Source: Shouchella rhizosphaerae (GTDB lineage Bacteria > Bacillota > Bacilli > Bacillales > Bacillaceae_D). From it: 64,000 nucleotides of DNA. Location of the stretch: contig NZ_FRBS01000001.1 in NCBI RefSeq assembly GCF_900142675.1, forward strand, positions 434,001 to 498,000, read 5' to 3'. A program made the position numbers and the translations under genes. Every line of letters begins with the position of its first letter. Position 1 is the stretch's first letter. Under the pieces are notes generated by a model. That model worked only from the letters and a program-made list of their open reading frames with translations. It made no database searches and had not been told where the DNA came from. Shown here one piece after another: positions 1 to 64,000 of the stretch.

Positions 1-153
1 AATATAGAGACGGCCATAGGAATGTTGAAAGAAAAGCACGTCCGCTTGACGAGTGAGTTGCCGCTTATCGGAAGCTTCGGACGGAAGGTTGCTTTTATTC
101 ATCCGAGCAGTACAGGCGGTTTGCTCGTTGAACTTTGTGAGGGAAAAACGTGA
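1..153 (+). CDS. Methylmalonyl-CoA epimerase, C-terminal end (partial)
   Basis: The frame is open from the first base of the window and stops at 151-153, giving the last 50 residues of a protein. The ending, with FIHPSSTGGLLVELCE, is the typical C-terminus of methylmalonyl-CoA epimerase (vicinal oxygen chelate fold), where the last Glu is a metal ligand. The enzyme interconverts (R)- and (S)-methylmalonyl-CoA in propionyl-CoA metabolism. B. subtilis has the related yqjC near yqjE, and a yqjE-like gene follows here. The 5' part lies outside the window. Confidence 0.85.
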   Translation, partial: NIETAIGMLKEKHVRLTSELPLIGSFGRKVAFIHPSSTGGLLVELCEGKT

Positions 154-214
154 AATCAATTAGCAAATCAGCTATAGTAAAAAGGAAATGGAAAAGCAGC
201 GATGGAGTGATGAC

Positions 215-1327
215 GTGTATTCAAGAGTAGTCGAAGAGTTTTTGGAACTTGTGCAAATCGATTCTGAAACAAAACATGAAGAAAAAATGGCAAGTGTTTT
301 AAAAGAAAAATTCACATCACTAGGCTTAGCCGTAGTCGAAGATGATGCAAAAGAAAGAACGGGCCATGGCGCAGGGAATTTAATTTGTACGTTGCCTGAA
401 ACAAGCAGCGGATTTGATCCACTTTATTTCATTGCCCATATGGATACAGTTGGCCCAGGAAAAGGGATTCAACCAATTGTAGAAAATGGCTATATTCAAA
501 CGGACGGGACAACCATTTTAGGAGCAGACGATAAAGCGGGAATTGCGGCAATGTTAGAAGCAACTCGTGTTCTGCAAGCATCGAAAGAACCACATGGCCA
601 AATTCAGTTTGTCATTACTGTAGGCGAAGAGGCTGGCTTAGTTGGTGCGAAAGCGTTGGCCAAAGATGCGATTTCTGCTTCTTATGGCTATGCTCTTGAT
701 AGCGACGGAGAAGTAGGGGGCATGATCACGTCAGCGCCTTCGCAAGCAAAAATCTTTGCAAAAGTATATGGCAAAACGGCTCATGCTGGCGTTGAACCTG
801 AAAAAGGAATATCAGCTATTGCAGTTGCTTCCAAAGCTGTTTCAAAAATGCCGTTAGGAAGGATTGACGCAGACACGACAGCCAATATCGGCCGATTTGA
901 AGGCGGTACACAAACCAATATTGTTTGCGACGTTGTTACAATCACCGCCGAAGCCCGTTCCCTTGTAGAAGAGAAGCTAAAACAGCAAGTTGAAGCGATG
1001 AAACAAGCTTTTGAACAAGCCGCATTAGAAATGAGCACAAGTTGCGATGTACAAGTGACATACAGTTATCCTGGCTATCGGGAGTCAGAGGACACAAAAG
1101 TTGTTCAGACTGCAATTCGCGCAATTAAAGCATGTGGGTTGACGCCTATGACTACTTCAAGTGGGGGAGGCAGTGATGCCAACATCATTTCTGGATACGG
1201 CATCCCGACCATTAACTTATCAGTAGGTTATGAAGGGATTCATACAACAAGCGAACGAATTTCGATTGAAGCGCTTGAAAATACAGCAAAACTTGTCGTA
1301 GAAATTGCCCGCTCAGCTAGGAAATGA
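215..1327 (+). CDS. M20 family metallopeptidase, tripeptidase T-like (YqjE type)
   Basis: A 370-residue cytosolic zinc peptidase of the M20/PepT family, expected to cleave N-terminal residues from short peptides. The zinc and catalytic motifs are visible: HMDTVGPG, then LGADDKAG, then GEEAGLVG, followed by the dimerisation domain and the late segment SSGGGSDANI with a histidine in GIHTTSE. An in-frame ATG lies at 188, but a GGAG at 204-207 sits seven bases before GTG 215, and that start gives an N-terminus (VYSRVVEEFLELVQIDSETK) that begins like B. subtilis YqjE, so 215 is preferred. The gene follows the epimerase gene closely and is closed by a terminator. Confidence 0.9.
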   Translation: MYSRVVEEFLELVQIDSETKHEEKMASVLKEKFTSLGLAVVEDDAKERTGHGAGNLICTLPETSSGFDPLYFIAHMDTVGPGKGIQPIVENGYIQTDGTTILGADDKAGIAAMLEATRVLQASKEPHGQIQFVITVGEEAGLVGAKALAKDAISASYGYALDSDGEVGGMITSAPSQAKIFAKVYGKTAHAGVEPEKGISAIAVASKAVSKMPLGRIDADTTANIGRFEGGTQTNIVCDVVTITAEARSLVEEKLKQQVEAMKQAFEQAALEMSTSCDVQVTYSYPGYRESEDTKVVQTAIRAIKACGLTPMTTSSGGGSDANIISGYGIPTINLSVGYEGIHTTSERISIEALENTAKLVVEIARSARK

Positions 1328-1341
1328 AATAAAAAAAGAAC

Positions 1342-1380
1342 GGGAGTAGAGAATGGACTTGATCTCTACTCCTATTTTTT
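1342..1380 (+). terminator. Intrinsic terminator after the M20 peptidase gene
   Basis: The stem GGAGTAGAGA / TCTCTACTCC with a short loop is followed by TATTTTTT. It ends the epimerase/peptidase transcript. Confidence 0.85.
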
Positions 1381-1573
1381 CATGGATGGTTGGTGAGGAT
1401 CCATCAAGCAGAAAACGCAGAGAGGGGAGGCGACTAGCAAGGTTAGAGGAAATGTCTTCTGTGGTGGCTGCTTCCACTATGACAAGGGAATGTCATCAAC
1501 TTCGTGTCTTTTGGAGCCTTTTATAGCAGCACTCAAAAGGAGATAGGGTTGATCTGTTGAAGTAATTTCACAG
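1381..1573. other. Intergenic stretch with no recognised gene
   Basis: About 190 bases between two terminators. I see no convincing reading frame with a ribosome binding site and no recognisable RNA element. Confidence 0.5.
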
Positions 1574-1606
1574 AAAAAAGGCTGATCCATTGAATCAGCC
1601 TTTTTT
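1574..1606. terminator. Bidirectional terminator
   Basis: The stem AAAAAAGGCTGAT / AATCAGCCTTTTTT has A-runs on one side and T-runs on the other, so it works on both strands. On the minus strand it ends the small gene at 1619-1795. Confidence 0.85.
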
Positions 1607-1618
1607 GTACGTGTCGAT

Positions 1619-1795
1619 TTAACTATACTCCATCGTTTCTAAAATCATTTCTTCCGTTATGCCACTCATCATAGATAGGGTGCGCAAATCAGGAGAGGCA
1701 TTGTGCTGGCTCCAGTAAGCAAACAAACATTCAATAATGCGCTGCTTATTTTGCTGGTACATGGTCCGTTTTGTTTGTAATAATGGGTTCACCAT
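1619..1795 (-). CDS. Small uncharacterised protein, 58 aa
   Basis: A short reading frame that starts MVNPLLQTKRTMYQQNKQR and ends with METMEYS. The support is a strong ribosome binding site (GGAGGTGG) a few bases before the ATG and a terminator directly after the stop. The protein looks largely helical with no signal peptide, membrane segment or cysteine motif. It resembles the many small cytosolic proteins of unknown function in Bacillus, and I do not recognise the family with certainty. It is transcribed divergently from the YaaR gene. Confidence 0.65.
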   Translation of the reverse strand: MVNPLLQTKRTMYQQNKQRIIECLFAYWSQHNASPDLRTLSMMSGITEEMILETMEYS

Positions 1796-1944
1796 TTTTG
1801 CGCCACCTCCGATATAAGTAGAGGGTATACATGCAATCTACTATATTATCATGATAACTTATTTTTAAACAAGTTTCAAACCGATTCCAGGCGGTTTCCC
1901 TTCAGTGCCCTTCGTGCTAAACTTAAAGAAAGGTGGCGATCAAC

Positions 1945-2379
1945 ATGCTAGATATTGAGAGAGTCCGTGAGCAACAAAGACCTTTACCAATCAGCAAAAT
2001 CCGAGCGCAACAATCGCACACTTCCTTTCAAGGTGTGTTTGAAGAGATTGCCGGGCATAAAAGTGAGAAAACGGTTTATGCCATACTCGAAACGTTAGAA
2101 AAAGATGGCGAGCGCTTGGCAAAACATCGGACTGCGGCAGAACTGCACGCATTTAAGCGAAGCGTGAGGCAGTGTGTAAGCCATTTGCTGGAATCATTAA
2201 AAGTGGAAACAGCGTCAAGTGCGGCGAGTGGACAAGTGAGGCAGTACAAATTGGTGAAAGAAATCGATAAAGGGCTTGTGGAACTGACGAACGCGGTCTT
2301 TGACCAAAGCAAGAGCGAACTGGATTTGCTCAACAAAATTGGAGAACTGCAAGGGCTAATTATCCAGTTGTATTTATGA
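1945..2379 (+). CDS. YaaR family protein (DUF327)
   Basis: A 144-residue, mostly helical cytosolic protein of the YaaR/DUF327 family. The conserved C-terminal half (RQYKLVKEIDKGLVELTNAV ... LLNKIGELQGLIIQLYL) is the family signature, and the length is typical. Its function is not established. The start was set at ATG 1945 because AGGTGG at 1931-1936 lies eight bases upstream. An in-frame GTG at 1933 falls inside that binding site. The SRPBCC gene follows after 11 bases, suggesting a two-gene transcript. Confidence 0.85.
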   Translation: MLDIERVREQQRPLPISKIRAQQSHTSFQGVFEEIAGHKSEKTVYAILETLEKDGERLAKHRTAAELHAFKRSVRQCVSHLLESLKVETASSAASGQVRQYKLVKEIDKGLVELTNAVFDQSKSELDLLNKIGELQGLIIQLYL

Positions 2380-2390
2380 GGTGAGCAAAA

Positions 2391-2846
2391 ATGGATACAT
2401 TTGTATTTACGTACAGAACTCGTATCAATGCCACGATGAAACAAGTTTGGTCGTTCTTTTCGGATGCGACAAATATTGAAAAAGTGCACAAGCGACCGAA
2501 AGTGAGAGTATGTAAAAAAGGGGAGAAGGATTTAGAATCAGTGATTATGTTAGCCGCTTTTCAAATCAAATGGAAGTCGGTCATCACTGAGGAGCGCAAA
2601 GGCCATTATTTTATCGACGAAGCGGAGAATCCTCCTTTCCCTTTTTCGTATTGGCGTCATAAGCATTCGTTTGAAAGGGAAGGGGACACTATTTTAATGG
2701 TGGATGAAGTTTCCTTTCGCGCTAAACTGCCGGCCAGTATAATCGCTAAAGGGTTAAACGTTATGTTTAAGGCTCGTGAAAAACACATACACGCTTATTT
2801 TCAAAACAAAGCTTTAACGGAAACCGAGGTCGAATCACCACAATAG
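2391..2846 (+). CDS. SRPBCC (START-like) ligand-binding fold protein
   Basis: A 151-residue soluble protein with the pattern of the polyketide cyclase/START-like superfamily: an opening beta strand (FVFTYRTRINA), a short helix containing the VWSFFSDATNIEKVH segment, a run of strands, and a long C-terminal helix. These proteins bind hydrophobic ligands in a deep cavity, and the ligand cannot be told from sequence. GAGGTGAG precedes the ATG at good distance. It is probably co-transcribed with the YaaR gene and ends in a terminator that overlaps its stop codon. Confidence 0.75.
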   Translation: MDTFVFTYRTRINATMKQVWSFFSDATNIEKVHKRPKVRVCKKGEKDLESVIMLAAFQIKWKSVITEERKGHYFIDEAENPPFPFSYWRHKHSFEREGDTILMVDEVSFRAKLPASIIAKGLNVMFKAREKHIHAYFQNKALTETEVESPQ

Positions 2847-2864
2847 CATTCGACTTCGGTTTTC
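2821..2864 (+). terminator. Terminator overlapping the end of the SRPBCC gene
   Basis: AACCGAGGTCGAAT pairs with ATTCGACTTCGGTT (one G-U pair) and is followed by TTTCG. The 5' arm is inside the coding sequence. Confidence 0.7.
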
Positions 2865-2887
2865 GTCACTTGATAAAATGGCCACCA

Positions 2888-3328
2888 TTAGTGTTGGTGA
2901 AGGTATTTGCTGATTAGGGCGAGTGTTGAGCGCCTTGTCAAAATGCCAGAAAACGCTTGTTCTTCATCAACGACACATAAAAACGAATGGTTGATCAATA
3001 AAGAAAGCGCTTTTGAAAATGGGGCATCCGGTCGGATACACGGCACATCTTTTGCCATCACATTGTTTACTGTTAATGTAGACAGCCTCTCAAGTTCAAA
3101 ATCTTCATCGCCAAGCATCGCATCTAGGATCAGCGATTTGCTGATTAAACCACGAAGGCGGTAGGAGGCATCGAGAACTGGAATGGCTGTATAACCTGAT
3201 TTTATTAATACAAGTAGGGCATGCTGCAAAGGGTTGTTCATTTGTACATGAGCCACTTTATCGGCAGAAATGATGAGTGGCGCAATGTCTTTATCCGAAA
3301 GAGGAAGGTCTTTTAATGTATGTAACAA
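2888..3328 (-). CDS. darB: CBS-domain c-di-AMP-binding protein DarB (CbpB/YkuL)
   Basis: Two CBS motifs make up the whole protein. The segment ADKVAHVQ ... HALLVLIKSGYTAIPVLD.SYRL.GLIS matches B. subtilis DarB (YkuL) almost word for word. DarB binds c-di-AMP and, when free, binds the (p)ppGpp synthetase Rel and pyruvate carboxylase. TTG at 3328 is chosen as start: it gives 146 residues and an N-terminal arm the same length as in DarB, with AGAAGTGAT upstream as a weak binding site. A GTG at 3397 would add 23 residues with no binding site. It stands alone here, so regulation cannot be inferred. Confidence 0.85.
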   Translation of the reverse strand: MLHTLKDLPLSDKDIAPLIISADKVAHVQMNNPLQHALLVLIKSGYTAIPVLDASYRLRGLISKSLILDAMLGDEDFELERLSTLTVNNVMAKDVPCIRPDAPFSKALSLLINHSFLCVVDEEQAFSGILTRRSTLALISKYLHQH

Positions 3329-3476
3329 TGGAATCACTTCTTTTAATAGATTTGTTCGACTGCTGTCGCTCTTCTTTAATGGTAAACGCTGCAGCACAAC
3401 CAGTCAAGGCAGGAACAGCAATCGTTATAAGAGTGAAGAATTTGGCCAAAACTTATAGTAAGAAAGGGGTTTGGCC

Positions 3477-3725
3477 ATGCATTCAAAACAAACAGTTAAA
3501 TACATTTGCGAGCAATTTTCTTCAGGACATGAGTATTACTTTAAGCAAGAGTATATCACTCATGACAAATGGAGCAATTTAGACTCAGTCGCTTGGTCTG
3601 CTCCAAGGCCAATTCGGAAGGAAACATTTCTTAAACGGAAAAAGCAAGGATATTTGTGTGAATATGTGCAAAAGCAAACGGCTGTTATTTTGCCGTTTCA
3701 TAAGAAAGCCAACGCTTCTAAATAA
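3477..3725 (+). CDS. Hypothetical protein, 82 aa
   Basis: I do not recognise this protein. It starts at ATG 3477, seven bases after AAAGGGG, and stops at 3725. It is basic, with several Tyr and Lys residues (MHSKQTVKYICEQF, FLKRKKQGYLCEYVQKQ), and has no membrane segment or signal peptide. It is divergent from darB. A hairpin covers its last codons. Confidence 0.6.
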   Translation: MHSKQTVKYICEQFSSGHEYYFKQEYITHDKWSNLDSVAWSAPRPIRKETFLKRKKQGYLCEYVQKQTAVILPFHKKANASK

Positions 3726-3739
3726 AAGCGTTGGCTTAA
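3708..3739. terminator. Hairpin at the end of the 82-aa gene
   Basis: AAGCCAACGCTT pairs perfectly with AAGCGTTGGCTT. Neither strand has a good T-run after the stem, so it may be a weak terminator or an mRNA-end stabiliser shared with the convergent protease operon. Confidence 0.5.
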
Positions 3740-3773
3740 ACCACTGTATTTCCATTTTCCTTCAACCTGTCTT

Positions 3774-5549
3774 CTATCGGGGCTGATTTTGGTTAAGCGA
3801 AGCTTGTACATTCATTTCCCCGTAGCCATAATAGACGTTATAGTCGCCATCGCCAAGCTGATCGCATGCGCCAAGAATGATGTCGCCAATTTGATCGTTG
3901 TTTAAGTCTGGATTCGCTGAACGCAATAAGGCGGCAAGTCCGGCAACGTGTGGAGAAGCCATTGATGTTCCTGACAATACGGCATATTGGTTGTCTTTGT
4001 ATGTGCTCGGAATATTTTCTCCAGGGGCAGCAAGATCGACATGGTCTCCAAAATTGGAGAAGAAAGAACGGTTGCGGTCTTGGTCTACTGCAGCAACGGT
4101 GATGACTTCCGGGTATACTGCAGGGTACATTGGTTCTTCTGAGTTATCGTTACCTGAGGCGCTAACAATGACAACATCATGTTTATCTGCATATTGGATT
4201 GCTTCATATAAAAGATCAGAGTGATAATAATCGCCAAGGCTCATATTAATGACGTCCGCTCCGTGGTCGACTGCCCAATAAATTCCCCTTGCAACGGAAT
4301 AAGAGGAGCCTTCGCCATTTTCGTCAAGCACTTTTATAGGCATGATTTTGCTTTGCCAAGATACGCCAGCAACGCCATCGATATTATTCGTAACAGCGGC
4401 GGCAATGCCAGCAACGTGGCTGCCGTGTCCGTTTGTGTCTTTATAATCCGAACTGTCGTCAATAGCGTTGTACCCTTCTGTGAGCTTCCCTTTTAAATCT
4501 GGATGATTAGGATCCACACCCGTATCAATGATTGCAATTGTTGTATTAGTGCCATTGGCGAAATTCCAGCCATCATCTGCGTGAATTTGTTTAAGGTTCC
4601 ATTGGTATGGCTTGAAATATTCGTCGTTTGGCTCCACTTTCTTTTCTACTGTGCGGACTTGATTCGAAAAGGCATAGTTCGGTTCGGCAAACAACACAGT
4701 TTCGTCTTGCTGTAAATCTTCGATTAGTCGCTGAAGCGCCTTATTACTGTCCTTCACAATATAAAAAGGGTGGTTGTCGGCTAGCAATTCGTATCCCTTT
4801 TTTTGTGCCCATTCGTTACCATTTATTTGCGGCGGCAATTTCACCACTGCTTGGTTTTCGTGAAAGGACTGGATGGCCACATTGTCGTCAGATTTGACGT
4901 AAATATTCCATCCTAGTCCAGGGACTGTCTGAGCTTCCAGTTCGTCTGGAAGTTCATCAATGGACGAGAATTGGACATTTGGGTCGCTTCCATTGACAAA
5001 AAACGTTCCGGAACTGTCGGCGATCGCTGCTGTTTTAGCCAGGTAGGATTGGATAAAGCTGAGGTCGATTTCCCCAATGATACGTTGTCCGTCATCTTTG
5101 TCCTTGCCCATAAGCATAAAAGTGTTACCGTTTTTGTTATAAGGATTCGAATAATGCATGCCGTTATCTTGATGGATCAATAGGCTTGTATCGATGGTGG
5201 AGAGCGTGCCGGCAGCTAAAAGCGGCGAACCTCCTTTATCCAAAACGGAAAAGCCGGAAATATAAGGGTGTTCATTTAATTCTTGTTGAAATTCATCCGT
5301 CAGGCTCTCTCCCTGGGTATTGGCCCATTTTTCTAATTGCCCGGATAGGGAGGAGATAAAAAGCGTTGTTGTTTTTGCCAAGTCTTCTGCCATTAACCGG
5401 TCTTTGGAAGTAGAGTGGACACGGCTTTTAGGCTGATGTGAATCAAAAACGGCTGTATGTGGCTGGCTTTGTTCGACTTGGCTTGTGAAAACCATGCCAG
5501 CAATAGCAAGGGCAGCCAGTGCGATTCCCCATATTGCAGGTTTTTTCAT
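3774..5549 (-). CDS. Exported subtilisin-like serine protease with an unusual N-terminal sensor-like domain
   Basis: 591 residues. Residues 1-25 form a signal peptide or anchor. Residues about 50-225 are an extra domain whose layout (helix, then strands, with ISGFSVLDKGGSPLLAAG and GRI/GEIDLSFIQSYLA-like segments) recalls extracytoplasmic Cache/PDC sensor domains. Residues about 245-297 resemble a subtilase propeptide. The S8 domain runs from about 315 to the end, with Asp342 (AIIDTGVD), His375 (NGHGSHVAG), oxyanion Asn467 and Ser529 (SGTSMASPH). Ordinary Bacillus subtilisins are near 380 residues and lack the extra domain. The start codon overlaps the upstream deacetylase stop (ATGA), so the two are translationally coupled. 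The Cache assignment is inference; protease identity is secure. Confidence 0.88.
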   Translation of the reverse strand: MKKPAIWGIALAALAIAGMVFTSQVEQSQPHTAVFDSHQPKSRVHSTSKDRLMAEDLAKTTTLFISSLSGQLEKWANTQGESLTDEFQQELNEHPYISGFSVLDKGGSPLLAAGTLSTIDTSLLIHQDNGMHYSNPYNKNGNTFMLMGKDKDDGQRIIGEIDLSFIQSYLAKTAAIADSSGTFFVNGSDPNVQFSSIDELPDELEAQTVPGLGWNIYVKSDDNVAIQSFHENQAVVKLPPQINGNEWAQKKGYELLADNHPFYIVKDSNKALQRLIEDLQQDETVLFAEPNYAFSNQVRTVEKKVEPNDEYFKPYQWNLKQIHADDGWNFANGTNTTIAIIDTGVDPNHPDLKGKLTEGYNAIDDSSDYKDTNGHGSHVAGIAAAVTNNIDGVAGVSWQSKIMPIKVLDENGEGSSYSVARGIYWAVDHGADVINMSLGDYYHSDLLYEAIQYADKHDVVIVSASGNDNSEEPMYPAVYPEVITVAAVDQDRNRSFFSNFGDHVDLAAPGENIPSTYKDNQYAVLSGTSMASPHVAGLAALLRSANPDLNNDQIGDIILGACDQLGDGDYNVYYGYGEMNVQASLNQNQPR

Positions 5550-6346
5550 TTGTTACCATTCCTTTTTTGTAAAGTCTGTTCTATTTGTGAATTTGTCCAA
5601 GCAGATGGAAAAACAAGCTTGTAGCCTTGTTTCTTCAAATGCGGCAGGCCAGCTTTAATGCCTGCATAAGTTTGTTCCCCTTTAACTCCGACATGTCCAA
5701 TGGCGATTGGGTGTTGATGCATGTTTCCCTTTGCTGCGAAAGTTTGCATTTTTGCCTGTACTTGTTGGGTAGTGGAGAGCGTATCGTCTAAAAATAGCTT
5801 GTTCTCAAAACAAGGGATTTGTGCTTTTAAAGCAAGTTCTGGCATGACGGAATGAGGGGTGGTCTTGCTGTCAACAAGGTATAACCCATTGGTTTTGGCA
5901 AATTCCACAATTAAACCAACAATCCGTTTGTCTTCCATTGCTTTTGACCCCATATGGTTGTTTAAACCAACGGCATAGGGGATTTGTTCGTAAGCTTCGC
6001 GTAAGCGTTTATTAATTTCTTCGTTGCTTAAATCCACAGTAATCCCATTTGGCCCGAGCCATGAAGCTTTGCCGCTTTTAGGTTCAAGAGGTAAGTGAAT
6101 GATCACTTCTAACCCGTTCTCGTGTGCTGCAATTGCTTGCTCGGTTGTGTAGGGCATATTCGGCATAATAGCAACTGTAACGGGAATATCCCCTTGTAAA
6201 AATGCGTCTACTCCTTTCACATTGCCGCCAAAATCATCAATAATAATAGCGACATCTTTATTGGCGGCATCGCAAATAGTGTTTGGACAAAACATCACTA
6301 GGAAGATGAGCAAACAGACAGTGCGAGTGACAATGTTAACTGCCAT
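5546..6346 (-). CDS. Exported divergent polysaccharide deacetylase (YibQ family)
   Basis: 266 residues with an N-terminal signal peptide (MAVNIVTRTVCLLIFLVMF). The divergent polysaccharide deacetylase signature follows: VAIIIDDFGGN, VTVAIMPNMPYT, EVIIHLPLEP, and GLNNHMGSKAM. This family shares the NodB-like barrel, but its substrate is generally unknown, and a cell-wall or extracellular glycan is plausible. The start at 6346 is preceded by AAAGGAGTG; a longer reading frame extends upstream to 6451 but would run through the tnrA terminator. It forms an operon with the subtilase downstream. Confidence 0.85.
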   Translation of the reverse strand: MAVNIVTRTVCLLIFLVMFCPNTICDAANKDVAIIIDDFGGNVKGVDAFLQGDIPVTVAIMPNMPYTTEQAIAAHENGLEVIIHLPLEPKSGKASWLGPNGITVDLSNEEINKRLREAYEQIPYAVGLNNHMGSKAMEDKRIVGLIVEFAKTNGLYLVDSKTTPHSVMPELALKAQIPCFENKLFLDDTLSTTQQVQAKMQTFAAKGNMHQHPIAIGHVGVKGEQTYAGIKAGLPHLKKQGYKLVFPSAWTNSQIEQTLQKRNGNK

Positions 6347-6414
6347 GAATAGCACTCCTTTGTTTTTTTTAGTTTCTATTGGCAACGTCTTGTTCATGCG
6401 TGGAATGTATAGGA

Positions 6415-6448
6415 AATAAAAAACCAGTCCCCGTGAAGGAGAACTGGT
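6415..6448 (-). terminator. Terminator of tnrA
   Basis: On the minus strand ACCAGT pairs with ACTGGT across a 14-base loop and is followed by TTTTTTATTT. It starts right at the tnrA stop codon, so tnrA is probably monocistronic. Confidence 0.8.
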
Positions 6449-6750
6449 CATTTACGAATATTAAAGGCGGCGTTCAGCTGGCCTCTTAACATGCGCTCAC
6501 GGACTTCCTGTTTACGCAATGCTTTTTGTTCCATTTTTCGGATTTCGAATGTTTGCATACCGTCTTCCATCTTATTGGCAATGTCAACCAATCGTTCGAC
6601 ATCAAGAAAAGAATATTTGCGTGTGCCTCCTTTTGAACGTTCAGGAAACAGCAATTTCCGTTCTTCGTAATAGCGAATTTTTCGTTCTGAAAGACCGGTA
6701 AGTTCACTTACAACGCCGATTGTAATTACTTTTTTATCTTTATAAGACAC
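6448..6750 (-). CDS. tnrA: MerR-family global nitrogen regulator TnrA
   Basis: 100 residues. The N-terminal MerR-type helix-turn-helix ([20 protein letters not shown], then [31 protein letters not shown]) and the C-terminal tail ML.GQLNA.F match B. subtilis TnrA. In TnrA that tail contacts feedback-inhibited glutamine synthetase. TnrA activates nitrogen-scavenging genes and represses glnA and gltAB in nitrogen limitation. GlnR has a longer, different tail, so TnrA is the better name. GTG 6750 is chosen because GAGGTGG lies just upstream; the frame continues upstream without another good start. A TnrA box is present in its promoter. Confidence 0.92.
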
Positions 6751-6796
6751 GCCATTCCACCTCGCTGTAATGGATAATCGCCATGTTGTTTGTAAC

Positions 6797-6802
6797 AATA
6801 TA
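6797..6802 (-). promoter_or_regulatory. Likely -10 element of the tnrA promoter
   Basis: On the minus strand TATATT lies at 6802-6797. It would place the transcription start near 6790, with the TnrA box centred about 51 bases upstream, the spacing known for TnrA-activated promoters. No good -35 hexamer is visible, which fits an activated promoter. Confidence 0.5.
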
Positions 6803-6832
6803 TCACACAAAAACGATTGATGTGCATTTTGA

Positions 6833-6849
6833 TGTAAGAAAATCTAACA
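6833..6849 (-). promoter_or_regulatory. TnrA/GlnR box upstream of tnrA
   Basis: The minus strand reads TGTTAGATTTTCTTACA, which fits the TnrA/GlnR consensus TGTNA-N7-TNACA completely. It suggests positive autoregulation of tnrA, as described in B. subtilis. Confidence 0.85.
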
Positions 6850-6953
6850 AAATACGTTTGGTGAAGTCTCCATAATCGCGCCTGTCAAATTTCCTTGCTT
6901 CCGTTAAACAAAATAGGTAGACTAAAAATGGATTGAGGAGAAGGAGGAAAACA

Positions 6954-7247
6954 ATGCGTCGATATCGTTGGCTATTCGGAGTCGCGGCAAGCATTCTTAT
7001 TATTGCATTAGGGTTTTTGATTCAAGTCGAGTACGGACCGTCGGATAGTGAGCGCGTGATCGTTGATTACAGTAAAAATGCCTACTCGTCACCTGCTTGC
7101 TTTGACCAAGCTGGGTTTACAAACAATATAGGCGAGTCCACATACGGAGAAGTTGCCAATGACTCCACCTATGTCCCTGAATCATCCTGTACAGCTGTCG
7201 AATTTGCTACAAAGCGTGGGCCTCTCTGGTTTGCTTGGTTTATGTAG
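6954..7247 (+). CDS. Hypothetical membrane-anchored protein, 97 aa
   Basis: Not recognised. An N-terminal RRYR is followed by one hydrophobic segment (WLFGVAASILIIALGFLI), then an extracellular-looking tail with two cysteines and many Ser, Asn and Asp residues. This fits a single-pass or secreted small protein. ATG 6954 is preceded by GGAGAAGGAGG. It may share a transcript with the acidic gene 53 bases downstream. Confidence 0.65.
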   Translation: MRRYRWLFGVAASILIIALGFLIQVEYGPSDSERVIVDYSKNAYSSPACFDQAGFTNNIGESTYGEVANDSTYVPESSCTAVEFATKRGPLWFAWFM

Positions 7248-7300
7248 GTTTTTTCTAGCATGAAAACGGGTACATAATGGACAAAGGAGGCGTTTTGTCC

Positions 7301-7477
7301 ATGGGAAAACAAGGGAAAGAAACAAGTGAAAATTGGAAAGAACAGCAAAACCGCGACCAAGTGGAACAACCCTTTGATGAATTGCCTCTTGAAGATATTG
7401 AAAAAGAGGAAGAGGAGCGCAGAGAGAAAGAACGGACGAAAGACGCTTCCGAATCAGAGGATGCGTACAAGCCATAA
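7301..7477 (+). CDS. Small acidic/charged protein, 58 aa
   Basis: Very hydrophilic, with a central run rich in Glu, Lys and Arg (LPLEDIEKEEEERREKER), probably an extended helix or disordered. AAAGGAGG lies upstream of ATG 7301 and a terminator follows. Function unknown. Confidence 0.6.
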   Translation: MGKQGKETSENWKEQQNRDQVEQPFDELPLEDIEKEEEERREKERTKDASESEDAYKP

Positions 7478-7486
7478 AGAGGGTTG

Positions 7487-7520
7487 AAGGAGCCAGAATA
7501 GAAAAAAGGGCTCCTTTTTT
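7487..7520 (+). terminator. Intrinsic terminator
   Basis: AAGGAGCC pairs with GGGCTCCTT, followed by TTTTTT. Confidence 0.8.
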
Positions 7521-7591
7521 CAGGCCTAAGTTGTAGCGATATTTTGAATATGGTATTATGAATAATTAACGAACGTTTTTAAGCGTTTGAG

Positions 7592-7665
7592 GTCGATAAA
7601 ATCACTCAGACTGATAGAAAACGCTTGTCAAACGACGAAGTATGCGAGCGTTTGTCTACAGTCTG
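7592..7665 (+). repeat. Stem-loop repeat element, copy 1 (complete)
   Basis: The left end is GTCGATAAAATCACT then CAGACTGATAGAAAACGCTTG; the right end, read on the minus strand, is CAGACTGTAGACAAACGCTCG. The two ends are an imperfect inverted repeat of about 21 bases (7607-7627 and 7645-7665) around a loop of 17. It lies 43 bases upstream of the aspartokinase start. Matching ends occur at 50442-50540, 53046-53160 and 57430-57462. Confidence 0.8.
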
Positions 7666-7707
7666 AAACGTTTTTTAGTTTAGAAAGAGAGTGGGGCTGG
7701 AGAGAAC

Positions 7708-9066
7708 GTGAAAGTAGCAAAATTTGGCGGTTCATCCGTCGCAAATGCAGAGCAAATTAAAAAAGTGGCTGCCATCATCAAAGCGGATAATAAACGGAAG
7801 ATCGTGGTTGTTTCAGCACCAGGAAAGCGTTACGCTGATGATGCAAAAATGACAGACTTGCTCATTGCCTTGGCCGAAGCTAAAGTGGCAGATCAGCCAG
7901 TAGAAGCAGCATTTAATGCTGTGATGAACAGGTATGAATCGATAGCAAACGATTTAGAGCTTAATCGCGATGTGATCGCTGAAATTGAAGCAGATTTGAA
8001 AAACCGTCTTGAGCAAACAGTGGCGGGCAAAGGGCGCTTTCTTGATATAATGAAAGCTAGCGGAGAAGACAACAATGCAAAACTCATTGCTGCTTATTTA
8101 AGCAAAATCGGTCTAAAAGCTACGTACATAAACCCGAAAGATGCTGGACTTCTTGTTAGCGATGAACCAGGGAATGCCCAAGTGTTGCCTGAAGCATACG
8201 AGGCGCTTGCCAAGTTGGCTGAAATAGACGGAATCGTCGTGTTTCCCGGTTTTTTTGGATTCTCAAAATTAGGAAATCTTGTTACTTTCCCAAGAGGCGG
8301 TTCCGACATTACAGGGGCTATATTGGCCGCTGCTGTTCAAGCCGAGCTTTATGAAAATTTCACTGATGTTGATTCTGTTTACGCTGCGAATCCATTTATC
8401 GTTGAGGATCCAGTTGAAATCAAACGAATGACTTATCGGGAAATGCGCGAACTTTCTTACGCGGGCTTTTCCGTCTTTCATGATGAGGCCTTGATTCCGG
8501 CCTTCCGCAACGACATTCCTGTATGTGTGAAAAATACAAACAATCCTAAATGCAGTGGCACATTAATTTTGGCGGAACGTGAGCGATCACTTAACCCTAT
8601 TATTGGCATTGCTTCCGATGAAGGGTTTGCCACCATTTATGTACGAAAATATTTAATGAACCGCGAAGTCGGATTTGGTCGCCATCTATTGCAAATTTTA
8701 GAAGATGCAGGGATTTCTTATGAGCATATTCCTTCTGGAATTGATGATACATCTGTGATTATCCGGCAAACGCAACTTTCTGATCAGTTGGAAAACGCCA
8801 TTATTGAGCGTATTAAAGAGGAGCTTAACGTAGACGACGTCCACATTGAGCATGATTTTGCGATGGTCATGCTCGTTGGAGAAGGCATGCATAATACAGT
8901 AGGTGTAACAGCTAGAGCTTCATCTGCTTTGGCAAAAGCGGGGGTTAACATCGAAATGATTAACCAAGGCTCGTCTGAAGTTAGCCTTGTGTTCGGCATT
9001 CATTCAAAAGATACTAAACAAGCTGTCCGCGTGCTTTATGAGGAGTTTTTCGGACAAAAGCAATAG
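7708..9066 (+). CDS. Aspartate kinase (aspartokinase III type)
   Basis: 452 residues. It phosphorylates L-aspartate with ATP, the first step toward lysine, threonine, methionine and diaminopimelate. The N-terminal kinase motif VAKFGGSSV and the segment GFFG.SK.G...TFPRGGSDITGA are clear, followed by two ACT domains (IYVRKYLMNREVGFGRHLLQ and MVMLVGEGMHNTVGVTARA), in which effectors bind. The length and single-polypeptide form match B. subtilis YclM (lysine/threonine-sensitive) rather than LysC with its internal start. GTG 7708 follows GGAG. No lysine riboswitch was seen upstream; a stem-loop repeat occupies that position. Confidence 0.92.
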   Translation: MKVAKFGGSSVANAEQIKKVAAIIKADNKRKIVVVSAPGKRYADDAKMTDLLIALAEAKVADQPVEAAFNAVMNRYESIANDLELNRDVIAEIEADLKNRLEQTVAGKGRFLDIMKASGEDNNAKLIAAYLSKIGLKATYINPKDAGLLVSDEPGNAQVLPEAYEALAKLAEIDGIVVFPGFFGFSKLGNLVTFPRGGSDITGAILAAAVQAELYENFTDVDSVYAANPFIVEDPVEIKRMTYREMRELSYAGFSVFHDEALIPAFRNDIPVCVKNTNNPKCSGTLILAERERSLNPIIGIASDEGFATIYVRKYLMNREVGFGRHLLQILEDAGISYEHIPSGIDDTSVIIRQTQLSDQLENAIIERIKEELNVDDVHIEHDFAMVMLVGEGMHNTVGVTARASSALAKAGVNIEMINQGSSEVSLVFGIHSKDTKQAVRVLYEEFFGQKQ

Positions 9067-9076
9067 CCATATGTAT

Positions 9077-9104
9077 GAAGACCAGTTGGTGCCAACTGGT
9101 CTTC
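9077..9104. terminator. Bidirectional terminator between aspartokinase and the ion channel
   Basis: GAAGACCAGTTGG pairs perfectly with CCAACTGGTCTTC around a two-base loop. T-rich sequence follows on the plus strand. Confidence 0.75.
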
Positions 9105-9111
9105 GGTTGTT

Positions 9112-9891
9112 TTATGACGAACGTTCTTTTTTAAGCATTTCTTTTAACTCATCCAATTGCCGTTGGATCGTTTCTAGCTCTTGTGAATGGGCATTGTCGG
9201 CCTCTTCTTTATTGGCTTTTTCAACATTATTGACGATGACGCCGATAAATAAATTGAAAATGATAAACGTACCCACTAATACAAAGGAAACAAAATAAAT
9301 CCAAACCCACGGATTAAATTCCATGAGTGGTCTCATCAAGCCGCTCGACCATGAGTCAAGTGTAACGATTTGGAACAGCGTTAAAATCGTGCGCTGCAAA
9401 TTTCCAAAGTACTCTGGGGATAGCTCGCTAAATAGCATTGTGCCAATGACTGCAAAAATATAAAGAAAAATCCCCATTAAAATGAGAATATTGGCGAGCG
9501 ATGGGATCGTCATGATAAGGGCATCGACAAGGCGCCGCAAAGAAGGGACAACGGATACAGCACGAAGGACCCGAAGGACGCGCAAAATGCGAAGCACCGT
9601 CACAAAATGCCCACCAACAAATACATGGCCAGCTAATACAATGACAACGTCAAACCAATTCCAGCCTTTTCGGAAAAAAGACCGCCCTTCTGCTGCAAAA
9701 CGCATTGCTATTTCAATCGTAAACAGCCAAAGCAACATTCGGTCCAGAAAGTGGAAAAAATGGCGGTTGGTTTCATAAATACTTGGATACGTTTCTAGTC
9801 CAACTAAGATTGCATTAAATAAAATCAGGATGATAATCGTTGCTTGGAACGTCTTATGGTTGACAACCAGCGCAAATTTGTCTTTCAGCAA
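9112..9891 (-). CDS. NaChBac-type voltage-gated cation channel
   Basis: 259 residues with six transmembrane segments. S4 carries Arg101, Arg104, Arg107 and Arg110 at every third position (VLRILRVLRVLRAVS). The pore has the filter TLDSWSSG at 177-184, and S6 ends NLFIGVIVNNVE. A C-terminal coiled coil (LETIQRQLDELKEMLKKE) would hold the tetramer. In alkaliphilic Bacillus such channels let Na+ back in to support Na+/H+ antiport and flagellar motors. NaChBac itself has TLESWASG, so the filter differs at two positions. TTG 9891 has AAGGGGAG upstream. It stands as a single gene. Confidence 0.92.
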   Translation of the reverse strand: MLKDKFALVVNHKTFQATIIILILFNAILVGLETYPSIYETNRHFFHFLDRMLLWLFTIEIAMRFAAEGRSFFRKGWNWFDVVIVLAGHVFVGGHFVTVLRILRVLRVLRAVSVVPSLRRLVDALIMTIPSLANILILMGIFLYIFAVIGTMLFSELSPEYFGNLQRTILTLFQIVTLDSWSSGLMRPLMEFNPWVWIYFVSFVLVGTFIIFNLFIGVIVNNVEKANKEEADNAHSQELETIQRQLDELKEMLKKERSS

Positions 9892-10000
9892 TTTGTGGTT
9901 CTCCCCTTAAATAATTGGTACAGCGAATCAGAGCGCGTTTTCAGAAAGGTGCTCTTCTATCGTACCAGCAAACGATCAAAAAAGGGAAGCAGCAATTCCT

Positions 10001-10852
10001 TTATTGGTGCTTATGAATGGGATCGCGTTCAAACGAAGCGCCAATTGCAGCGGAGCGCTTGACAGCTTGATGAATCGCCTGTTGAAACAATTCTTGAGCG
10101 GAAGAATGATCTAAATGGGCAATCGCTGCTTCCGTCGTCCCATTTGGGCTCATGATTTCTTTATAAAGGTCTTTAGGCGATTTGCTGCTATTGGAAAGCT
10201 GTTTGGCGGCGCCACCAATCGTTTGGTTAATCAATGCCCGTGCCTCAGCTGGGGAAAGCCCTTCCGCAATGGCGGCATTAAGCATGGCTTCGGCGACGTA
10301 ATAAATATAAGCAGGGCCGCTCCCAGCTATGCCAGTGGCTGCATCCATTTGTTGTTCGTCTACAACTGTCACTGTGCCGATAGATGAAAAGAGCGTCTTG
10401 GCGAAAGCAAGTTGCCACTCTGTCGCGTAAGTGCCAATTGACAAAGTTGTGGCCGAGGCAAGCACACGGGCCGACGTATTCGGCATCGCTCGTATCACCG
10501 CTGTATCCGCAGGCAGCCAGCTTTCTAGCGTTTCAAGCTTGATGCCTGCCGCAACGGATATAACGAGCTGTTTCTGCGGATCGAGCAGTGAAACAAGCGA
10601 ATCGGCCACTTCTTGGACGTTATGAGGTTTGATTGCTAGTACAATAACGTCTTTGCCTTTAACTGCCTCTTCATAGGATTGCGCCGCGTGGACGCCATAG
10701 GCAGCGTGGAGCTGATTAAGACGTTTGCGGTTGTTCGCGTTTAATACGGTGATGTGGGGCGCTTTGCCGCCGTTAGTTTTGGCTATACCGCCTATAAGCG
10801 CTTCAGCCATTGAACCGGCGCCTAAAATGGCGACGGTTGTCTGATGTGTCAT
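10001..10852 (-). CDS. proC: Pyrroline-5-carboxylate reductase
   Basis: 283 residues. It reduces 1-pyrroline-5-carboxylate to proline with NAD(P)H, the last step of proline synthesis. The N-terminal nucleotide motif ILGAGSMAEALIGG and the C-terminal signature GIAGSGPAYIYYVAEAM ... EARALINQTIGGAAK ... SPNGTTEAAI are diagnostic. AGGAGG precedes the ATG. It is the third gene of proB-proA-proC, 11 bases after proA, so one operon can carry out the whole glutamate-to-proline route. Confidence 0.95.
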   Translation of the reverse strand: MTHQTTVAILGAGSMAEALIGGIAKTNGGKAPHITVLNANNRKRLNQLHAAYGVHAAQSYEEAVKGKDVIVLAIKPHNVQEVADSLVSLLDPQKQLVISVAAGIKLETLESWLPADTAVIRAMPNTSARVLASATTLSIGTYATEWQLAFAKTLFSSIGTVTVVDEQQMDAATGIAGSGPAYIYYVAEAMLNAAIAEGLSPAEARALINQTIGGAAKQLSNSSKSPKDLYKEIMSPNGTTEAAIAHLDHSSAQELFQQAIHQAVKRSAAIGASFERDPIHKHQ

Positions 10853-10863
10853 GAATAAGCCTC

Positions 10864-12111
10864 CTATTCTTTCACTTGTCCTTCCCCATAAATGCCATAC
10901 TTGCTCGTCGTTAAAGCTTTTAAGCCCATTGGCCCTCTCGCATGGAGTTTTTGAGTACTAATGCCAATTTCAGCGCCAAACCCAAATTCAAACCCATCTG
11001 TAAAACGAGTTGAGGCATTATGGTATACACAAGCCGCATCGACAGTGGCGAAAAAGGTGTCCCGTTCTGCCAATGATTCTGTAATAATTGCTTCAGAGTG
11101 TTTTGTCCCATATTGATTAATATGAGCAATCGCTTCATTTGTATCAGCGACAACACGAATGGCTAAGCGCAGATCCAAATATTCAGTCGACCAGTCGTCC
11201 TCATTCGCTTGTGCGATGCGTGGATCAAGGGTGCAAGCTCCTTCATTGCCGACAAGTGAGACCCCTTTTGCAGACAAGCGTTCGACTAGTGCTGGCAAAT
11301 GAGCTTTTGCAAACGACTGTTCAACAAGCAGTGTTTCGCATGCATTGCATACAGACGGGCGTTGCGTTTTAGCGTTGACGACAATATCAAATGCCATATC
11401 AGGGTCGGCAGAGCTAGCGACATACACATGGCAGTTGCCAACGCCAGTTTCAATAACAGGAATGGTCGCCTCCTGCAACACCGTTTGAATTAAATTGGCC
11501 CCGCCGCGAGGGATCAGAACGTCAATCGTTGATTTTAACTGCATCATGTTGGCCGCTTCCTCTTTCGACGTGTCTTCGAGTAATTGAATGACGTCAGGAT
11601 GAATAGGCGAGTTTTGAAATGCTTTTTTCAATGTGTGGACAATCGCTTTGTTGGAGTGGAGAGCGCTGGCGCTTCCACGCAAGACGACAGCGTTGCCCGT
11701 TTTGACTGCTAATGTGCAAGCGTCGACGGTCACATTTGGCCTTGCTTCATAAATCATCCCCACTACACCGAACGGTACGACCATTTCCTTGATAACAAGC
11801 CCGTTCGGCCGTTTGATCTCCTCTTTTACTGCACCAATCGGCTCAGGCAATTCAATTAAGTGGTCAATCGCTGTGGCCATCGCGTCAATTCGCGCTTTTG
11901 TTAACAACAATCGGTCAATTAAGTGGTCGCTAAGCCCGTTTTTCTTAGCATTGGCAATATCCAATTGATTGGCTTGGAGCAATACGTCTGCGTCTGCTTT
12001 TAGTTGTTGGGCCATCGCTTGAAGCACGCTGTTTTTTTCTGCTGTAGTTGCTTGTGAAAGGGATGGGGCATGCGCTTTTGCTTTTTGTGAGATCAATTTT
12101 GCAGTTGCCAT
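10864..12111 (-). CDS. proA: Glutamate-5-semialdehyde dehydrogenase (gamma-glutamyl phosphate reductase)
   Basis: 415 residues, the same length as the B. subtilis enzyme. It reduces gamma-glutamyl phosphate to glutamate semialdehyde with NADPH. The catalytic cysteine lies in PSVCNACETLLV, and the substrate loop IPRGGANLI is present. AAAGGAGTG precedes ATG 12111. That ATG shares one base with the proB stop (TAATG), so translation of the two subunits of the pathway is coupled. Confidence 0.95.
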   Translation of the reverse strand: MATAKLISQKAKAHAPSLSQATTAEKNSVLQAMAQQLKADADVLLQANQLDIANAKKNGLSDHLIDRLLLTKARIDAMATAIDHLIELPEPIGAVKEEIKRPNGLVIKEMVVPFGVVGMIYEARPNVTVDACTLAVKTGNAVVLRGSASALHSNKAIVHTLKKAFQNSPIHPDVIQLLEDTSKEEAANMMQLKSTIDVLIPRGGANLIQTVLQEATIPVIETGVGNCHVYVASSADPDMAFDIVVNAKTQRPSVCNACETLLVEQSFAKAHLPALVERLSAKGVSLVGNEGACTLDPRIAQANEDDWSTEYLDLRLAIRVVADTNEAIAHINQYGTKHSEAIITESLAERDTFFATVDAACVYHNASTRFTDGFEFGFGAEIGISTQKLHARGPMGLKALTTSKYGIYGEGQVKE

Positions 12112-13229
12112 TAATAAGAACACTCCTTTTTTGTCGCCACCCAAAAGTCGCGGTGAATAACAGCTTTTTTTGAACGTTTTGTTAGAGACAAGGCTTCCTC
12201 GCTATTGAGTCCTTTAATAAGCTCTAGTTCATGTTTGCTAAAGTTGGTTTTCCCCTTGCCGATGGGGCGGTTGTTGAAAAACACTTCAATGATGTCGCCG
12301 GCTGAAAAATCGCCTTTAGCTGAGAGTACGCCTGCAGGCAGCAAGCTTTTGCCCCTTTTTAACAACGCGGTTGAAGCGCCGCTGTCGATTTCAATGCTTC
12401 CAGCCGGTTCGCTATGGAAGACAATCCATTGTTTTGTCGTCGACATCGTTTTATTTGTAAAGGGGCCGAGATACGTACCATCGCCTTTACCAAGTAAAAC
12501 ATCTGTAAACGTTTCCCTTCCTTTGCCATTGCCGATAAATACATTTGTACCAAGCTCAATCGCCGTTTTCGCAGCAAGCAGCTTCGACTTCATGCCTCCT
12601 GTTCCAACAGCAGAAGTATCAGCGCTCACCCGATCAAGCAATGCTTCAGGTACGCTTGCTAAGTAATGGTATTTTTTGGCGTTAGGCGAGTCGTTTGGGT
12701 TTTGGTCATATACACCGTTGACATCGGTATACAAGCAGAGCATATCTGCGTGAATGATGCCGCTAACGAGGGCAGACAAGCGGTCATTGTCGCCAAACGT
12801 CAGTTCATCAACTGAAGTCGAGTCGTTTTCGTTAATGACTGGAATAGCACCTCGCTTTAAGAGTTCACGCAATGTTTGTGAAATGTTTGAAAAACGTGCT
12901 GGATCCGCAAAGTCGGCTCGTGTTAACAGCAGCTGCGCTGCTGTGTAGCCATGCAAGCGGAATGCATCCATATATGCTTGCATGAGCAAGCTTTGGCCAA
13001 CGGCTGCTGCCGCTTGTTTTTGCGAAATGGATTTCGGCCTCTGGTGATAGCCAATGAGCGTAAAACCAGCCGCGACTGCGCCAGACGTCACGACAATCAC
13101 ATTTATGCCTTGATGGCGCAGCTCGCATATGGCTTCGACATGGCCTCTTAACCGTTCCGTGCTTAAGGCGCCGTTGCCATCTGTTAAACTGCTGCTGCCA
13201 ATTTTAATGACAATCGTTCCTGTGGCCAT
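12111..13229 (-). CDS. proB: Glutamate 5-kinase
   Basis: 372 residues. It phosphorylates glutamate to start proline synthesis. The amino-acid kinase domain (VIKIGSSSLTDGNG, GAVAAGF, NENDSTSVDELTFGDND) is followed by a C-terminal PUA domain (LLPAGVLSAKGDFSAGDIIEV). Proline feedback inhibition is the rule for this family. Start ATG 13229 follows AGGAGG. The gene is first in proBAC and lies under a proline-type T-box leader, so transcription should respond to uncharged tRNA-Pro. Confidence 0.95.
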   Translation of the reverse strand: MATGTIVIKIGSSSLTDGNGALSTERLRGHVEAICELRHQGINVIVVTSGAVAAGFTLIGYHQRPKSISQKQAAAAVGQSLLMQAYMDAFRLHGYTAAQLLLTRADFADPARFSNISQTLRELLKRGAIPVINENDSTSVDELTFGDNDRLSALVSGIIHADMLCLYTDVNGVYDQNPNDSPNAKKYHYLASVPEALLDRVSADTSAVGTGGMKSKLLAAKTAIELGTNVFIGNGKGRETFTDVLLGKGDGTYLGPFTNKTMSTTKQWIVFHSEPAGSIEIDSGASTALLKRGKSLLPAGVLSAKGDFSAGDIIEVFFNNRPIGKGKTNFSKHELELIKGLNSEEALSLTKRSKKAVIHRDFWVATKKECSY

Positions 13230-13306
13230 TGGCCGCACCTCCTACTATAGCCATTTTTTCTACTGGTGCTTGCATTGTTCATGGGGTGAAAAAAGGTTCG
13301 AGCAAA

Positions 13307-13555
13307 TAAAAAGAGCTTTTCCCATCCTCAAAAAGGACGGAAAAAGCTCCGCGGTACCACCTTCATTGGCATTGATTATGCCCACTTTCCCATTCTTTAA
13401 CGCAGAATGCTACGCTGGTTTTTGCCAGCAGCGTCGTGGGGTAGGTTTCAAACGCAGAAGGGATGGTCGGTTTTTTCAGCCGGTGAAACCAACTCTCTTT
13501 ACATATTCTGCCTTTTACTGGTCCCAGTCATCACTGCACCGTACATATCGAATTG
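13307..13555 (-). ncRNA. T-box leader of the proBAC operon
   Basis: On the minus strand the T-box sequence AAGGTGGTACCGCGGAGC is complete at 13363-13346, followed by a terminator (stem of GAGCTTTTTCC type, then TTTTTA) ending near 13307. The upstream part carries Stem I features with AGTAA and AGAGAG motifs. A CCT codon at 13445-13443, followed by A, fits a proline specifier. Uncharged tRNA-Pro would stabilise the antiterminator and let proBAC be transcribed. The specifier position is an inference from alignment by eye. Confidence 0.9.
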
Positions 13556-13560
13556 AAGTG

Positions 13561-13589
13561 ATTATATCGAGCCTTGCGAAGAAAGTCAA
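13561..13589 (-). promoter_or_regulatory. Sigma-A promoter of proBAC
   Basis: On the minus strand TTGACT, a 17-base spacer and TATAAT lie just before the T-box leader. Confidence 0.85.
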
Positions 13590-13903
13590 TTCCTTTTTTC
13601 TGTCTGCGGCTCGGTGTACGGTGAGAGAAAGCCCACAAACGATAAAGCAGATGTAATTTAGCTCTAGTGCCAATCGGAAGCAGTTATGTTGACAAGGCGT
13701 TTCTCTTTTTAAAAGGCAAAAAGCTAAAAGGTTCTTTTTCTTCGTAGCAAGCGTTTCTTTTCCTAATCTTTGTGACGTTCGTCCAAAAGATCGCGCCATA
13801 AAAGAAGCACTTTTGTGATTTGGGCTGAATACGATAGGTTAGGAGTGAAGGGATAGGTAAGGCTGAGGTTTTACTTACTTCCTAGAAAGGGCTGATGGAA
13901 TCG
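13590..13903. other. Intergenic stretch between the proBAC promoter and asnO
   Basis: About 310 bases with no convincing gene. A single degenerate match to the left end of the stem-loop repeat (AAACGCTTG on the minus strand near 13750) is noted, but the second end is missing. The asnO promoter must lie here and was not identified. Confidence 0.4.
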
Positions 13904-15754
13904 ATGTGTGGCATTACTGGGTGGGTTGACTGGCAAAGAAACCTACGCACGGAAACGAAACAGATGAAAAATATGGCAAACACGCTGAATCGGCGCGGCC
14001 CTGATGCGCTCGAAACATGGACGTCCGACCACGCTGCGTTCGGGCATGCGCGGCTTGTCGTTGTTGATCCAGAGGGCGGCAAACAGCCGATGACCCGCAC
14101 TGCTAAAGGCAATACATGTACAATCGTGTACAATGGCGAACTATACAACACAGAAGAGCTACGCAAAGAACTTCTTGCCCATGGGCACACATTTGCTGGC
14201 CATTCAGATACGGAAGTGTTACTTAAAGCGTATATGGAGTGGGGAGCCGCATGCCTTGAAAAATTGAATGGCATTTTTGCGTTTGCTGTTTGGGATGAAC
14301 AAGAACAAACATTATTTATGGCAAGGGATCGCCTTGGTGTTAAGCCGCTATTTTATACAGAAAAGGATGGCATGCTTCTCTTTGGATCAGAACTTAAAGC
14401 GTTGCTGGCCCACTCGCAAATCGAAGCGGTTGTTGACCGTAGCGGATTAGCTGACGTGATGGGGCTTTCACCTTCACGGACGCCAGGCCACGGTATTTTT
14501 AAAGGAATTGTCGAGTTGCGTCCGGCCCATTACTTGCAATTTAGTAAAAATGGTTCCGCAGTAAAACGTTATTGGCAATTGCAAAGCAATATCCATACAG
14601 AAACGGCACATGAAACCGCTGCTCACATTCGTGAACTTTTGGAAGATATTGTTGAGCGCCAGCTTTTTGCTGACGTTCCCGTTGGCATGTTTTTGTCAGG
14701 GGGTGTCGATTCTAGCGCGTTAACGGCAATCGCTGCACGCATCTACGAAAAGCAAGGGAACGCTCCGATTTTTAGTTATTCCATTGACTATGAGGAAAAT
14801 GAAAAATATTTTAAGGCAAGTACCTTTCAGCCAAATGCCGATGCCGATTGGGTAGAAAAAGTCGCAGCTCATTGCGGCACCAACCATAAAAATTGCATTA
14901 TCGGCAACGATGTCCTGGCCAATTTGCTAAAAGAATCTGTCCTTGTAAGGGATACACCGGGAATGGCCGACGTCGACTCATCCTTGTTGTGGTTTTGTAA
15001 GCAAATTAAAAATGATGTGACTGTTGGTTTGTCCGGGGAGTGCGCTGATGAAATATTCGGTGGCTATCCATGGTTCCATAAAGCAGAAGTGATGGCCATA
15101 GACGGTTTTCCTTGGATGCGCTCGCTTGATGAACGGATTCAATTGTTGCAGCCTGATTGGCAGAAACGCCTTAATCTCCAGGAATACGTGTATGATCGTT
15201 ATAAAGAAACGATTCAAGAAACACCGCGGTTTGACGGAGATTCTCCTGAGGAAGCTAGGCGGAGGGAAATTTCTTACTTAAATATGATTTGGTTTATGAC
15301 AAACTTGCTAGACCGCAAAGACCGGATGAGTATGGGCGCTTCCCTTGAAGTCAGGGTTCCTTTTTCAGACCATCGCTTAGTCGAGTATGTGTGGAACATT
15401 CCTTGGGAGATGAAAACATATGGGGGCAGAGAAAAGGGGATACTACGCAAAGCATTGCAAGGATTGCTCCCTGACGATGTACTCTTCCGGAAAAAAAGCC
15501 CTTACCCGAAAACCCATCATCCTTTATATACGGCGGCCGTAACAAAGGCGATCCAGGAAGTCGTTCGCCAAAAGGACGCACCATTGTTCACTTTTATTAA
15601 CCGCGATCGCCTTAAAGAAATTGCAGATAAAGGTGGTTTCGACACAGGGAAACCTTATTTTGGCCAATTAATGGCAGGGCCACAACTCCTTGCCCATTTT
15701 GTCCAAATCGATTACTGGATGAAGGCATACAACATTCAAATTGATGAATCGTGA
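13904..15754 (+). CDS. asnO: Asparagine synthase (glutamine-hydrolysing), AsnO type
   Basis: 616 residues. The N-terminal class II glutaminase needs Cys2, so ATG 13904 (MCGITGWVDW) is the start even though an ATG lies nine bases upstream. The glutaminase covers about 1-210 (RRGPDA, YNGELYNTEELRKEL) and the synthetase domain has the PP-loop FLSGGVDSSALTA and the segment LSGECADEIFGGYPWF. Over its length it matches B. subtilis AsnO, which is needed for sporulation, better than AsnB or AsnH. It makes asparagine from aspartate, glutamine and ATP. Confidence 0.93.
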   Translation: MCGITGWVDWQRNLRTETKQMKNMANTLNRRGPDALETWTSDHAAFGHARLVVVDPEGGKQPMTRTAKGNTCTIVYNGELYNTEELRKELLAHGHTFAGHSDTEVLLKAYMEWGAACLEKLNGIFAFAVWDEQEQTLFMARDRLGVKPLFYTEKDGMLLFGSELKALLAHSQIEAVVDRSGLADVMGLSPSRTPGHGIFKGIVELRPAHYLQFSKNGSAVKRYWQLQSNIHTETAHETAAHIRELLEDIVERQLFADVPVGMFLSGGVDSSALTAIAARIYEKQGNAPIFSYSIDYEENEKYFKASTFQPNADADWVEKVAAHCGTNHKNCIIGNDVLANLLKESVLVRDTPGMADVDSSLLWFCKQIKNDVTVGLSGECADEIFGGYPWFHKAEVMAIDGFPWMRSLDERIQLLQPDWQKRLNLQEYVYDRYKETIQETPRFDGDSPEEARRREISYLNMIWFMTNLLDRKDRMSMGASLEVRVPFSDHRLVEYVWNIPWEMKTYGGREKGILRKALQGLLPDDVLFRKKSPYPKTHHPLYTAAVTKAIQEVVRQKDAPLFTFINRDRLKEIADKGGFDTGKPYFGQLMAGPQLLAHFVQIDYWMKAYNIQIDES

Positions 15755-15955
15755 GTACTTCGCTCAGTAAAGCGCTCATTGGGAGTGCTTGTGCCAGCGA
15801 AACGGAAGCAAAGCAAGTGCATGCAGGTTAAGGTCACAGTCTAGCCTCCTGCCCTTGGTTTGCTTTTTGTGTACGAATACGAGTGTGGGTCACGCTTTTT
15901 GAACCCTTTGAAAATTGGTATACTATACATAAAACGAAAAAGGGAAGGGACGCTT

Positions 15956-16909
15956 ATGCCATTAGTCGATATGCCGTTGCGCGAGTTGTTAGCTTATGAA
16001 GGAATAAACCCTAAACCAGCAGATTTTGACCAATACTGGAACCGGGCCAAAACGGAAATTGAAGCGATTGATCCCGAAGTCACTCTAGTCGAATCTTCTT
16101 TCCAGTGTTCGTTTGCAAACTGTTACCATTTCTATTATCGAAGCGCTGGAAATGCAAAAATCCATGCGAAATACGTACAGCCAAAAGCAGGGGAGAAGAC
16201 GCCAGCAGTTTTTATGTTCCATGGGTATGGGGGGCGTTCAGCCGAATGGAGCAGCTTGTTAAATTATGTAGCGGCGGGTTTTTCTGTTTTCTATATGGAC
16301 GTGCGTGGACAAGGTGGAACTTCAGAGGATCCTGGGGGCGTAAGGGGGAATACATATAGGGGCCACATTATTCGCGGCCTCGATGCCGGGCCAGACGCAC
16401 TTTTTTACCGCAGCGTTTTCTTGGACACCGTCCAATTGGTTCGTGCTGCTAAAACATTGCCTCACATCGATAAAACACGGCTTATGGCCACAGGGTGGTC
16501 GCAAGGGGGCGCCTTAACGCTTGCCTGTGCTGCCCTTGTTCCTGAAATCAAGCGTCTTGCTCCAGTATACCCGTTTTTAAGCGATTACAAGCGAGTGTGG
16601 CAAATGGATTTAGCGGTTCGTTCGTATAAAGAATTGGCTGATTATTTCCGTTCATACGATCCGCAACATAAACGCCATGGCGAAATTTTTGAACGCCTTG
16701 GCTACATCGATGTCCAGCATCTTGCTGACCGGATTCAAGGAGATGTCCTAATGGGAGTTGGTTTAATGGATACAGAATGCCCGCCGTCTACCCAATTTGC
16801 TGCTTATAATAAAATAAAGGCTAAAAAATCGTATGAGCTCTATCCTGATTTTGGCCATGAGCACCTTCCAGGAATGAACGATCATATTTTTCGCTTTTTC
16901 ACTAGTTGA
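15956..16909 (+). CDS. Acetyl xylan esterase / cephalosporin C deacetylase family hydrolase
   Basis: 317 residues, the normal length for carbohydrate esterase family 7. The catalytic triad is visible: Ser182 in GWSQGG, Asp272 in GLMDTECPPST and a histidine in DFGHEH (301 or 303). The family motifs MDVRGQGG and HGYGGRSAEW are present. The enzyme removes acetyl groups from xylo-oligosaccharides and is cytosolic, as there is no signal peptide. ATG 15956 follows AAGGGAAGGG. No sugar-utilisation genes adjoin it. Confidence 0.9.
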   Translation: MPLVDMPLRELLAYEGINPKPADFDQYWNRAKTEIEAIDPEVTLVESSFQCSFANCYHFYYRSAGNAKIHAKYVQPKAGEKTPAVFMFHGYGGRSAEWSSLLNYVAAGFSVFYMDVRGQGGTSEDPGGVRGNTYRGHIIRGLDAGPDALFYRSVFLDTVQLVRAAKTLPHIDKTRLMATGWSQGGALTLACAALVPEIKRLAPVYPFLSDYKRVWQMDLAVRSYKELADYFRSYDPQHKRHGEIFERLGYIDVQHLADRIQGDVLMGVGLMDTECPPSTQFAAYNKIKAKKSYELYPDFGHEHLPGMNDHIFRFFTS

Positions 16910-16985
16910 ACGAAGTCGTTTTTCCCACTCCATTCATGGGCTGTCCAAGCTTTGCATATAAGTGGATGGAGGGGAGGCTTTGATC

Positions 16986-17465
16986 GTGAATGTCCGAATG
17001 TTAGGGCGGTTGCTGTTCGCTGCTTATATGGCAGTACTGTTTTACATCACACTGGTTGCATGGAATTATGGATCTTCGTTTGAACCTAGTGAGTTGGCCG
17101 GGCGTAATTATAACTACATCCCATTCCGCAGTATATATCGCATTGGCTTTTTTAGCTCTACAATTCGTGATCCCCTTTTTATACTTGGCGGGAACGTATT
17201 ACTGTTTGTCCCATTTGGGTGTTTGTTGCCTTTGTCAGTTCGGTGCTGCCGACAAATAGGAAAGACAGTGATTGCCAGCTTTTTAGTCTCCAGTTCGATT
17301 GAGCTATGCCAGCTAGCCTTTACCCATCGTGTAGCTGACATTGATGACATCCTCTTAAATACTGCGGGTGGGGCTGTAGGCTATTGTTTATTTCGATTGG
17401 CCTTTTTTATAAAAAAACAGGTCGTGTTTTTGCCAATAATAAAAAGCGAGAGGAGGGGAAAATGA
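16986..17465 (+). CDS. VanZ family membrane protein
   Basis: 159 residues with four likely membrane segments and the VanZ pattern: YNYIPFRSI near the first loop, then GNVLLFVPFGCLLPL, and SSSIELCQLAFTHRVADIDDILLNTAGGAVGY. VanZ proteins give low-level teicoplanin resistance in some enterococci, but their role in Bacillus is unknown. GTG 16986 was chosen for its spacing after GGGGAGG. The stop overlaps the next start (ATGA). Confidence 0.85.
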   Translation: MNVRMLGRLLFAAYMAVLFYITLVAWNYGSSFEPSELAGRNYNYIPFRSIYRIGFFSSTIRDPLFILGGNVLLFVPFGCLLPLSVRCCRQIGKTVIASFLVSSSIELCQLAFTHRVADIDDILLNTAGGAVGYCLFRLAFFIKKQVVFLPIIKSERRGK

Positions 17466-17773
17466 TGGATGCCTTCTTTGAACATGTTTATACGGCCGTT
17501 CGCCGTATTCCCCGGGGGGAAGTCGCTTCTTATGGGCAAATTGCTCGCTATTTGCATGCGCCCCGGCATGCGCGAGTGGTTGGCTGGGCGATGCGGCAAT
17601 CGCCGCCTGATGTCCCGGCGCACCGTGTCGTAAAGCAAAACGGCGAGTTGGCCTCAGGCCTTTTGTTTAATGGAAAAACACAAAAGGAACGGCTATTGGA
17701 AGAAGGGGTTACGTTTTCACAAGATGGCCGCGTCGCAATGGAATTGCATAGTTGGACGGCGTGCCCGCTATAA
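17462..17773 (+). CDS. Alkyltransferase-like protein (ATL, MGMT DNA-binding domain)
   Basis: 103 residues with the O6-alkylguanine-DNA alkyltransferase C-terminal fold (IPRGEVASYGQIAR, RVVGWAMRQSP). The active-site motif PCHRV of true transferases reads PAHRV here, so the alkyl-accepting cysteine is missing. ATL proteins bind O6-alkylguanine and flag it for nucleotide excision repair; most have Trp in this position, and Ala variants are known. It overlaps the vanZ stop by four bases and may have GTG/ATG choices, but ATG 17462 follows GAGGAGGGG. Confidence 0.88.
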   Translation: MMDAFFEHVYTAVRRIPRGEVASYGQIARYLHAPRHARVVGWAMRQSPPDVPAHRVVKQNGELASGLLFNGKTQKERLLEEGVTFSQDGRVAMELHSWTACPL

Positions 17774-17848
17774 GCGAAGGCACGCAATGGAAAAACGTTT
17801 ACTGAAGGTGAATCTGATGATGGGATGTGGGTCTAACGCAAGGAGTGT

Positions 17849-18415
17849 TTAGTCTGGCTTGGGCACATGGTGAAATACATCGCCGCTCTCAAAAAAATCA
17901 ACAAGATCGTCTAACCATTTGTAATAATGGAGCCACTGCTCCGTTTCTTTTAACAAATGGTTTAATTGCTCCATTTCGTCAGCGGACAAGTTGTCTGCTT
18001 CTGCCTCCATAAACCGTCTAACCTCATTTTGAATTCTTTTTCCAACTGCTCGGTTTTTAGCAATCACAGCTTGCCAATTCGCGACGAAAATGGAAATGAA
18101 CGTTTGGTAGTAATCTTTTTCGACATCATATAAATCTTTGCGGACGCCTTTTTCAAACACTTTATGGGCAACATTTAAAGACAGCATTTCCCGTACAACT
18201 TGGCTCATCCGCGTTTTACTCATACCGGTTTCATCGGAAAGAGCTTCAAGCGTCATTGGCTTCCGGTTCATATAAATGATGCCGAGCACACGCCCTACCG
18301 TAGTAGAAACGCCATACGTCCGCATGTTTTCGGCAATGCGGTCAACAAACTGTTCTTCCATTCTTTTAATTGTATCAAGTGTATGTTGTGCCAATTCTTC
18401 ATCCCGCCTGCTCAA
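17849..18415 (-). CDS. GbsR/MarR-type transcriptional regulator
   Basis: About 188 residues. The winged-helix part (GVSTTVGRVLGIIYMNRKPMTLEALSDETGMSKTRMSQVVREM) and the C-terminal tail (WLDDLVDFFESGDVFHHVPKP) are typical of GbsR and OpcR, which control glycine-betaine synthesis and uptake in Bacillus. Which of the two it is cannot be told, because no gbsAB or opu genes are in the window. The first start in frame is TTG 18415 with no clear binding site; TTG 18394 is an alternative. Confidence 0.82.
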   Translation of the reverse strand: MSRRDEELAQHTLDTIKRMEEQFVDRIAENMRTYGVSTTVGRVLGIIYMNRKPMTLEALSDETGMSKTRMSQVVREMLSLNVAHKVFEKGVRKDLYDVEKDYYQTFISIFVANWQAVIAKNRAVGKRIQNEVRRFMEAEADNLSADEMEQLNHLLKETEQWLHYYKWLDDLVDFFESGDVFHHVPKPD

Positions 18416-18551
18416 TATATTTATGTACTATATACACGTATCGTCTTAAAAACAAACATACTTTACCATATCTACGCGCAAAAGAAAACTGCTTGTTTTT
18501 GCATTGTTAGGTGCTCTATTTTGTTGTTGCCAATAAAGCCAGCGGGCAAAC

Positions 18552-18582
18552 AAAAAACAGGCGAACTTGTGCCTGTTTTTTG
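18552..18582. terminator. Bidirectional terminator
   Basis: AAAAAACAGGC pairs with GCCTGTTTTTT. On the minus strand it ends the YjcZ gene. Confidence 0.85.
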
Positions 18583-18590
18583 TGTTTTTT

Positions 18591-18680
18591 TTAACAACAG
18601 ATGTAAGCAGAGCCTACAATCACGAGAAGAATGAATAACACCACAATAAAAGCAAAACCGCCGTCATGTTTAAAACTCAA
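18591..18680 (-). CDS. YjcZ-family small membrane peptide, 29 aa
   Basis: A 29-residue peptide whose tail, FAFIVVLFILLVIVGSAYIC, is the hallmark of the YjcZ family, small sporulation-associated membrane peptides often present in several copies in Bacillus. The start is TTG 18680, preceded by GGGGTGA. A terminator follows directly. It is too short for routine gene calling. Confidence 0.85.
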   Translation of the reverse strand: MSFKHDGGFAFIVVLFILLVIVGSAYICC

Positions 18681-18835
18681 TCGAATCACCCCATCTATTT
18701 TTTGTTCACGACAGCTTATGCAAATAAGCGGAAAAGTGCGTGGGCGGCTCCCTATTTTTAAAAACTAACCTGTTAGTAAAGCCTAGCGGCTGCTGTTCTT
18801 AGCTGTTGCAAGGGAAAGGAAGAGTGAGTCGAAAT

Positions 18836-18865
18836 TTGACAGGGTGCAAACAGGATTATTACAAT
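18836..18865 (+). promoter_or_regulatory. Sigma-A promoter of the PTS IIA gene
   Basis: TTGACA, an 18-base spacer and TACAAT lie about 47 bases before the start codon. Confidence 0.7.
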
Positions 18866-18912
18866 AATAAATGAGATGAGTGTGACGCTTATCGACAGTA
18901 AGGAGTGGTCAT

Positions 18913-19410
18913 ATGTTTAAAAAACTATTTGGAAAGAAAGAGACAGCGCCAGCGGAGGAAACCATTACCGCGCCGGTGAATGGAAAAGTTGTCCCAATAG
19001 AAGAAGTGCCTGACCCAACATTCGGTCAAAAAATGATTGGCGATGGATTGGCTGTTGAGCCGACGGATGGGCATATTGTCGCGCCTGTTAGTGGAAAGAT
19101 TGTCCAAGTGTTTCCGACAAAGCACGCTTTTGGAATTGAAACGGCATCTGGGGCAGAATTGCTCATCCATATTGGCCTTGAAACAGTGGCGATGAATGGA
19201 GAAGGATTTACTGCCCATGTAAAAGAAGGCGATACCATTTCCGTCGGCGACCCGATCATTGACTTTGACGTAGAGCTTGTCAAAGAAAAAGCTGCGCACA
19301 CGATTACGCCAGTTGTGCTAACCAACCCAGATCGTTATTCGCTTGAAAAACAACAAAACAGCGAAGCGATGGCTGGAAAAACAGCGCTTTTTACAATAAG
19401 AGCCAAATAA
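18913..19410 (+). CDS. PTS glucose-type EIIA protein (YpqE-like)
   Basis: 165 residues, a stand-alone EIIA-Glc domain. The two active-site histidines are His71 (TKHAFGI) and His86 (LLIHIGLETV); His86 is the expected phosphorylation site. It would accept phosphate from HPr and pass it to an EIIBC partner, which is not encoded nearby. B. subtilis YpqE is similar in size. It has its own promoter and terminator. Confidence 0.9.
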   Translation: MFKKLFGKKETAPAEETITAPVNGKVVPIEEVPDPTFGQKMIGDGLAVEPTDGHIVAPVSGKIVQVFPTKHAFGIETASGAELLIHIGLETVAMNGEGFTAHVKEGDTISVGDPIIDFDVELVKEKAAHTITPVVLTNPDRYSLEKQQNSEAMAGKTALFTIRAK

Positions 19411-19418
19411 TAGGGAAG

Positions 19419-19453
19419 AAACGCGTGGGCGCTTAGAGTCTGCGCGTTTTTTT
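19419..19453 (+). terminator. Intrinsic terminator after the EIIA gene
   Basis: AAACGCG pairs with CGCGTTT with a long loop and a run of seven T. Confidence 0.7.
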
Positions 19454-19558
19454 ATACTAGACTTTCCAGCTGTTTTAGGCATATTTTAGCTAGCGTTCGC
19501 CAAAGGAACCTGGTAAACTACCCTTTGATTGATCTGGAACAGAGGCGAGGTGAAGGAG

Positions 19559-20119
19559 TTGGTTTTACAAGCGCTTATTATCTTTTTTGCCCAGTTGATT
19601 TATGTGCCGATTTTAACATTGCGGACAATCATGATGGTTAAAGGGCTAAAGCAAAAGGCTGCGGCAATGGGCATGCTTGAAGGGGTTATATATGTAGTTG
19701 CCCTTGGCATTGTGTTTAGCGACTTATCGAATTATTACAATATGGCTGCTTATGCGCTTGGCTTTGGCATAGGGCTATATATTGGCGCAGTAATCGAAGA
19801 AAAACTGGCAATCGGCTATGTGAGCATTGAAGTAAATATCCCACAAAAAAACCAACCATTGATTAACCGCCTTAGGGAAATGGGTTTTAGTGTTTCCAGT
19901 TCTTCCGTCGAAGGTATGGCGTCAACGCGATGCCGCCTTGACTGCACGGCGCGCAGGGATAGGGAGAAGGAGTTTATTAAAATTGTGTCAGAATATGAGC
20001 CGCAAGCGTTTATCGTCTCGTTTGAACCACGCAATTTTAAAGGCGGCTACATTACAAAAGCGATGAAGAAGCGGCGAGAGAAATATTTAAAACGAAAAGC
20101 AAAGGAAGACGCCCATTAA
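19559..20119 (+). CDS. UPF0316/DUF2179 membrane protein (YebE-like)
   Basis: About 186 residues. Three N-terminal membrane segments ([19 protein letters not shown] onward) are followed by a cytosolic DUF2179 domain ending [24 protein letters not shown]. subtilis YebE belongs here. Function unknown; DUF2179 is related to nucleotide-binding domains in other membrane proteins. TTG 19559 gives the usual N-terminus and lies six bases after GAGGTG; GTG 19550 is possible. Confidence 0.85.
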
Positions 20120-20130
20120 AAAATGATCCA

Positions 20131-20150
20131 GGCTGATAGGAAACGCTTGT
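20131..20150 (+). repeat. Degenerate left end of the stem-loop repeat
   Basis: GGCTGATAGGAAACGCTTGT differs from the copy at 7592-7665 at two or three positions over 20 bases. No clean right end is seen before the next gene; it lies 160 bases upstream of the RuBisCO-like gene. Confidence 0.5.
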
Positions 20151-20309
20151 GAACCGATTGAAGGTTGACCAAACCAGGTGTTTATGAACAACGAAAGATG
20201 CAATTGCTTCAATCTGGACGCTGCTTGGCCTGAGCAGCGTTCTTGACATGGTAGCGCTTTATTTGTAATGTTGATATAAAAATCATCTTGTCGATGAGGA
20301 GGTTTGGCT

Positions 20310-21434
20310 GTGGCACAAATAAATGCGGTGTACTATGTAAGTGATTCAAATGAATTTATTGAGGAAAAAGCAGAGAAAATGGCCACTGGGCTCACGGCTA
20401 AGCCTTGGCAAGAAATGCCTGAAGCTGAGAAACAAGAAAGCTTTGCTTATAAAGGAAAAGTCGTTTCCATTAACGAGGACCCCTCTTACGGGGAAGGCAG
20501 CATTGTGACGATTTCATTCCCCGTTGCCTATGAAGTGCCAGACTTTCCCTCCATTTTAACAACGACATATGGCCGGTTGTCTTACGAACCGAATGTAAAA
20601 CTGCTTGATTTGCAGTTTTCAAACGACTTAGTGGAGAGATTTCCAGGACCGCTCTATGGCATTGAGGGAATCCGTGATCTCGTGGAAGTAGAAGGGCGCC
20701 CGCTTGCGATGAGCGTTGCAAAAGGGGCGATTGGCCGTTCAATTGATTCCTTCCATGAACAAATGCTCGCCCATAGCTATGGCGGCATTGACATTATTCA
20801 AGATGATGAGCGGCTATTCGAACACAATTGGACGCCTTATGAACAACGGGTGCCCGCTGGGTTAGCCGCAATCGCCGAAGCAGCAGAACGGACAGGGCGA
20901 ACGCCGCTGTATGTCGTCAATCTTACTGGCAAAACATTTGAGTTAAAAGAGCGGGCAAGAGAGGCAATTGGCTTAGGAGCGCCGGCACTGATGCTAAATG
21001 TATATGCGTATGGGATTGATGTGCTCCAAGGCCTTCGTGAAGATCCAGAAATTGACGTACCGATTTTTGCCCATTCCTCACTGACGGGAATGATGACACG
21101 CTCCAAACAACATGGCATAGCCTCTCGTCTTTTGTTAGGAAAGCTGCTGCGCATGGCAGGGGCAGACGCCGTTCTATTTCCTTCTCCTTATGGCAGGATC
21201 GGCATAAATCCAGAAGAAGCGCAACGGGTAAAAGACCAGCTGACAATGACGACTCAAATGAAGCGTGCCTTTCCAATTCCTTCTGCTGGCATTGATTTTC
21301 AAACGATTGCCACTGTCCGCCAAGATTTTGGCGAAGATGTCATTATCAATCTCGGCGGTAGCGTCCACCGTTATAAAGGCGGCGTAGAAGCAGGAGGCAA
21401 AGCATTTATCGAAGCACTTAACAGCGCGAACTAA
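20310..21434 (+). CDS. RuBisCO-like protein (form IV) without the carbamylated lysine
   Basis: 374 residues with the RuBisCO large-chain fold: PLYGIEGIRDLV, PLAMSVAKGAIGRS (Lys138 kept), GGIDIIQDDE, YVVNLTG and LFPSPYGR. In RuBisCO and in MtnW the sequence is G-x-D-x-x-K-D-D-E, and that Lys binds CO2 to hold Mg2+. Here Gln164 (CAA) replaces it, while Asp166 and Glu167 remain. It therefore cannot work by the usual carbamate mechanism. It is also about 40 residues shorter than B. subtilis MtnW, and no methionine-salvage genes adjoin it. GTG 20310 has GAGGAGG seven bases upstream. Substrate unknown. Confidence 0.85.
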   Translation: MAQINAVYYVSDSNEFIEEKAEKMATGLTAKPWQEMPEAEKQESFAYKGKVVSINEDPSYGEGSIVTISFPVAYEVPDFPSILTTTYGRLSYEPNVKLLDLQFSNDLVERFPGPLYGIEGIRDLVEVEGRPLAMSVAKGAIGRSIDSFHEQMLAHSYGGIDIIQDDERLFEHNWTPYEQRVPAGLAAIAEAAERTGRTPLYVVNLTGKTFELKERAREAIGLGAPALMLNVYAYGIDVLQGLREDPEIDVPIFAHSSLTGMMTRSKQHGIASRLLLGKLLRMAGADAVLFPSPYGRIGINPEEAQRVKDQLTMTTQMKRAFPIPSAGIDFQTIATVRQDFGEDVIINLGGSVHRYKGGVEAGGKAFIEALNSAN

Positions 21435-21439
21435 AAAAC

Positions 21440-21469
21440 AAACGAGTTGGGCATAGCCCAACTCGTTTT
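21440..21469. terminator. Bidirectional terminator
   Basis: AAACGAGTTGGGC pairs with GCCCAACTCGTTTT between two convergent genes. Confidence 0.85.
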
Positions 21470-21488
21470 ATGGTGTGTCTTACAAAAT

Positions 21489-22322
21489 TTAAATGTCTGC
21501 ATGTCCCAATGCATCTTGGAAAATAAAGACGAGTATGGCGACGATGAAACAATAGACGGCAAAATAGACAAGTTTGCTTTTGCGGACAAGGTTCAAGAAA
21601 AAGACAATCCCAAGCCAAGAGGCAATAAACGTGACAACAAAGGAAGCAGCAAGCTCAAATAAGCCTGTGCTCGCGAGCAAATCCCCTGAAATCAAATCAT
21701 CAATTGCCAACACGGAAGACCCTAAAATAACCGGGATGGACAGCAAAAAGGAAAAGCGGACAGCTGTTTCCTTTGTCAGACCAGCAAACATGCCGACAAT
21801 TAACGTCGTTCCAGAGCGTGAAAGCCCAGGAATGAGCGCTAGGCATTGGCCAAGCCCCACGATAATTGAATCCCAAATCGTCATTTCTTTTTCTGTTCGG
21901 TTTCCGTGGCGGACAAAACGTTCTATAATGATTAAGAATAGACCGGTGACCGCAAGTGCTAAGGCAATAAAGATAGGTGCTTTAAACGTTTCGCTTATGT
22001 AATCTTCGAACAAAATACCGGCAACACCTGTAATGCCTGTGGCGACAACTAAATAAATAGCAAACCAAAACATCGCTTTATTTTGCGGTGTTCGCTTTGT
22101 GAAATAGGCAAAAAAACCGCGAATAATCTCAATCAAATCATGGCGGTAGTAAAGAATAACCGCAAGAACAGAAGCGAGATGAAGAAGAATTTCAAAGCTA
22201 AAGCCGGCAAATGTCATGCCGAACAATGCTTGGACAAGAATGAGATGGGCGGAACTTGAAATCGGCAAAAACTCTGTAATTCCTTGAACAAGACCAAGGA
22301 TGACTGCTTCTAGTAAACTCAT
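21489..22322 (-). CDS. uppP: Undecaprenyl-diphosphatase (BacA/UppP family)
   Basis: 277 residues, multi-pass membrane protein. The signatures are the N-terminal GLVQGITEFLPISSSAHL and the second motif GLSRSGTT, which together form the active site. The enzyme dephosphorylates undecaprenyl pyrophosphate to recycle the lipid carrier for peptidoglycan and gives bacitracin tolerance. It is a single gene, convergent to the RuBisCO-like gene. Confidence 0.95.
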   Translation of the reverse strand: MSLLEAVILGLVQGITEFLPISSSAHLILVQALFGMTFAGFSFEILLHLASVLAVILYYRHDLIEIIRGFFAYFTKRTPQNKAMFWFAIYLVVATGITGVAGILFEDYISETFKAPIFIALALAVTGLFLIIIERFVRHGNRTEKEMTIWDSIIVGLGQCLALIPGLSRSGTTLIVGMFAGLTKETAVRFSFLLSIPVILGSSVLAIDDLISGDLLASTGLFELAASFVVTFIASWLGIVFFLNLVRKSKLVYFAVYCFIVAILVFIFQDALGHADI

Positions 22323-22414
22323 AAGTGAATTCCCTTCTGCTTATTAGTTTGATATAAATCGAACTGTTTCATTCTAGCAAACTTTTGGCCAATCGGAAAG
22401 GGGCAACCGCATCA

Positions 22415-22933
22415 ATGAAAAAACGGAGCTGGACATTGGCTGTGCTTGTTGGAGCATGCGTAGCAATTGTGTTTTTTGTGTGGCAATTTAATGGAGAATC
22501 AAAACCGGTACAGGCAGGGGATCATTTATTGGACATGGAGCTTGACGTATATAAGGGCGCAAGTGCTTCTTTTAGCGATTACCAAGACGGCGTGCTCGTC
22601 TTAAATGTGTGGGCATCATGGTGCGAACCGTGTATACGGGAGATGCCGGCATTGATGGAAGTGGCAGAGGACTATCGAAATAAAGGAGTGTCTGTCATCA
22701 CTGTCAACAGCCAGTCAAAAGAATTGCGCCCTGAAGATGCGATCGAGTTTATCGAAGAGCAAGGCTTGACGCTGCCGGTATTCTTTGATTCGGAAGGGGC
22801 ATTTATGCAAGCGTTTAAGCCTTCATCATTGCCCACGACTTACATTATTGATCAAAACAACGTTGTCACAGACGTGCTCGTTGGCGAAGTAACGAAAGAG
22901 ATGCTTGATAACAAATTGCAGGAACTTCTCTAA
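22415..22933 (+). CDS. Membrane-anchored thiol-disulfide oxidoreductase (TlpA/ResA-like)
   Basis: 172 residues. One N-terminal anchor (WTLAVLVGACVAIVFFVW) is followed by an AhpC/TSA-type thioredoxin fold facing outside, with the redox site WCEPC and cis-proline in SLPTTYII. ResA and StoA of B. subtilis are relatives, used in cytochrome c maturation or spore cortex synthesis. Which of these fits cannot be decided, as neither cytochrome genes nor a CcdA homologue are near. ATG 22415 has AAAGGGG upstream, with a longer than usual gap. Confidence 0.85.
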   Translation: MKKRSWTLAVLVGACVAIVFFVWQFNGESKPVQAGDHLLDMELDVYKGASASFSDYQDGVLVLNVWASWCEPCIREMPALMEVAEDYRNKGVSVITVNSQSKELRPEDAIEFIEEQGLTLPVFFDSEGAFMQAFKPSSLPTTYIIDQNNVVTDVLVGEVTKEMLDNKLQELL

Positions 22934-22934
22934 A

Positions 22935-23099
22935 CTATTTTATTCGCTTTAGAGGAGGACTGTTTTTTTCTACGGGCTTCCACGCTGAATGCCAAGCGGC
23001 GACAGTGTCAAATGTTTTAGCAGCCTGTTTTAAAGCAGTAAGCACTTCCCACTTTTGCCCAATGAGTATGATGCTATTTTCGCGATTGTATCGTTTCAT
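22935..23099 (-). CDS. Small uncharacterised protein, 54 aa
   Basis: It starts MKRYNRENSIILIGQKWEVL and ends NSPPLKRIK. GGGAGGTG precedes the ATG at proper distance. It is basic, with several Trp residues, and has no membrane segment. Its stop meets the stop of the ResA-like gene almost exactly (22933/22935), so the two are convergent. I do not recognise the family. Confidence 0.6.
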   Translation of the reverse strand: MKRYNRENSIILIGQKWEVLTALKQAAKTFDTVAAWHSAWKPVEKNSPPLKRIK

Positions 23100-23172
23100 A
23101 AAAGCACCTCCCGTTCAAGTATGATACACTTTTATGCGCTACATACATCAAAGATGACAAGGTGGGTACCAA

Positions 23173-23712
23173 ATGAAAGAGTTGACTGAACAAACGATTG
23201 CTAAGCAAACGATTCATAAAGGAAAGTTGATTCAGCTTGATGTAGAGGACGTCAAACTTCCAGACGGAACCATCGCAAAGCGGGAGTTGGTGCGCCATCC
23301 GGGCGCAGTAGCTGTAGTCGCCATTACCGAAGATGGCAAAATGGTGCTAGTGGAGCAATACCGTAAAGCACTCGAAAAGGCGATTATTGAAATCCCAGCT
23401 GGCAAAATGGAACCTGGTGAAGCACCCGAAAAAACAGCTAGGCGTGAACTCGTTGAGGAAACAGGCTACCAAGCCGAGGCGCTCACATTGATCACGTCAT
23501 TTTATACATCGCCAGGCTTTGCAGATGAGCTTGTTTATGTATATGAAGCTACAGGGCTAAAAAAAGGCGATCAACGCCTTGACGAGGGGGAATTCGTCCG
23601 CGTGCTCGAGTTGACCGAAATGGAGTGTGACCGGCTTGAGCAGGAAGGGCGGATTCATGATGCGAAAACTAGTTACGCTTTGCAATACTGGAAATTAAAA
23701 AATCGCCGCTAA
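23173..23712 (+). CDS. nudF: ADP-ribose pyrophosphatase (Nudix hydrolase)
   Basis: 179 residues. The Nudix box is clear in GKMEPGEAPEKTARRELVEE with the following TGY. The N-terminal beta-rich half (DVKLPDGTIAKRELVRHPGAVAVVAI) is typical of ADP-ribose pyrophosphatases such as B. subtilis NudF (YqkG). It cleaves ADP-ribose to AMP and ribose 5-phosphate. As in B. subtilis it stands before spoIIM and fur. Confidence 0.92.
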   Translation: MKELTEQTIAKQTIHKGKLIQLDVEDVKLPDGTIAKRELVRHPGAVAVVAITEDGKMVLVEQYRKALEKAIIEIPAGKMEPGEAPEKTARRELVEETGYQAEALTLITSFYTSPGFADELVYVYEATGLKKGDQRLDEGEFVRVLELTEMECDRLEQEGRIHDAKTSYALQYWKLKNRR

Positions 23713-23765
23713 ACAGTCATAGCCTGCTTTTGCTGCTCATAAAGTAGAGCAGGAGGGGACAGGCT

Positions 23766-24410
23766 ATGAACAATCCAAATCGTGTCTATGAAGCGATTGC
23801 TAGACATGTAGATAACAACCGGTCGATTTATATTTTTACAATCGTTCTATTTCTCATTGGCATTGTTTTCGGGGCAATTGTCGTTAACAGCCTCAGTTTA
23901 TCGCAGCGGCACGACTTGTTTACATATTTAAGTCAATTTTTTAATGAAATGAAAAATGGTTCTGTGGTCACATCGCCAAGTGAGTTGTTTGTCCACAGTT
24001 TTACTCATTATGGCAAATATATCGGTTTAATGTGGATCCTTGGCATTTCATTAATTGGATTGCCGGCCATCTTTGTGCTTATTTTTGTCAAAGGCCTCGT
24101 TATTGGCTTTACAGTCGGGTTTTTGGTGAACCAAATGGGCGCACAAGGATTTCTGCTTGCGTTTGTGTCTGTCTTGCCACAGAATGTGGTGTTGGTTCCT
24201 GCTTTTATTGTCGTTGGCACAGCGAGTGTGTCGTTTTGCTTGCGTTTAATCAAGCAAACGTTTGCTAAAGGGCTAAAAGAGCCGATTTTTCCTCCTTTTT
24301 TCCGGTACACGACACTCGTTTTAATTGTTGGCGCATTTGTTACTGTCGCTTCTGTGTTCGAAGCATACGTATCGCCAATACTAATGAAATGGGTCTTGGC
24401 CTCTTTTTAG
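23766..24410 (+). CDS. spoIIM: Stage II sporulation protein M
   Basis: 214 residues with five membrane segments (IYIFTIVLFLIGIVFGAI and others) and the SpoIIM family pattern. SpoIIM forms the DMP engulfment complex with SpoIID and SpoIIP in the mother cell. AGGAGGGG precedes the ATG. A sequence similar to a sigma-E promoter (GTCATA, 16 bases, CATAAAGT, 23716-23745) lies upstream, but the implied start would fall in the ribosome binding site, so it is only a weak candidate. Confidence 0.93.
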   Translation: MNNPNRVYEAIARHVDNNRSIYIFTIVLFLIGIVFGAIVVNSLSLSQRHDLFTYLSQFFNEMKNGSVVTSPSELFVHSFTHYGKYIGLMWILGISLIGLPAIFVLIFVKGLVIGFTVGFLVNQMGAQGFLLAFVSVLPQNVVLVPAFIVVGTASVSFCLRLIKQTFAKGLKEPIFPPFFRYTTLVLIVGAFVTVASVFEAYVSPILMKWVLASF

Positions 24411-24428
24411 AATAATTCCAACATGATA

Positions 24429-24441
24429 AATGATATTCATT
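24429..24441. promoter_or_regulatory. Possible Fur or PerR operator upstream of fur
   Basis: AATGATATTCATT is a perfect inverted repeat and lies in an AT-rich block 23 bases before the -35 element. It is only a partial match to the 7-1-7 Fur box, so the call is weak. Confidence 0.3.
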
Positions 24442-24463
24442 TGCAGATTGGAATCATTATTAA

Positions 24464-24492
24464 TTGACAACTGTTCTCTTCTCATTTATAAT
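24464..24492 (+). promoter_or_regulatory. Sigma-A promoter of fur
   Basis: TTGACA, a 17-base spacer and TATAAT, a consensus promoter 39 bases before the start codon. Confidence 0.9.
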
Positions 24493-24530
24493 GAGTGTAC
24501 ATTTAGATCGCTTTTGAGTAGGAGGCCGTT

Positions 24531-25022
24531 ATGGAAAATCGATTAGAGCGGATTAAAAAGCAAATGCATGCTCAGAGCTATAAATTAACGCCTCAGCGTG
24601 AAGCGACAGTAATGGTTTTACTTGAACATGAAGAAGACCATTTAAGTGCTGAGGACGTCTACCTCCTTGTTAAAGAAAAAGCGCCTGAGATTGGTTTGGC
24701 GACGGTTTACCGTACACTAGAGCTATTGACAGAACTCAATGTGGTTGACAAAATCAACTTCGGCGATGGCGTTTCCCGTTTTGATTTGCGCAAAGAGGGA
24801 GCCAATCATTTTCACCACCATCTTGTTTGCATTGAGTGTGGCGCAGTTGATGAAATTACTGAGGATTTGCTTGGTGATGTCGAAGCGGTGGTAGAACGAG
24901 ATTTTTCCTTTAAAATTAAAGATCATCGCTTAACGTTCCACGGAATATGCTATCGTTGTCAAGAACAGCCTAGTCAAGAACAGCATGGCCAAGGCAGCAA
25001 ACAATTAAATGAGCAAATGTAA
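24531..25022 (+). CDS. fur: Ferric uptake regulator
   Basis: 163 residues. The winged helix (KLTPQREATVMVLL, PEIGLATVYRTLELL) and metal-binding part (HFHHHLVCIECG, then CYRC with the two structural Cys pairs) identify a Fur-family repressor; the position next to yqzK and xerD identifies it as Fur rather than PerR or Zur. It represses iron-uptake genes with Fe2+. A strong promoter precedes it and a terminator follows. Confidence 0.95.
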   Translation: MENRLERIKKQMHAQSYKLTPQREATVMVLLEHEEDHLSAEDVYLLVKEKAPEIGLATVYRTLELLTELNVVDKINFGDGVSRFDLRKEGANHFHHHLVCIECGAVDEITEDLLGDVEAVVERDFSFKIKDHRLTFHGICYRCQEQPSQEQHGQGSKQLNEQM

Positions 25023-25072
25023 AAAAGGATTTTCTGCTAATGGAGCCCAGTACATAGAGGCTTCCGTTTAAT

Positions 25073-25118
25073 CGGTCAATCGGCGCGCGGGTATTGTCCC
25101 TGTCGGTTGGCCTTTTTT
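25073..25118 (+). terminator. Terminator of fur
   Basis: GGTCAATCG pairs with CGGTTGGCC using G-U pairs, followed by TTTTTT. Confidence 0.65.
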
Positions 25119-25256
25119 CGTGTTCTCTAATGGGACGATGCCATCTGAACCGCCTTTCTATGTCTATGAACGTGTGATAAATCACGTTTGCACGTATAGA
25201 ATGAGGCAAAACCGGCATAGGTTAATAGTATAACGACCGAATAATGGAGTGATGAG

Positions 25257-25478
25257 ATGGCAAAGTCCTTATTGCAGATGGCGAAGGCGGCGATCCTGTT
25301 TACGTTGTGCACGACTATCTTTTATTATGGTATTCTATGGGTGAGCCATGAATTTAGCGAGTACCATAAGTATGATGAGCCTGAAGGAAAAGCGTTAAAA
25401 GTAATGAGCATGAATGTTGGCGAATCAGACTTATCAATCGACGAGCGGATAAAAAGGTTCTTATGGATGGGAGAATAA
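25257..25478 (+). CDS. YqzK family protein (DUF4227)
   Basis: 73 residues with one membrane segment (AILFTLCTTIFYYGILWV). It is the small conserved gene always found just before xerD in Bacillus. GGAGTGAT precedes the ATG. Function unknown. Spacing to xerD is 23 bases, so they are probably co-transcribed. Confidence 0.85.
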   Translation: MAKSLLQMAKAAILFTLCTTIFYYGILWVSHEFSEYHKYDEPEGKALKVMSMNVGESDLSIDERIKRFLWMGE

Positions 25479-25501
25479 GCGGTTAAAGGAGCAAATTCCT
25501 C

Positions 25502-26395
25502 ATGGCAATGGAACACGATATTCAAGAGTTTATCCATTTTATTAAAGTAGAAAAAGGGCTGTCGCCAAATACAATTGAGTCGTATGCTAGGGACTTAAAG
25601 CAATATGGCGCCTATTTAAAGAAACGAGGGATCGATCAATTTGCCAAAGTGGACAGGTCGACGTTGCAGCATTATTTATTCACGCTAAAGGAAACAGGCA
25701 AGTCTTCAGCGACGATTGCAAGGAACGTCACAACGCTTCGAGCGTTGCATCAGTTTTTGTACCGTGAAAAATGGACAGACCATGACCCGACATTATGGAT
25801 CGAGACGCCGCGCATTGATAAAAAACTGCCAGGTGTCCTTTCCATTGAGGAAGTGGATGCACTGCTAGCTGCACCAGATTCATCTACGCCGTTTGGTGTG
25901 CGCAATAAAGCGATGCTAGAGCTTCTCTATGCATCTGGGATGCGTGTCACAGAATTGATTTCTCTTGGGCTTGATGACGTCCACTTGTCCATGGGGTTTG
26001 TCCGTGTCATCGGCAAAGGGAATAAAGAGCGGATCGTGCCTTTGGGCAAAGAAGCGACCAAAGCGTTAAACACCTATTTAGAGCGGGGCAGGGGTGCGTT
26101 GCTTAAGCATGAACGGCATGATAAATTGTTTGTCAATCACCATGGCCGCCCCATTAGCAGGCAAGGGTTTTGGAAAATCATGAAGCAACTAGCAAAAACG
26201 GCGAACATAGAAAAAGATTTTAGCCCACATACGCTTCGCCATTCTTTTGCAACGCATTTGCTTGAAAATGGGGCTGACTTGCGTTCTGTCCAAGAAATGC
26301 TCGGCCATGCCGATTTATCGACAACCCAAATATATACACATGTAACTAAAACGCGCATGAAAGATGTTTATTCTCGCTACCATCCTCGCGCTTAA
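25502..26395 (+). CDS. xerD: Site-specific tyrosine recombinase XerD
   Basis: 297 residues. An N-terminal SAM-like core-binding domain (FIHFIKVEKGLSPNTIESYARDL) is followed by the catalytic domain, with the R-K-H-R-H-Y set visible in ASGMRVTELISL, GKGNKERIVPLG, HTLRHSFATHLLENGADLR, LGHADLSTTQIYTHV. With its partner it resolves chromosome dimers at dif. AAAGGAG precedes the ATG. Confidence 0.95.
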   Translation: MAMEHDIQEFIHFIKVEKGLSPNTIESYARDLKQYGAYLKKRGIDQFAKVDRSTLQHYLFTLKETGKSSATIARNVTTLRALHQFLYREKWTDHDPTLWIETPRIDKKLPGVLSIEEVDALLAAPDSSTPFGVRNKAMLELLYASGMRVTELISLGLDDVHLSMGFVRVIGKGNKERIVPLGKEATKALNTYLERGRGALLKHERHDKLFVNHHGRPISRQGFWKIMKQLAKTANIEKDFSPHTLRHSFATHLLENGADLRSVQEMLGHADLSTTQIYTHVTKTRMKDVYSRYHPRA

Positions 26396-26484
26396 GCCTG
26401 AATGGAAATTATTGTGATATCCGAGATAATGGGCAAGAGCAGATGGGAAGCTAAAGGTTGAATACAGTCGAGAGAAGGGAAATT

Positions 26485-27669
26485 ATGAAGAAACGATTTG
26501 AACGGATTTTTTTAATTGTCATGGATTCAGTCGGGATTGGCGAAGCGCCAGATGCTAAAGAGTTCGGCGATGAAGGAGCGAACACGCTCGGTTCCATTGC
26601 AGAGGCTTTTAATGGCCTACATGTGCCTGAGCTAGAAAAGCTTGGCCTTGGAAAAATTGCTCCTTTAAAAGGGGTAAAAAATGTCCCAACTCCACTGGCA
26701 AGCTATGGAATTATGCAAGAAGCGTCCTTAGGTAAAGATACAATGACAGGTCATTGGGAAATAATGGGCTTACATATTACTAAACCATTCCAAGTGTTTC
26801 CAGATGGCTTTCCGACGGAGCTCCTTGAGCAACTCAAAAGCGAAACAGGACGCGGTATCATTGGCAATAAAGTCGCATCCGGTACAGAGATTTTAGATGA
26901 GTTAGGCGAAGAGCATGTGAAAACAGGTGATTTAATTGTCTATACGTCAGCTGATTCAGTTTTGCAAATTGCCGCCCATGAAGAAGTCGTGCCTTTGGAA
27001 GAGCTTTATGACATTTGCGAGAAAGCTCGTAAGTTGACATTAGCCCCAGAGTATATGGTCGGCCGTGTGATTGCAAGGCCGTTCGTTGGCGAACCAGGCA
27101 AGTGGAAGCGGACAGCAAACCGCCATGATTATGCATTAAAGCCATTTGGGCGCACAGTGATGAATACGCTTGAAGATGCAGGGCTTGCTTCCATTGCATT
27201 AGGCAAAATTTCTGACATATATGATGGGGAAGGCGTGACAAAAGCAGTCCGCACCACTTCAAATGAGGATGGCATGGACAAGCTAGCAGAGCAAATAAAT
27301 ACGTCTTTCGAAGGGCTTTGTTTTTTAAATTTAGTCGATTTTGATGCACTTTATGGCCATAGACGCGATGTGATCGGGTATGGAGAGGCCATTATGGCAT
27401 TTGATCAACGACTTGGGGAAATCTTGCCCCAATTAGGAGACGAAGACTTGCTGATTGTTACAGCCGATCACGGCAATGACCCTACCCATACAGGTACGGA
27501 CCATACAAGGGAATACGTACCATTGCTCGTGTACAATAAAGGGATAAAACCAGTCAATCTTGGGAAACGCCGCACATTTGCTGACATAGGGGCAACCGTA
27601 GCCGACAATTTTCAAGTGGAACGGCCTAGCAACGGAACGAGCTTTTTAACAGAACTAAAGCCTGAGTAA
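26485..27669 (+). CDS. drm: Phosphopentomutase
   Basis: 394 residues, as in B. subtilis Drm (DeoB). It interconverts (deoxy)ribose 1- and 5-phosphates. Alkaline-phosphatase-superfamily metal motifs are present ([23 protein letters not shown] with the phospho-acceptor Thr, [25 protein letters not shown]). ATG 26485 follows AGAAGGG. It sits before pdp, so nucleoside phosphorolysis products feed straight into it. Confidence 0.95.
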
Positions 27670-27776
27670 AAGGTTATTCAGTTAAAAAAGTCGGATCTTA
27701 AGCAGGGCAGGCTAGCAAAAAATTATGGCAAGGAAACAGCAGCTGCTTTTCTTTGCCGTTGGAGGGAGAATGAGCG

Positions 27777-29084
27777 ATGAGAATGGTCGATCTAATCGAT
27801 AAAAAGCGTGATGGCGAAGCTCTCACAAAAGAAGAAATCCGCTGGGTCATTGATGGGTATACAAACGGCACCATTCCTGATTACCAAATGGCAGCGCTAT
27901 CAATGGCGATTTACTTTAAGGACATGAACAAAGAAGAACGGGCAGAGCTGACGCTGGCAATGGCGGAATCAGGGGATATGATTGATTTGAGCGCGATCAA
28001 AGGAGTAAAAGTTGATAAGCATTCTACAGGAGGTGTAGGCGATAAAACGACGATCGCGCTTGCTCCACTCGTTGCTTCTGTTGGCGTTCCAGTTGCGAAA
28101 ATGTCAGGAAGGGGGCTCGGCCATACTGGCGGTACGATTGATAAGCTCGAAGCCATTCCCGGTTTTTCTGTTGAAATGGATACAGATACGTTTCTGAAGC
28201 AGGTGAATGAACAACGTCTTACCCTCGCAGGCCAAACGGGCAATTTAACGCCTGCCGACAAAAAGCTTTATAGCTTACGCGATGTCACTGGCACAGTCAA
28301 CTCAACCCCGTTAATCGCAAGCTCGATTATGAGTAAAAAAATTGCTTCAGGTGCTGATGCGATTGTACTAGACGTGAAATGCGGATCGGGCGCTTTTATG
28401 AAGACGTTGGACCATGCCGTTGAGCTTGCCGAAGCCATGGTGGAAATTGGTTCGAGCGTTGGCCGTGAGACGATGGCAGTCATTTCCGACATGAGCCAAC
28501 CTTTAGGAAGGGCAGTCGGCAATGCGCTAGAAGTGAAAGAAGCTTTTGCTGTTTTGAAAGGCGAAGGCCCAGCTGATGTCCGGGAGCTTTGTCTTGTATT
28601 AGGCAGCCATATGGTTTATTTGGCTAAACGAGCAGAGTCTGTTCAAGCGGCGCGGCAACTTCTTGAAGAGGCGATTCAAAACGGTGACGCGTTGGAGAAG
28701 CTGAAAGCATTTATCGCTTCACAAGGCGGTGACCCATCGGTCGTAGAAAATCCAGCACAAATGCCTCAAGCATCCGAGCAAATCGCTGTCTCAGCTCAAA
28801 AAGCAGGCTATATTAAAGAAATTGCAGCCGATAAAATTGGCACAGCCGCCATGCAGCTTGGCGCAGGAAGGGCAACCAAAGAAGACCAAATTGATTTAGC
28901 TGTCGGCCTTGTGCTTGAAAAGAAAACAGGCGATTACGTAGAGGAAGGGGAAACGCTTGCAACCCTTTTTGCCAACGAACAAGGGATAGAGGAAGCAAGA
29001 AAGCTTGTAGAACAGGCTTATCACATTGTCGATGAGAAGGTGGAACAACCAACGCTTATTTATAAAGAAATCTACGGCCAATAG
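27777..29084 (+). CDS. pdp: Pyrimidine-nucleoside phosphorylase
   Basis: 435 residues. It starts [13 protein letters not shown] like B. subtilis Pdp. The phosphate and base-binding motifs [25 protein letters not shown] and VTGTVNS are clear. It phosphorolyses uridine and thymidine. In B. subtilis the purine phosphorylase gene pupG (punA) follows drm; here pdp takes that place, so the drm-linked route serves pyrimidines. Confidence 0.95.
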
Positions 29085-29260
29085 TTCGCTAAAATGTTCC
29101 TCATTTTGTCATGAAGCATACCCGCAGCGAATAGATTAACTAACACCTAAAGAGGCGCCTTTCACTGCTATAAATAATGAGGTTTAGCAAAATTTGATGT
29201 TTAAATGACAGCATAAACGTGTATACCATTCATAAAGCAGATGAAAAGGGGTGCATATAG

Positions 29261-29674
29261 GTGGCAGACATTGTTTACACATCATCCGCAACAGCACAAG
29301 GCGGACGTGAAGGGCATGTAAAATCAGATGATGCAACCATTGATTTAGACCTTGTCAAACCAGGTTCGAAAAAGGAAGGCTCAAATCCAGAGCAGTTGTT
29401 TGCGGCTGGGTATGCTTCCTGTTTTGACGGCGCATTGAATTTAATGGCAGAGAAAGCGAAAAAAGAAATTGACTCGACCACAACCGCCCATATCTCTCTC
29501 GTTAAAGACCCGTCTGACGGAGGGTTTCAAATAGGCGCTGAACTTGAAGTCGTAGTCAAAGGCGTATCGGAGGAAGAAGCACAGGAACTTGTCGAAAAAG
29601 CACATGAGTTTTGCCCTTATTCAAAAGCAACACGTGGTAACATCCAAGTGAAGCTGACTGCGAAAGCAGAATAA
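29261..29674 (+). CDS. Organic hydroperoxide resistance protein (Ohr/OsmC)
   Basis: 137 residues. The two catalytic cysteines are Cys54 (YASCFDGAL) and Cys118 (EFCPYSKATRGN). Ohr is a homodimeric lipoyl-dependent peroxidase that reduces organic hydroperoxides. GTG 29261 is preceded by AAAGGGG. No OhrR gene adjoins it and no clear OhrR operator was seen. The VLRF1 gene follows after 15 bases. Confidence 0.92.
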   Translation: MADIVYTSSATAQGGREGHVKSDDATIDLDLVKPGSKKEGSNPEQLFAAGYASCFDGALNLMAEKAKKEIDSTTTAHISLVKDPSDGGFQIGAELEVVVKGVSEEEAQELVEKAHEFCPYSKATRGNIQVKLTAKAE

Positions 29675-29689
29675 AAGGAGGGTGACCCA

Positions 29690-30481
29690 TTGTCACTAGC
29701 AAAAGATATCGAGCGGTTCAAACAAATCCATTGCGATGACGGCTGTCTTTCAATTTACTTGCGCACGTCCTTGTCCAGTACGGATCAGCAAAAAGGTGAG
29801 TGGAAGATCCGTTTGAAAAATGGGCTAAAAAAACTGGAAGAATACCTGGAAGCTAGTGAGAATGATGCGGAACTCAAAAGTTTTAAGAGACTGAAAAAGC
29901 TTGCCGAAAAAAACATTAAAGAATTATCGCCTAACCTGCCGAAAAGCATCGTTTTTATCGGTTCTGCAAGCGGTGACCTGTATGTGAAGAAGCTACAAGT
30001 CCCGGTAGAAAATGATTTTAGGTGGGAGCACTACCCTGTAGTCGATCAACTTGAGAACTTAGAAGCAAAATACCCTCTTTCTGGCATTGTGATGATCCAG
30101 AAAACAGATGTCTTAGCAGTTGAGACAAGTTTAGGGGAAGTAAACGATGAATTGCATTATGCTTGGGATGTAGAAGCAGAAGATTGGAAAGAATATATTG
30201 GCGCACGCCCTGAAGGCGAGACGGGGGCTGCCCTTCATCGCGAGTCGTACGCAAATCGATTTGATGCCAACCAGCAACGCTGGTTTAAAAAGATTGCCAA
30301 TAAAATCGAGAAACAAGCTAGAAAGCGAAATTGGCAAACGATTCATGTTGTTGGCTCACCAGACCAAACGACAGCGTTTGTCAAACAATGTTCGACGGCG
30401 GACGTGGCCATCTTAAAAAAGAATTTGGCTAAGTTAAAAGCACACGAAATCGTCAGAGAAGTAAATGAATCTGCGGTATAA
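29690..30481 (+). CDS. VLRF1-family aeRF1-type release factor
   Basis: 263 residues. The segments GEWKIRLKNGLKKLEEYLEA and ETSLGEVNDELHYAWD are characteristic of bacterial VLRF1 proteins, relatives of eukaryotic Vms1 and eRF1 proposed to release peptidyl-tRNA on stalled ribosomes. A classical GGQ loop is not visible. TTG 29690 follows AAAGGAGGGTGA. It is coupled to ohr by close spacing and ends at a terminator. Confidence 0.8.
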   Translation: MSLAKDIERFKQIHCDDGCLSIYLRTSLSSTDQQKGEWKIRLKNGLKKLEEYLEASENDAELKSFKRLKKLAEKNIKELSPNLPKSIVFIGSASGDLYVKKLQVPVENDFRWEHYPVVDQLENLEAKYPLSGIVMIQKTDVLAVETSLGEVNDELHYAWDVEAEDWKEYIGARPEGETGAALHRESYANRFDANQQRWFKKIANKIEKQARKRNWQTIHVVGSPDQTTAFVKQCSTADVAILKKNLAKLKAHEIVREVNESAV

Positions 30482-30485
30482 AAAA

Positions 30486-30522
30486 CAAAACCCTGCTTCA
30501 CTACCCATGGAGCAGGGTTTTT
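30486..30522 (+). terminator. Terminator of the ohr-VLRF1 operon
   Basis: AAACCCTGCT pairs with AGCAGGGTTT, followed by TTTT. Confidence 0.85.
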
Positions 30523-30556
30523 AATGTGTAAAAATTCGTGAGGCGAAACAAATGTT

Positions 30557-30586
30557 TTGACAAACGAAGAAAATCGTCGCTATAAT
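30557..30586 (+). promoter_or_regulatory. Sigma-A promoter of the efflux gene
   Basis: TTGACA, 18 bases, TATAAT. It leaves a leader of about 130 bases before the gene; no known leader element was recognised in it. Confidence 0.75.
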
Positions 30587-30724
30587 CAATGGGTAAAAAG
30601 CTGTCTGCCGTCCAAATATGCCATTACATAAAAGCAGTTCCCCTCGCACGTCCATTTCGTTCGTCCTCAGTAAAACAATGTTTATTACCGACGTTTTAAA
30701 TTGAATGATAAAGAAGGGTAAAAA

Positions 30725-32113
30725 ATGGAGTCTACACAAACAGAAGAGTCAACGTTTAATAAAAAGCCGCTTGTGGCGGTTATGCTAGTAGGCGCATTTA
30801 TCGCCATTTTAAATCAAACATTGCTGACAACTGCATTGCCACACTTAATGGTTGATTTGCAAATTAATGAAAACAAAGCTCAATGGGTGACGACGATTTT
30901 CATGCTTGTTAATGGCATTATGATTCCTATTAGCGCTTTTTTAATTGAGAAATTCAGAACCCGTTTCTTGTTTTTAACAGCAATGTCGCTTTTCGGCATC
31001 GGTACGCTCATTTGCGCTCTTGCTCCTTCCTTTGCTGTTCTTATGGGTGGCCGTGTCATTCAAGCAGCAGGAGCAGGCATTATGATGCCACTTATGCAAA
31101 CGGTCTTTTTATTAATTTTCCCAGTTGAAAAACGCGGAGCAGCAATGGGGATGGTTGGACTTGTCATTTCCTTTGCCCCAGCTATTGGTCCAACATTGTC
31201 TGGCTGGCTAGTCGAAATGTTTCCATGGACGATCTTATTCTGGATTTTGATTCCTGTCGTTGTCGTTGATATCATTGCCGCCATTTTTGTCATCCGCAAT
31301 GTGACAGAATTGCGTTCGCCAAAACTTGATCTTTTATCGATTATCCTATCAACGCTTGGATTTGGCGGTCTGTTATTCGGTTTTTCAAATGCTGGGCAAG
31401 CTAGTTGGACGAGTCCACTTGTATTTATTCCACTTGCAATCGGCATTTGTGCACTCGTGATGTTTATCAAGAGGCAGCTTTTGTTAGAACATCCTATACT
31501 GGAGTTCCGTGTCTTTAAATACCCGCTGTTTACATTGACGACTGGAATCGGCATGCTCGTTTTTGTCTCGCTTGTGGGCCCGGCAACGATTTTGCCACTC
31601 TTTATTCAAAATATGCAAGGCCATTCCGCCTTAGAAACAGGACTGACGATTCTCCCTGGTGCTGTTTTAATGGGGTTAATGTCGCCGATTACTGGCCGTA
31701 TTTTTGATCGGATTGGGGCAAGGTCTTTGTCCATCATAGGCATCGCCCTACTTGTTGTCACATCACTTTTATATACGAATTTAAGCGAGTCAACAAGTCT
31801 AGTTTATTTAACAGTCGTTTATGCAGTTCGCATGCTCGGGCTTTCGTTAGTGATGATGCCGGTAACAACCGCAGGACTTAACGTACTGCCACGCGAGCTT
31901 ATTCCACATGGAACAGCGATGAATAATACGATGCGGCAAGTAACTGGCTCAATCGGTACAGCTATTCTTGTAACGATTATGACGGCATCCGCATCGCTTC
32001 ACACCAATGAAGCAATGATCCAAGGAGTCAACAACGCCTTTATCGTAGCGACCGTGTTAAGTTTTATCGGCTTACTACTATCTTTCTTCATTAAGAAGCC
32101 TGCGGCTGTTTAA
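30725..32113 (+). CDS. MFS multidrug transporter, DHA2 family (LmrB-like)
   Basis: 462 residues with about 14 membrane segments. The DHA2 motifs are LNQTLLTTALPHLMVDL near the first helix, GGRVIQAAGAGIMMPL, and the antiporter motif C in SFAPAIGPTLSGWLVE. These drug:H+ antiporters export lincomycin-type drugs or dyes; the substrate is not known here. No TetR regulator lies beside it, unlike lmrAB of B. subtilis. Confidence 0.9.
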   Translation: MESTQTEESTFNKKPLVAVMLVGAFIAILNQTLLTTALPHLMVDLQINENKAQWVTTIFMLVNGIMIPISAFLIEKFRTRFLFLTAMSLFGIGTLICALAPSFAVLMGGRVIQAAGAGIMMPLMQTVFLLIFPVEKRGAAMGMVGLVISFAPAIGPTLSGWLVEMFPWTILFWILIPVVVVDIIAAIFVIRNVTELRSPKLDLLSIILSTLGFGGLLFGFSNAGQASWTSPLVFIPLAIGICALVMFIKRQLLLEHPILEFRVFKYPLFTLTTGIGMLVFVSLVGPATILPLFIQNMQGHSALETGLTILPGAVLMGLMSPITGRIFDRIGARSLSIIGIALLVVTSLLYTNLSESTSLVYLTVVYAVRMLGLSLVMMPVTTAGLNVLPRELIPHGTAMNNTMRQVTGSIGTAILVTIMTASASLHTNEAMIQGVNNAFIVATVLSFIGLLLSFFIKKPAAV

Positions 32114-32192
32114 CGTTTAATGGGGTTGGTTCCCGGGTATGGTTCACTATACACGACAGCCATAGTTGAAAGGGAGAAAGGAGCCGGTAAGG

Positions 32193-32390
32193 GTGAAAAA
32201 GTATACAGTTGTTCCAAATAAGGACGCGACTACATGGTTATTAAAAATAGAAGACGTCGCTCCTTATGAAGAGTTTGACAAGCAATCAAAAGCAATTGAA
32301 GCAGGCATGAAGTTGGCTGAAGCCAACCGGCCAAGCCAGTTAATGATTTTTGATGAAAACCATGAACAACAGGGAATTCAAACATTTTAG
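32193..32390 (+). CDS. DUF2188 domain protein, 65 aa
   Basis: Short protein with the DUF2188 layout: KKYTVVPNKDATTWLLKIE, a helix (KAIEAGMKLAEAN), and FDENHEQQGIQTF. Function unknown; the domain is widespread as a stress-associated single-domain protein. GTG 32193 follows AAAGGAG. Confidence 0.8.
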   Translation: MKKYTVVPNKDATTWLLKIEDVAPYEEFDKQSKAIEAGMKLAEANRPSQLMIFDENHEQQGIQTF

Positions 32391-32505
32391 TGTGCACACC
32401 AGATTGATGGAAAAGGGGGATCAGTCGAGGCGGTAGATCGACGCGTCGCCCCATGATTGAAAAGGAATTCTGAATTATACAGTTCCAATGGATGCCAAGG
32501 AATGG

Positions 32506-32544
32506 GAGAGGGCTTTGTAACAAGAGACAAGCCCTCTCTTTTTA
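32506..32544 (+). terminator. Terminator of the DUF2188 gene
   Basis: GAGAGGGCTT pairs with AAGCCCTCTC, followed by TTTTT. Confidence 0.8.
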
Positions 32545-32904
32545 TTATGCGGTTTTCGAGAGCTTCCAAGCTGGAATAAGGGAATGGAAACGGAAAAGGG
32601 AGCTTGCTATCATATGGATGATGATATAAAAAGCCAGTGTCAACACATAGGTGAGCAACCACACCGGCCATGTGCTTCTTAAGAACAAAAATAGCAGCGT
32701 CATGCCGACGGGAAACGGAGTGACGATAATGAGCCACATCGGCGAACGGAGCTTTTCAACCACTGCTCCTAACACGACAACACTAGCTCCAATGAAAAGG
32801 GGATGCCAGATTGCTAGAGCTTGCTCCAAGAAGAAATCGCCAAGAAAGTAAGCAAAACTAGTAAGAAGAATGGCTGTGAGTAGACTGATTATGTAAGGCA
32901 ACAT
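32545..32904 (-). CDS. Small integral membrane protein, 119 aa
   Basis: Four membrane segments (YIISLLTAILLTSFAYFLGDFF, PLFIGASVVVLGAVV, WLIIVTPFPVGMTLLFLFL, WLLTYVLTLAFYIIIHMIA). The start at 32904 follows AGGAGGGATC. It resembles the small membrane proteins of unknown function common in Bacillaceae, and no function is inferred. Confidence 0.75.
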   Translation of the reverse strand: MLPYIISLLTAILLTSFAYFLGDFFLEQALAIWHPLFIGASVVVLGAVVEKLRSPMWLIIVTPFPVGMTLLFLFLRSTWPVWLLTYVLTLAFYIIIHMIASSLFRFHSLIPAWKLSKTA

Positions 32905-33048
32905 GATCCCTCCTGAAGAGTTTCCTACGATTAGTTTAGTACAATCGTCGGGTTGCGTCACGAATTATGTAAATGAGCGTGATAAGCGAACGTATGTGTG
33001 TTATGATGGAGGAGCACTTGATGCAACCAATACATAAAGGAGTCAATG

Positions 33049-33522
33049 ATGACAGGAAAAACCCATATGATTGGCGGCGTAGTAGCATGCCAAGCGATGG
33101 ACACAATCGTTTTTGCAGGAGCCCATGGGTGGGCCTACTATGCAGCTGGGCTTGTCGGTGCCATCTTGCCTGATATATGCCACACCCATTCTAAAATCGG
33201 CAGAAGATTCCCGGTATTGTCGAAAACGATTGCGACTATTTTTGGCCATCGCACATTTACCCATAGTTTGCTGTTCCTGCTGCTAGCAAGCATTGTCTTG
33301 CGCTGGCTGTTTCCGGACAACGAGGCTGTGCAAACAGGCGTGTTAATAGGGATCGCTTCTCATTATTTGCTCGATGCTTTAACAGTACGGGGAATTCGTT
33401 TTTTTTACCCCGCCAACATCCGTGTCCGCATTGCTCGGATTCGTACTGGAAGCTGGCTTGAGACCGTTGTGCTTGCTGCCTTAACAATCGCAATGGGATG
33501 GTTTTACTGGGGGTTTGTTTAA
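33049..33522 (+). CDS. Membrane-bound metal-dependent hydrolase (YdjM/DUF457 family)
   Basis: 157 residues with several membrane segments and the YdjM metal-binding pattern: KTHMIGG, LPDICHTHS, FGHRTFTHSLLF and GIASHYLLDALT. E. coli YdjM is LexA-regulated, and in B. subtilis YfhP is a related repressor-like membrane protein. The reaction is unknown. Two ATG codons stand in tandem; 33049 is better spaced from AAAGGAG. Confidence 0.85.
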   Translation: MTGKTHMIGGVVACQAMDTIVFAGAHGWAYYAAGLVGAILPDICHTHSKIGRRFPVLSKTIATIFGHRTFTHSLLFLLLASIVLRWLFPDNEAVQTGVLIGIASHYLLDALTVRGIRFFYPANIRVRIARIRTGSWLETVVLAALTIAMGWFYWGFV

Positions 33523-33548
33523 TCGCCTGTGCATAAATGATTTATTCT

Positions 33549-33590
33549 CCTCTCATACTAGGAAGATCGACTAGTTGAGAGGGGTTTTTC
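33549..33590 (+). terminator. Terminator between the hydrolase and deacetylase genes
   Basis: CCTCTC pairs with GAGAGG over a long loop, then GGTTTTTC. The GAGAGGGG of its 3' arm also serves as the ribosome binding site of the next gene. Confidence 0.55.
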
Positions 33591-33592
33591 AC

Positions 33593-34357
33593 GTGAACAA
33601 GAAATGGCTAACCGTTGTTCTGTTTCTTGGCGTTAGTTCACTTCTTTTTGGCGGAAGATTTAGCGATGCCCTTTCTTATCAAGCGATTGAAAGGGATGGC
33701 CCAGCGCTTGTGCAAACGACTGCCCTTACACAGATCGAACGTGAAAAAATTCAATTTCAAGGGCCAAATGACGAAAAAAGGCTCGCGTTAACATTTGACG
33801 ATGGCCCTGATCCCGTTTACACAGAACGTCTACTTGATTTATTAAAGGAAGAAAATATCAAAGCCACTTTTTTTGTACTAGGTTATAAAGCAAAGCAACA
33901 TCCGTCGCTCTTAAAACGAATGGTGGCAGAAGGGCATAGCATCGGCAATCACAGCTTTACCCATCAAGAGTTGACCAAGCTTGAACAAAGCGAGGTGCTA
34001 GACGAAGTGGAACAGACACAAGCGGTCATTGAAGAAGCAACTGGCGTCACTACCCATTTGGTGAGGGCCCCCTATGGGAGCGTGAATGACATGGTTGTCA
34101 AAACACTCACAAGAAAAAGTTACCACCTAATTGGTTGGAGCATTGATTCCTTAGATTGGCAATACCAACTGCCATTTTCGATTGCGATGAATGTAGTCGA
34201 CGATGCCCATTCTGGTGGAATCATCCTTCATCATGACGGCACGGCTACAAGCTACCAACTGTTTGATGATCTGCCGGCAGAAATTGAATGGTTGAAAGAA
34301 AAAGGCTATACATTTGTAACGGTCCCCGAGCTGTTGCATTTGCCCGAAGCAAGTTAA
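33593..34357 (+). CDS. Exported polysaccharide (peptidoglycan/chitin-type) deacetylase
   Basis: 254 residues with an N-terminal signal peptide (WLTVVLFLGVSSLLF). NodB homology motifs are clear: TFDDGP (catalytic Asp and metal Asp), HSIGNHSFTHQE (metal His pair), RAPYGS, and DSLDW. It removes acetyl groups from a cell-wall polymer. GTG 33593 was chosen because of its spacing after GAGAGGGG. It has its own terminator and is not linked to the spore operon that follows. Confidence 0.9.
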   Translation: MNKKWLTVVLFLGVSSLLFGGRFSDALSYQAIERDGPALVQTTALTQIEREKIQFQGPNDEKRLALTFDDGPDPVYTERLLDLLKEENIKATFFVLGYKAKQHPSLLKRMVAEGHSIGNHSFTHQELTKLEQSEVLDEVEQTQAVIEEATGVTTHLVRAPYGSVNDMVVKTLTRKSYHLIGWSIDSLDWQYQLPFSIAMNVVDDAHSGGIILHHDGTATSYQLFDDLPAEIEWLKEKGYTFVTVPELLHLPEAS

Positions 34358-34381
34358 GCCAATGGCTTGACTTGCTTTTTT
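34347..34381 (+). terminator. Terminator after the deacetylase gene
   Basis: AAGCAAGT-TAAGCC pairs with GGCTTGACTTGCTT, followed by TTTTT. Confidence 0.85.
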
Positions 34382-34449
34382 GTTCCTTTTCAAGATGGTT
34401 CGGCAAAAACGGGAACGGAGTCAGCGTTTTAAATATTGTTTGGGCAAAT

Positions 34450-34479
34450 GTATAACCTTTCCAGTAAATGGAGACACTA
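34450..34479 (+). promoter_or_regulatory. Sigma-F promoter of dacF
   Basis: GTATA, 15 bases, GGAGACACTA. Both parts fit the sigma-F consensus (GYWTA and GGNNANANTW), with spacing one shorter than usual. It places dacF-spoIIA-sigF under its own forespore sigma factor. Confidence 0.75.
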
Positions 34480-34522
34480 GCAAATAGTTTTTTTATGATG
34501 ACGGCCTAGTGGAGGGAAAAAC

Positions 34523-35689
34523 ATGAAAAGAAAATGGAACGTATCGATGCTCCTGTTTGTTTTGTTGTTTGCATACGCTGGTGAAGCAGCCTTTGCAAAA
34601 GAAAAGGAACTGCCTCAGTTAGCTGAAAATGCCGCGTCCGCGATATTAATCGAACGGGATACAGGCGAAGTATTGTTTGAAAAAGACAGCGACAACATGC
34701 TTCCCCCGGCTAGCATGACGAAAATCATGACCATGCTGCTTATTATGGAAGCAATTGAAGAAGGCACGATTAAGTATGAGGATATGGTGACCGTTAGCGA
34801 GAACGCTGCTTCCATGGGCGGATCGCAAGTCTTTTTAGAACCTGGGGAAGAAATGAGTGTGGATGACTTATTGAAAGCCATTGCCATTGCTTCTGGGAAT
34901 GATGCAGCGGTAGCGATGGCTGAACATATTGGCGGCACAGAACAAGAGTTTGTAAAAATGATGAATGCAAAAGCGGCAGAGCTTGGTTTGGAAAATACAC
35001 AGTTTCAAAATCCGAATGGCTTGCCTGAAGCGGACCATTACTCTTCTGCACATGATTTAGCTGTTATGGCGAAAGAGTTGCTTAAATATGAAAACATCAC
35101 TTCGTATACAGGGATATACGAAGATTATTTACGAAAAGGTACCGATAAGGAGTTTTGGCTCGTAAACACGAATAAGCTCGTCAAGTTTTACCCTGGAGTC
35201 GACGGCTTGAAAACTGGGTTTACACAAGAGGCAAAGTATGGGTTGACAGCCACAGCAGAGAAGAACGGGATGCGTGTTATTGCCGTCGTTATGGGGGCGA
35301 AAACGCCGAAAGAGCGCAATGCTACAATAACGAACATGCTTGACTATTCATATAGCCACTATTCAACGGAGCGGTTGCATGAGCGAGGAGACCTTATTGG
35401 GGAAGTCCCGGTTATAAAAGGCAAGGATAGGCATGTACAAGCCATCACGCCTGAGCCCGTTTCATTGTTGTTGAAAAAAGGCACGAAGCTTGAGGAAATT
35501 GAGACGAAAATCGAGCTATTTGAAAACGTGGAAGCACCTGTCACAAAAGGGGATGCAGTTGGCCAGCTAATTATTGTAAGAGATGGCGAAACACTTTCAA
35601 GAACAGACCTTGTGGCAGCTGAAGATGTAGAAAACGCTTCGTGGTGGACGCTGTTTAAACGGATGTTGTCATCATTTGCTGGAAAATAG
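34523..35689 (+). CDS. dacF: Sporulation D-alanyl-D-alanine carboxypeptidase DacF
   Basis: 388 residues, as in B. subtilis DacF. After a signal peptide come the penicillin-binding motifs SMTK (Ser64, Lys67), SGN (124-126) and KTG (230-232), and a C-terminal PBP5-type domain. It trims stem peptides in spore cortex precursors and controls cross-linking. The B. subtilis operon order dacF-spoIIAA-AB-sigF is kept. Confidence 0.94.
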   Translation: MKRKWNVSMLLFVLLFAYAGEAAFAKEKELPQLAENAASAILIERDTGEVLFEKDSDNMLPPASMTKIMTMLLIMEAIEEGTIKYEDMVTVSENAASMGGSQVFLEPGEEMSVDDLLKAIAIASGNDAAVAMAEHIGGTEQEFVKMMNAKAAELGLENTQFQNPNGLPEADHYSSAHDLAVMAKELLKYENITSYTGIYEDYLRKGTDKEFWLVNTNKLVKFYPGVDGLKTGFTQEAKYGLTATAEKNGMRVIAVVMGAKTPKERNATITNMLDYSYSHYSTERLHERGDLIGEVPVIKGKDRHVQAITPEPVSLLLKKGTKLEEIETKIELFENVEAPVTKGDAVGQLIIVRDGETLSRTDLVAAEDVENASWWTLFKRMLSSFAGK

Positions 35690-35737
35690 CTAATCACAAA
35701 GGAAAAGCAAACTTTGCCACTAGTTTTGTCATGTACA

Positions 35738-35763
35738 AGGAATCTGTCATTTTGCAGGCGAAT
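35738..35763 (+). promoter_or_regulatory. Sigma-H promoter of the spoIIA operon
   Basis: AAGGAAT, then GAAT after an 18-base spacer between AGGA and GAAT. It fits the sigma-H pattern (RNAGGAWWW and GAAT) in the place known from B. subtilis spoIIA. Confidence 0.65.
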
Positions 35764-35795
35764 GAATTACTAGCAAAACGACGGAGGTGCAGTTT

Positions 35796-36140
35796 GTGAA
35801 CTTGAAAATCGGATTGGAGCAAAAGGAGCATGTGTTGTTGGTTCGGCTTGAAGGGGAATTGGACCATCATTCTGCCAAAGAATTGCGCAGCCAAATAGAA
35901 GCACGGCTAGAAAACATCCAGCATATTGTGTTGAATTTGGCTGAGCTGTCTTTTATGGACAGTTCGGGGCTTGGCGTTATACTGGGCAGGTATAAGCAAA
36001 TTAAGGCAAATGGCGGCGAAATGGTCGTATGCGCGATTTCGCCAACGATTGAGCGGTTGTTTGAGATGTCGGGCCTTTTTAAAATTATCCGGTTGGAAGA
36101 AAGCGAACGATTCGCATTGCAAAAATTGGGGGTGGCATAA
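35796..36140 (+). CDS. spoIIAA: Anti-sigma-F factor antagonist
   Basis: 114 residues, STAS domain. The phosphorylated serine lies in [20 protein letters not shown], which is identical to the B. subtilis sequence over that stretch. Unphosphorylated SpoIIAA releases sigma-F from SpoIIAB in the forespore. GTG 35796 follows GGAGG. Confidence 0.96.
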
Positions 36141-36141
36141 A

Positions 36142-36582
36142 GTGGCCAATAAAATGAATTTAGCGTTTTCGGCTTTAAGTGAAAATGAATCTTTTGCCCG
36201 AGTGACAGTCAGTGCCTTTATTGCCCAACTCGATCCGACGATGGAGGAATTGACGGAAATCAAGACGATTGTCTCAGAGGCGGTCACCAATGCGATTATC
36301 CATGGCTACGAAAATGATCCAAATGGGCAAGTTTATATTACAGCTGAACTGAAGGATCGTGAACTCGAACTCATTATCCGCGACGAAGGGGTAGGCATAT
36401 CAGACTTGGATGAAGCAAGACAGCCGCTTTATACCTCGAAACCGGAACTAGAGCGCTCTGGAATGGGCTTCACGATTATGGAAAATTTTTGCCAAGAGTT
36501 GAAAGTAATCTCCGAACCAATGATTGGGACAACCGTTTACGTGAAAAAACAGCTGACCACGACGAAAGCAATGTGCAGATAA
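36142..36582 (+). CDS. spoIIAB: Anti-sigma-F factor / SpoIIAA kinase
   Basis: 146 residues, GHKL ATPase fold with [18 protein letters not shown] and [13 protein letters not shown]. It holds sigma-F and phosphorylates SpoIIAA. GTG 36142 starts one base after the spoIIAA stop and gives the family N-terminus. Confidence 0.96.
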
Positions 36583-36594
36583 GGGGTCTTGCTT

Positions 36595-37359
36595 ATGAGT
36601 GCAGAGGTGAAAAACGGCGGCAAAAAAAAGCCACTATCCGATAAACAAGTGAAAGAGCTGATTGCAAAAAGCCAGGAAGGCGACACAGAAGCACGGGATT
36701 CGATCGTCAACCATAACACACGTCTCGTCTGGTCAGTCGTCCAACGTTTTTTGAATCGCGGTTATGAGGCAGACGACCTTTTTCAAATTGGCTGCATTGG
36801 TTTGATTAAGTCTGTCGACAAATTTGACCTTTCCTATGATGTGAAATTCTCCACGTATGCTGTGCCAATGATTATTGGGGAAATCCAACGTTTTTTGCGG
36901 GATGATGGTACGGTGAAAGTAAGCCGGTCCATTAAAGAATTAAGCAATAAAATTCGCAAAGCAAAAGACGAGCTGACGAAAACGCTGCGCCGGGCGCCGA
37001 CCATTAATGAGATTGCCGAACATTTAGGCGTGACGCCTGAGGAAATTGTATTTGCTGGAGATGCCAACCGGAGCTTGTCTTCAATCCATGAAACGGTCTA
37101 TGAAAATGATGGCGACCCGATTACACTGCTAGATCAAATTGCCGACCACTCACAAGTCAAGTGGTTTGACAAGATTGCTTTAAAAGAAGCCATTTGCGAC
37201 CTTGGCGAAAGGGAGCGGCTGATAGTATACTTGCGTTATTATAAGGATCAAACACAATCAGAAGTGGCTGAACGCCTAGGCATTTCGCAAGTGCAAGTTT
37301 CTCGGCTAGAGAAAAAAATATTGGAACAAATGAAAGAAACAATGTCAGACGCCACTTAA
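36595..37359 (+). CDS. sigF: RNA polymerase sigma-F factor
   Basis: 254 residues. Region 2 (NHNTRLVWSVVQRF, DDLFQIGCIGLIKSVDKFD), region 3 and region 4 (RERLIVYLRYYKDQTQSEVA) are complete. It directs the first forespore-specific genes. ATG 36595 follows AAGGGG; the terminator after its stop closes the operon. Confidence 0.97.
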   Translation: MSAEVKNGGKKKPLSDKQVKELIAKSQEGDTEARDSIVNHNTRLVWSVVQRFLNRGYEADDLFQIGCIGLIKSVDKFDLSYDVKFSTYAVPMIIGEIQRFLRDDGTVKVSRSIKELSNKIRKAKDELTKTLRRAPTINEIAEHLGVTPEEIVFAGDANRSLSSIHETVYENDGDPITLLDQIADHSQVKWFDKIALKEAICDLGERERLIVYLRYYKDQTQSEVAERLGISQVQVSRLEKKILEQMKETMSDAT

Positions 37360-37360
37360 A

Positions 37361-37399
37361 AAAGCAAGCTCAGAAGTTTAGGAGCTTGCTTTCTTTTTT
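37361..37399 (+). terminator. Terminator of the spoIIA-sigF operon
   Basis: AAGCAAGCTC pairs with GAGCTTGCTT, followed by TCTTTTTT. Confidence 0.85.
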
Positions 37400-37459
37400 G
37401 TCTAGGGGCCTATGTAGAGGAATGTGTAAGTATGGTACAGACAATCCAGGTGGCAAGCT

Positions 37460-37555
37460 TTGAACAGTAAGAAAAAGGCTGGAGGAAAAATGTTTGAGGA
37501 AGACCCACCTGAGGAAGCAGAGCGAAGATGTTACCGCAAGTATACCGTTGACTAA
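37460..37555 (+). CDS. Possible small peptide, 31 aa
   Basis: A TTG start at 37460 with AGGTGG seven bases upstream gives a peptide beginning MNSKKKAGGK and ending with RKYTVD. An internal ATG with GGAGG also lies in frame. Highly charged, not recognised, and only weakly supported. B. subtilis has spoVAA and spoVAB in this interval. Confidence 0.35.
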   Translation: MNSKKKAGGKMFEEDPPEEAERRCYRKYTVD

Positions 37556-37580
37556 AATCATTGTCAACACTAAATGTTTC

Positions 37581-37610
37581 GAATAGTTTATTTTATATAC
37601 TGTCATATCA
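37581..37610 (+). promoter_or_regulatory. Sigma-G promoter of the spoVA operon
   Basis: GAATA, 18 bases, CATATCA fits sigma-G consensus and gives a start near 37617, about 80 bases before spoVAC. Confidence 0.75.
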
Positions 37611-37647
37611 CATGCTGTCAAATCGTGAAAGCATGTGGCTTTTTTTG
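37609..37647 (+). terminator. Terminator-like hairpin overlapping the spoVA promoter
   Basis: CACATGCT pairs with AGCATGTG (13-base loop), followed by GCTTTTTTT. The 5' arm covers the -10 element, so transcripts that start at the sigma-G promoter lack it, whereas read-through from upstream would be stopped. Confidence 0.6.
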
Positions 37648-37695
37648 TTTCTACGCATGAATAGGTTGATTCGATACATACTAACAGGAGAGCGA

Positions 37696-38169
37696 ATGAA
37701 GGAGCCATCCATTGTGAATGCGAATAAACAAGAAGAGTACAAAGAGAATATTGTCTTGTATAAACCGAAAAGCCGCTATCTAAAACATGGGTCTCTGGCT
37801 TTTTTTTCAGGTGGGCTCATTTGTGTAATCGGTCAACTAATTTTCCGAGGGTATCATGCTTTGTTCCAATTATCCGATGAAACGGCAACGAGCTATATGC
37901 TTATCACGTTGATTGCCATTGCCGTTTTAGCAACAGGCATGGGCTTTTATCGCAAAGGGGCACAACTGTTCGGCGCAGGACTACTTGTCCCGATTACAGG
38001 GTTCGCCAATGCCATGGCTGCTACAGCCCTTGAACATCGGACAGAAGGGTTATTAACGGGCGTAGGCTCCAATTTATTTCGGCTTATTGGCCCGGTGCTT
38101 GTTTTCGGCATCAGTACTGCCTACCTCGTCAGTTTTTCCAGACTGTTGATCCGCATGATTTTACACTAG
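37696..38169 (+). CDS. spoVAC: Stage V sporulation protein AC
   Basis: 157 residues, membrane protein. The conserved segments are FFSGGLICVIGQLI, ATGMGFYRKGAQLFGAGLLVPITGFANAMA and EHRTEGLLTGVGSNLFRLIGPVLVFG. SpoVAC is a mechanosensitive channel-like part of the spore dipicolinate transport system. ATG 37696 has AGGAG upstream; a GTG 15 codons inside could also start it (AAGGAG). It is the first gene of the operon because spoVAA and spoVAB are absent. Confidence 0.93.
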   Translation: MKEPSIVNANKQEEYKENIVLYKPKSRYLKHGSLAFFSGGLICVIGQLIFRGYHALFQLSDETATSYMLITLIAIAVLATGMGFYRKGAQLFGAGLLVPITGFANAMAATALEHRTEGLLTGVGSNLFRLIGPVLVFGISTAYLVSFSRLLIRMILH

Positions 38170-38183
38170 AAAAGAGGGAAACT

Positions 38184-39188
38184 ATGGGCCTTTCACATCG
38201 GACAATGACATTCTCAAATCCAGTGTATATCCAATCGAGCGGCACGGCAGTCGGCCCAAAAGAAGGAGCAGGGCCGCTGGCTGGCTCTTTTGATTACCGA
38301 TACACGGATATTTATTGTGATGAAAAAAGTTGGGAAATGGCAGAACGTGCATTGATGAAACAAGCGATTAAACAATGTTTAACCAAAAACCATTTATCGA
38401 TAGACTCTGTTGATTTGTTTGTTGCCGGAGATTTAAGCAACCAGACGACTGCTTCTAGTTTTGTCGCCCGTGATTTGCAATTGCCATACATCGGTACATA
38501 TTCAGCATGCGCCACCTCTGTTGAAACGCTAATCATTAGCGGCGTATGGGTGTCTAGCGGGTTAGCTGATTTGGTGCTCGCAGCGGCAAGCAGCCATTAC
38601 GGCGCCTGTGAAAAGCAATTCCGCTATCCGACTGAATTTGCAGTCCAAAAACCAGAAACGGCTCAGACAACTGTAACTGGAGCAGGCGCTGTTCTACTGG
38701 GGAAGAAGCGCACGGAAATTCAATTAACGGAAGCAACGATTGGCCGTGTCCAAGACCTGGGCATCACTGATCCGATGAGTTTAGGGGCAGCGATGGCACC
38801 AGCTGCAGCAGAGGTGACAATCGGTCATTTGCACAAAACGAATCAGCAAGTAAGTGACTTTGATTTAATTGTGACAGGTGATTTAGCGATATCTGGAAGT
38901 GAAATTTACCGTAAACTATTGCGAGAGCAAGGCATTTATATAACCGGGCGCTATGAGGATTGTGGTGTTATGATGTACCACTCTGAGCAACAAGTACTAG
39001 CCGGGGGGAGTGGCGCAGGTTGTTCCGCATCTGTTGTATATGGGCATATTTACCATCGCCTTCTCGCTGGGGAACTAAAACGTGTCCTTGTCGTTGCCAC
39101 TGGGGCCCTTTTAAGCTCGATGACCGTTTTGCAAAAGCAATCGATCCCAGCAATTGCCCATGCAATTGTCCTGGAAAGGAGGAGTTAG
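38184..39188 (+). CDS. spoVAD: Stage V sporulation protein AD
   Basis: 334 residues, thiolase-like fold (SSFVARDLQLPYIGTYSACATSVETL). SpoVAD binds Ca-dipicolinate at the spore inner membrane and is needed for uptake during sporulation. The expected cysteine-rich SACAT segment is present, as in the family. It lies 14 bases from spoVAC. Confidence 0.95.
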   Translation: MGLSHRTMTFSNPVYIQSSGTAVGPKEGAGPLAGSFDYRYTDIYCDEKSWEMAERALMKQAIKQCLTKNHLSIDSVDLFVAGDLSNQTTASSFVARDLQLPYIGTYSACATSVETLIISGVWVSSGLADLVLAAASSHYGACEKQFRYPTEFAVQKPETAQTTVTGAGAVLLGKKRTEIQLTEATIGRVQDLGITDPMSLGAAMAPAAAEVTIGHLHKTNQQVSDFDLIVTGDLAISGSEIYRKLLREQGIYITGRYEDCGVMMYHSEQQVLAGGSGAGCSASVVYGHIYHRLLAGELKRVLVVATGALLSSMTVLQKQSIPAIAHAIVLERRS

Positions 39189-39191
39189 CAA

Positions 39192-39548
39192 ATGGAGTTT
39201 TTATGGGCGTTTTTAGTCGGTGGAGCCATTTGTTTAATCGGTCAGGTTTTGCTTGACGCCGCAAAGCTGACCCCTGTTCAAATGCTCGTCGTGATGGCAA
39301 TAGTAGGAATCGTCCTTGACGGCTTTCATTTGTACGAGCATTTGGTTGAGCTTGCTGGAGCAGGCGCTACCGTGCCTTTAACCGGGTTTGGTTATTCACT
39401 TGTTCATGGGGCGATGGAAGAAGGGGCAAAGGGTTTGTTTAAGATTACAGACGGAGTGTTTGAAATTGCCTCAACCACGATTGTGTTTTCGATCTTGTTT
39501 AGCGTGGCAGCGGCCTTGTTTTTCAAGCCTAGGGGTTCGACAGGATGA
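39192..39548 (+). CDS. spoVAE: Stage V sporulation protein AE (AEb)
   Basis: 118 residues, a membrane protein similar to SpoVAC, with WAFLVGGAICLIGQVLLD and GATVPLTGFGYSLVHGAMEEGAKGLF. It is part of the SpoVA channel. Its end overlaps the next gene by four bases (ATGA). Confidence 0.93.
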   Translation: MEFLWAFLVGGAICLIGQVLLDAAKLTPVQMLVVMAIVGIVLDGFHLYEHLVELAGAGATVPLTGFGYSLVHGAMEEGAKGLFKITDGVFEIASTTIVFSILFSVAAALFFKPRGSTG

Positions 39549-40132
39549 AGAGGAAAGTTATTTTTGTGACAGACGGCGATTTAGCAGCTAAAAAAGTCCT
39601 TGAGTTCCTCTCGGCAGAGCTTGGTTGCCGATGCATTAGCGCTTCATCTGGCAATCCTTCGACGTTAGCGGGCGAACAGCTTGCTACGTTGATCTTGTCT
39701 GCCCCCGACGTACCAATTTTAGTGATGTTTGATGATTGTGGCTGGCGTGATAATGGCCCGGGAGAAGAAGCGATGCGCTATCTTGCGAGCCACGACCAGA
39801 TCGATATCATCGGGGCAGTAGCGGTTGCTTCAAAAACACATGCAAAAGAGTGGGCCCATGTCGATGTGTCTGTTGACCGAACAGGTGAATTGACTGGGTA
39901 CGGGGTCGATAAAGAAGGGGTGCCTGACCTGGAAATCGGGCGTATTTATGGCGATACCGTTTCTATTCTTGATGAACTGCAAATTCCTTATATAGTCGGC
40001 ATCGGCGATATTGGCAAGATGGCACGCTTTGATGATGTCAAACGCGGAGCGCCTGTGACGAGGCAAGCGCTAGAAATGATTTTAGAAAGGAGTGGATACC
40101 GTGAAGTCCCCGAGGAAACCGATGAACTTTAG
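39545..40132 (+). CDS. spoVAEA: Stage V sporulation protein AE, soluble subunit (AEa)
   Basis: 195 residues, cytosolic. It begins KRKVIFVTDGDLAAKKVLE and contains MFDDCGWRDNGPGEEAM, which is the SpoVAEa family. It is coupled to spoVAE by ATGA and to spoVAF by a 32-base overlap. Role within the SpoVA system is not settled. Confidence 0.92.
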   Translation: MKRKVIFVTDGDLAAKKVLEFLSAELGCRCISASSGNPSTLAGEQLATLILSAPDVPILVMFDDCGWRDNGPGEEAMRYLASHDQIDIIGAVAVASKTHAKEWAHVDVSVDRTGELTGYGVDKEGVPDLEIGRIYGDTVSILDELQIPYIVGIGDIGKMARFDDVKRGAPVTRQALEMILERSGYREVPEETDEL

Positions 40133-41582
40133 CCATGACTTTTCTGAGAATGAAGCGATATTAAAGCAACGGCTCGGCCTTGATCAATCCTTTGATGTTG
40201 GCGTTCGCAAGCTAAATATTTTTAATAGAGAAGTCGGCATTTATTATTTGACAGGTCTTGTCGACAATTTATATATCATTGAAATTTTACGCGAGCTCAT
40301 GGAAGTTGAAGGCAGGTTACGCCGCGTCGAACAACCGTTTGTCACGATTAAAAATCATTTGGCCCATATCCAAGTGGAAGAAACGGAGTCAATGGACCAC
40401 GCCATTACGCAAGTGCTCTCAGGGTTAATCTTCGTCATTGTTGACGGCGAGGCAAAAGCACTTGTGGCCGATGTCCGTTCCTATCCAGGAAGGGGCCCCG
40501 AAGAGCCGGATACAGAGCGTGTTGTCCGCGGTGCACGGGATGGCTATACGGAAAATATTATCTTTAACACGGGGTTGACCAGGCGCCGCATTCGGGACGA
40601 GCGGCTTCGGCAAGAAATCATGCAAGTTGGCGTCCGCTCCAAAACCGATATTTGCCTTTGTTATATAGATGGAATTGTCGACCCAGGCTTTATTAAAATC
40701 ATTAAAAAAGAATTAAAAGCGATCAACATCGACGGCTTGACAATGGCAGACAAAGTCGTCGAGGAATACATTGTCAAACAAGGGCTTAACCCTTTTCCTT
40801 TAGTGCGTTATACTGAACGGCCTGATGTAGCCGCTACCCATATTTTAGAAGGGCATGTCGTCATCATTGTCGACACATCGCCGTCTGTGGTCATAACGCC
40901 GGCGACGATTTTTCACCACGTTCAGCATGCGGAAGAATACAGGCAGGCTCCAGCAGTGGGGACGTTCCTGCGCTGGATGCGTCTAATCGGCATTTTGTTT
41001 TCCCTTTTAATTGTGCCGTTTTGGTTGCTTCTCGCCATCAATCAAGAAATGGTGCCCCCCGCTCTTGATTTTATCGGCGTCAATGAAAATAAAAACATTC
41101 CAATTGCACTGCAAGTTATTTTTGCCGAAGCTGGCATTGAATTGTTGCGGATGGCCGCTATCCATACGCCTTCGCCATTAGCGACTGCACTAGGGCTAGT
41201 CGCCGCTTTGCTGATTGGCGAAATCGCGATTGAAGTTGGTTATTTTACGTCAGAAGTGATTCTCTATGTTTCGCTTGGTGCAATCGGCATGTTTGCCACC
41301 CCAAGCTATGAGCTCGGTGTAGCGCTTCGGATAGCACGCTACGGCTTAATTTTATCAGTCATCTTTTTGGACGGAATGGGCTTCGTCGTCGCAATGACAC
41401 TGCTGTTTTTCTCACTTGTGCGCCTTGCCCCTTTGCAGCGCCCTTACTTATGGCCATTTTTGCCGTTTGACCCGCCGGCATTATACCAAGTATTGTGCAG
41501 GGCTTCTGTGCCAACACTCAGGTGGAGGCCAAGCATTGTCCATCCACAAGACAAAATTAGGCAAACGCCAACAAGCGAGTAG
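40101..41582 (+). CDS. spoVAF: Stage V sporulation protein AF (GerA-like)
   Basis: 493 residues, related to the A subunits of germinant receptors, with a soluble N-terminal half and a C-terminal membrane part (WMRLIGILFSLLIVPFWLLL, EVILYVSLGAIGMFATPSYELG). GTG 40101 follows AAAGGAGTGG and lies inside the end of spoVAEA. It belongs to the spoVA operon and ends at a terminator before lysA. Confidence 0.93.
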   Translation: MKSPRKPMNFSHDFSENEAILKQRLGLDQSFDVGVRKLNIFNREVGIYYLTGLVDNLYIIEILRELMEVEGRLRRVEQPFVTIKNHLAHIQVEETESMDHAITQVLSGLIFVIVDGEAKALVADVRSYPGRGPEEPDTERVVRGARDGYTENIIFNTGLTRRRIRDERLRQEIMQVGVRSKTDICLCYIDGIVDPGFIKIIKKELKAINIDGLTMADKVVEEYIVKQGLNPFPLVRYTERPDVAATHILEGHVVIIVDTSPSVVITPATIFHHVQHAEEYRQAPAVGTFLRWMRLIGILFSLLIVPFWLLLAINQEMVPPALDFIGVNENKNIPIALQVIFAEAGIELLRMAAIHTPSPLATALGLVAALLIGEIAIEVGYFTSEVILYVSLGAIGMFATPSYELGVALRIARYGLILSVIFLDGMGFVVAMTLLFFSLVRLAPLQRPYLWPFLPFDPPALYQVLCRASVPTLRWRPSIVHPQDKIRQTPTSE

Positions 41583-41622
41583 CCAAACGAACATGGATTT
41601 GATACACTAATGGAAAAACGCG

Positions 41623-41662
41623 AAAAAGCAGCTTAGCCTTTTTGGCCGAAGTTGCTTTTTTT
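41623..41662 (+). terminator. Terminator of the spoVA operon
   Basis: AAAAAGCAGCTT pairs with GAAGTTGCTTTTT (one G-U pair), then T-run. It is just upstream of lysA. Confidence 0.75.
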
Positions 41663-41686
41663 AAAGGGATACAAGGGAGTGGAGCC

Positions 41687-43018
41687 ATGTATTTACACGG
41701 GACAATGACGATTAACGAAGCTGGCCATTTGGAAATTGGCGGCGTCGATACAGTGGATTTAGCAAAAAAATACGATACGCCCTTGTTTGTTTATGACACA
41801 GCCCTCATAAAAGAACGAGCCCGCGCTTTTAAACAAGCATTTGAGGCAGAAGGGGTTTCCTATCAAGTGGCCTATGCGAGCAAGGCTTTTAGCTGCATTG
41901 CCATGTACCAACTAGCCGCCTCGCTTGACTTAAGCATTGACGTTGTTTCAGGTGGCGAGCTGTATACTGCCCTAAAAGCAGGCGTCGAGCCAGGAAAGAT
42001 CCATTTCCACGGCAACAACAAAAGCCATGGAGAATTAGAAATGGCCATTAAAGCAGGAATCGGCTGTATCGTCGCGGACAATTTTTACGAGCTAGAATTG
42101 CTTGAGGAACTCGCCGCAAACATGGAGCAAACAGTTTCAGTTTTGCTCCGTTTAACTCCAGGGGTTGAAGCCCATACCCATGAATTTATCGCAACAGGGC
42201 AAGAAGACTCAAAGTTCGGATTTGACATTGCTAGCGGACAGGCGGACAAGGCCGCGCAGATTGCTGAACGCAGCAAATTCATTGATTTGCTTGGCGTCCA
42301 TAGCCATATCGGTTCGCAAATTTTTGAAACAGAAGGTTTTGTGCTTGCAATTGAAAAAGTCTTTAACCAGCTTCAAGCTTGGCAAGAAGAATTCGATTTT
42401 GTCCCGCGTGTGCTCAATTTCGGAGGTGGCTTCGGCATTCGTTACGTAGAGGGAGACAAGCCGCTAGAGCCTGAAACGTACATTCGAGAAATTGTAAAGG
42501 AAACAAAAAAACATGCTGACCGTTTAGGGTTAGCGATCCCAGAAATTTGGATTGAGCCTGGGCGTTCCCTTGTCGGAGATGCAGCTACAACGCTGTATAC
42601 AATTGGGTCAACGAAAGATATTCCCAATGTCCGGCGCTATCTATCTGTAGATGGGGGAATGAGCGATAACTTGCGCCCAGCTTTGTACGATGCGAAATAC
42701 GAAGGGTTGCTTGCCAACCGCGCCCATGACAAAGCAGAAGAAACATTTTCTGTAGCCGGAAAATGTTGTGAAAGCGGCGATATGCTTGTTTGGGATATGC
42801 CTCTGCCAGAGGTGCAGCATGGCGACGTCCTGGCGATGTTCTGTACTGGTGCGTATGGATACTCAATGGCAAATAATTACAACCGTATTCCGCGCCCGGC
42901 TGTAGTGTTTGCAGAAGACGGGGCAGATCAACTAGTGATTCAACGGGAGAGTTATGAGGATTTAACCAAGCTCGATCTTGCTTATCAAGCGAACGTAAAA
43001 GAAACGAGTGACGTTTGA
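41687..43018 (+). CDS. lysA: Diaminopimelate decarboxylase
   Basis: 443 residues, PLP enzyme. It decarboxylates meso-diaminopimelate to lysine. The PLP lysine is in [10 protein letters not shown], and the motifs [41 protein letters not shown] and [12 protein letters not shown] are typical. ATG 41687 follows GGGAGTGGAG. It follows spoVAF as in B. subtilis. Confidence 0.96.
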
Positions 43019-43091
43019 GAATTACTGGAGATTTGTGTACAATGGAACAAGCGCTTGCCGCTACTTCATAGTTGAGAGTGAGGGTTTTTGG

Positions 43092-43526
43092 ATGAAAAAA
43101 GGAAGCATTGAATTTGAAAACGGTGAAAAGATTGTCATCGAATTTTATGAGGACGCCGCGCCTGGTACGGTAGAAAATTTCGAAACACTGGCCAATAAAG
43201 GGTTTTATAATGGTCTTACATTCCACCGTGTCATCCCTGGATTTGTGGCCCAAGGGGGAGACCCGAATGGAAATGGAACAGGTGGTCCAGGCTATACGAT
43301 AAAATGCGAGACAGAAGGCAACCCACATAAACACGTCCCAGGCGCGCTTTCAATGGCACACGCCGGCCGAGACACAGGTGGCAGCCAATTCTTTATCGTC
43401 CATGAGCCTCAACCCCATCTTGATGGTGTCCACACAGTGTTCGGGCAAGTTGTTGAAGGACTAGACAGTGTGTACCGCATTAAACAAGGCGATGTGATGC
43501 TAGAAGTGAAAGTTTGGGAAGAATAA
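43092..43526 (+). CDS. ppiB: Peptidyl-prolyl cis-trans isomerase B (cyclophilin)
   Basis: 144 residues, as in B. subtilis PpiB (143). Cyclophilin motifs: [26 protein letters not shown], and [18 protein letters not shown]. It catalyses proline isomerisation during folding. ATG 43092 has GAGTGAGGG upstream. A longer upstream reading frame is not needed. Confidence 0.95.
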
Positions 43527-43536
43527 GTGTACAGCA

Positions 43537-43563
43537 GAAAGCCCTGTCGTGATGACAGGGCTT
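43537..43563. terminator. Bidirectional terminator
   Basis: AAAGCCCTGTC pairs perfectly with GACAGGGCTTT around a five-base loop, between convergent genes. Confidence 0.8.
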
Positions 43564-43589
43564 TACTTCACGCCACGACCGTTCTATTT

Positions 43590-44462
43590 CTAATTAGACG
43601 TTGTTTTAAGAGGAGATGGCGGCAGCGCCTCTTGTAAAAACATTAAAAACGCACTTACTTGTGGAAGGGAACGGTGGCTTTCTGGGCAATGAAGCCAAGT
43701 GCTACGCATCGTTTCCTTGCCGTTTACGTCCAATGGCATACGTATATAGTCGTTTCCGTTCAAGTCGCGGACAGCAACCTCTGGAAGAATGGCAGCGCCA
43801 ATGCCGTTTGCCATTAATTGTTTGCATGTTTCAATTTGGTCAACGGTGATCGTTTGTAAGGGCGAGTGGGCAGCCTCCGCATACAGCCATTCTTCAATGA
43901 GCGATTGAAAGGCATCGTCGCTTTGAAAAGAAATGAACACAGTTGGTTTTTCGGTATCGGCGCGGCGGACATAGTAAAGCCGTTCAGAAAATAGCAGCGT
44001 AAGCCCTTCTTTATCATCGACATCGCCGCGGATAATCGAAAGATGCGTATGATGCCTGTTTTGATAAATAGCAGAACTAAGGCCGGTGTGCAAATCAATT
44101 TTGACATCGGGATAAGCGTTTACATAGGCACGCAATGGCTTTGGCAATACGTATTGGGCAATGACAGATGAGATCCCTAGTGAAAGCGTACCGCGTACGG
44201 TTCCTGTCAACTTGCTAAGACGATCTTGTAGTTGTTTTTCCTCCTGAACACGGCGTTTGGCAAAGGCAATCACTTCTTCCCCGACTGGCGTTGGAATCAG
44301 TGATTTATGGGTGCGGATAAACAGCGGCTCCCCAAAGCGTTGTTCAATTTGCTTAAGCCGCTGGCTGAGAGCGGGCTGGGATATGTATAACTTGCGGGAA
44401 GCACCACGAATGGTCCCTTCATCGCTTAGCGTTGCAATCAATAAGTCCTCTTCGAGTCGCAT
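43590..44462 (-). CDS. LysR-family transcriptional regulator
   Basis: 290 residues. The N-terminal HTH (LLIATLSDEGTIRGASRKLYISQPALSQRLKQIEQRFGEPLFIR) and the two-lobed effector-binding domain are complete. ATG 44462 is chosen; upstream in-frame ATGs lack a binding site. It lies at the edge of the decayed AT-rich segment, and the usual divergent target gene is not found there, so its targets are unknown. Confidence 0.9.
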   Translation of the reverse strand: MRLEEDLLIATLSDEGTIRGASRKLYISQPALSQRLKQIEQRFGEPLFIRTHKSLIPTPVGEEVIAFAKRRVQEEKQLQDRLSKLTGTVRGTLSLGISSVIAQYVLPKPLRAYVNAYPDVKIDLHTGLSSAIYQNRHHTHLSIIRGDVDDKEGLTLLFSERLYYVRRADTEKPTVFISFQSDDAFQSLIEEWLYAEAAHSPLQTITVDQIETCKQLMANGIGAAILPEVAVRDLNGNDYIRMPLDVNGKETMRSTWLHCPESHRSLPQVSAFLMFLQEALPPSPLKTTSN

Positions 44463-44624
44463 CCAACCATCTCTTTTCCAAGCAATGGGTATCATTGCTT
44501 TTTTCATTAGTTTACAAAAACAGGCGTTTTGCAGCAACAATGGAAGTGTGGAATGCCATGAATGCAATAATAAGGGGATTGGATAAATCGAAAAACAGGA
44601 GCGAGGTGGCGGTCGCGCTACGGC
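44463..44624. other. Upstream region of the LysR gene, no gene recognised
   Basis: It should hold the promoter of the LysR gene. A hairpin at 44478-44503 lies here, and no divergent gene is intact. Confidence 0.4.
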
Positions 44625-44893
44625 GATTGGTACAAAAGTTGTTTATCTATAGTATTTGAAGAAATATTAGGAATATCACCGGCTTTGGAATAGAAGCCCG
44701 TTTCTTTGAACTTGGTAAAGATGCTATTAAAGCAATTAAGGCAGTTTCGAAGTTATGGAGAAAATTAATTATTGAAATCATAAGAATAGAAGGGACGGAG
44801 CAGAGAATTTTACTAGACGAAACTAAGTATGTGAATGGTTATATATTGGTAGCGCGGAACATTATACGAAAACTTCTATCACAGATATATTAA
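44625..44893 (+). pseudogene. Remnant of a non-ribosomal peptide synthetase carrier domain
   Basis: The frame 44660-44893 contains FGIEARFFELGKDAIKAIKAVSKL, which follows the pattern of NRPS thiolation domains (FFELGGDSIKAI...VSRL). A preceding fragment in another frame, IVFEEILGISPA, matches the segment normally just before it, so a frameshift separates them. The phosphopantetheine serine is replaced by Ala (GKDA). There is no start codon. This is a dead fragment, and the assignment is by motif only. Confidence 0.5.
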
Positions 44894-44923
44894 TGAAAAC
44901 AAACTCCTATTGGAGGGATCATT

Positions 44924-46036
44924 GTGTTAAATATAAAAAAGCTTTTACTTAAAAGATTGCCGTGGATCTCACTTGGAGTTATAGCTTATATACTGACAAA
45001 ATACGCGCAGAACCATCAGGATTGGGCGGAAAAATACAGTAAGTCTGTATATCCGTTATTGTCAAAAACAGTAGGATTTGTACCTTCTTGGGTCAAATTT
45101 TCTGTTAGTGAATGGCTCGTAGTGTTGGTAGTGTTCCTTTTGCTATTTTATATAGTTTATTATGTGCGCAAGGTTATCATGAGTAAAGGTGTACGTAGGA
45201 TGGTAGTTTATCGTGGTACTTTAGGAATAGTTACGATCTGTAGCGTGATATATTTTTGTTATACTATTTTGGGTGGAATAAACTATCACAGATATTCTTT
45301 TTTGTCTTATACCGAATATAATAAAGAAGAAAACTACAGCAAGGAGGAACTGGTCAAATTGAGTAAGTCGCTTGCCGTTGAAATGGAATTGGCAAGGGAA
45401 AAGTTAGCGGATACTGATCTTTTGGTTCAAGTACCAGAGGTTTTTGATTACTATGCACAACAAGCAGTGTTCTCGATGCAAATGTTATCAAAGAAATATC
45501 CCATTTTGGAGCATTCTTTATATTCAACACCAAAACCAGTTGTGATGTCAAAACTAATGTCGCATGCAGGGATACATGGTATTTTTGTCCCTTTTACTTT
45601 TGAATCCAATATCAATGTTAATGTGCCAGTTTTCTTGGCGCCTGCTACTATGGCACATGAATTGGCACATCAGAGTGGTTTCATGCATGAGGATGAGGCA
45701 AATTTTATAGCCTATCTAGCATGTAAGCAGCAGGACGATCCAATGATGCTTTATAGTGGTTTTTTTCTAGCATTTGATTATTCTATATCTGAGCTAAAAA
45801 AGGTTGATCCAGATAAGGCGTCTGATATAATGTCCAGTCTGTCCAAGGCGGTGCAGCATGATATAGAACAAAATGAGCAATACCGGGATAAGTATGAGGG
45901 TGTTATTTCAAGTATTTCAAGAAATGTAAATGACTTATATCTGAAGGCGAATAATCAGTCAGACGGTTTGAATAGCTATAGTGATATGGTAAATTTATTG
46001 CTGGCAGAGCAGCGAGGGATAGAGAAGTATAATTAA
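44924..46036 (+). CDS. DUF3810 family membrane zinc-metallopeptidase-like protein
   Basis: 370 residues. Two N-terminal membrane segments are followed by a domain with KPVVMSKLMSHAGIHGIFVPFTFE and MAHELAHQSGFMHEDEANF, an HExxH zinc motif with a downstream Glu pair. This is DUF3810, found in scattered Firmicutes and Bacteroidetes; its substrate is unknown. Its codon use is AT-rich compared with its neighbours, which suggests acquisition by transfer. GTG 44924 follows GGAGGG. It is the only intact gene of the 44.5-46.9 kb segment. Confidence 0.82.
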   Translation: MLNIKKLLLKRLPWISLGVIAYILTKYAQNHQDWAEKYSKSVYPLLSKTVGFVPSWVKFSVSEWLVVLVVFLLLFYIVYYVRKVIMSKGVRRMVVYRGTLGIVTICSVIYFCYTILGGINYHRYSFLSYTEYNKEENYSKEELVKLSKSLAVEMELAREKLADTDLLVQVPEVFDYYAQQAVFSMQMLSKKYPILEHSLYSTPKPVVMSKLMSHAGIHGIFVPFTFESNINVNVPVFLAPATMAHELAHQSGFMHEDEANFIAYLACKQQDDPMMLYSGFFLAFDYSISELKKVDPDKASDIMSSLSKAVQHDIEQNEQYRDKYEGVISSISRNVNDLYLKANNQSDGLNSYSDMVNLLLAEQRGIEKYN

Positions 46037-46094
46037 ATAAAGTATGGATATTATTAGGAGTGAGTGAAATAAACAAAATAAGAGTATTCCCCAT

Positions 46095-46440
46095 TCCTTT
46101 GCTGGAGCATCGGTAAAATCAGAAACCCTATGAAAACCGTGGGCGCTTCACCGTCTGGACATCCATCAAGCAGAGAAGAGATCCGAAAACGAGAGACCTT
46201 CGGTCATTGGGAACTGGATACGGTCATATCGGGTCATGGGAAAAGCAAAGGCTGCCTGGCGACCTTTATCGAACGAAAAACCCGTTGGTATTGCGCTATC
46301 CCCATGCCCGACCGAACGGCCGTCTCTATGGAGGGCTGGAAATCTCTTTGCCTAAAAACGCCATTCAAACAGCCACCGTAGACCGCAGAAAAGAGTTTGC
46401 CTGTGTTATACCCCCGATTTTGCCCGTCATGCCGACTGAT
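46095..46440 (+). pseudogene. IS30-family transposase fragment with frameshifts
   Basis: Pieces of an IS30-type DDE transposase are spread over the three frames: NRGRFTVWTSIKQR, then REEIRKRETFGHWELDTV with GCLATFIERKTRW, then LPKNAIQTATVDRRKEFAC. At least two frameshifts separate them. Both ends are missing, and no inverted repeats could be seen. It is a decayed relic, not mobile. Confidence 0.8.
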
Positions 46441-46594
46441 AAGAAGTATCTTAACCTCCTCATCTCAAAAGATGAAATTAGTGTAAACGACTACAATTTT
46501 CTTTTGTATAAAGATTCTAAACAGGAAATATAAGGATATGAAACTGGGATCGACCGCTGTGCCTATCTTTTTCAGAGCAGTTAATCGGACCCGC
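46441..46594. other. Short degenerate stretch between relics
   Basis: No gene or element could be recognised between the IS30 and AraC fragments. Confidence 0.4.
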
Positions 46595-46686
46595 CTAAAC
46601 ATACATCTTACGATACTCCTTGGATGTTAATCCCTTCCTTTTTTGAAACAGGTGTGCATACTTCCTAATAGAAAAAGAGAAACGCG
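46595..46686 (-). pseudogene. Remnant of an AraC-family regulator (C-terminal HTH)
   Basis: On the minus strand the frame reads IRKYAHLFQKRKGLTSKEYR followed by KMYV and a stop. This is the second helix-turn-helix of AraC regulators with its family ending. The rest of the gene is missing upstream, so it is a truncated relic. Confidence 0.65.
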
Positions 46687-46850
46687 TGCCATGAGCGAAC
46701 AACAATCTTTGTGGGTAGAAGGTTGTTTCCAGAATCGCAGCAAAAAGTAAATGATTATTGCCGAGTGAATTTAGAGTATGTTACATTTAAGTAGACGGAT
46801 GAACACATCGAAGTCGTAGACGGCAGTTGGAGGTGAGTTTCGTCGAATTA
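46687..46850. other. Intergenic stretch upstream of the methylcitrate operon
   Basis: No gene recognised. It should contain part of the mmgD promoter region. Confidence 0.4.
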
Positions 46851-46864
46851 TGTAAGCGCTTTAT
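46851..46864 (+). promoter_or_regulatory. Likely CcpA cre site upstream of mmgD
   Basis: TGTAAGCGCTTTAT matches the cre consensus TGWAARCGYTWNCW at 13 of 14 positions. Catabolite repression of the methylcitrate operon (as for B. subtilis mmg) is inferred. Confidence 0.7.
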
Positions 46865-46912
46865 TTAATTAGACTTATCGTTTTACTCGGAAAAAGAAAA
46901 AGGAGGGATCGC

Positions 46913-48034
46913 ATGCAAGTTGAACAAACGTATCATCCAGGATTGGACGGAGTGATTGCGGCAGAAACCGATTTATCTTTTCTCGACACGGAACAAGGAC
47001 AAATCATCATCCACGGTTACGACTTGATTCAATTATCAAAAACAAATGGCTATTTGGATATTGTCCACTTATTGTTAAAGGGTGAATTGCCGTCGGAACA
47101 AGAACGGCTAGCATTAGCAGAACGTTTAAGCGGTTCGTATGACTTGCCTGAAGCTGTTTTGGACGTTTTAAAACGGCTACCTGCATCGACACACCCAATG
47201 GATGCACTGCGGACAGGCGTTTCTGTGCTAGGGGGTTTTGATACACGGCTAGATGACCGCAGTGAAGAGGCAAACCGTGAACGAGCCTATGAATTACTGG
47301 CCAAGCTGCCGGCGGTTGTTGCTAACAGCTACCGCATCCTTGAGAAGAAACAAGTGTTAACGCCAAAAGATTCTCTTTCCTATAGCGCCAATTTCTTATA
47401 CATGATTACAGGAAATGTGCCAAGTGAATTAGAAGAGCGTGTGTTCGACCAATCGCTGTTGCTCTATTCTGAGCATGAAATGCCTAACTCCACTTTTGCA
47501 GCGCGAGTCATTGCCTCCACGCTTTCAGATATGTACGGCGCCTTAACGGGGGCAGTCGCTTCTTTGAAAGGGCATTTGCACGGCGGCGCCAATGAAGCAG
47601 TTATGTATATGCTCCTTGATGCAAACTCACCTGAAGAGTTTGAAACGCTTCTATCGAATAAGTTAAAGAAAAAAGAGAAAATAATGGGATTTGGCCACCG
47701 AGTGTATATGAAAAAAATCGACCCTCGGGCTCTTATTATGAAAGAAGCGCTTGCTGAACTTTCACAAGCTGCTGGAGATGACAGACTCCTGCAAATGTGC
47801 GAGGCGGGAGAGGCTCTTATGGCTAAAGAGAAGGGGCTTTATCCTAATTTAGACTATTATGCTGCCCCGGTATACTGGATGTTAGGCATCCCAATCAGCT
47901 TGTATACCCCGATTTTCTTTTCGTCCCGGACAGCCGGGCTAAGTGCCCACGTAATCGAGCAACATCGAAACAACAAGCTATTTAGGCCTCGGGTTAAGTA
48001 TACAGGGCCACGTTATACATCTGTACAGAAATGA
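46913..48034 (+). CDS. mmgD: 2-Methylcitrate synthase (citrate synthase family)
   Basis: 373 residues. It condenses propionyl-CoA with oxaloacetate to 2-methylcitrate and usually accepts acetyl-CoA too. Citrate synthase motifs: GYDL near the N-terminus, [31 protein letters not shown], and the catalytic Asp in the C-terminal part. AAAGGAGGGAT precedes the ATG at 46913. It is first in mmgD-mmgE-prpB. Confidence 0.92.
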
Positions 48035-48056
48035 AGGGACAACGGAGGTTTTTTGC

Positions 48057-49490
48057 ATGGACTTGAAAACGGATACAAGAAAAACAGACTTGCTTTTAGA
48101 GGAAATTGCTGAGTATGTGCTAAAAAAGGACATTACAAGCGAGGAGGCGCTGGAAACCGCGGCGCACGTCCTTGTTGATACGATTGGCTGCGGCATTCTG
48201 GCCCTCCGCTATCCGGAATGCGTGAAAATGCTCGGCCCGGTTGTGCCGGGGACGATTGTTCCAAATGGGGTTAAAGTTCCTGGCACATCCCATGTTTTAG
48301 ACCCGATTCGGGGCGCTTTTAATATTGGTACGATGATACGGTGGCTTGATTACAACGATACGTGGCTTGCTGCTGAGTGGGGGCACCCATCGGATAACCT
48401 TGGCGGCATTTTAGCGACGGCCGACTATATAAGCAGAAAAAACATAGCAGAAGGCAAAGCGCCTCTAACGATCCATGATGTGTTAATCGCGATGGTAAAA
48501 GCCCATGAAATCCAAGGCGTGCTTGCATTAGAAAACAGCTTTAACCGAGTTGGCCTCGACCATGTGCTCCTCGTTAAAGTAGCGACTACCGCTGTGGTTG
48601 CCGGGATGCTTGGTGGTACAAAAGAAGAAGTCGTAAACGCCGTTTCCCATGCCTGGATTGACAATTCCTCGTTGCGCACATACCGCCACGCTCCGAACAC
48701 AGGCTCGCGGAAATCATGGGCGGCTGGCGACGCGACAAGCCGAGGCGTCTTTTTGGCAATGACAGCTTTAACAGGCGAGATGGGCTATAAAACGGCGCTG
48801 TCTGCTCCTGGATGGGGTTTCCAAGACGTGCTTTTTAATAAGAAGGAAGTCGTGCTCGCCCGTAAGCTGGACTCATATGTCATGGAAAATGTGTTATTTA
48901 AAGTGTCTTATCCAGCTGAATTCCACGCGCAAACGGCAGCTGAAGCGGCAGTCACGTTACATGAGTCAGTCCGTGACCGTCTGGATGAGATCGACCGTAT
49001 TGAAATCCATACCCATGAATCGGCGATCCGCATCATTGACAAAAAAGGGCCGCTGTACAATCCTGCTGATCGGGATCATTGTTTGCAATACATTACAGCA
49101 ATTGGCCTGTTAAAGGGTGCAATTGTCGCAGATGACTATGAAGATGAGATGGCCCAAGATCCCCGTGTGGACCAACTTCGCGATTTGATGGTGGTTACGG
49201 AAAACAAACAGTTTTCAATAGACTACTTAGATCCAGAAAAACGGTCGATTGCCAATGCTGTGCAAGTCTTTTTTAAGGACGGTACGAAAACGGACCAAGT
49301 AACAATCGAATATCCACTTGGCCATCGTTTCCGCCGCGAAGAAGCTGTTCCTGCTATTCAGGAGAAATTCGCAGCAAATATCGCTAGCCATTATCCGCAA
49401 AAACAAGAAAAAGCAATCCTTGAGGCTTGTACAAACAAAGACTTAGGCAACATGTCAGTACCAGCTTTTACAGACTTGCTTGCCTTATAG
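48057..49490 (+). CDS. mmgE: 2-Methylcitrate dehydratase
   Basis: 477 residues, MmgE/PrpD family. It dehydrates 2-methylcitrate to 2-methyl-cis-aconitate. Motifs: [62 protein letters not shown] precedes the ATG. It lies 22 bases after mmgD. Confidence 0.93.
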
Positions 49491-49509
49491 AAAGAGAGGA
49501 GGGATTGCA

Positions 49510-50418
49510 ATGCCTTGGATTGTAGACGAACCGCGCTCACAACAAGAACTAGCAACGTCTTTTTACAAACAGATGACGGAAAAGGGAATCTTACAAATTC
49601 CAGGTGCACATGATGCTATGGCTGGCTTAATCGCAAAACAAACGGGCTTTACTAGCCTTTATTTGTCAGGAGCTGCTTATACGGCGAGTTTAGGATTGCC
49701 TGATCTTGGAATTGTCTATTCAAACGAAGTGGCTGTCCGAGCCCGGGAAATAGTCCGGGCTACAAACCTGCCGCTTTTAGTCGATATCGATACTGGATTT
49801 GGCGGTGTGATGAACGTTGCTCGAACAGGGGTGGAAATGGTTGAAGCTGGGGTTGCGGCTGTACAGATGGAAGACCAAGACTTGCCGAAAAAATGTGGCC
49901 ATTTGAACGGAAAAAAACTGATTCAGGCTGAAGAGATGGCGCAAAAAATTGCTGCTTTGAAAAAAGCGGCTCCGTCGCTTGTCATCATTGCCCGGACCGA
50001 TGCAAGGGGCGTGGAAGGGCTTCAGTCAGCAATTGACCGCGCCAAGCTTTATCTCGATGCCGGCGCTGATGGCATTTTCCCAGAAGCGTTGCAAGGTGAA
50101 GAAGAGTTCCGTGCCTTTGCCGAAGCAGTCGAAGCGCCTTTGCTTGCGAATATGACGGAGTTTGGCAAAACGCCTTATTACAAAGCAGAGGAATTTGAAC
50201 AGATGGGGTTTGCGATGGTCATTTATCCCGTCACATCGCTTCGCGTAGCGGCCAAAGCATATGAACGTGTGTTTACTGATATTATGGAGAATGGTACGCA
50301 AAAAGCGAGTTTGGCTGACATGCAAAAGCGCAGCGAATTATACGAAACCATTTCATATGATGAATTTGAAGCGTTGGATGCGTCTGTCGCCAAAACGATT
50401 TTAACAAGCGACCAGTAA
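49510..50418 (+). CDS. prpB: 2-Methylisocitrate lyase
   Basis: 302 residues, isocitrate lyase/PEP mutase superfamily. It cleaves 2-methylisocitrate to pyruvate and succinate. PGAHDAMAGLIAKQTGF, DIDTGFGG, VQMEDQDLPKKCGHL (catalytic KKCGH) and ARTDARGVEG are diagnostic. ATG 49510 follows AGGAGGG. In B. subtilis this gene is yqiQ, downstream of mmgE. Confidence 0.94.
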   Translation: MPWIVDEPRSQQELATSFYKQMTEKGILQIPGAHDAMAGLIAKQTGFTSLYLSGAAYTASLGLPDLGIVYSNEVAVRAREIVRATNLPLLVDIDTGFGGVMNVARTGVEMVEAGVAAVQMEDQDLPKKCGHLNGKKLIQAEEMAQKIAALKKAAPSLVIIARTDARGVEGLQSAIDRAKLYLDAGADGIFPEALQGEEEFRAFAEAVEAPLLANMTEFGKTPYYKAEEFEQMGFAMVIYPVTSLRVAAKAYERVFTDIMENGTQKASLADMQKRSELYETISYDEFEALDASVAKTILTSDQ

Positions 50419-50441
50419 TACGTTGCAAAGTCATACGGGTT

Positions 50442-50540
50442 GGTAGAAAACGCTTGTCTGTTAAATACAAATAACACGGGTGTGCTTACAGAAATGATCG
50501 TTTCAAAGTATATGAACGAATCGATGCGAGCGTTTGTCTA
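50442..50540 (+). repeat. Stem-loop repeat element, copy 2 (expanded)
   Basis: The left arm GGTAGAAAACGCTTGTC (50442-50458) and the right arm ATGCGAGCGTTTGTCTA (50524-50540) match copy 1 over 16-17 bases each, but the interior is longer (65 bases) and the outer CAGACTG arms are replaced. GTCGACAAAATCAC, the outer flank of other copies, appears at 50586-50599. It lies between prpB and mmsB. Confidence 0.7.
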
Positions 50541-50548
50541 TAAATGTG

Positions 50549-50571
50549 AGAGCCTGCTTGGCAGGCTCTTG
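50549..50571 (+). terminator. Weak terminator or hairpin after prpB
   Basis: GAGCCTGC pairs with GCAGGCTC, but the T-run is poor. Confidence 0.4.
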
Positions 50572-50614
50572 AGCTTATGCTAAAGTCGACAAAATCACCA
50601 GAGGGGGAGATGTC

Positions 50615-51520
50615 GTGAAAGTCGGGTTCATCGGTTTAGGCAATATGGGCATGCCAATGTCGAAAAATTTGCTTGAGTCTGGATATGAAGTAGTTGGTTA
50701 TGACATCAATGAAACTTCGCTTTTAGCGTTTGAACAGGCTGGGGGAAAGCGGGCCCGTGATTTGGCAGACATCGTGCTGGCAAGCGAGCTCATCTTTACA
50801 AGCCTCCCTTCTTCGGAAGCGGTTGAAAATGTGTATTTAGGAGAGAAGGGTGTATTCGCTTCTGCCCCTTCAAGCATTCTATTTGTCGACACGAGCACAG
50901 TCGCCCCAGAGCTTGTAATGCGGATTGGGCAAGCGGCAGAAGAAAAAGGGTTATCGTTTTTGGCTGCTCCTGTTAGTGGCGGTGTCGTTGGAGCGGAAAA
51001 CCGTACCTTGACGTTCATGGTGGGCGGTCCAAAAAAACTGCTTGAGTCAGTATCCGATCATTTAATGACACTAGGAAGCCATGTCTTTCATATTAGTGAA
51101 AGTTATGACAGCGGCATCAATGCAAAGTTGATTAATAATTTGTTGATTGGCTTTTATACGGCCGGTGTCGCAGAAGCATTGGCACTTGCCAAAAAGAGCG
51201 ACTTAAACTTGGATTTTTTGTTTAATGTCCTAAATGTTAGTTATGGCCAGAGCCGCATTTATGAGCGAAACTACAAGTCGTTTATGGCAACAGGCAATTA
51301 TGAACCTGGATTCGCTTTAAAGTTGCTTAATAAAGATTTGCGTTTTGCGATGGATCTTGCAAAAGAGCGTGGCGTGAAATTGCCGATTAGTGAAGCTTTA
51401 GTTGAACTGTATGCCGACGCTGAGCGAGCAGGACTTGGAGAAAAGGACATGGCCGTGCTGTTTGAACGGATTGGGGAACAGACAATTTCCTTTAAAGCGG
51501 AAGGAGTGGCTAAACGATGA
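50615..51520 (+). CDS. 3-Hydroxyisobutyrate dehydrogenase (MmsB type)
   Basis: 301 residues, beta-hydroxyacid dehydrogenase. [16 protein letters not shown] binds NAD(P), VDTSTVAPE and [21 protein letters not shown] bind substrate, and the catalytic Lys lies in [11 protein letters not shown]. With the next gene it would oxidise 3-hydroxyisobutyrate to methylmalonate semialdehyde in valine breakdown. Other beta-hydroxyacids are possible by sequence alone. GTG 50615 follows AGGGGGAGATG. Confidence 0.88.
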
Positions 51521-52977
51521 CAACTACGAAAGTGAAAACGGTGAAAAACTGGATTGACGGCGCTTGGGTCGAAGCATCTACGGCTGATACGGAAGTCGTA
51601 CCAAACCCGGCGACGGGAGAAGCTATTGCTTACGTGCCGCTTTCAGGCGAACGTGATGTGGAGCAGGCGGTGGCGAGCGCAAAGCGTGCCTATGAAACAT
51701 GGAAAACAGTTCCTGTTCCCGAGCGTACTCGGTACATGTTTGCGTATTTGGAGCAACTAAAGAAAAATAGGGAGCAATTGGCGCAGCTGATTACGCTAGA
51801 AAACGGCAAGACGATCAAAGATGCTAGAGGGGAAGTCCAACGTGGCATTGAGTGTGTGGAGCTAGCTACGTCGACACCGACAATGATGATGGGCGACGCT
51901 CTTCCCGATATTGCCAGCGGGATTGACGGTTCGATTTGGCGCTATCCTTTAGGGGTTGTTGCTGGCATTACGCCGTTTAATTTTCCAATGATGGTCCCGT
52001 TATGGATGTTTCCACTTGCGATTGCAGCAGGGAATACATTTGTTCTTAAAACCTCTGAACGGACACCGCTTTTAGCTGAACAACTTGTCTCGCTTATGCA
52101 TGAAGTCGGTTTGCCTAGAGGTGTGTTGAATTTAGTGAATGGCGGCAAAGCAGTGGTTAATGGCTTGTTAAACCACCCTGACGTTGAAGCGATTTCGTTT
52201 GTCGGCTCTGAGCCAGTGGCTCGCTATGTATATGAAACAGGTACAGCAAATGGCAAACGAGTTCAGGCCCTTGCAGGCGCAAAAAACCACGCTGTCGTTT
52301 TAGCTGATTGTGAACTAGATAAGACGGTCCAAGGGGTCATCGGCGCCGCCTTTGCATCGAGTGGCGAACGGTGTATGGCTTGTTCCGTGGTCGCCGTCGT
52401 TGAAGAAGTAGCGGATGCCTTTATTGAAAAACTAACGGCAGAGACGAAGAAATTGACAGTCGGCAACGGCAAAAACGATGAACATTTTGTCGGCCCGCTC
52501 ATTCGCCAAAGCCATAAAGACAAAGTTGTTAAATACATTGAACAAGGAGTAGAGCAAGGGGCAGAACTGTTGGTTGACGGACGCAACGCAACGAGTGAGG
52601 AAGCGGGCTATTACCTTGGCGCAACTTTGTTCGACCACGTGACACCAGAGATGACGATCTGGCAAGAAGAATTGTTTGCCCCAGTGCTCAGCATTGTCCG
52701 TGTGCGAGATTTAGAAGAGGCAATTGCTTTAACGAACCGATCTCGCTTTGCGAACGGGGCCGTTATTTACACATCAAGCGGCAAGGCGGCACAACACTTT
52801 CGAAATGCAATCGATGCCGGGATGGTTGGCATCAATGTGAATGTGCCTGCTCCAATGGCATTCTTTTCATTTGCCGGTAATAAAGCATCGTTTTTTGGCG
52901 ATCTTGGCACGAATGGACGTGACGGCATCCAATTTTATACAAGGAAAAAAGTCGTTACCGAACGCTGGTTCAATTAA
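51517..52977 (+). CDS. mmsA: Methylmalonate-semialdehyde dehydrogenase (acylating)
   Basis: 486 residues. It turns methylmalonate semialdehyde, NAD+ and CoA into propionyl-CoA and CO2. The catalytic Cys lies in GERCMACSV, and the [21 protein letters not shown] motif is typical of the CoA-acylating MmsA/IolA group. It overlaps mmsB by four bases (ATGA). The propionyl-CoA can go straight to mmgD upstream. Confidence 0.94.
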
Positions 52978-53045
52978 TAAAGGGAACGTTGTTATCGCTT
53001 AAAAACCAGTGTCTACTTTTAGAGCCACCCGCAAAAGGCAGGTGG

Positions 53046-53160
53046 CTCAGACTGTAGGCAAATCGTTCGTTGCTTCTCAAATGTGTTGGAACAGCCTGTG
53101 CCAAGTTAAAAAACATAGCTAACTGTACGGCATCAGAGAAGCATTTTCTATCAGTCTGAG
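53046..53160 (-). repeat. Stem-loop repeat element, copy 3 (inverted)
   Basis: CTCAGACTG at 53046 and its reverse complement CAGTCTGAG at 53160 bound a 115-base element. Read on the minus strand the left end is CTCAGACTGATAGAAAATGC, matching copy 1, and the right end corresponds to CAGACTGTAGGCAAATCG. It lies between convergent mmsA and the hydrolase gene. Confidence 0.75.
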
Positions 53161-53174
53161 TGATGGAAGCGACT

Positions 53175-54227
53175 TCACAGTTCACGGAAAAAGGAAAGCG
53201 CTAATTCATCAGGTACCTCTTCGATTGTTTTATATTGATAATTGGGCATGCGCGTTTTATCGATTAATACAGACCGAACGCCTTCATAAAAATCATCGGA
53301 ACGTAAAAAGCGCAAAGCGAGACGCTTATCGGTTTCATACGTTTCTTCAAGAGTAGACGTCTTTGATTGTTTTAAGTGGGCAAGTGTCACTTTTAATGAT
53401 AAAGGCGATTTGCTGCGCAATATGGTGGCGCAATCTTGGGCAAATGGATCCCCTTTTGCTTCTTCAAGTGAAGCGATAATCGCTTCAACCGTTTTATGGG
53501 AAAAATGTTGGTCGATTTTCGGTTGCAGCATCGCCAATTCGCTTTTTGGCGGTTCTGCAATGAACGACTGTAAAAAAAGGTGCAGTGCTTGATTCAGATC
53601 TTGTTCGCTATTGGTCCAGTCGGTGTTTAGCAATTGACTGCGAAGAGGTTCCATCGTTTCTTTTTTCGTGTAATAGTCGGCGCACCCTAGGAAAATCGCA
53701 TCTTCTCCAGTTAGCATTGCAGCAGTCAACGCTGCATAGCGCCCTGTGTACCCAGGAGCAAGGCTTAGAAAATAACAGGCCCCTACATCGGGAAAGAAGC
53801 TAATGTTCATTTCAGGCATAGACCACTTCGTTGTATCTGTGACAATGCGGTGACTTGCACCGTAACTAAGGCCAACGCCTCCGCCCATCACAATGCCGTC
53901 AAGAAGGGCGACAATCGGTTTCGGATAGGTGGCAACGAGCAGATCAAGTTCGTATTCATGGGCAAAAAAATGTTTGGCTTCCTCCAGGCCGTTTTTGCTG
54001 TCCCGGGCGCTATAAAGCGCTTTAATATCTCCGCCAGCACAAAAAGCTTTGCTCCCCGCCCCTTCAAGAAGAACGAGCGCAACCTCATCATCCTGTTTCC
54101 ATTGTTGCAATTGTGCCAACATGCCACTCACCATGTCATAAGACAGTGAATTCAACGCTTTTTCACGGGCAAGTGTGATGACTCCTACCCCAGTATCTGA
54201 TTTTTCAAATCGCATATTGGTCGACAT
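53175..54227 (-). CDS. 3-Hydroxyisobutyryl-CoA hydrolase (enoyl-CoA hydratase family)
   Basis: 350 residues, crotonase fold with the long C-terminal half of HIBCH. Motifs: GSKAFCAGGDIKALY, KPIVALLDGIVMGGGVGLS, MPEMNISFFPDVGACYFLS (catalytic Glu and Asp). It hydrolyses 3-hydroxyisobutyryl-CoA to free acid in valine breakdown, so it supplies the substrate of mmsB nearby. GAGGTGAAG precedes the ATG. It is convergent to the mms genes. Confidence 0.92.
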   Translation of the reverse strand: MSTNMRFEKSDTGVGVITLAREKALNSLSYDMVSGMLAQLQQWKQDDEVALVLLEGAGSKAFCAGGDIKALYSARDSKNGLEEAKHFFAHEYELDLLVATYPKPIVALLDGIVMGGGVGLSYGASHRIVTDTTKWSMPEMNISFFPDVGACYFLSLAPGYTGRYAALTAAMLTGEDAIFLGCADYYTKKETMEPLRSQLLNTDWTNSEQDLNQALHLFLQSFIAEPPKSELAMLQPKIDQHFSHKTVEAIIASLEEAKGDPFAQDCATILRSKSPLSLKVTLAHLKQSKTSTLEETYETDKRLALRFLRSDDFYEGVRSVLIDKTRMPNYQYKTIEEVPDELALSFFREL

Positions 54228-54307
54228 TGCTTCACCTCATCATTAAAAAGTAATCGCTTCTTTTTCTATTTTGACGCATTTTTAGCGGAAATGCAAAACA
54301 TTTCAAC

Positions 54308-54336
54308 TTGCATTGTGGTGTCTTTTTCGTTATAAT
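54308..54336 (+). promoter_or_regulatory. Sigma-A promoter before a candidate structured RNA
   Basis: TTGCAT, 17 bases, TATAAT. A transcript would start near 54343, and no gene with a ribosome binding site follows. Confidence 0.8.
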
Positions 54337-54342
54337 AACTAT

Positions 54343-54641
54343 TTATATAAGGCTAGGCTACTTTTTTCTGCCTGCGGGAGTTGATGCCTCCCGTCTATTA
54401 CTACTTACGCCGCCCCCTTTCAGGCGCAGGGAAAAGACTTTTTGTACATGCAATTCAAACTGGCGCGGCCTCGGAGCCGCAAGGACGATCGAGAGGAAGG
54501 GCTTTCGTTGTCTTGTGAGCAAAAAATTCCATAGAGTCTAGCTTTTTGTCTCTTCTAACGGAACAAGAAGATAGAATACAGAAGCTTATAAGCAGGCAAA
54601 GCACGGAGAATGGCGTTGATGACCAAGTGCTTTGCTTTTTT
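54343..54641 (+). ncRNA. Candidate structured non-coding RNA (unassigned, 6S-like size)
   Basis: From the promoter, about 205 bases run to GTCTAGCTTTTTG at 54548. Several stems are visible: CGGGAG/CTCCCG, CGCC/GGCG, GCGGCC/AGCCGC, and a closing stem of GGCTAG... at 54351 with ...CTAGC at 54542. A perfect GCAAAGCAC/GTGCTTTGC hairpin with a T-run follows at 54596-54641. No open frame is credible. The size and closing stem would fit 6S RNA, but the identity is not established. Confidence 0.5.
54596..54641 (+). terminator. Strong terminator downstream of the candidate RNA
   Basis: GCAAAGCAC pairs perfectly with GTGCTTTGC, followed by TTTTTT. Confidence 0.85.
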
Positions 54642-54721
54642 GCGTTGTTCGAACTTTATTTAATACGAGCTCTAATGTCAACGACAAGATCAATCGATCA
54701 GCAGGTCGACGTTATGAACGT

Positions 54722-54752
54722 TAAGCAAGGAAGCAAAGTCCTTGCTTTTTTT
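54722..54752 (+). terminator. Second terminator upstream of the FMN riboswitch
   Basis: TAAGCAAGG pairs with CCTTGCTT with a T-run after it. It insulates the rib operon from the upstream RNA. Confidence 0.75.
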
Positions 54753-54812
54753 ATTTTCCAATGATAATCTTGGTTTACTTGATGAACCAATTACAAGTGA
54801 AATAATACTCAA

Positions 54813-54951
54813 CTTCGGGGCAGGGTGTAAATCCCGACCGGCGGTGATAAGGCAATCGCCTTTTAGTCCGTGACCCGCATAAGCATTACTCGTGCGTGCG
54901 GTGGATCTGGTGCAAATCCAGAGCCGACAGTAATAGTCTGGATGGGAGAAG
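54813..54951 (+). ncRNA. FMN riboswitch (RFN element)
   Basis: The conserved RFN parts are present in order: CTTCGGGGCAGGGTG, CCCGACCGGCGGTGATAAG, CCTTTTAGTCCGTGACCCG, GTGGATCTGGTGCAAATCCA, GAGCCGACAGT, and GATGGGAG at the end. FMN binding would lead to termination before the rib genes. Confidence 0.97.
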
Positions 54952-55037
54952 TTCGAGCGCAAACGTTTAAAAAAACGGTTATGTTTGCTTTATTTGTTGT
55001 GCGCAAAAACGTATGAAACCATACGTTTCTTTCCTGT

Positions 55038-55067
55038 ACCCTGAAGGCGTGTTCTTCAGGGTTTTTT
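55038..55067 (+). terminator. Riboswitch-controlled terminator of the rib operon
   Basis: ACCCTGAA pairs with TTCAGGGT, followed by TTTTTT, just before ribE. Another hairpin (AAACGTATG/CATACGTTT) lies 20 bases upstream. Confidence 0.8.
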
Positions 55068-55089
55068 CTATTTAAAAGGGGGCATGACT

Positions 55090-55734
55090 ATGTTTACAGG
55101 TATCATCGAAGAAATGGGCAAAGTTGCTTCTGTGTCAAAAAAAGGCAAAGCGATGACATTGGCTGTTAATTGCAAAACCGTTTTGGCGGACGCCGCAATT
55201 GGCGACAGCATCGCTGTGAATGGAGTTTGTTTAACGGTTACGGCAATATCTGAAAGCCAATTTCAAGCGGACGTGATGCCAGAGACATACGAAGCGACAA
55301 CGATTAAACAGCTTGTTCCAGGGCAATTTGTTAATTTGGAACGGGCGATGGCTGTCGGCAGCCGCTTTGGTGGGCATATCATTTCTGGCCATGTCGATGG
55401 CGTTGGCACGATTCAAAAAAGACAACCAGTTGAGAATGCTGTGCTATTCGAAGTGGAAGCAGACCGAGAACTTGTTCGCTATATCGTTCAAAAAGGGTCG
55501 ATTGCTGTTGATGGAACAAGTTTGACGGTGTTTGCCGTTACTGATACAAGCTTTACGATTTCAATTATTCCGCACACGCTTGAGATGACGATTATGGGCA
55601 CAAAGAAACCTGGTGACCATGTTAATTTGGAATGCGACATTATCGGCAAATACGTTGAGAAACTTCTTGCCCCGAAAGAAAGTGCCGTTCGTACGCCTTT
55701 GTCGCAGCTTCTTAAAGAAAATAGCTATATGTAA
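55090..55734 (+). CDS. ribE: Riboflavin synthase, alpha subunit
   Basis: 214 residues with two repeated lumazine-binding halves ([24 protein letters not shown] and [28 protein letters not shown]). It makes riboflavin from two dimethyllumazine molecules. ATG 55090 is preferred since AAGGGGG lies seven bases upstream; an ATG lies at 55084. It is first in the operon: ribD is missing. Confidence 0.94.
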
Positions 55735-55747
55735 AGGGGAGAACAAC

Positions 55748-56941
55748 GTGTTTGAATCGATTGATGAAGCGATCACACAATTAAAAGCGGGGGGAATGAT
55801 CCTCGTTGTAGATGATGAAGACCGGGAGAATGAAGGGGATTTTTTGGCTCTTGCTGAAACAGCGTCCCCTGAAACAATCAATTTTATGGCAACGCACGGA
55901 CGCGGTCTCATTTGTGTGCCTTTGACGGAAGAACAGGCTGAGCGCCTGCAGCTTGGGCAGATGGTGTCTCACAGCACAGACCCACATGGAACGGCATTTA
56001 CTGTCAGCGTCGACCATTCACATACGACAACAGGCATCTCTGCTTTTGAGCGGGCAGAAACGGTCCGCGCTTTAGCAGATGCCAATGCGCAGCCAAGTGA
56101 TTTTAAACGGCCAGGGCATGTTTTTCCGCTTGTTGCCAAAAACGGCGGTGTGCTGCGCCGGGCTGGCCATACCGAAGCCGCTGTTGATTTTGCAAAACTT
56201 TGTGGAGCAAAACCGGCAGGCGTTATTTGCGAAGTGATGAACGAAGACGGATCGATGGCTAGAGTGCCTGAGTTGCGCATCATTGCCGATCAGCACAACC
56301 TGCCACTGGTGACGATTAAAGATTTGATCGCTTACCGCCGTAAAACGGAGAAAGTTGTGACGAGAGAAGTGGCTATTTCGTTGCCGACTGAGTATGGCGA
56401 CTTTAAAGCAGTTGGCTATACGAATACCATCGACGGCAAAGAAAGTGTCGCCCTTGTTAAAGGGGACGTTGGAAATGGTGAGCCTGTTCTAGTCCGCGTT
56501 CATTCCGAATGTCTGACTGGTGATGTATTTGGCTCTAAACGATGCGATTGTGGTCCACAATTGCACGCAGCGCTAAAGCAAATTGAAGCTGAAGGACGAG
56601 GCGTACTGCTCTATATGAAGCAGGAAGGCCGTGGGATTGGGCTAATCAATAAATTCCGCGCCTATAAGCTGCAAGAAGAAGGCTACGATACAGTGGAAGC
56701 GAATGAGCGCCTTGGGTTTCCAGCGGATTTGCGCGAATACGGGATTGGGGCGCAAATCCTACGTGATTTAGGCATCCGTGACATGCGGCTTTTGACGAAT
56801 AACCCTCGAAAAATTGCAGGGCTAGAAGGCTATGATTTAAACATTGTTGAGCGTGTGCCACTGCAAATGGAAGCTGTAGCCGAAAATGAACGTTATTTGC
56901 ATACGAAAAGAGAAAAACTTGGGCATATGCTCAATTTATAG
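55748..56941 (+). CDS. ribBA: Bifunctional DHBP synthase / GTP cyclohydrolase II
   Basis: 397 residues. The N-terminal half makes dihydroxybutanone phosphate ([34 protein letters not shown]); the C-terminal half opens GTP, with the zinc site [11 protein letters not shown] and motif [12 protein letters not shown]. Both branches of riboflavin synthesis start from this protein. GTG 55748 follows AAAGGGGAG. B. subtilis RibBA has 398 residues. Confidence 0.95.
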
Positions 56942-56952
56942 GAGGGCTTTAA

Positions 56953-57423
56953 ATGGGGAAAAATTATGAAGGCCATTTGGTGGCATCTGGATTAAAGGTT
57001 GGAATTGTTGTGGGTCGTTTCAATGAATTTATTACAAGCAAACTTCTCGGCGGCGCTCAAGATGGGTTAATCCGCCATGGAGCAGATGAAGGCGATATCG
57101 ATGTGGCTTGGGTTCCAGGAGCGTTCGAGATCCCGTTTGCAGCCAAAAAAATGGCTGAAAGCGGCCGATACGATGCGGTCATCACTTTAGGGACTGTCAT
57201 ACGAGGGTCGACGCCTCATTTTGACTACGTTTGTAATGAAGTGGCGAAAGGCGTCTCTTCATTGGCATTAACAACTGGGATTCCCGTCATTTTTGGTGTC
57301 TTAACAACGGATACAATCGAACAAGCTGTTGAACGAGCAGGCACAAAAGCAGGAAACAAAGGATGGGAAGCAGCAAGCGCGGCGATTGAAATGGCGAATC
57401 TAGCAAAGCAGTTTGAGGAATAA
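56953..57423 (+). CDS. ribH: 6,7-Dimethyl-8-ribityllumazine synthase
   Basis: 156 residues. It joins dihydroxybutanone phosphate and the pyrimidine to make lumazine, forming a 60-mer capsid with RibE in Bacillus. Motifs: [37 protein letters not shown] (catalytic His), [10 protein letters not shown]. It ends the operon. Confidence 0.95.
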
Positions 57424-57429
57424 CAGCTA

Positions 57430-57462
57430 GCATTTTCTATCAGTCTGAGTGATTTTGTCGAC
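57430..57462 (-). repeat. Stem-loop repeat, left end only (solo)
   Basis: On the minus strand GTCGACAAAATCACT continues CAGACTGATAGAAAATGC, which matches copy 1 at all but two of 33 positions. No right end is found within 100 bases, where the ribH coding region lies. Confidence 0.8.
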
Positions 57463-57467
57463 AACTC

Positions 57468-57494
57468 AAACGGCCCTGAAGGGGCCGTTTTTTT
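57468..57494 (+). terminator. Terminator of the rib operon
   Basis: AAACGGCCC pairs with GGGCCGTTT, followed by TTTT. Confidence 0.85.
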
Positions 57495-57510
57495 CTGCTG
57501 TTTTACTTCC

Positions 57511-57975
57511 TTATTGGCCATTTCGATTGCGTAAAATGTGCTTATGAATAAGTTGGGCATCAGCGAGATTGCTTGGAGCACACCACGATTTCCCAGCGTG
57601 GCGTTGACATGCGGCAAGTAAGGCTGTGTCCCAGAGCGGAAGGTTGTAGTCCTCAAAACAGCTAGAGCCTAAATGGGCCAGCCGTGCTTTCATATCTTGT
57701 TTTAGCGCACGTGCATTTATGCCTAGTTCGTAAAGGGCGTTTGCCTCAGCAGGAACGCGTTTGAGTAAGCGGCGATACAAAATTGCAGCTCCTTTTATAT
57801 TGCCTCTTCGCTCATGATAAAGAGCGACCGCTAATTGGATAAGCGTAACCCAATAAGAAGCGCGCTTGTCTTTCGGAACGGATTTCCATTCCGCTTCTAA
57901 CACTTCGTGGCATTCGAAGTAATCCCGTTTAGCATGAAAATAATAGAGGAAATCAAGATAGCGCTGTTTGTACAT
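57511..57975 (-). CDS. DUF309 family protein (YpuF-like)
   Basis: 154 residues, mostly helical. FHAKRDYFECHEVLEAEWK and the following PKDKRASYWVTLIQLAVALYH..RGN are the DUF309 signature. Function unknown. AAAGGGGAA precedes the ATG. B. subtilis ypuF is located between the rib genes and scpA in the same place. Confidence 0.88.
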   Translation of the reverse strand: MYKQRYLDFLYYFHAKRDYFECHEVLEAEWKSVPKDKRASYWVTLIQLAVALYHERRGNIKGAAILYRRLLKRVPAEANALYELGINARALKQDMKARLAHLGSSCFEDYNLPLWDTALLAACQRHAGKSWCAPSNLADAQLIHKHILRNRNGQ

Positions 57976-58128
57976 CGTTTGTTCCCCTTTGCTGTTGCAA
58001 AAAAGTGGTTTATGGTATACTTCTAGCGTGAGTCGACTTTTAGTGGCTAGAAACGGATTGGCCACAAAAGCAGAGGACCGTTGTTTTCGATGTTGATTTA
58101 AGATGTCCAAATCTAATGTGGTGATTGA

Positions 58129-58899
58129 GTGAACACAACAACTTATAACGTAAAAACAGATTCTTTTGAAGGGCCCCTCGATTTGTTGCTCCATTTGATC
58201 GCGCAGGCGGAAGTGGACATTTATGATATTCCTGTAGCAAAAATTACAGACCAATATTTACACTATATCCATACAATGCAAGAACTTGAGCTTGACTTAG
58301 CAAGCGAATATTTAGTCATGGCGGCCACGCTCTTGCAAATTAAAAGTCAAATGCTTTTGCCAAAGCCCGAGGAGTTGTTTTACGAAGACGAGGGGATGGA
58401 AGCAGAAGACCCTCGGGATGAACTCGTTGAGCAGCTTTTGGAATATCGGGCTTTTAAAGAAGCGGCTGAACAATTAAAAGAAAAAGAAGCACAGCGCAGC
58501 TTAGTCCATACGAGGCCTCCAAACGATTTGGACGCTTTTTTAAGCGCAGAAGAAGAACGGAAGCTCCAAATCGAAGGCGTCACACTTGCTGATATGCTTG
58601 GCGCGTTTCAAAAGCTTCTCCAGCGCAATGCATGGAATGCACCAAAAACGAAAACGGTCCAGAGTGAAGAACAGTCAATTGAACTTCGTATGAACGAACT
58701 GTTGGACGAGCTATCGGCCCATTCAGGCAAGGCTCCGTTCCATACGCTGTACGAGACTGGCAATGTGTCTCAGTTGATTGTCACGTTTTTGGCCATGCTT
58801 GAGCTCATTAAAACACGGGCGATCCATTGTGTGCAAGAGGAGAGCTTTGCTGAAATTATGATTTACTTATGGGATGGGGATGAGCATGCAAGCAAGTAA
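58129..58899 (+). CDS. scpA: Segregation and condensation protein A (kleisin)
   Basis: 256 residues. The N-terminal SMC-binding part (FEGPLDLLLHLIAQAEVDIYDIPVAKITDQYL, LASEYLVMAATLLQIKSQMLLP) and C-terminal winged helix are kept. ScpA bridges the SMC heads. GTG 58129 follows GTGGTGAT. scpB starts inside its last codons. Confidence 0.95.
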   Translation: MNTTTYNVKTDSFEGPLDLLLHLIAQAEVDIYDIPVAKITDQYLHYIHTMQELELDLASEYLVMAATLLQIKSQMLLPKPEELFYEDEGMEAEDPRDELVEQLLEYRAFKEAAEQLKEKEAQRSLVHTRPPNDLDAFLSAEEERKLQIEGVTLADMLGAFQKLLQRNAWNAPKTKTVQSEEQSIELRMNELLDELSAHSGKAPFHTLYETGNVSQLIVTFLAMLELIKTRAIHCVQEESFAEIMIYLWDGDEHASK

Positions 58900-59461
58900 G
58901 CTCGCAAAAATCGAAGGTTTGCTGTTTGTCACAGGTGATGATGGCATTTCGCCAACAGAAATGGCCGAACTGGTTGAAATTAGTGAAGACGAAGTCATTC
59001 AATTGCTTGAAGTGCTTTCAGAACAAATGGCAAAAGAGGAGCGCGGCATTCGGTTAGCGCGTCTTGCCAACCGGTATCGGCTGACAACAAAAGTAGAACA
59101 TGCTGATATGTATAAAAAGCTGGCTTCATCGCCGATACACGGCGGTCTTTCCCGTGCAGCCCTTGAAACGTTAGCGATTGTTGCTTACAAACAACCAATC
59201 ACACGGGCTGAAATTGACGAAGTACGGGGAGTCAAGTCGGAGAAAGCGTTGCAATCACTTGTATCAAAACTGTTAATTGAAGAGTGCGGTCGGGCGTCTG
59301 GGACAGGCCGGGCAATCCTCTATGGCACGACGCCGTATTTTTTAGACCATTTTGGTTTAGAGTCGTTAGCGGACTTGCCTGACTTAAAAGAGCTTGATTT
59401 AAATGAAGAAGAACAGGATGAAACGGATTTGTTCTTTGAAAAGTTGAACGCTGACTTGTAA
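58886..59461 (+). CDS. scpB: Segregation and condensation protein B
   Basis: 191 residues with two winged-helix domains (KIEGLLFVTGDDGISPTEMA and LETLAIVAYKQPITRAEIDEVRGV). ScpB dimerises and binds ScpA in the SMC complex. The start at 58886 has GGATGGGG upstream; other ATGs lie just before. It overlaps scpA by 14 bases. Confidence 0.94.
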   Translation: MQASKLAKIEGLLFVTGDDGISPTEMAELVEISEDEVIQLLEVLSEQMAKEERGIRLARLANRYRLTTKVEHADMYKKLASSPIHGGLSRAALETLAIVAYKQPITRAEIDEVRGVKSEKALQSLVSKLLIEECGRASGTGRAILYGTTPYFLDHFGLESLADLPDLKELDLNEEEQDETDLFFEKLNADL

Positions 59462-59485
59462 AACAGCAATGAAGGAGTTTGCGCG

Positions 59486-60058
59486 ATGCAATTAAACCGG
59501 CTTGTCAATTTTCACAAAACGCTTGGAGACAAAACTCGTTTGCGCATCATTGCTTTGTTAAAAGATGGGCCTCTTCACGGGCAGGCGATCGCAGAAAAAC
59601 TTGGCTTAAAACCGCCAACCATTTCTCATCACATTGCCAAACTGCGCGACATTGATTTAATTTACCAAAGGCGTGATAAAAACACGATTTATTTCTATTT
59701 GCATGAAAAGAAATTAATGCAAATGGCGCAAGCGATTGTGTTGCTTGGTAGTGAAGACATGTTTGGAGCAATCGAAGTAGATGAGGAAGTCAAACAAAAA
59801 GTCATCGGAAATTTTTTGCTGGCAAATGGCAGGCTGAAAACATTGCCTGCACAGCGGAAAAAGAAACTGATTATGCTTGAATACATGACAAAGGGACTGC
59901 GGACTGGGAAAGTTTATACGGAAGAGGACATTAACAATCATATTCAACAGTTTTACGATGATTATGCCACCGTCCGACGCGAATGGGTCATGTCCCATTT
60001 TATGTTCCGGGAAGACGGGAAGTATGAACTAAACCCTCGGGAGATGTGGCCTGTTTAA
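59486..60058 (+). CDS. ArsR-type HTH regulator with a DUF2087 domain
   Basis: 190 residues. Residues 1-80 form a winged helix (FHKTLGDKTRLRIIALLKDGPLHGQAIAEKLGLKPPTISHHIAKLR), and the C-terminal part is DUF2087 (LKTLPAQRKKKLIMLEYMTKG..TGKVYTEEDIN..I..FYDDYATVRREWV). DUF2087 occurs with HTH domains in other bacilli and probably senses a ligand or nucleic acid. No metal-binding Cys pattern is seen. The target is unknown. GAAGGAG precedes the ATG. Confidence 0.85.
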   Translation: MQLNRLVNFHKTLGDKTRLRIIALLKDGPLHGQAIAEKLGLKPPTISHHIAKLRDIDLIYQRRDKNTIYFYLHEKKLMQMAQAIVLLGSEDMFGAIEVDEEVKQKVIGNFLLANGRLKTLPAQRKKKLIMLEYMTKGLRTGKVYTEEDINNHIQQFYDDYATVRREWVMSHFMFREDGKYELNPREMWPV

Positions 60059-60100
60059 TCACTTGTTCCACACTAGCACGAACGATCGCCCCGTGAAAAC

Positions 60101-60138
60101 GAGCCCCAGCCAAAGGCATGTGCCTCTGGCTGGGGCTT
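60101..60138. terminator. Bidirectional terminator
   Basis: AGCCCCAGCC pairs with GGCTGGGGCT between convergent genes. Confidence 0.8.
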
Positions 60139-60165
60139 ATCGGTTTTAACAGCCGCGAACATTAA

Positions 60166-61725
60166 TTAAAAGAATCCTTGCGAGTCGTCATTATAGCTGA
60201 CAAGCATGTTTTTCGTTTGCTGGTAATGGTTAAGCATCATCAAATGTGTTTCACGGCCTACACCTGATTTTTTATAACCGCCAAACGCAGCATGTGCTGG
60301 ATAAGCATGATAACAATTCACCCAGACACGGCCGGCTTCGATCTGACGTCCAAAGCGGTAAGCGGTGTTGATGTTGCGTGTCCATACGCCTGCACCAAGA
60401 CCGTAAAGGGAATCATTAGCAATTCGAAGTGCTTCATCTGCATCTTTAAATGTCGCAACGGAAACAACAGGACCAAAGATCTCCTCTTGGAATATCCGCA
60501 TATTGTTTGTTCCTTTGAAAACGGTAGGCTCTACATAATAGCCGCCGCTGTAATCCCCGCTTAACTGCCTTTGATTGCCGCCTGCAAGAACTTCTGCCCC
60601 TTCTTCTTTGCCAATAGCTAGGTAGGACAAGATCTTTTCCAGCTGTTCTTCAGATGCTTGGGCGCCCATCATCGTTTCCGGGTCCAGTGGATTGCCTTGC
60701 TTGATGGCAGCAACACGTTGGAGCGCCTTTTCGATAAACGCATCATAAATCGTTTCGTCAATGAGCGCTCGAGATGGGCATGTGCACACTTCACCTTGGT
60801 TTAACGCAAACAACACAAACCCTTCAATCGCTTTATCTAAAAAGTCATCCTCTTTCTCCATAACATCTCTGAAAAAGATGTTCGGTGATTTCCCACCTAA
60901 TTCAAGCGTGACAGGAATCAAGTTTGCAGATGCGTACTCCATAATTAACCGGCCCGTTGTCGTTTCTCCAGTAAAGGCGATTTTTGCGATTCTTGGTGAA
61001 GATGCAAGTGGTTTGCCTGCTTCGAGGCCAAAGCCGCTTACCACATTAACGACCCCTGGAGGCAGCAGATCAGAAAGGAGCTCCAGCAGAACAAAAATTG
61101 ATGCAGGCGTTTGTTCGGCCGGCTTAAGGACGACGCAATTACCAGCCGCCAGTGCAGGCGCTAGCTTCCATACGGCCATTAGAATCGGAAAGTTCCAAGG
61201 AATGATTTGACCAACAACACCAAGTGGTTCTTGGAAATGATAAGCAACTGTATTTTCATCAATTTGGCTAAGCGTCCCCTCTTGGGCACGTATCACGCCA
61301 GCAAAATAGCGAAAATGGTCGACAGCGAGAGGAATATCGGCGTTTAATGTTTCTCGAATCGGCTTTCCGTTATCCCATGTTTCGGCTACCGCAAGCATTT
61401 CCAGGTTTTCTTCGATCCGATCGGCCACTTTATTTAGCAAATTGGCCCGTTGGGCTGCAGGCATTTTTCCCCAGCTGGCCTTCGCATTATGGGCAGCATC
61501 AAGGGCTAATTCAACGTCTTCGGCACTGGAACGGGCTACTTCACAAAATGGCTTCCCTGTCACAGGGCTGCGGTTTTCGAAATAGCGCCCGTTGACAGGA
61601 GCAACCCATTCGCCTCCAATGAAATTGTCGTAGCGCTCCTTAAAATGGACAAGTGCCCCTTCCGTATTAGGTTGTTGATAAGCCATGGAAAGTGCGTCTT
61701 CCGTACTAGATGGTTGATAAGCCAT
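60166..61725 (-). CDS. NAD+-dependent aldehyde dehydrogenase
   Basis: 519 residues. The catalytic Cys is in [11 protein letters not shown] and the Glu in [12 protein letters not shown]; the NAD motif is FTGETTTGR. The VCTC motif and GVGRETH near the end point to the acetaldehyde-type ALDH group (AldA/ExaC-like). Its N-terminus carries a 13-residue tandem repeat, [13 protein letters not shown] then [13 protein letters not shown], coded by a 39-bp duplication. AAAGGAGGAA precedes the first ATG (61725), so the longer form is likely to be made. Confidence 0.92.
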
Positions 61726-61729
61726 GAGA
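61648..61729 (-). repeat. 39-bp imperfect tandem duplication at the start of the ALDH gene
   Basis: The two units, about 61652-61690 and 61691-61729, share TTCCGTA.TAG.T.GTTGATAAGCCATG. Each one contains an ATG in the same frame; only the outer one has a strong ribosome binding site. Confidence 0.8.
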
Positions 61730-61863
61730 AATTCCTCCTTTTATGTGGTTTATACGTAGTTTCGAGATAAAGAAAGCGTTTCCCTTCAAATTTATACTTT
61801 TTTCGCAATTGGCCAAGAACAGTTGCATATACGTAGGGAGAAAAGGAAAAAGGAGGGAATAAT

Positions 61864-62730
61864 GTGGATTCGCATGAGCAAGCATTAAGAAAATGGAAAG
61901 ATGAGCTTGCCAGGCTTTGGAAAGAGCAGGAAAGCGAGTTTGTCAGGTCCATAGGAGAAGAGCAAACACAGCCTTTTACAAAGTCGTTAAGCCAATTGGA
62001 ATATGCGCTTGAACACGATCCTACACAAGCAAACGAACATGCTCAACACGCCTATGACTCATGGGTAGTAATGGCCGATTTAAGAGGAAAAGGGAAAAAT
62101 AACAGCGTCCCCATCGGCGGTCATAGGCTACCACCAATGCCTTATTCATATAATGCGTTGGAACCGTACATTGATGCAAAGACCATGCGCCTTCATCATT
62201 TAAAGCATCATCAGACGTATGTCAATGATTTAAATAAAGCAGAGAAAGAAATGGAAAAGGCGAGACGTACTGGAAATTATGATTTGATTAAGCATTGGGA
62301 GAGGGAAGCGGCGTTCAATGGGGCGGGTCATTATTTGCACACGCTTTTTTGGCATGTCATGTCACCAAATGGGGGCGGAGAGCCGCAAGGGCTGCTAAAA
62401 GCAAGAATAACAGAAGACTTTGGCTCCTTTCAAAAAATGAAAGCCCATTTTTCCAATGCTGCTGAAAAAGTCGAAGGCGGCGGCTGGGCGATGCTCATTT
62501 ACGCGCCGAGGTCCCACCGGTTAGAAATTCTTCAGGCGGAAAAGCACCAAAACCTTTCCCAACAAGACCAAGTGCCGCTGTTGGTGTTGGATGTATGGGA
62601 GCACGCCTACTATTTAAAGTATCAAAATGAGCGTAAAGCGTATATTGAGGCATGGTGGAATGTTGTGAACTGGAAGGAAGCTGAAAATCGTTACCGCCAG
62701 GCCTCGCAGTTAAAATGGGTGCCCTATTAA
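61864..62730 (+). CDS. Superoxide dismutase, Fe/Mn family, long form (SodF-like)
   Basis: 288 residues. An N-terminal extension of about 85 residues precedes the Fe/Mn-SOD domain, which has HHLKHHQTYVNDLN, FNGAGHYLHTLFWHVM, the metal Asp/His in VLDVWEHAYYLKYQN and NVVNW. B. subtilis SodF is also long. The extension is helical and of unknown role. GTG 61864 follows AGGAGGG. It is divergent from the ALDH gene. Confidence 0.9.
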   Translation: MDSHEQALRKWKDELARLWKEQESEFVRSIGEEQTQPFTKSLSQLEYALEHDPTQANEHAQHAYDSWVVMADLRGKGKNNSVPIGGHRLPPMPYSYNALEPYIDAKTMRLHHLKHHQTYVNDLNKAEKEMEKARRTGNYDLIKHWEREAAFNGAGHYLHTLFWHVMSPNGGGEPQGLLKARITEDFGSFQKMKAHFSNAAEKVEGGGWAMLIYAPRSHRLEILQAEKHQNLSQQDQVPLLVLDVWEHAYYLKYQNERKAYIEAWWNVVNWKEAENRYRQASQLKWVPY

Positions 62731-62766
62731 AAAAACAAACCTAGGAGGGACCTAGATTTGTTTTTG
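62731..62766. terminator. Bidirectional terminator
   Basis: AACAAACCTAGG pairs with CCTAGATTTGTT between convergent genes, T-runs on both strands. Confidence 0.8.
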
Positions 62767-62767
62767 T

Positions 62768-64000
62768 TTATAAAATCGGCGACAACAGCCGTGAAATTGA
62801 CTCTTTAAAGCGGACGCTTATTGGCCTGTTTTCATACATTTCTGGCGTAATTTGAGTAGAGTGTTTTACATCATTCTCAAAGTCCGCTATTAGCTGGCCA
62901 GCGATTTGACTGTCATAAATAAAGGCATTCACTTCAAAATTGAGCTTAAAGCTCCGTTGATCAATGTTAGCGGTACCGACAGAACAAACCGTTTCATCGA
63001 CGATCAACACTTTATTATGAATAAAGCCATTTTCATACTGATAGACCGTTGCGCCAGCTCTTAGCATTTCGCCAATATGGGAAGTGGTTGCCCAGTAAAC
63101 AAACATATGGTCCGGTTTGTTTGGAATCATCAGTTTTACTTCTATGCCTGTTTGTGCAGCGACACGAAGGGCATCAAGCAACGTTTGGTCGGGAATAAAG
63201 TAAGGCGTCTGGATTAAAATCGACTTTCGCGCATCCATGATCATTTTTAAATAGCCATTTTTGATTTGTTCAAATTCCGAGTCTGGTCCGCTTGAGACAA
63301 TTTGTACAGGCGTATCGCCAGCAGGCTGCACTTCTGGAAAATAACGATCATGGTAGGAAATATGGTATTGTTTGGAAGCCTGGTTCCAATCTAAGATAAA
63401 GCGTGTTTGAATCGCTTGGACAGCAGGCCCGACGATACGCAAATGGGTATCGCGCCAGTAGCCAAATTTTTTGCTTTTTCCTAAATACTCATCTCCAACG
63501 TTAAAGCCGCCGACATAACCGCATTTGCCATCTATGTTAACGAGTTTACGGTGGTTGCGGAAGTTCAAACGCAAGTTAACAATCGTAAACCTAGATGGGA
63601 AAAAAATCCCGATTTCTCCGCCTGCTTCACGAAACGCTTTTAAATACTTTTTGCGCAAAGACCGGGAACCGAGGTCATCATAGAGCAAGCGGACTTTTAC
63701 GCCTTGGCGCGCTTTTTCTGTCAGCGCATCCACGATCGTTTTTCCGATCTCATCGTAACGGAAAATATAATACTGGATGTGGATGAACGTCTCGGCTTGT
63801 TTGATGTCCTTTAACAATTGCGCAAATTTTTCTTTGCCGTCGCTGAAAATATCGACACGGTTCTCTTTTGTTAGCAGCGCGTCGTTGCTCATTAGATGCA
63901 TATAGATCAATTCGCGATTTTTATCAACAGTAGGGCTATAAAAGCGGAACGAAGTGTCTAAAAGGTCACGCTTTTGTTCTTCAATGAAATGCTCGAGTCC
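62768..64000 (-). CDS. cls: Cardiolipin synthase (partial, N-terminus outside window)
   Basis: 411 residues are visible. The frame is open to the window end (GLEHFIEEQKRD... before the first Met at 63910), so the start lies beyond. Two phospholipase D HKD motifs are complete: NHRKLVNIDGKCGYVGGFN and IHNKVLIVDETVCSVGTANID. It joins two phosphatidylglycerols to cardiolipin and glycerol. The N-terminal membrane anchors are expected outside the window. Confidence 0.93.
   Translation of the reverse strand, partial: GLEHFIEEQKRDLLDTSFRFYSPTVDKNRELIYMHLMSNDALLTKENRVDIFSDGKEKFAQLLKDIKQAETFIHIQYYIFRYDEIGKTIVDALTEKARQGVKVRLLYDDLGSRSLRKKYLKAFREAGGEIGIFFPSRFTIVNLRLNFRNHRKLVNIDGKCGYVGGFNVGDEYLGKSKKFGYWRDTHLRIVGPAVQAIQTRFILDWNQASKQYHISYHDRYFPEVQPAGDTPVQIVSSGPDSEFEQIKNGYLKMIMDARKSILIQTPYFIPDQTLLDALRVAAQTGIEVKLMIPNKPDHMFVYWATTSHIGEMLRAGATVYQYENGFIHNKVLIVDETVCSVGTANIDQRSFKLNFEVNAFIYDSQIAGQLIADFENDVKHSTQITPEMYENRPISVRFKESISRLLSPIL

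Follow-up and report, generated by a model that had tools for sequence, protein, structure and literature searches.

An intergenic repeat of Shouchella is a mobile element that duplicates its target stem-loop and shares its ends with IS1182-family transposons

The repeat described here from Shouchella is very probably a non-autonomous transposon of MITE type that a DDE transposase of the IS1182 family mobilises in trans, and that duplicates the stem-loop into which it inserts. It was followed up from a window of 64,000 nucleotides (positions 434001-498000 of contig C4 in the 4.24 Mb genome G000). The repeat is real and mobile. It has a stem-loop target that is duplicated on insertion, autonomous elements with matching ends, and a conserved fold that is biased to one strand. 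The MITE-like character put forward in the original prediction is borne out by its terminal repeats and many copies, by duplicated targets together with an exact empty site, and by autonomous partners whose ends match.

The sequence at all five places where the repeat had been described agrees with that description (Table 1). Similarity among the copies is above that of shuffled sequence, with four left-end matches (at most three mismatches) in the window against a shuffle mean of 0.03, and none of 100 shuffles of the window reaching four. The right-end pattern has one match in the window, which is exact, and GTCGAYAAAATCAC has three exact copies there and seven with at most two mismatches (0.97 expected). 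The family is also present elsewhere in the same genome, in which 53 left-end matches (at most three mismatches) are found against one for a reversed-pattern control, and 61 right-end matches against none in the control. A profile search, as had been proposed, was carried out with a covariance model of 124 nt, and gave 44 matches in G000 and 72-82 in three other Shouchella genomes. Among 12 further genomes of the genus, left-end matches number 77-86 in G004, G010 and G011, and 0 or 1 in the other nine. An exact 21-mer occurs in 59 stretches of a species-genome collection that may omit records of the window's own genome, all of them from Shouchella clausii AKU0647 or S. tritolerans FJAT-45399.

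The canonical Shouchella unit is ~154 bp long, and consists of the left end GAGGTTGTCGACAAAGTCGATAACC, itself a short hairpin, followed by ~5 nt and a 124-nt hairpin that runs from CAGACTGATAGAAAACGCTTG to CGAGCGTTTGTCTACAGTCTG. Terminal inverted repeats are present, with GAGGTTGTCGACAAAG (Shouchella) or CAGWGTGTAGACAAAG (elsewhere) on the left and CAGACTGTAGACAAAC on the right, the right repeat forming the right arm of the hairpin. Among 70 full copies (68 from Shouchella and two from other genera), the core is exactly 124 nt in 40 and 161 nt in seven, and varies in the others. The 74-bp copy in the window is an internally deleted member of this ~154-bp non-autonomous transposon. Positions 7592-7665 had been taken as the full unit, which does not hold: the core is 161 nt in the orthologous copies of two relatives and 59 nt in the window, and in the orthologue alignment the window's left end lacks 12 bp relative to G004 and G011. 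Nor is GTCGAYAAAATCACT a separate leader, being the tail of the true left terminal repeat. Of the proposed 74-base unit with its fixed leader, the recurrence stands, and the boundaries and nature of the unit are revised. A duplicated flanking stem-loop, which had been missed, abuts both sides of intact copies elsewhere; the window's own copies are decayed, and the stem-loop is one-sided or weak there.

Table 1. Parts of the repeat copies and of their flanking stem-loops in the window (window coordinates).
Feature	Position	Strand	Basis
Copy 1, weak target palindrome, left copy	7572..7588	+	alignment with G004/G011/G010
Copy 1, left-end remnant	7589..7606	+	orthologue alignment
Copy 1, hairpin core, 59 nt, internally deleted; right arm is the right terminal repeat	7607..7665	+	
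Copy 1, target, partial right copy	7666..7676	+	sequence and orthologue alignment
Decayed copy, left arm only, 2 mismatches	20129..20147	+	left-end pattern match
Copy 2, degenerate 112-nt core	50436..50547	+	
Terminator-like stem-loop adjoining right end of copy 2	50548..50569	+	by eye
Apparent remnant left end GTCGACAAAATCACC of a further, presumably lost copy	50585..50599	+	pattern match
Copy 3, 111-nt core	53048..53158	-	
Terminator-like stem-loop adjoining right end of copy 3	53023..53047	-	locus L006
Copy 4, left arm; truncated just after, close to the lumazine synthase (DMRL_synthase) stop codon	57429..57447	-	
Copy 4, left terminal repeat remnant GAGTTGTCGACAAAATCACT	57448..57467	-	sequence and pattern match
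Terminator-like stem-loop flanking left end of copy 4	57468..57490	-	locus L007

Rfam places a BsrC small RNA at 54435-54521 (-) and an FMN riboswitch at 54807-54957 (+) of the window. No match at the gathering threshold was returned for the element in the window or at six other loci, and permissive scans of two copies gave a best E of 0.46; the reading as a member of an Rfam family was dropped. A promoter reading was also dropped, as was a tRNA-linked one, there being no tRNA in the window. Some loci have a more complex structure. Hairpin cores are arrayed in tandem at L118 (three) and L139 (four, of which the fourth is weak), and two adjacent cores in L139 have a 126-bp period. At L116, the stem-loop, left end and spacer are found on either side of the core (a 43-bp scored match; by eye ~57 bp), as would result from insertion of one element into another or from recombination between two. 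In genome G120, assembly gaps (NN) lie inside the hairpin core of several copies (L229, L248, L249 and L253), so draft assemblies may undercount the family.

Intact copies carry a whole terminator-like stem-loop directly outside both ends, as direct copies of mostly 20-31 bp. When the left and right flanks were scored against each other, 38 of the 70 full copies exceeded the 99% level of swapped-flank controls (99% level 20; maximum 50, probably because orthologous sites of different species get paired). In other genera, duplication is above the control level (99% level 22, maximum 26) in 37/61 copies, or 37/52 without those of a genus with genomes of 2.3-2.8 Mb, which supplies nine copies, none of which passes the test. 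This set was drawn from 82 model matches, leaving out four Shouchella rows, four repeat views of one place, seven further tandem-array cores and six others (L258, L274, L275 twice, L283 and L284). The mean folding energy of the duplications in other genera is -11.0 kcal/mol, compared with -1.9 for length-matched random stretches, none of which reaches the median fold energy of the duplications. The copies in which duplication is not above the control level (32/70 and 24/61) are assumed to reflect decay or one-sided loss.

In a wider set of 111 unique copies (in which, as in the 70-copy set, orthologous sites in different species count separately), clear duplication is seen in 66 at a score cut of 36, which by construction excludes duplications shorter than 18 bp; 60 of these 66 are 20-31 bp long. 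In 59/66 cases an ORF of 80 codons or more has its 3' end at the duplicated site, a count that takes all such ORFs, possibly including spurious ones. A T-run (at least 4) follows the right stem-loop copy in 30/66 and an A-run precedes the left copy in 36/66, with both runs in 12 and at least one outer run in 54. The inner side of the stem-loop is the transposon end and usually has no T-run, a short TTTT being kept in some left copies (L096, L022). Orientation relative to genes is mildly biased (24 co-directional, 10 opposed, p 0.024).

Target-site duplications and empty sites had been named as tests of mobility, and both were found, with one exact empty site resolved in detail. At this site G011 has AAGCCCTGTCGTGATGACAGGGCTT, then the 154-bp element, then AAGCCCTGTCGTGATGACAGGGCTT-TTT. 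G004, with aligned flanks 100% identical to those of G011, has the stem-loop AAGCCCTGTCGTGATGACAGGGCTT once and no element, and the more distant G010 has a single stem-loop with a slightly different loop. The net insertion is therefore 154 bp plus a 25-bp duplicated stem-loop, and the identity of the flanks to those of G004 suggests that it is recent. At the site of window copy 1, the element is also present in G004 and G011 (161-nt core) and absent in G010. A search with 40 joined flanks within element-centred loci, which had been chosen for carrying elements, found no empty site.

A transposase with matching ends was also sought, and IS1182-family transposons of ~1.5-1.9 kb with near-identical ends were found. 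G010 has five copies of 1536-1537 bp, bounded by CAGCCTGTCGACAAAG and CAGACCGTAGACAAAA (in two copies CAGAGCGTAGACAAAA), of which four have a duplicated stem-loop at their edges and one has none. Their transposase scores above the IS1182 cut-off (NF033551) and carries the domains DDE_Tnp_1_6 and DUF772. Palindromic targets of such partners were found in other genomes as well as in G010. Of 30 IS loci in other genomes, 14 have an end pair and 16 have none, the duplication score being part of the criterion by which end pairs were chosen. A duplicated stem-loop is present at 9/14 paired loci, eight of them having no more than one mismatch per end; the five without duplication each have three mismatches at one end, and hence are doubtful. 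The left end of the IS at L338 is 15/16 identical to that of the Shouchella MITE and has the duplication, with a transposase match that covers the C-terminal third only, and the right end is 16/16 identical to that of the MITE in IS elements of two genomes. When the IS ends were folded, the terminal repeat lay in a hairpin stem at 8/14, often followed by a T-run (by eye). The 124-nt core has no match at any of 23 IS loci. Among the left-end sites listed without a core (20 regions), none belonged to an autonomous element of which the core forms an end; by eye, these regions mostly have a left end beside a stem-loop, with the core decayed, shortened or missing. L320 and one L328 site were rejected as left ends, since the matches are inside genes.

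A search with the G010-type transposase in 49 element-bearing genomes gave matches in 29, many of them distant or fragments, and none in the other 20, several of which are drafts. G004 and G011 have no match to the partner transposase, and IS1182 matches there are only weak and partial, even though the G011 insertion looks recent. Thus, the helper must either be gained and lost over time or be a different enzyme. Not every IS1182 element is a partner, since the IS1182 group of G198, with several intact copies, has other ends (by eye). In G010 another IS1182 group, whose ends begin GGGGTTGTCCC... (also written GGGGTTGTCCCAAAAG), has replaced a terminator that is still present at the orthologous site of G000, as published for IS1272, so a single genome has both the duplicating and the replacing mode. 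Comparison of L179 with L018 shows that the replaced terminator stem-loop adjoins a decayed MITE copy.

The distribution of the element is far wider than the clausii group. In the order, the core model matches 44 of 299 sampled genomes and 25 of 116 genera, with at least 11 matches in 19 of the 44. The left end in other genera is CAGWGTGTAGACAAAGT or close to it, with 129 matches (at most one mismatch) in 12 chosen genomes against none for the reversed control, and by eye it nearly always follows a stem-loop (not clearly so at L228 and L240). In a class-wide sample 22 of 398 genomes are positive, of which 14 belong to the genus of 2.3-2.8 Mb genomes, two loci of which have 33-35% G+C. Three genomes of this genus (G439, G449 and G513; L261, L262 and L263) have hairpin relatives directly upstream of apparently the same ORF, in tandem at L262. 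One g28-type copy, used as query, had no match in plasmid and phage collections, and the exact 21-mer is absent from viral_contigs.

The fold of the core is strongly conserved. In an alignment of 78 distinct sequences 93.7% of cells are paired and both partners vary in 30 of 34 pairs; none of 500 shuffles reaches any of the covariation measures, and pairing falls to 27-43% when the partner is slid by 1-3 columns. Fitting the alignment to the model favours structure, yet single pairs show all four Watson-Crick types. In the inner pairs of 46 sequences below 85% identity, G.T outnumbers A.C by 112 to 32 (74 to 32 without pair 20-105, which is mostly G.T), with a nominal p of 5.5e-5 that is indicative only, as the sequences are related. 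From this excess, one strand appears to be favoured. The unpaired A29, A73 and A94 of the core are invariant in the 46 sequences. Relatives of the hairpin are also found directly before 23S rRNA in the 16S-23S rRNA spacers of another genus, as placed by Rfam at L269, L271 and L275 (G529, G419 and G655) and by the same 23S start at L273 and L274. Six spacer copies have lost the transposon ends and kept most of the outer stem by other base pairs; their whole structure comprises 173 Watson-Crick, 14 G.T, 11 mismatched and 24 gapped cells. Several further hairpin matches in each of these genomes may be other rRNA operons.

Fold conservation, strand bias and the spacer copies together favour an RNA role for the hairpin, and the 124-nt fold is predicted to act as RNA. 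It may, alternatively, matter as DNA only, serving the transposase or a host protein as a site in cis, which is plausible if short of an even chance. Hairpin ends appear to be a trait of the group, since the IS partners also form them, and the outer terminal-repeat pairs of the element have no strand bias (G.T 11, A.C 7). However, the G.T excess of the inner pairs is unexpected from a symmetric cruciform, the spacer copies keep most of the outer stem without transposon ends, and the IS loci do without the 124-nt core. A tentative proposal, itself less likely than not, is that the hairpin is a mobile structured RNA with a host function that rides on IS1182-type ends: transcribed as the 3'-UTR of host genes after landing in terminators, it would so have spread in Bacillales, and would then have become fixed in the 16S-23S spacers of another genus, where the ends are no longer needed.

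An RNA fold and copies in rRNA spacers would also be expected if ordinary duplication or recombination, without a transposase, had spread a structured RNA gene or cis-regulator, but the exact empty site with target duplication, and ends that match IS1182-type transposons with the same target habit, make this very improbable. The REP-like alternative of the original prediction, taken as REP-type repeats mobilised by a RAYT (HUH) transposase, shares with the element its palindromic, extragenic and many-copied nature. It is contradicted by target duplications of 20-31 bp, by DDE-type partners and DDE-transposon ends, and by a unit of ~154 bp rather than a 20-40 bp palindrome, and can be considered extremely improbable. 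To our knowledge, no REP/RAYT element has long target duplications or DDE-transposon ends. REPs are described as 20-40 bp long and tagged GTAG/CGTC (PMC3733652, in the part available). A relationship of the group to bcr1 of the Bacillus cereus group is suggested by similar size (147-167 bp, PMC2267715) and an intergenic, structured, MITE-like nature (PMC3446304, both in excerpt). It is nevertheless highly unlikely, as bcr1 is associated with TTTAT and occurs in the B. cereus group only, so far as the available part of PMC6542083 describes it, whereas here a whole stem-loop is duplicated and the element is found in Shouchella and many genera of the order.

With the MITE moved by an IS1182-type transposase as the preferred reading, the closest known system is IS1272. 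This member of the IS1182 family replaces its target stem-loop and leaves no duplication, and stem-loop duplication is drawn for it as model pathway b; it is said there that some IS1182 members had been found to target palindromes in an earlier survey, which gave no detailed data (excerpts of PMC5678879). The same excerpts describe a DDE transposase of the IS1182 family and inverted-repeat targets, some just downstream of genes, as in the partners found here (PMC5678879). In contrast to IS1272, the partner group duplicates the stem-loop, and the MITE has no transposase and carries the 124-nt conserved hairpin. The stem-loop-replacing mode of IS1272 is thus not that of the MITE or its partners, in which the target is duplicated.

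EFAR and Efa-1 are the same family, and EFAR inserts at terminators. Efa-1 of Enterococcus faecalis is 163 bp long with a pair of adjacent stem-loops (PMC2267715, in part), and EFAR is listed as a MITE in a portion of PMC3733652; by description alone, they resemble the element in size, stem-loops and MITE class. Also compared by description only are bcr1, which as partly documented is alike in size, intergenic position, folding and MITE-like nature and differs in being TTTAT-associated and confined to one species group (PMC6542083, in excerpt), and Bhal-1 of Bacillus halodurans, a 74-bp stem-loop family with 36 copies in an alkaliphilic member of the Bacillaceae (PMC2267715, in part). No published account of the family was recognised in the openly available literature searched, apart from ISfinder and the primary EFAR and bcr1 papers. 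MITEs themselves are known; new here is stem-loop duplication together with a conserved structured core in a MITE of an IS1182-like group.

For the movement of the element in trans, its chemistry, transcription and termination, we infer the following course from sequence comparison. The transposase would join the element ends at the 5' feet of the target hairpin, on two strands, and gap repair would then duplicate the whole hairpin. One outer stem-loop would keep its T-run (or A-run), and the inner copy would usually lose its T-run. As the targets are mostly terminator-like, the outer terminator should stay working, and termination would survive there. As the inner stem-loop usually has no T-run and the outer one keeps its own, transcripts would read through the element, which would become a structured 3'-UTR of the host gene.

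The group documents, with an empty site, DDE transposons that duplicate a complete terminator-like stem-loop, and provides natural examples of the stem-loop-duplicating pathway that was drawn as a model for IS1272. It also includes a strongly covarying RNA-like fold of ~124 nt that lies outside Rfam and is present in four Shouchella genomes at 44-82 copies apiece. Because the whole stem-loop is duplicated, insertion should leave termination working, which would amount to a built-in safe-harbour strategy.
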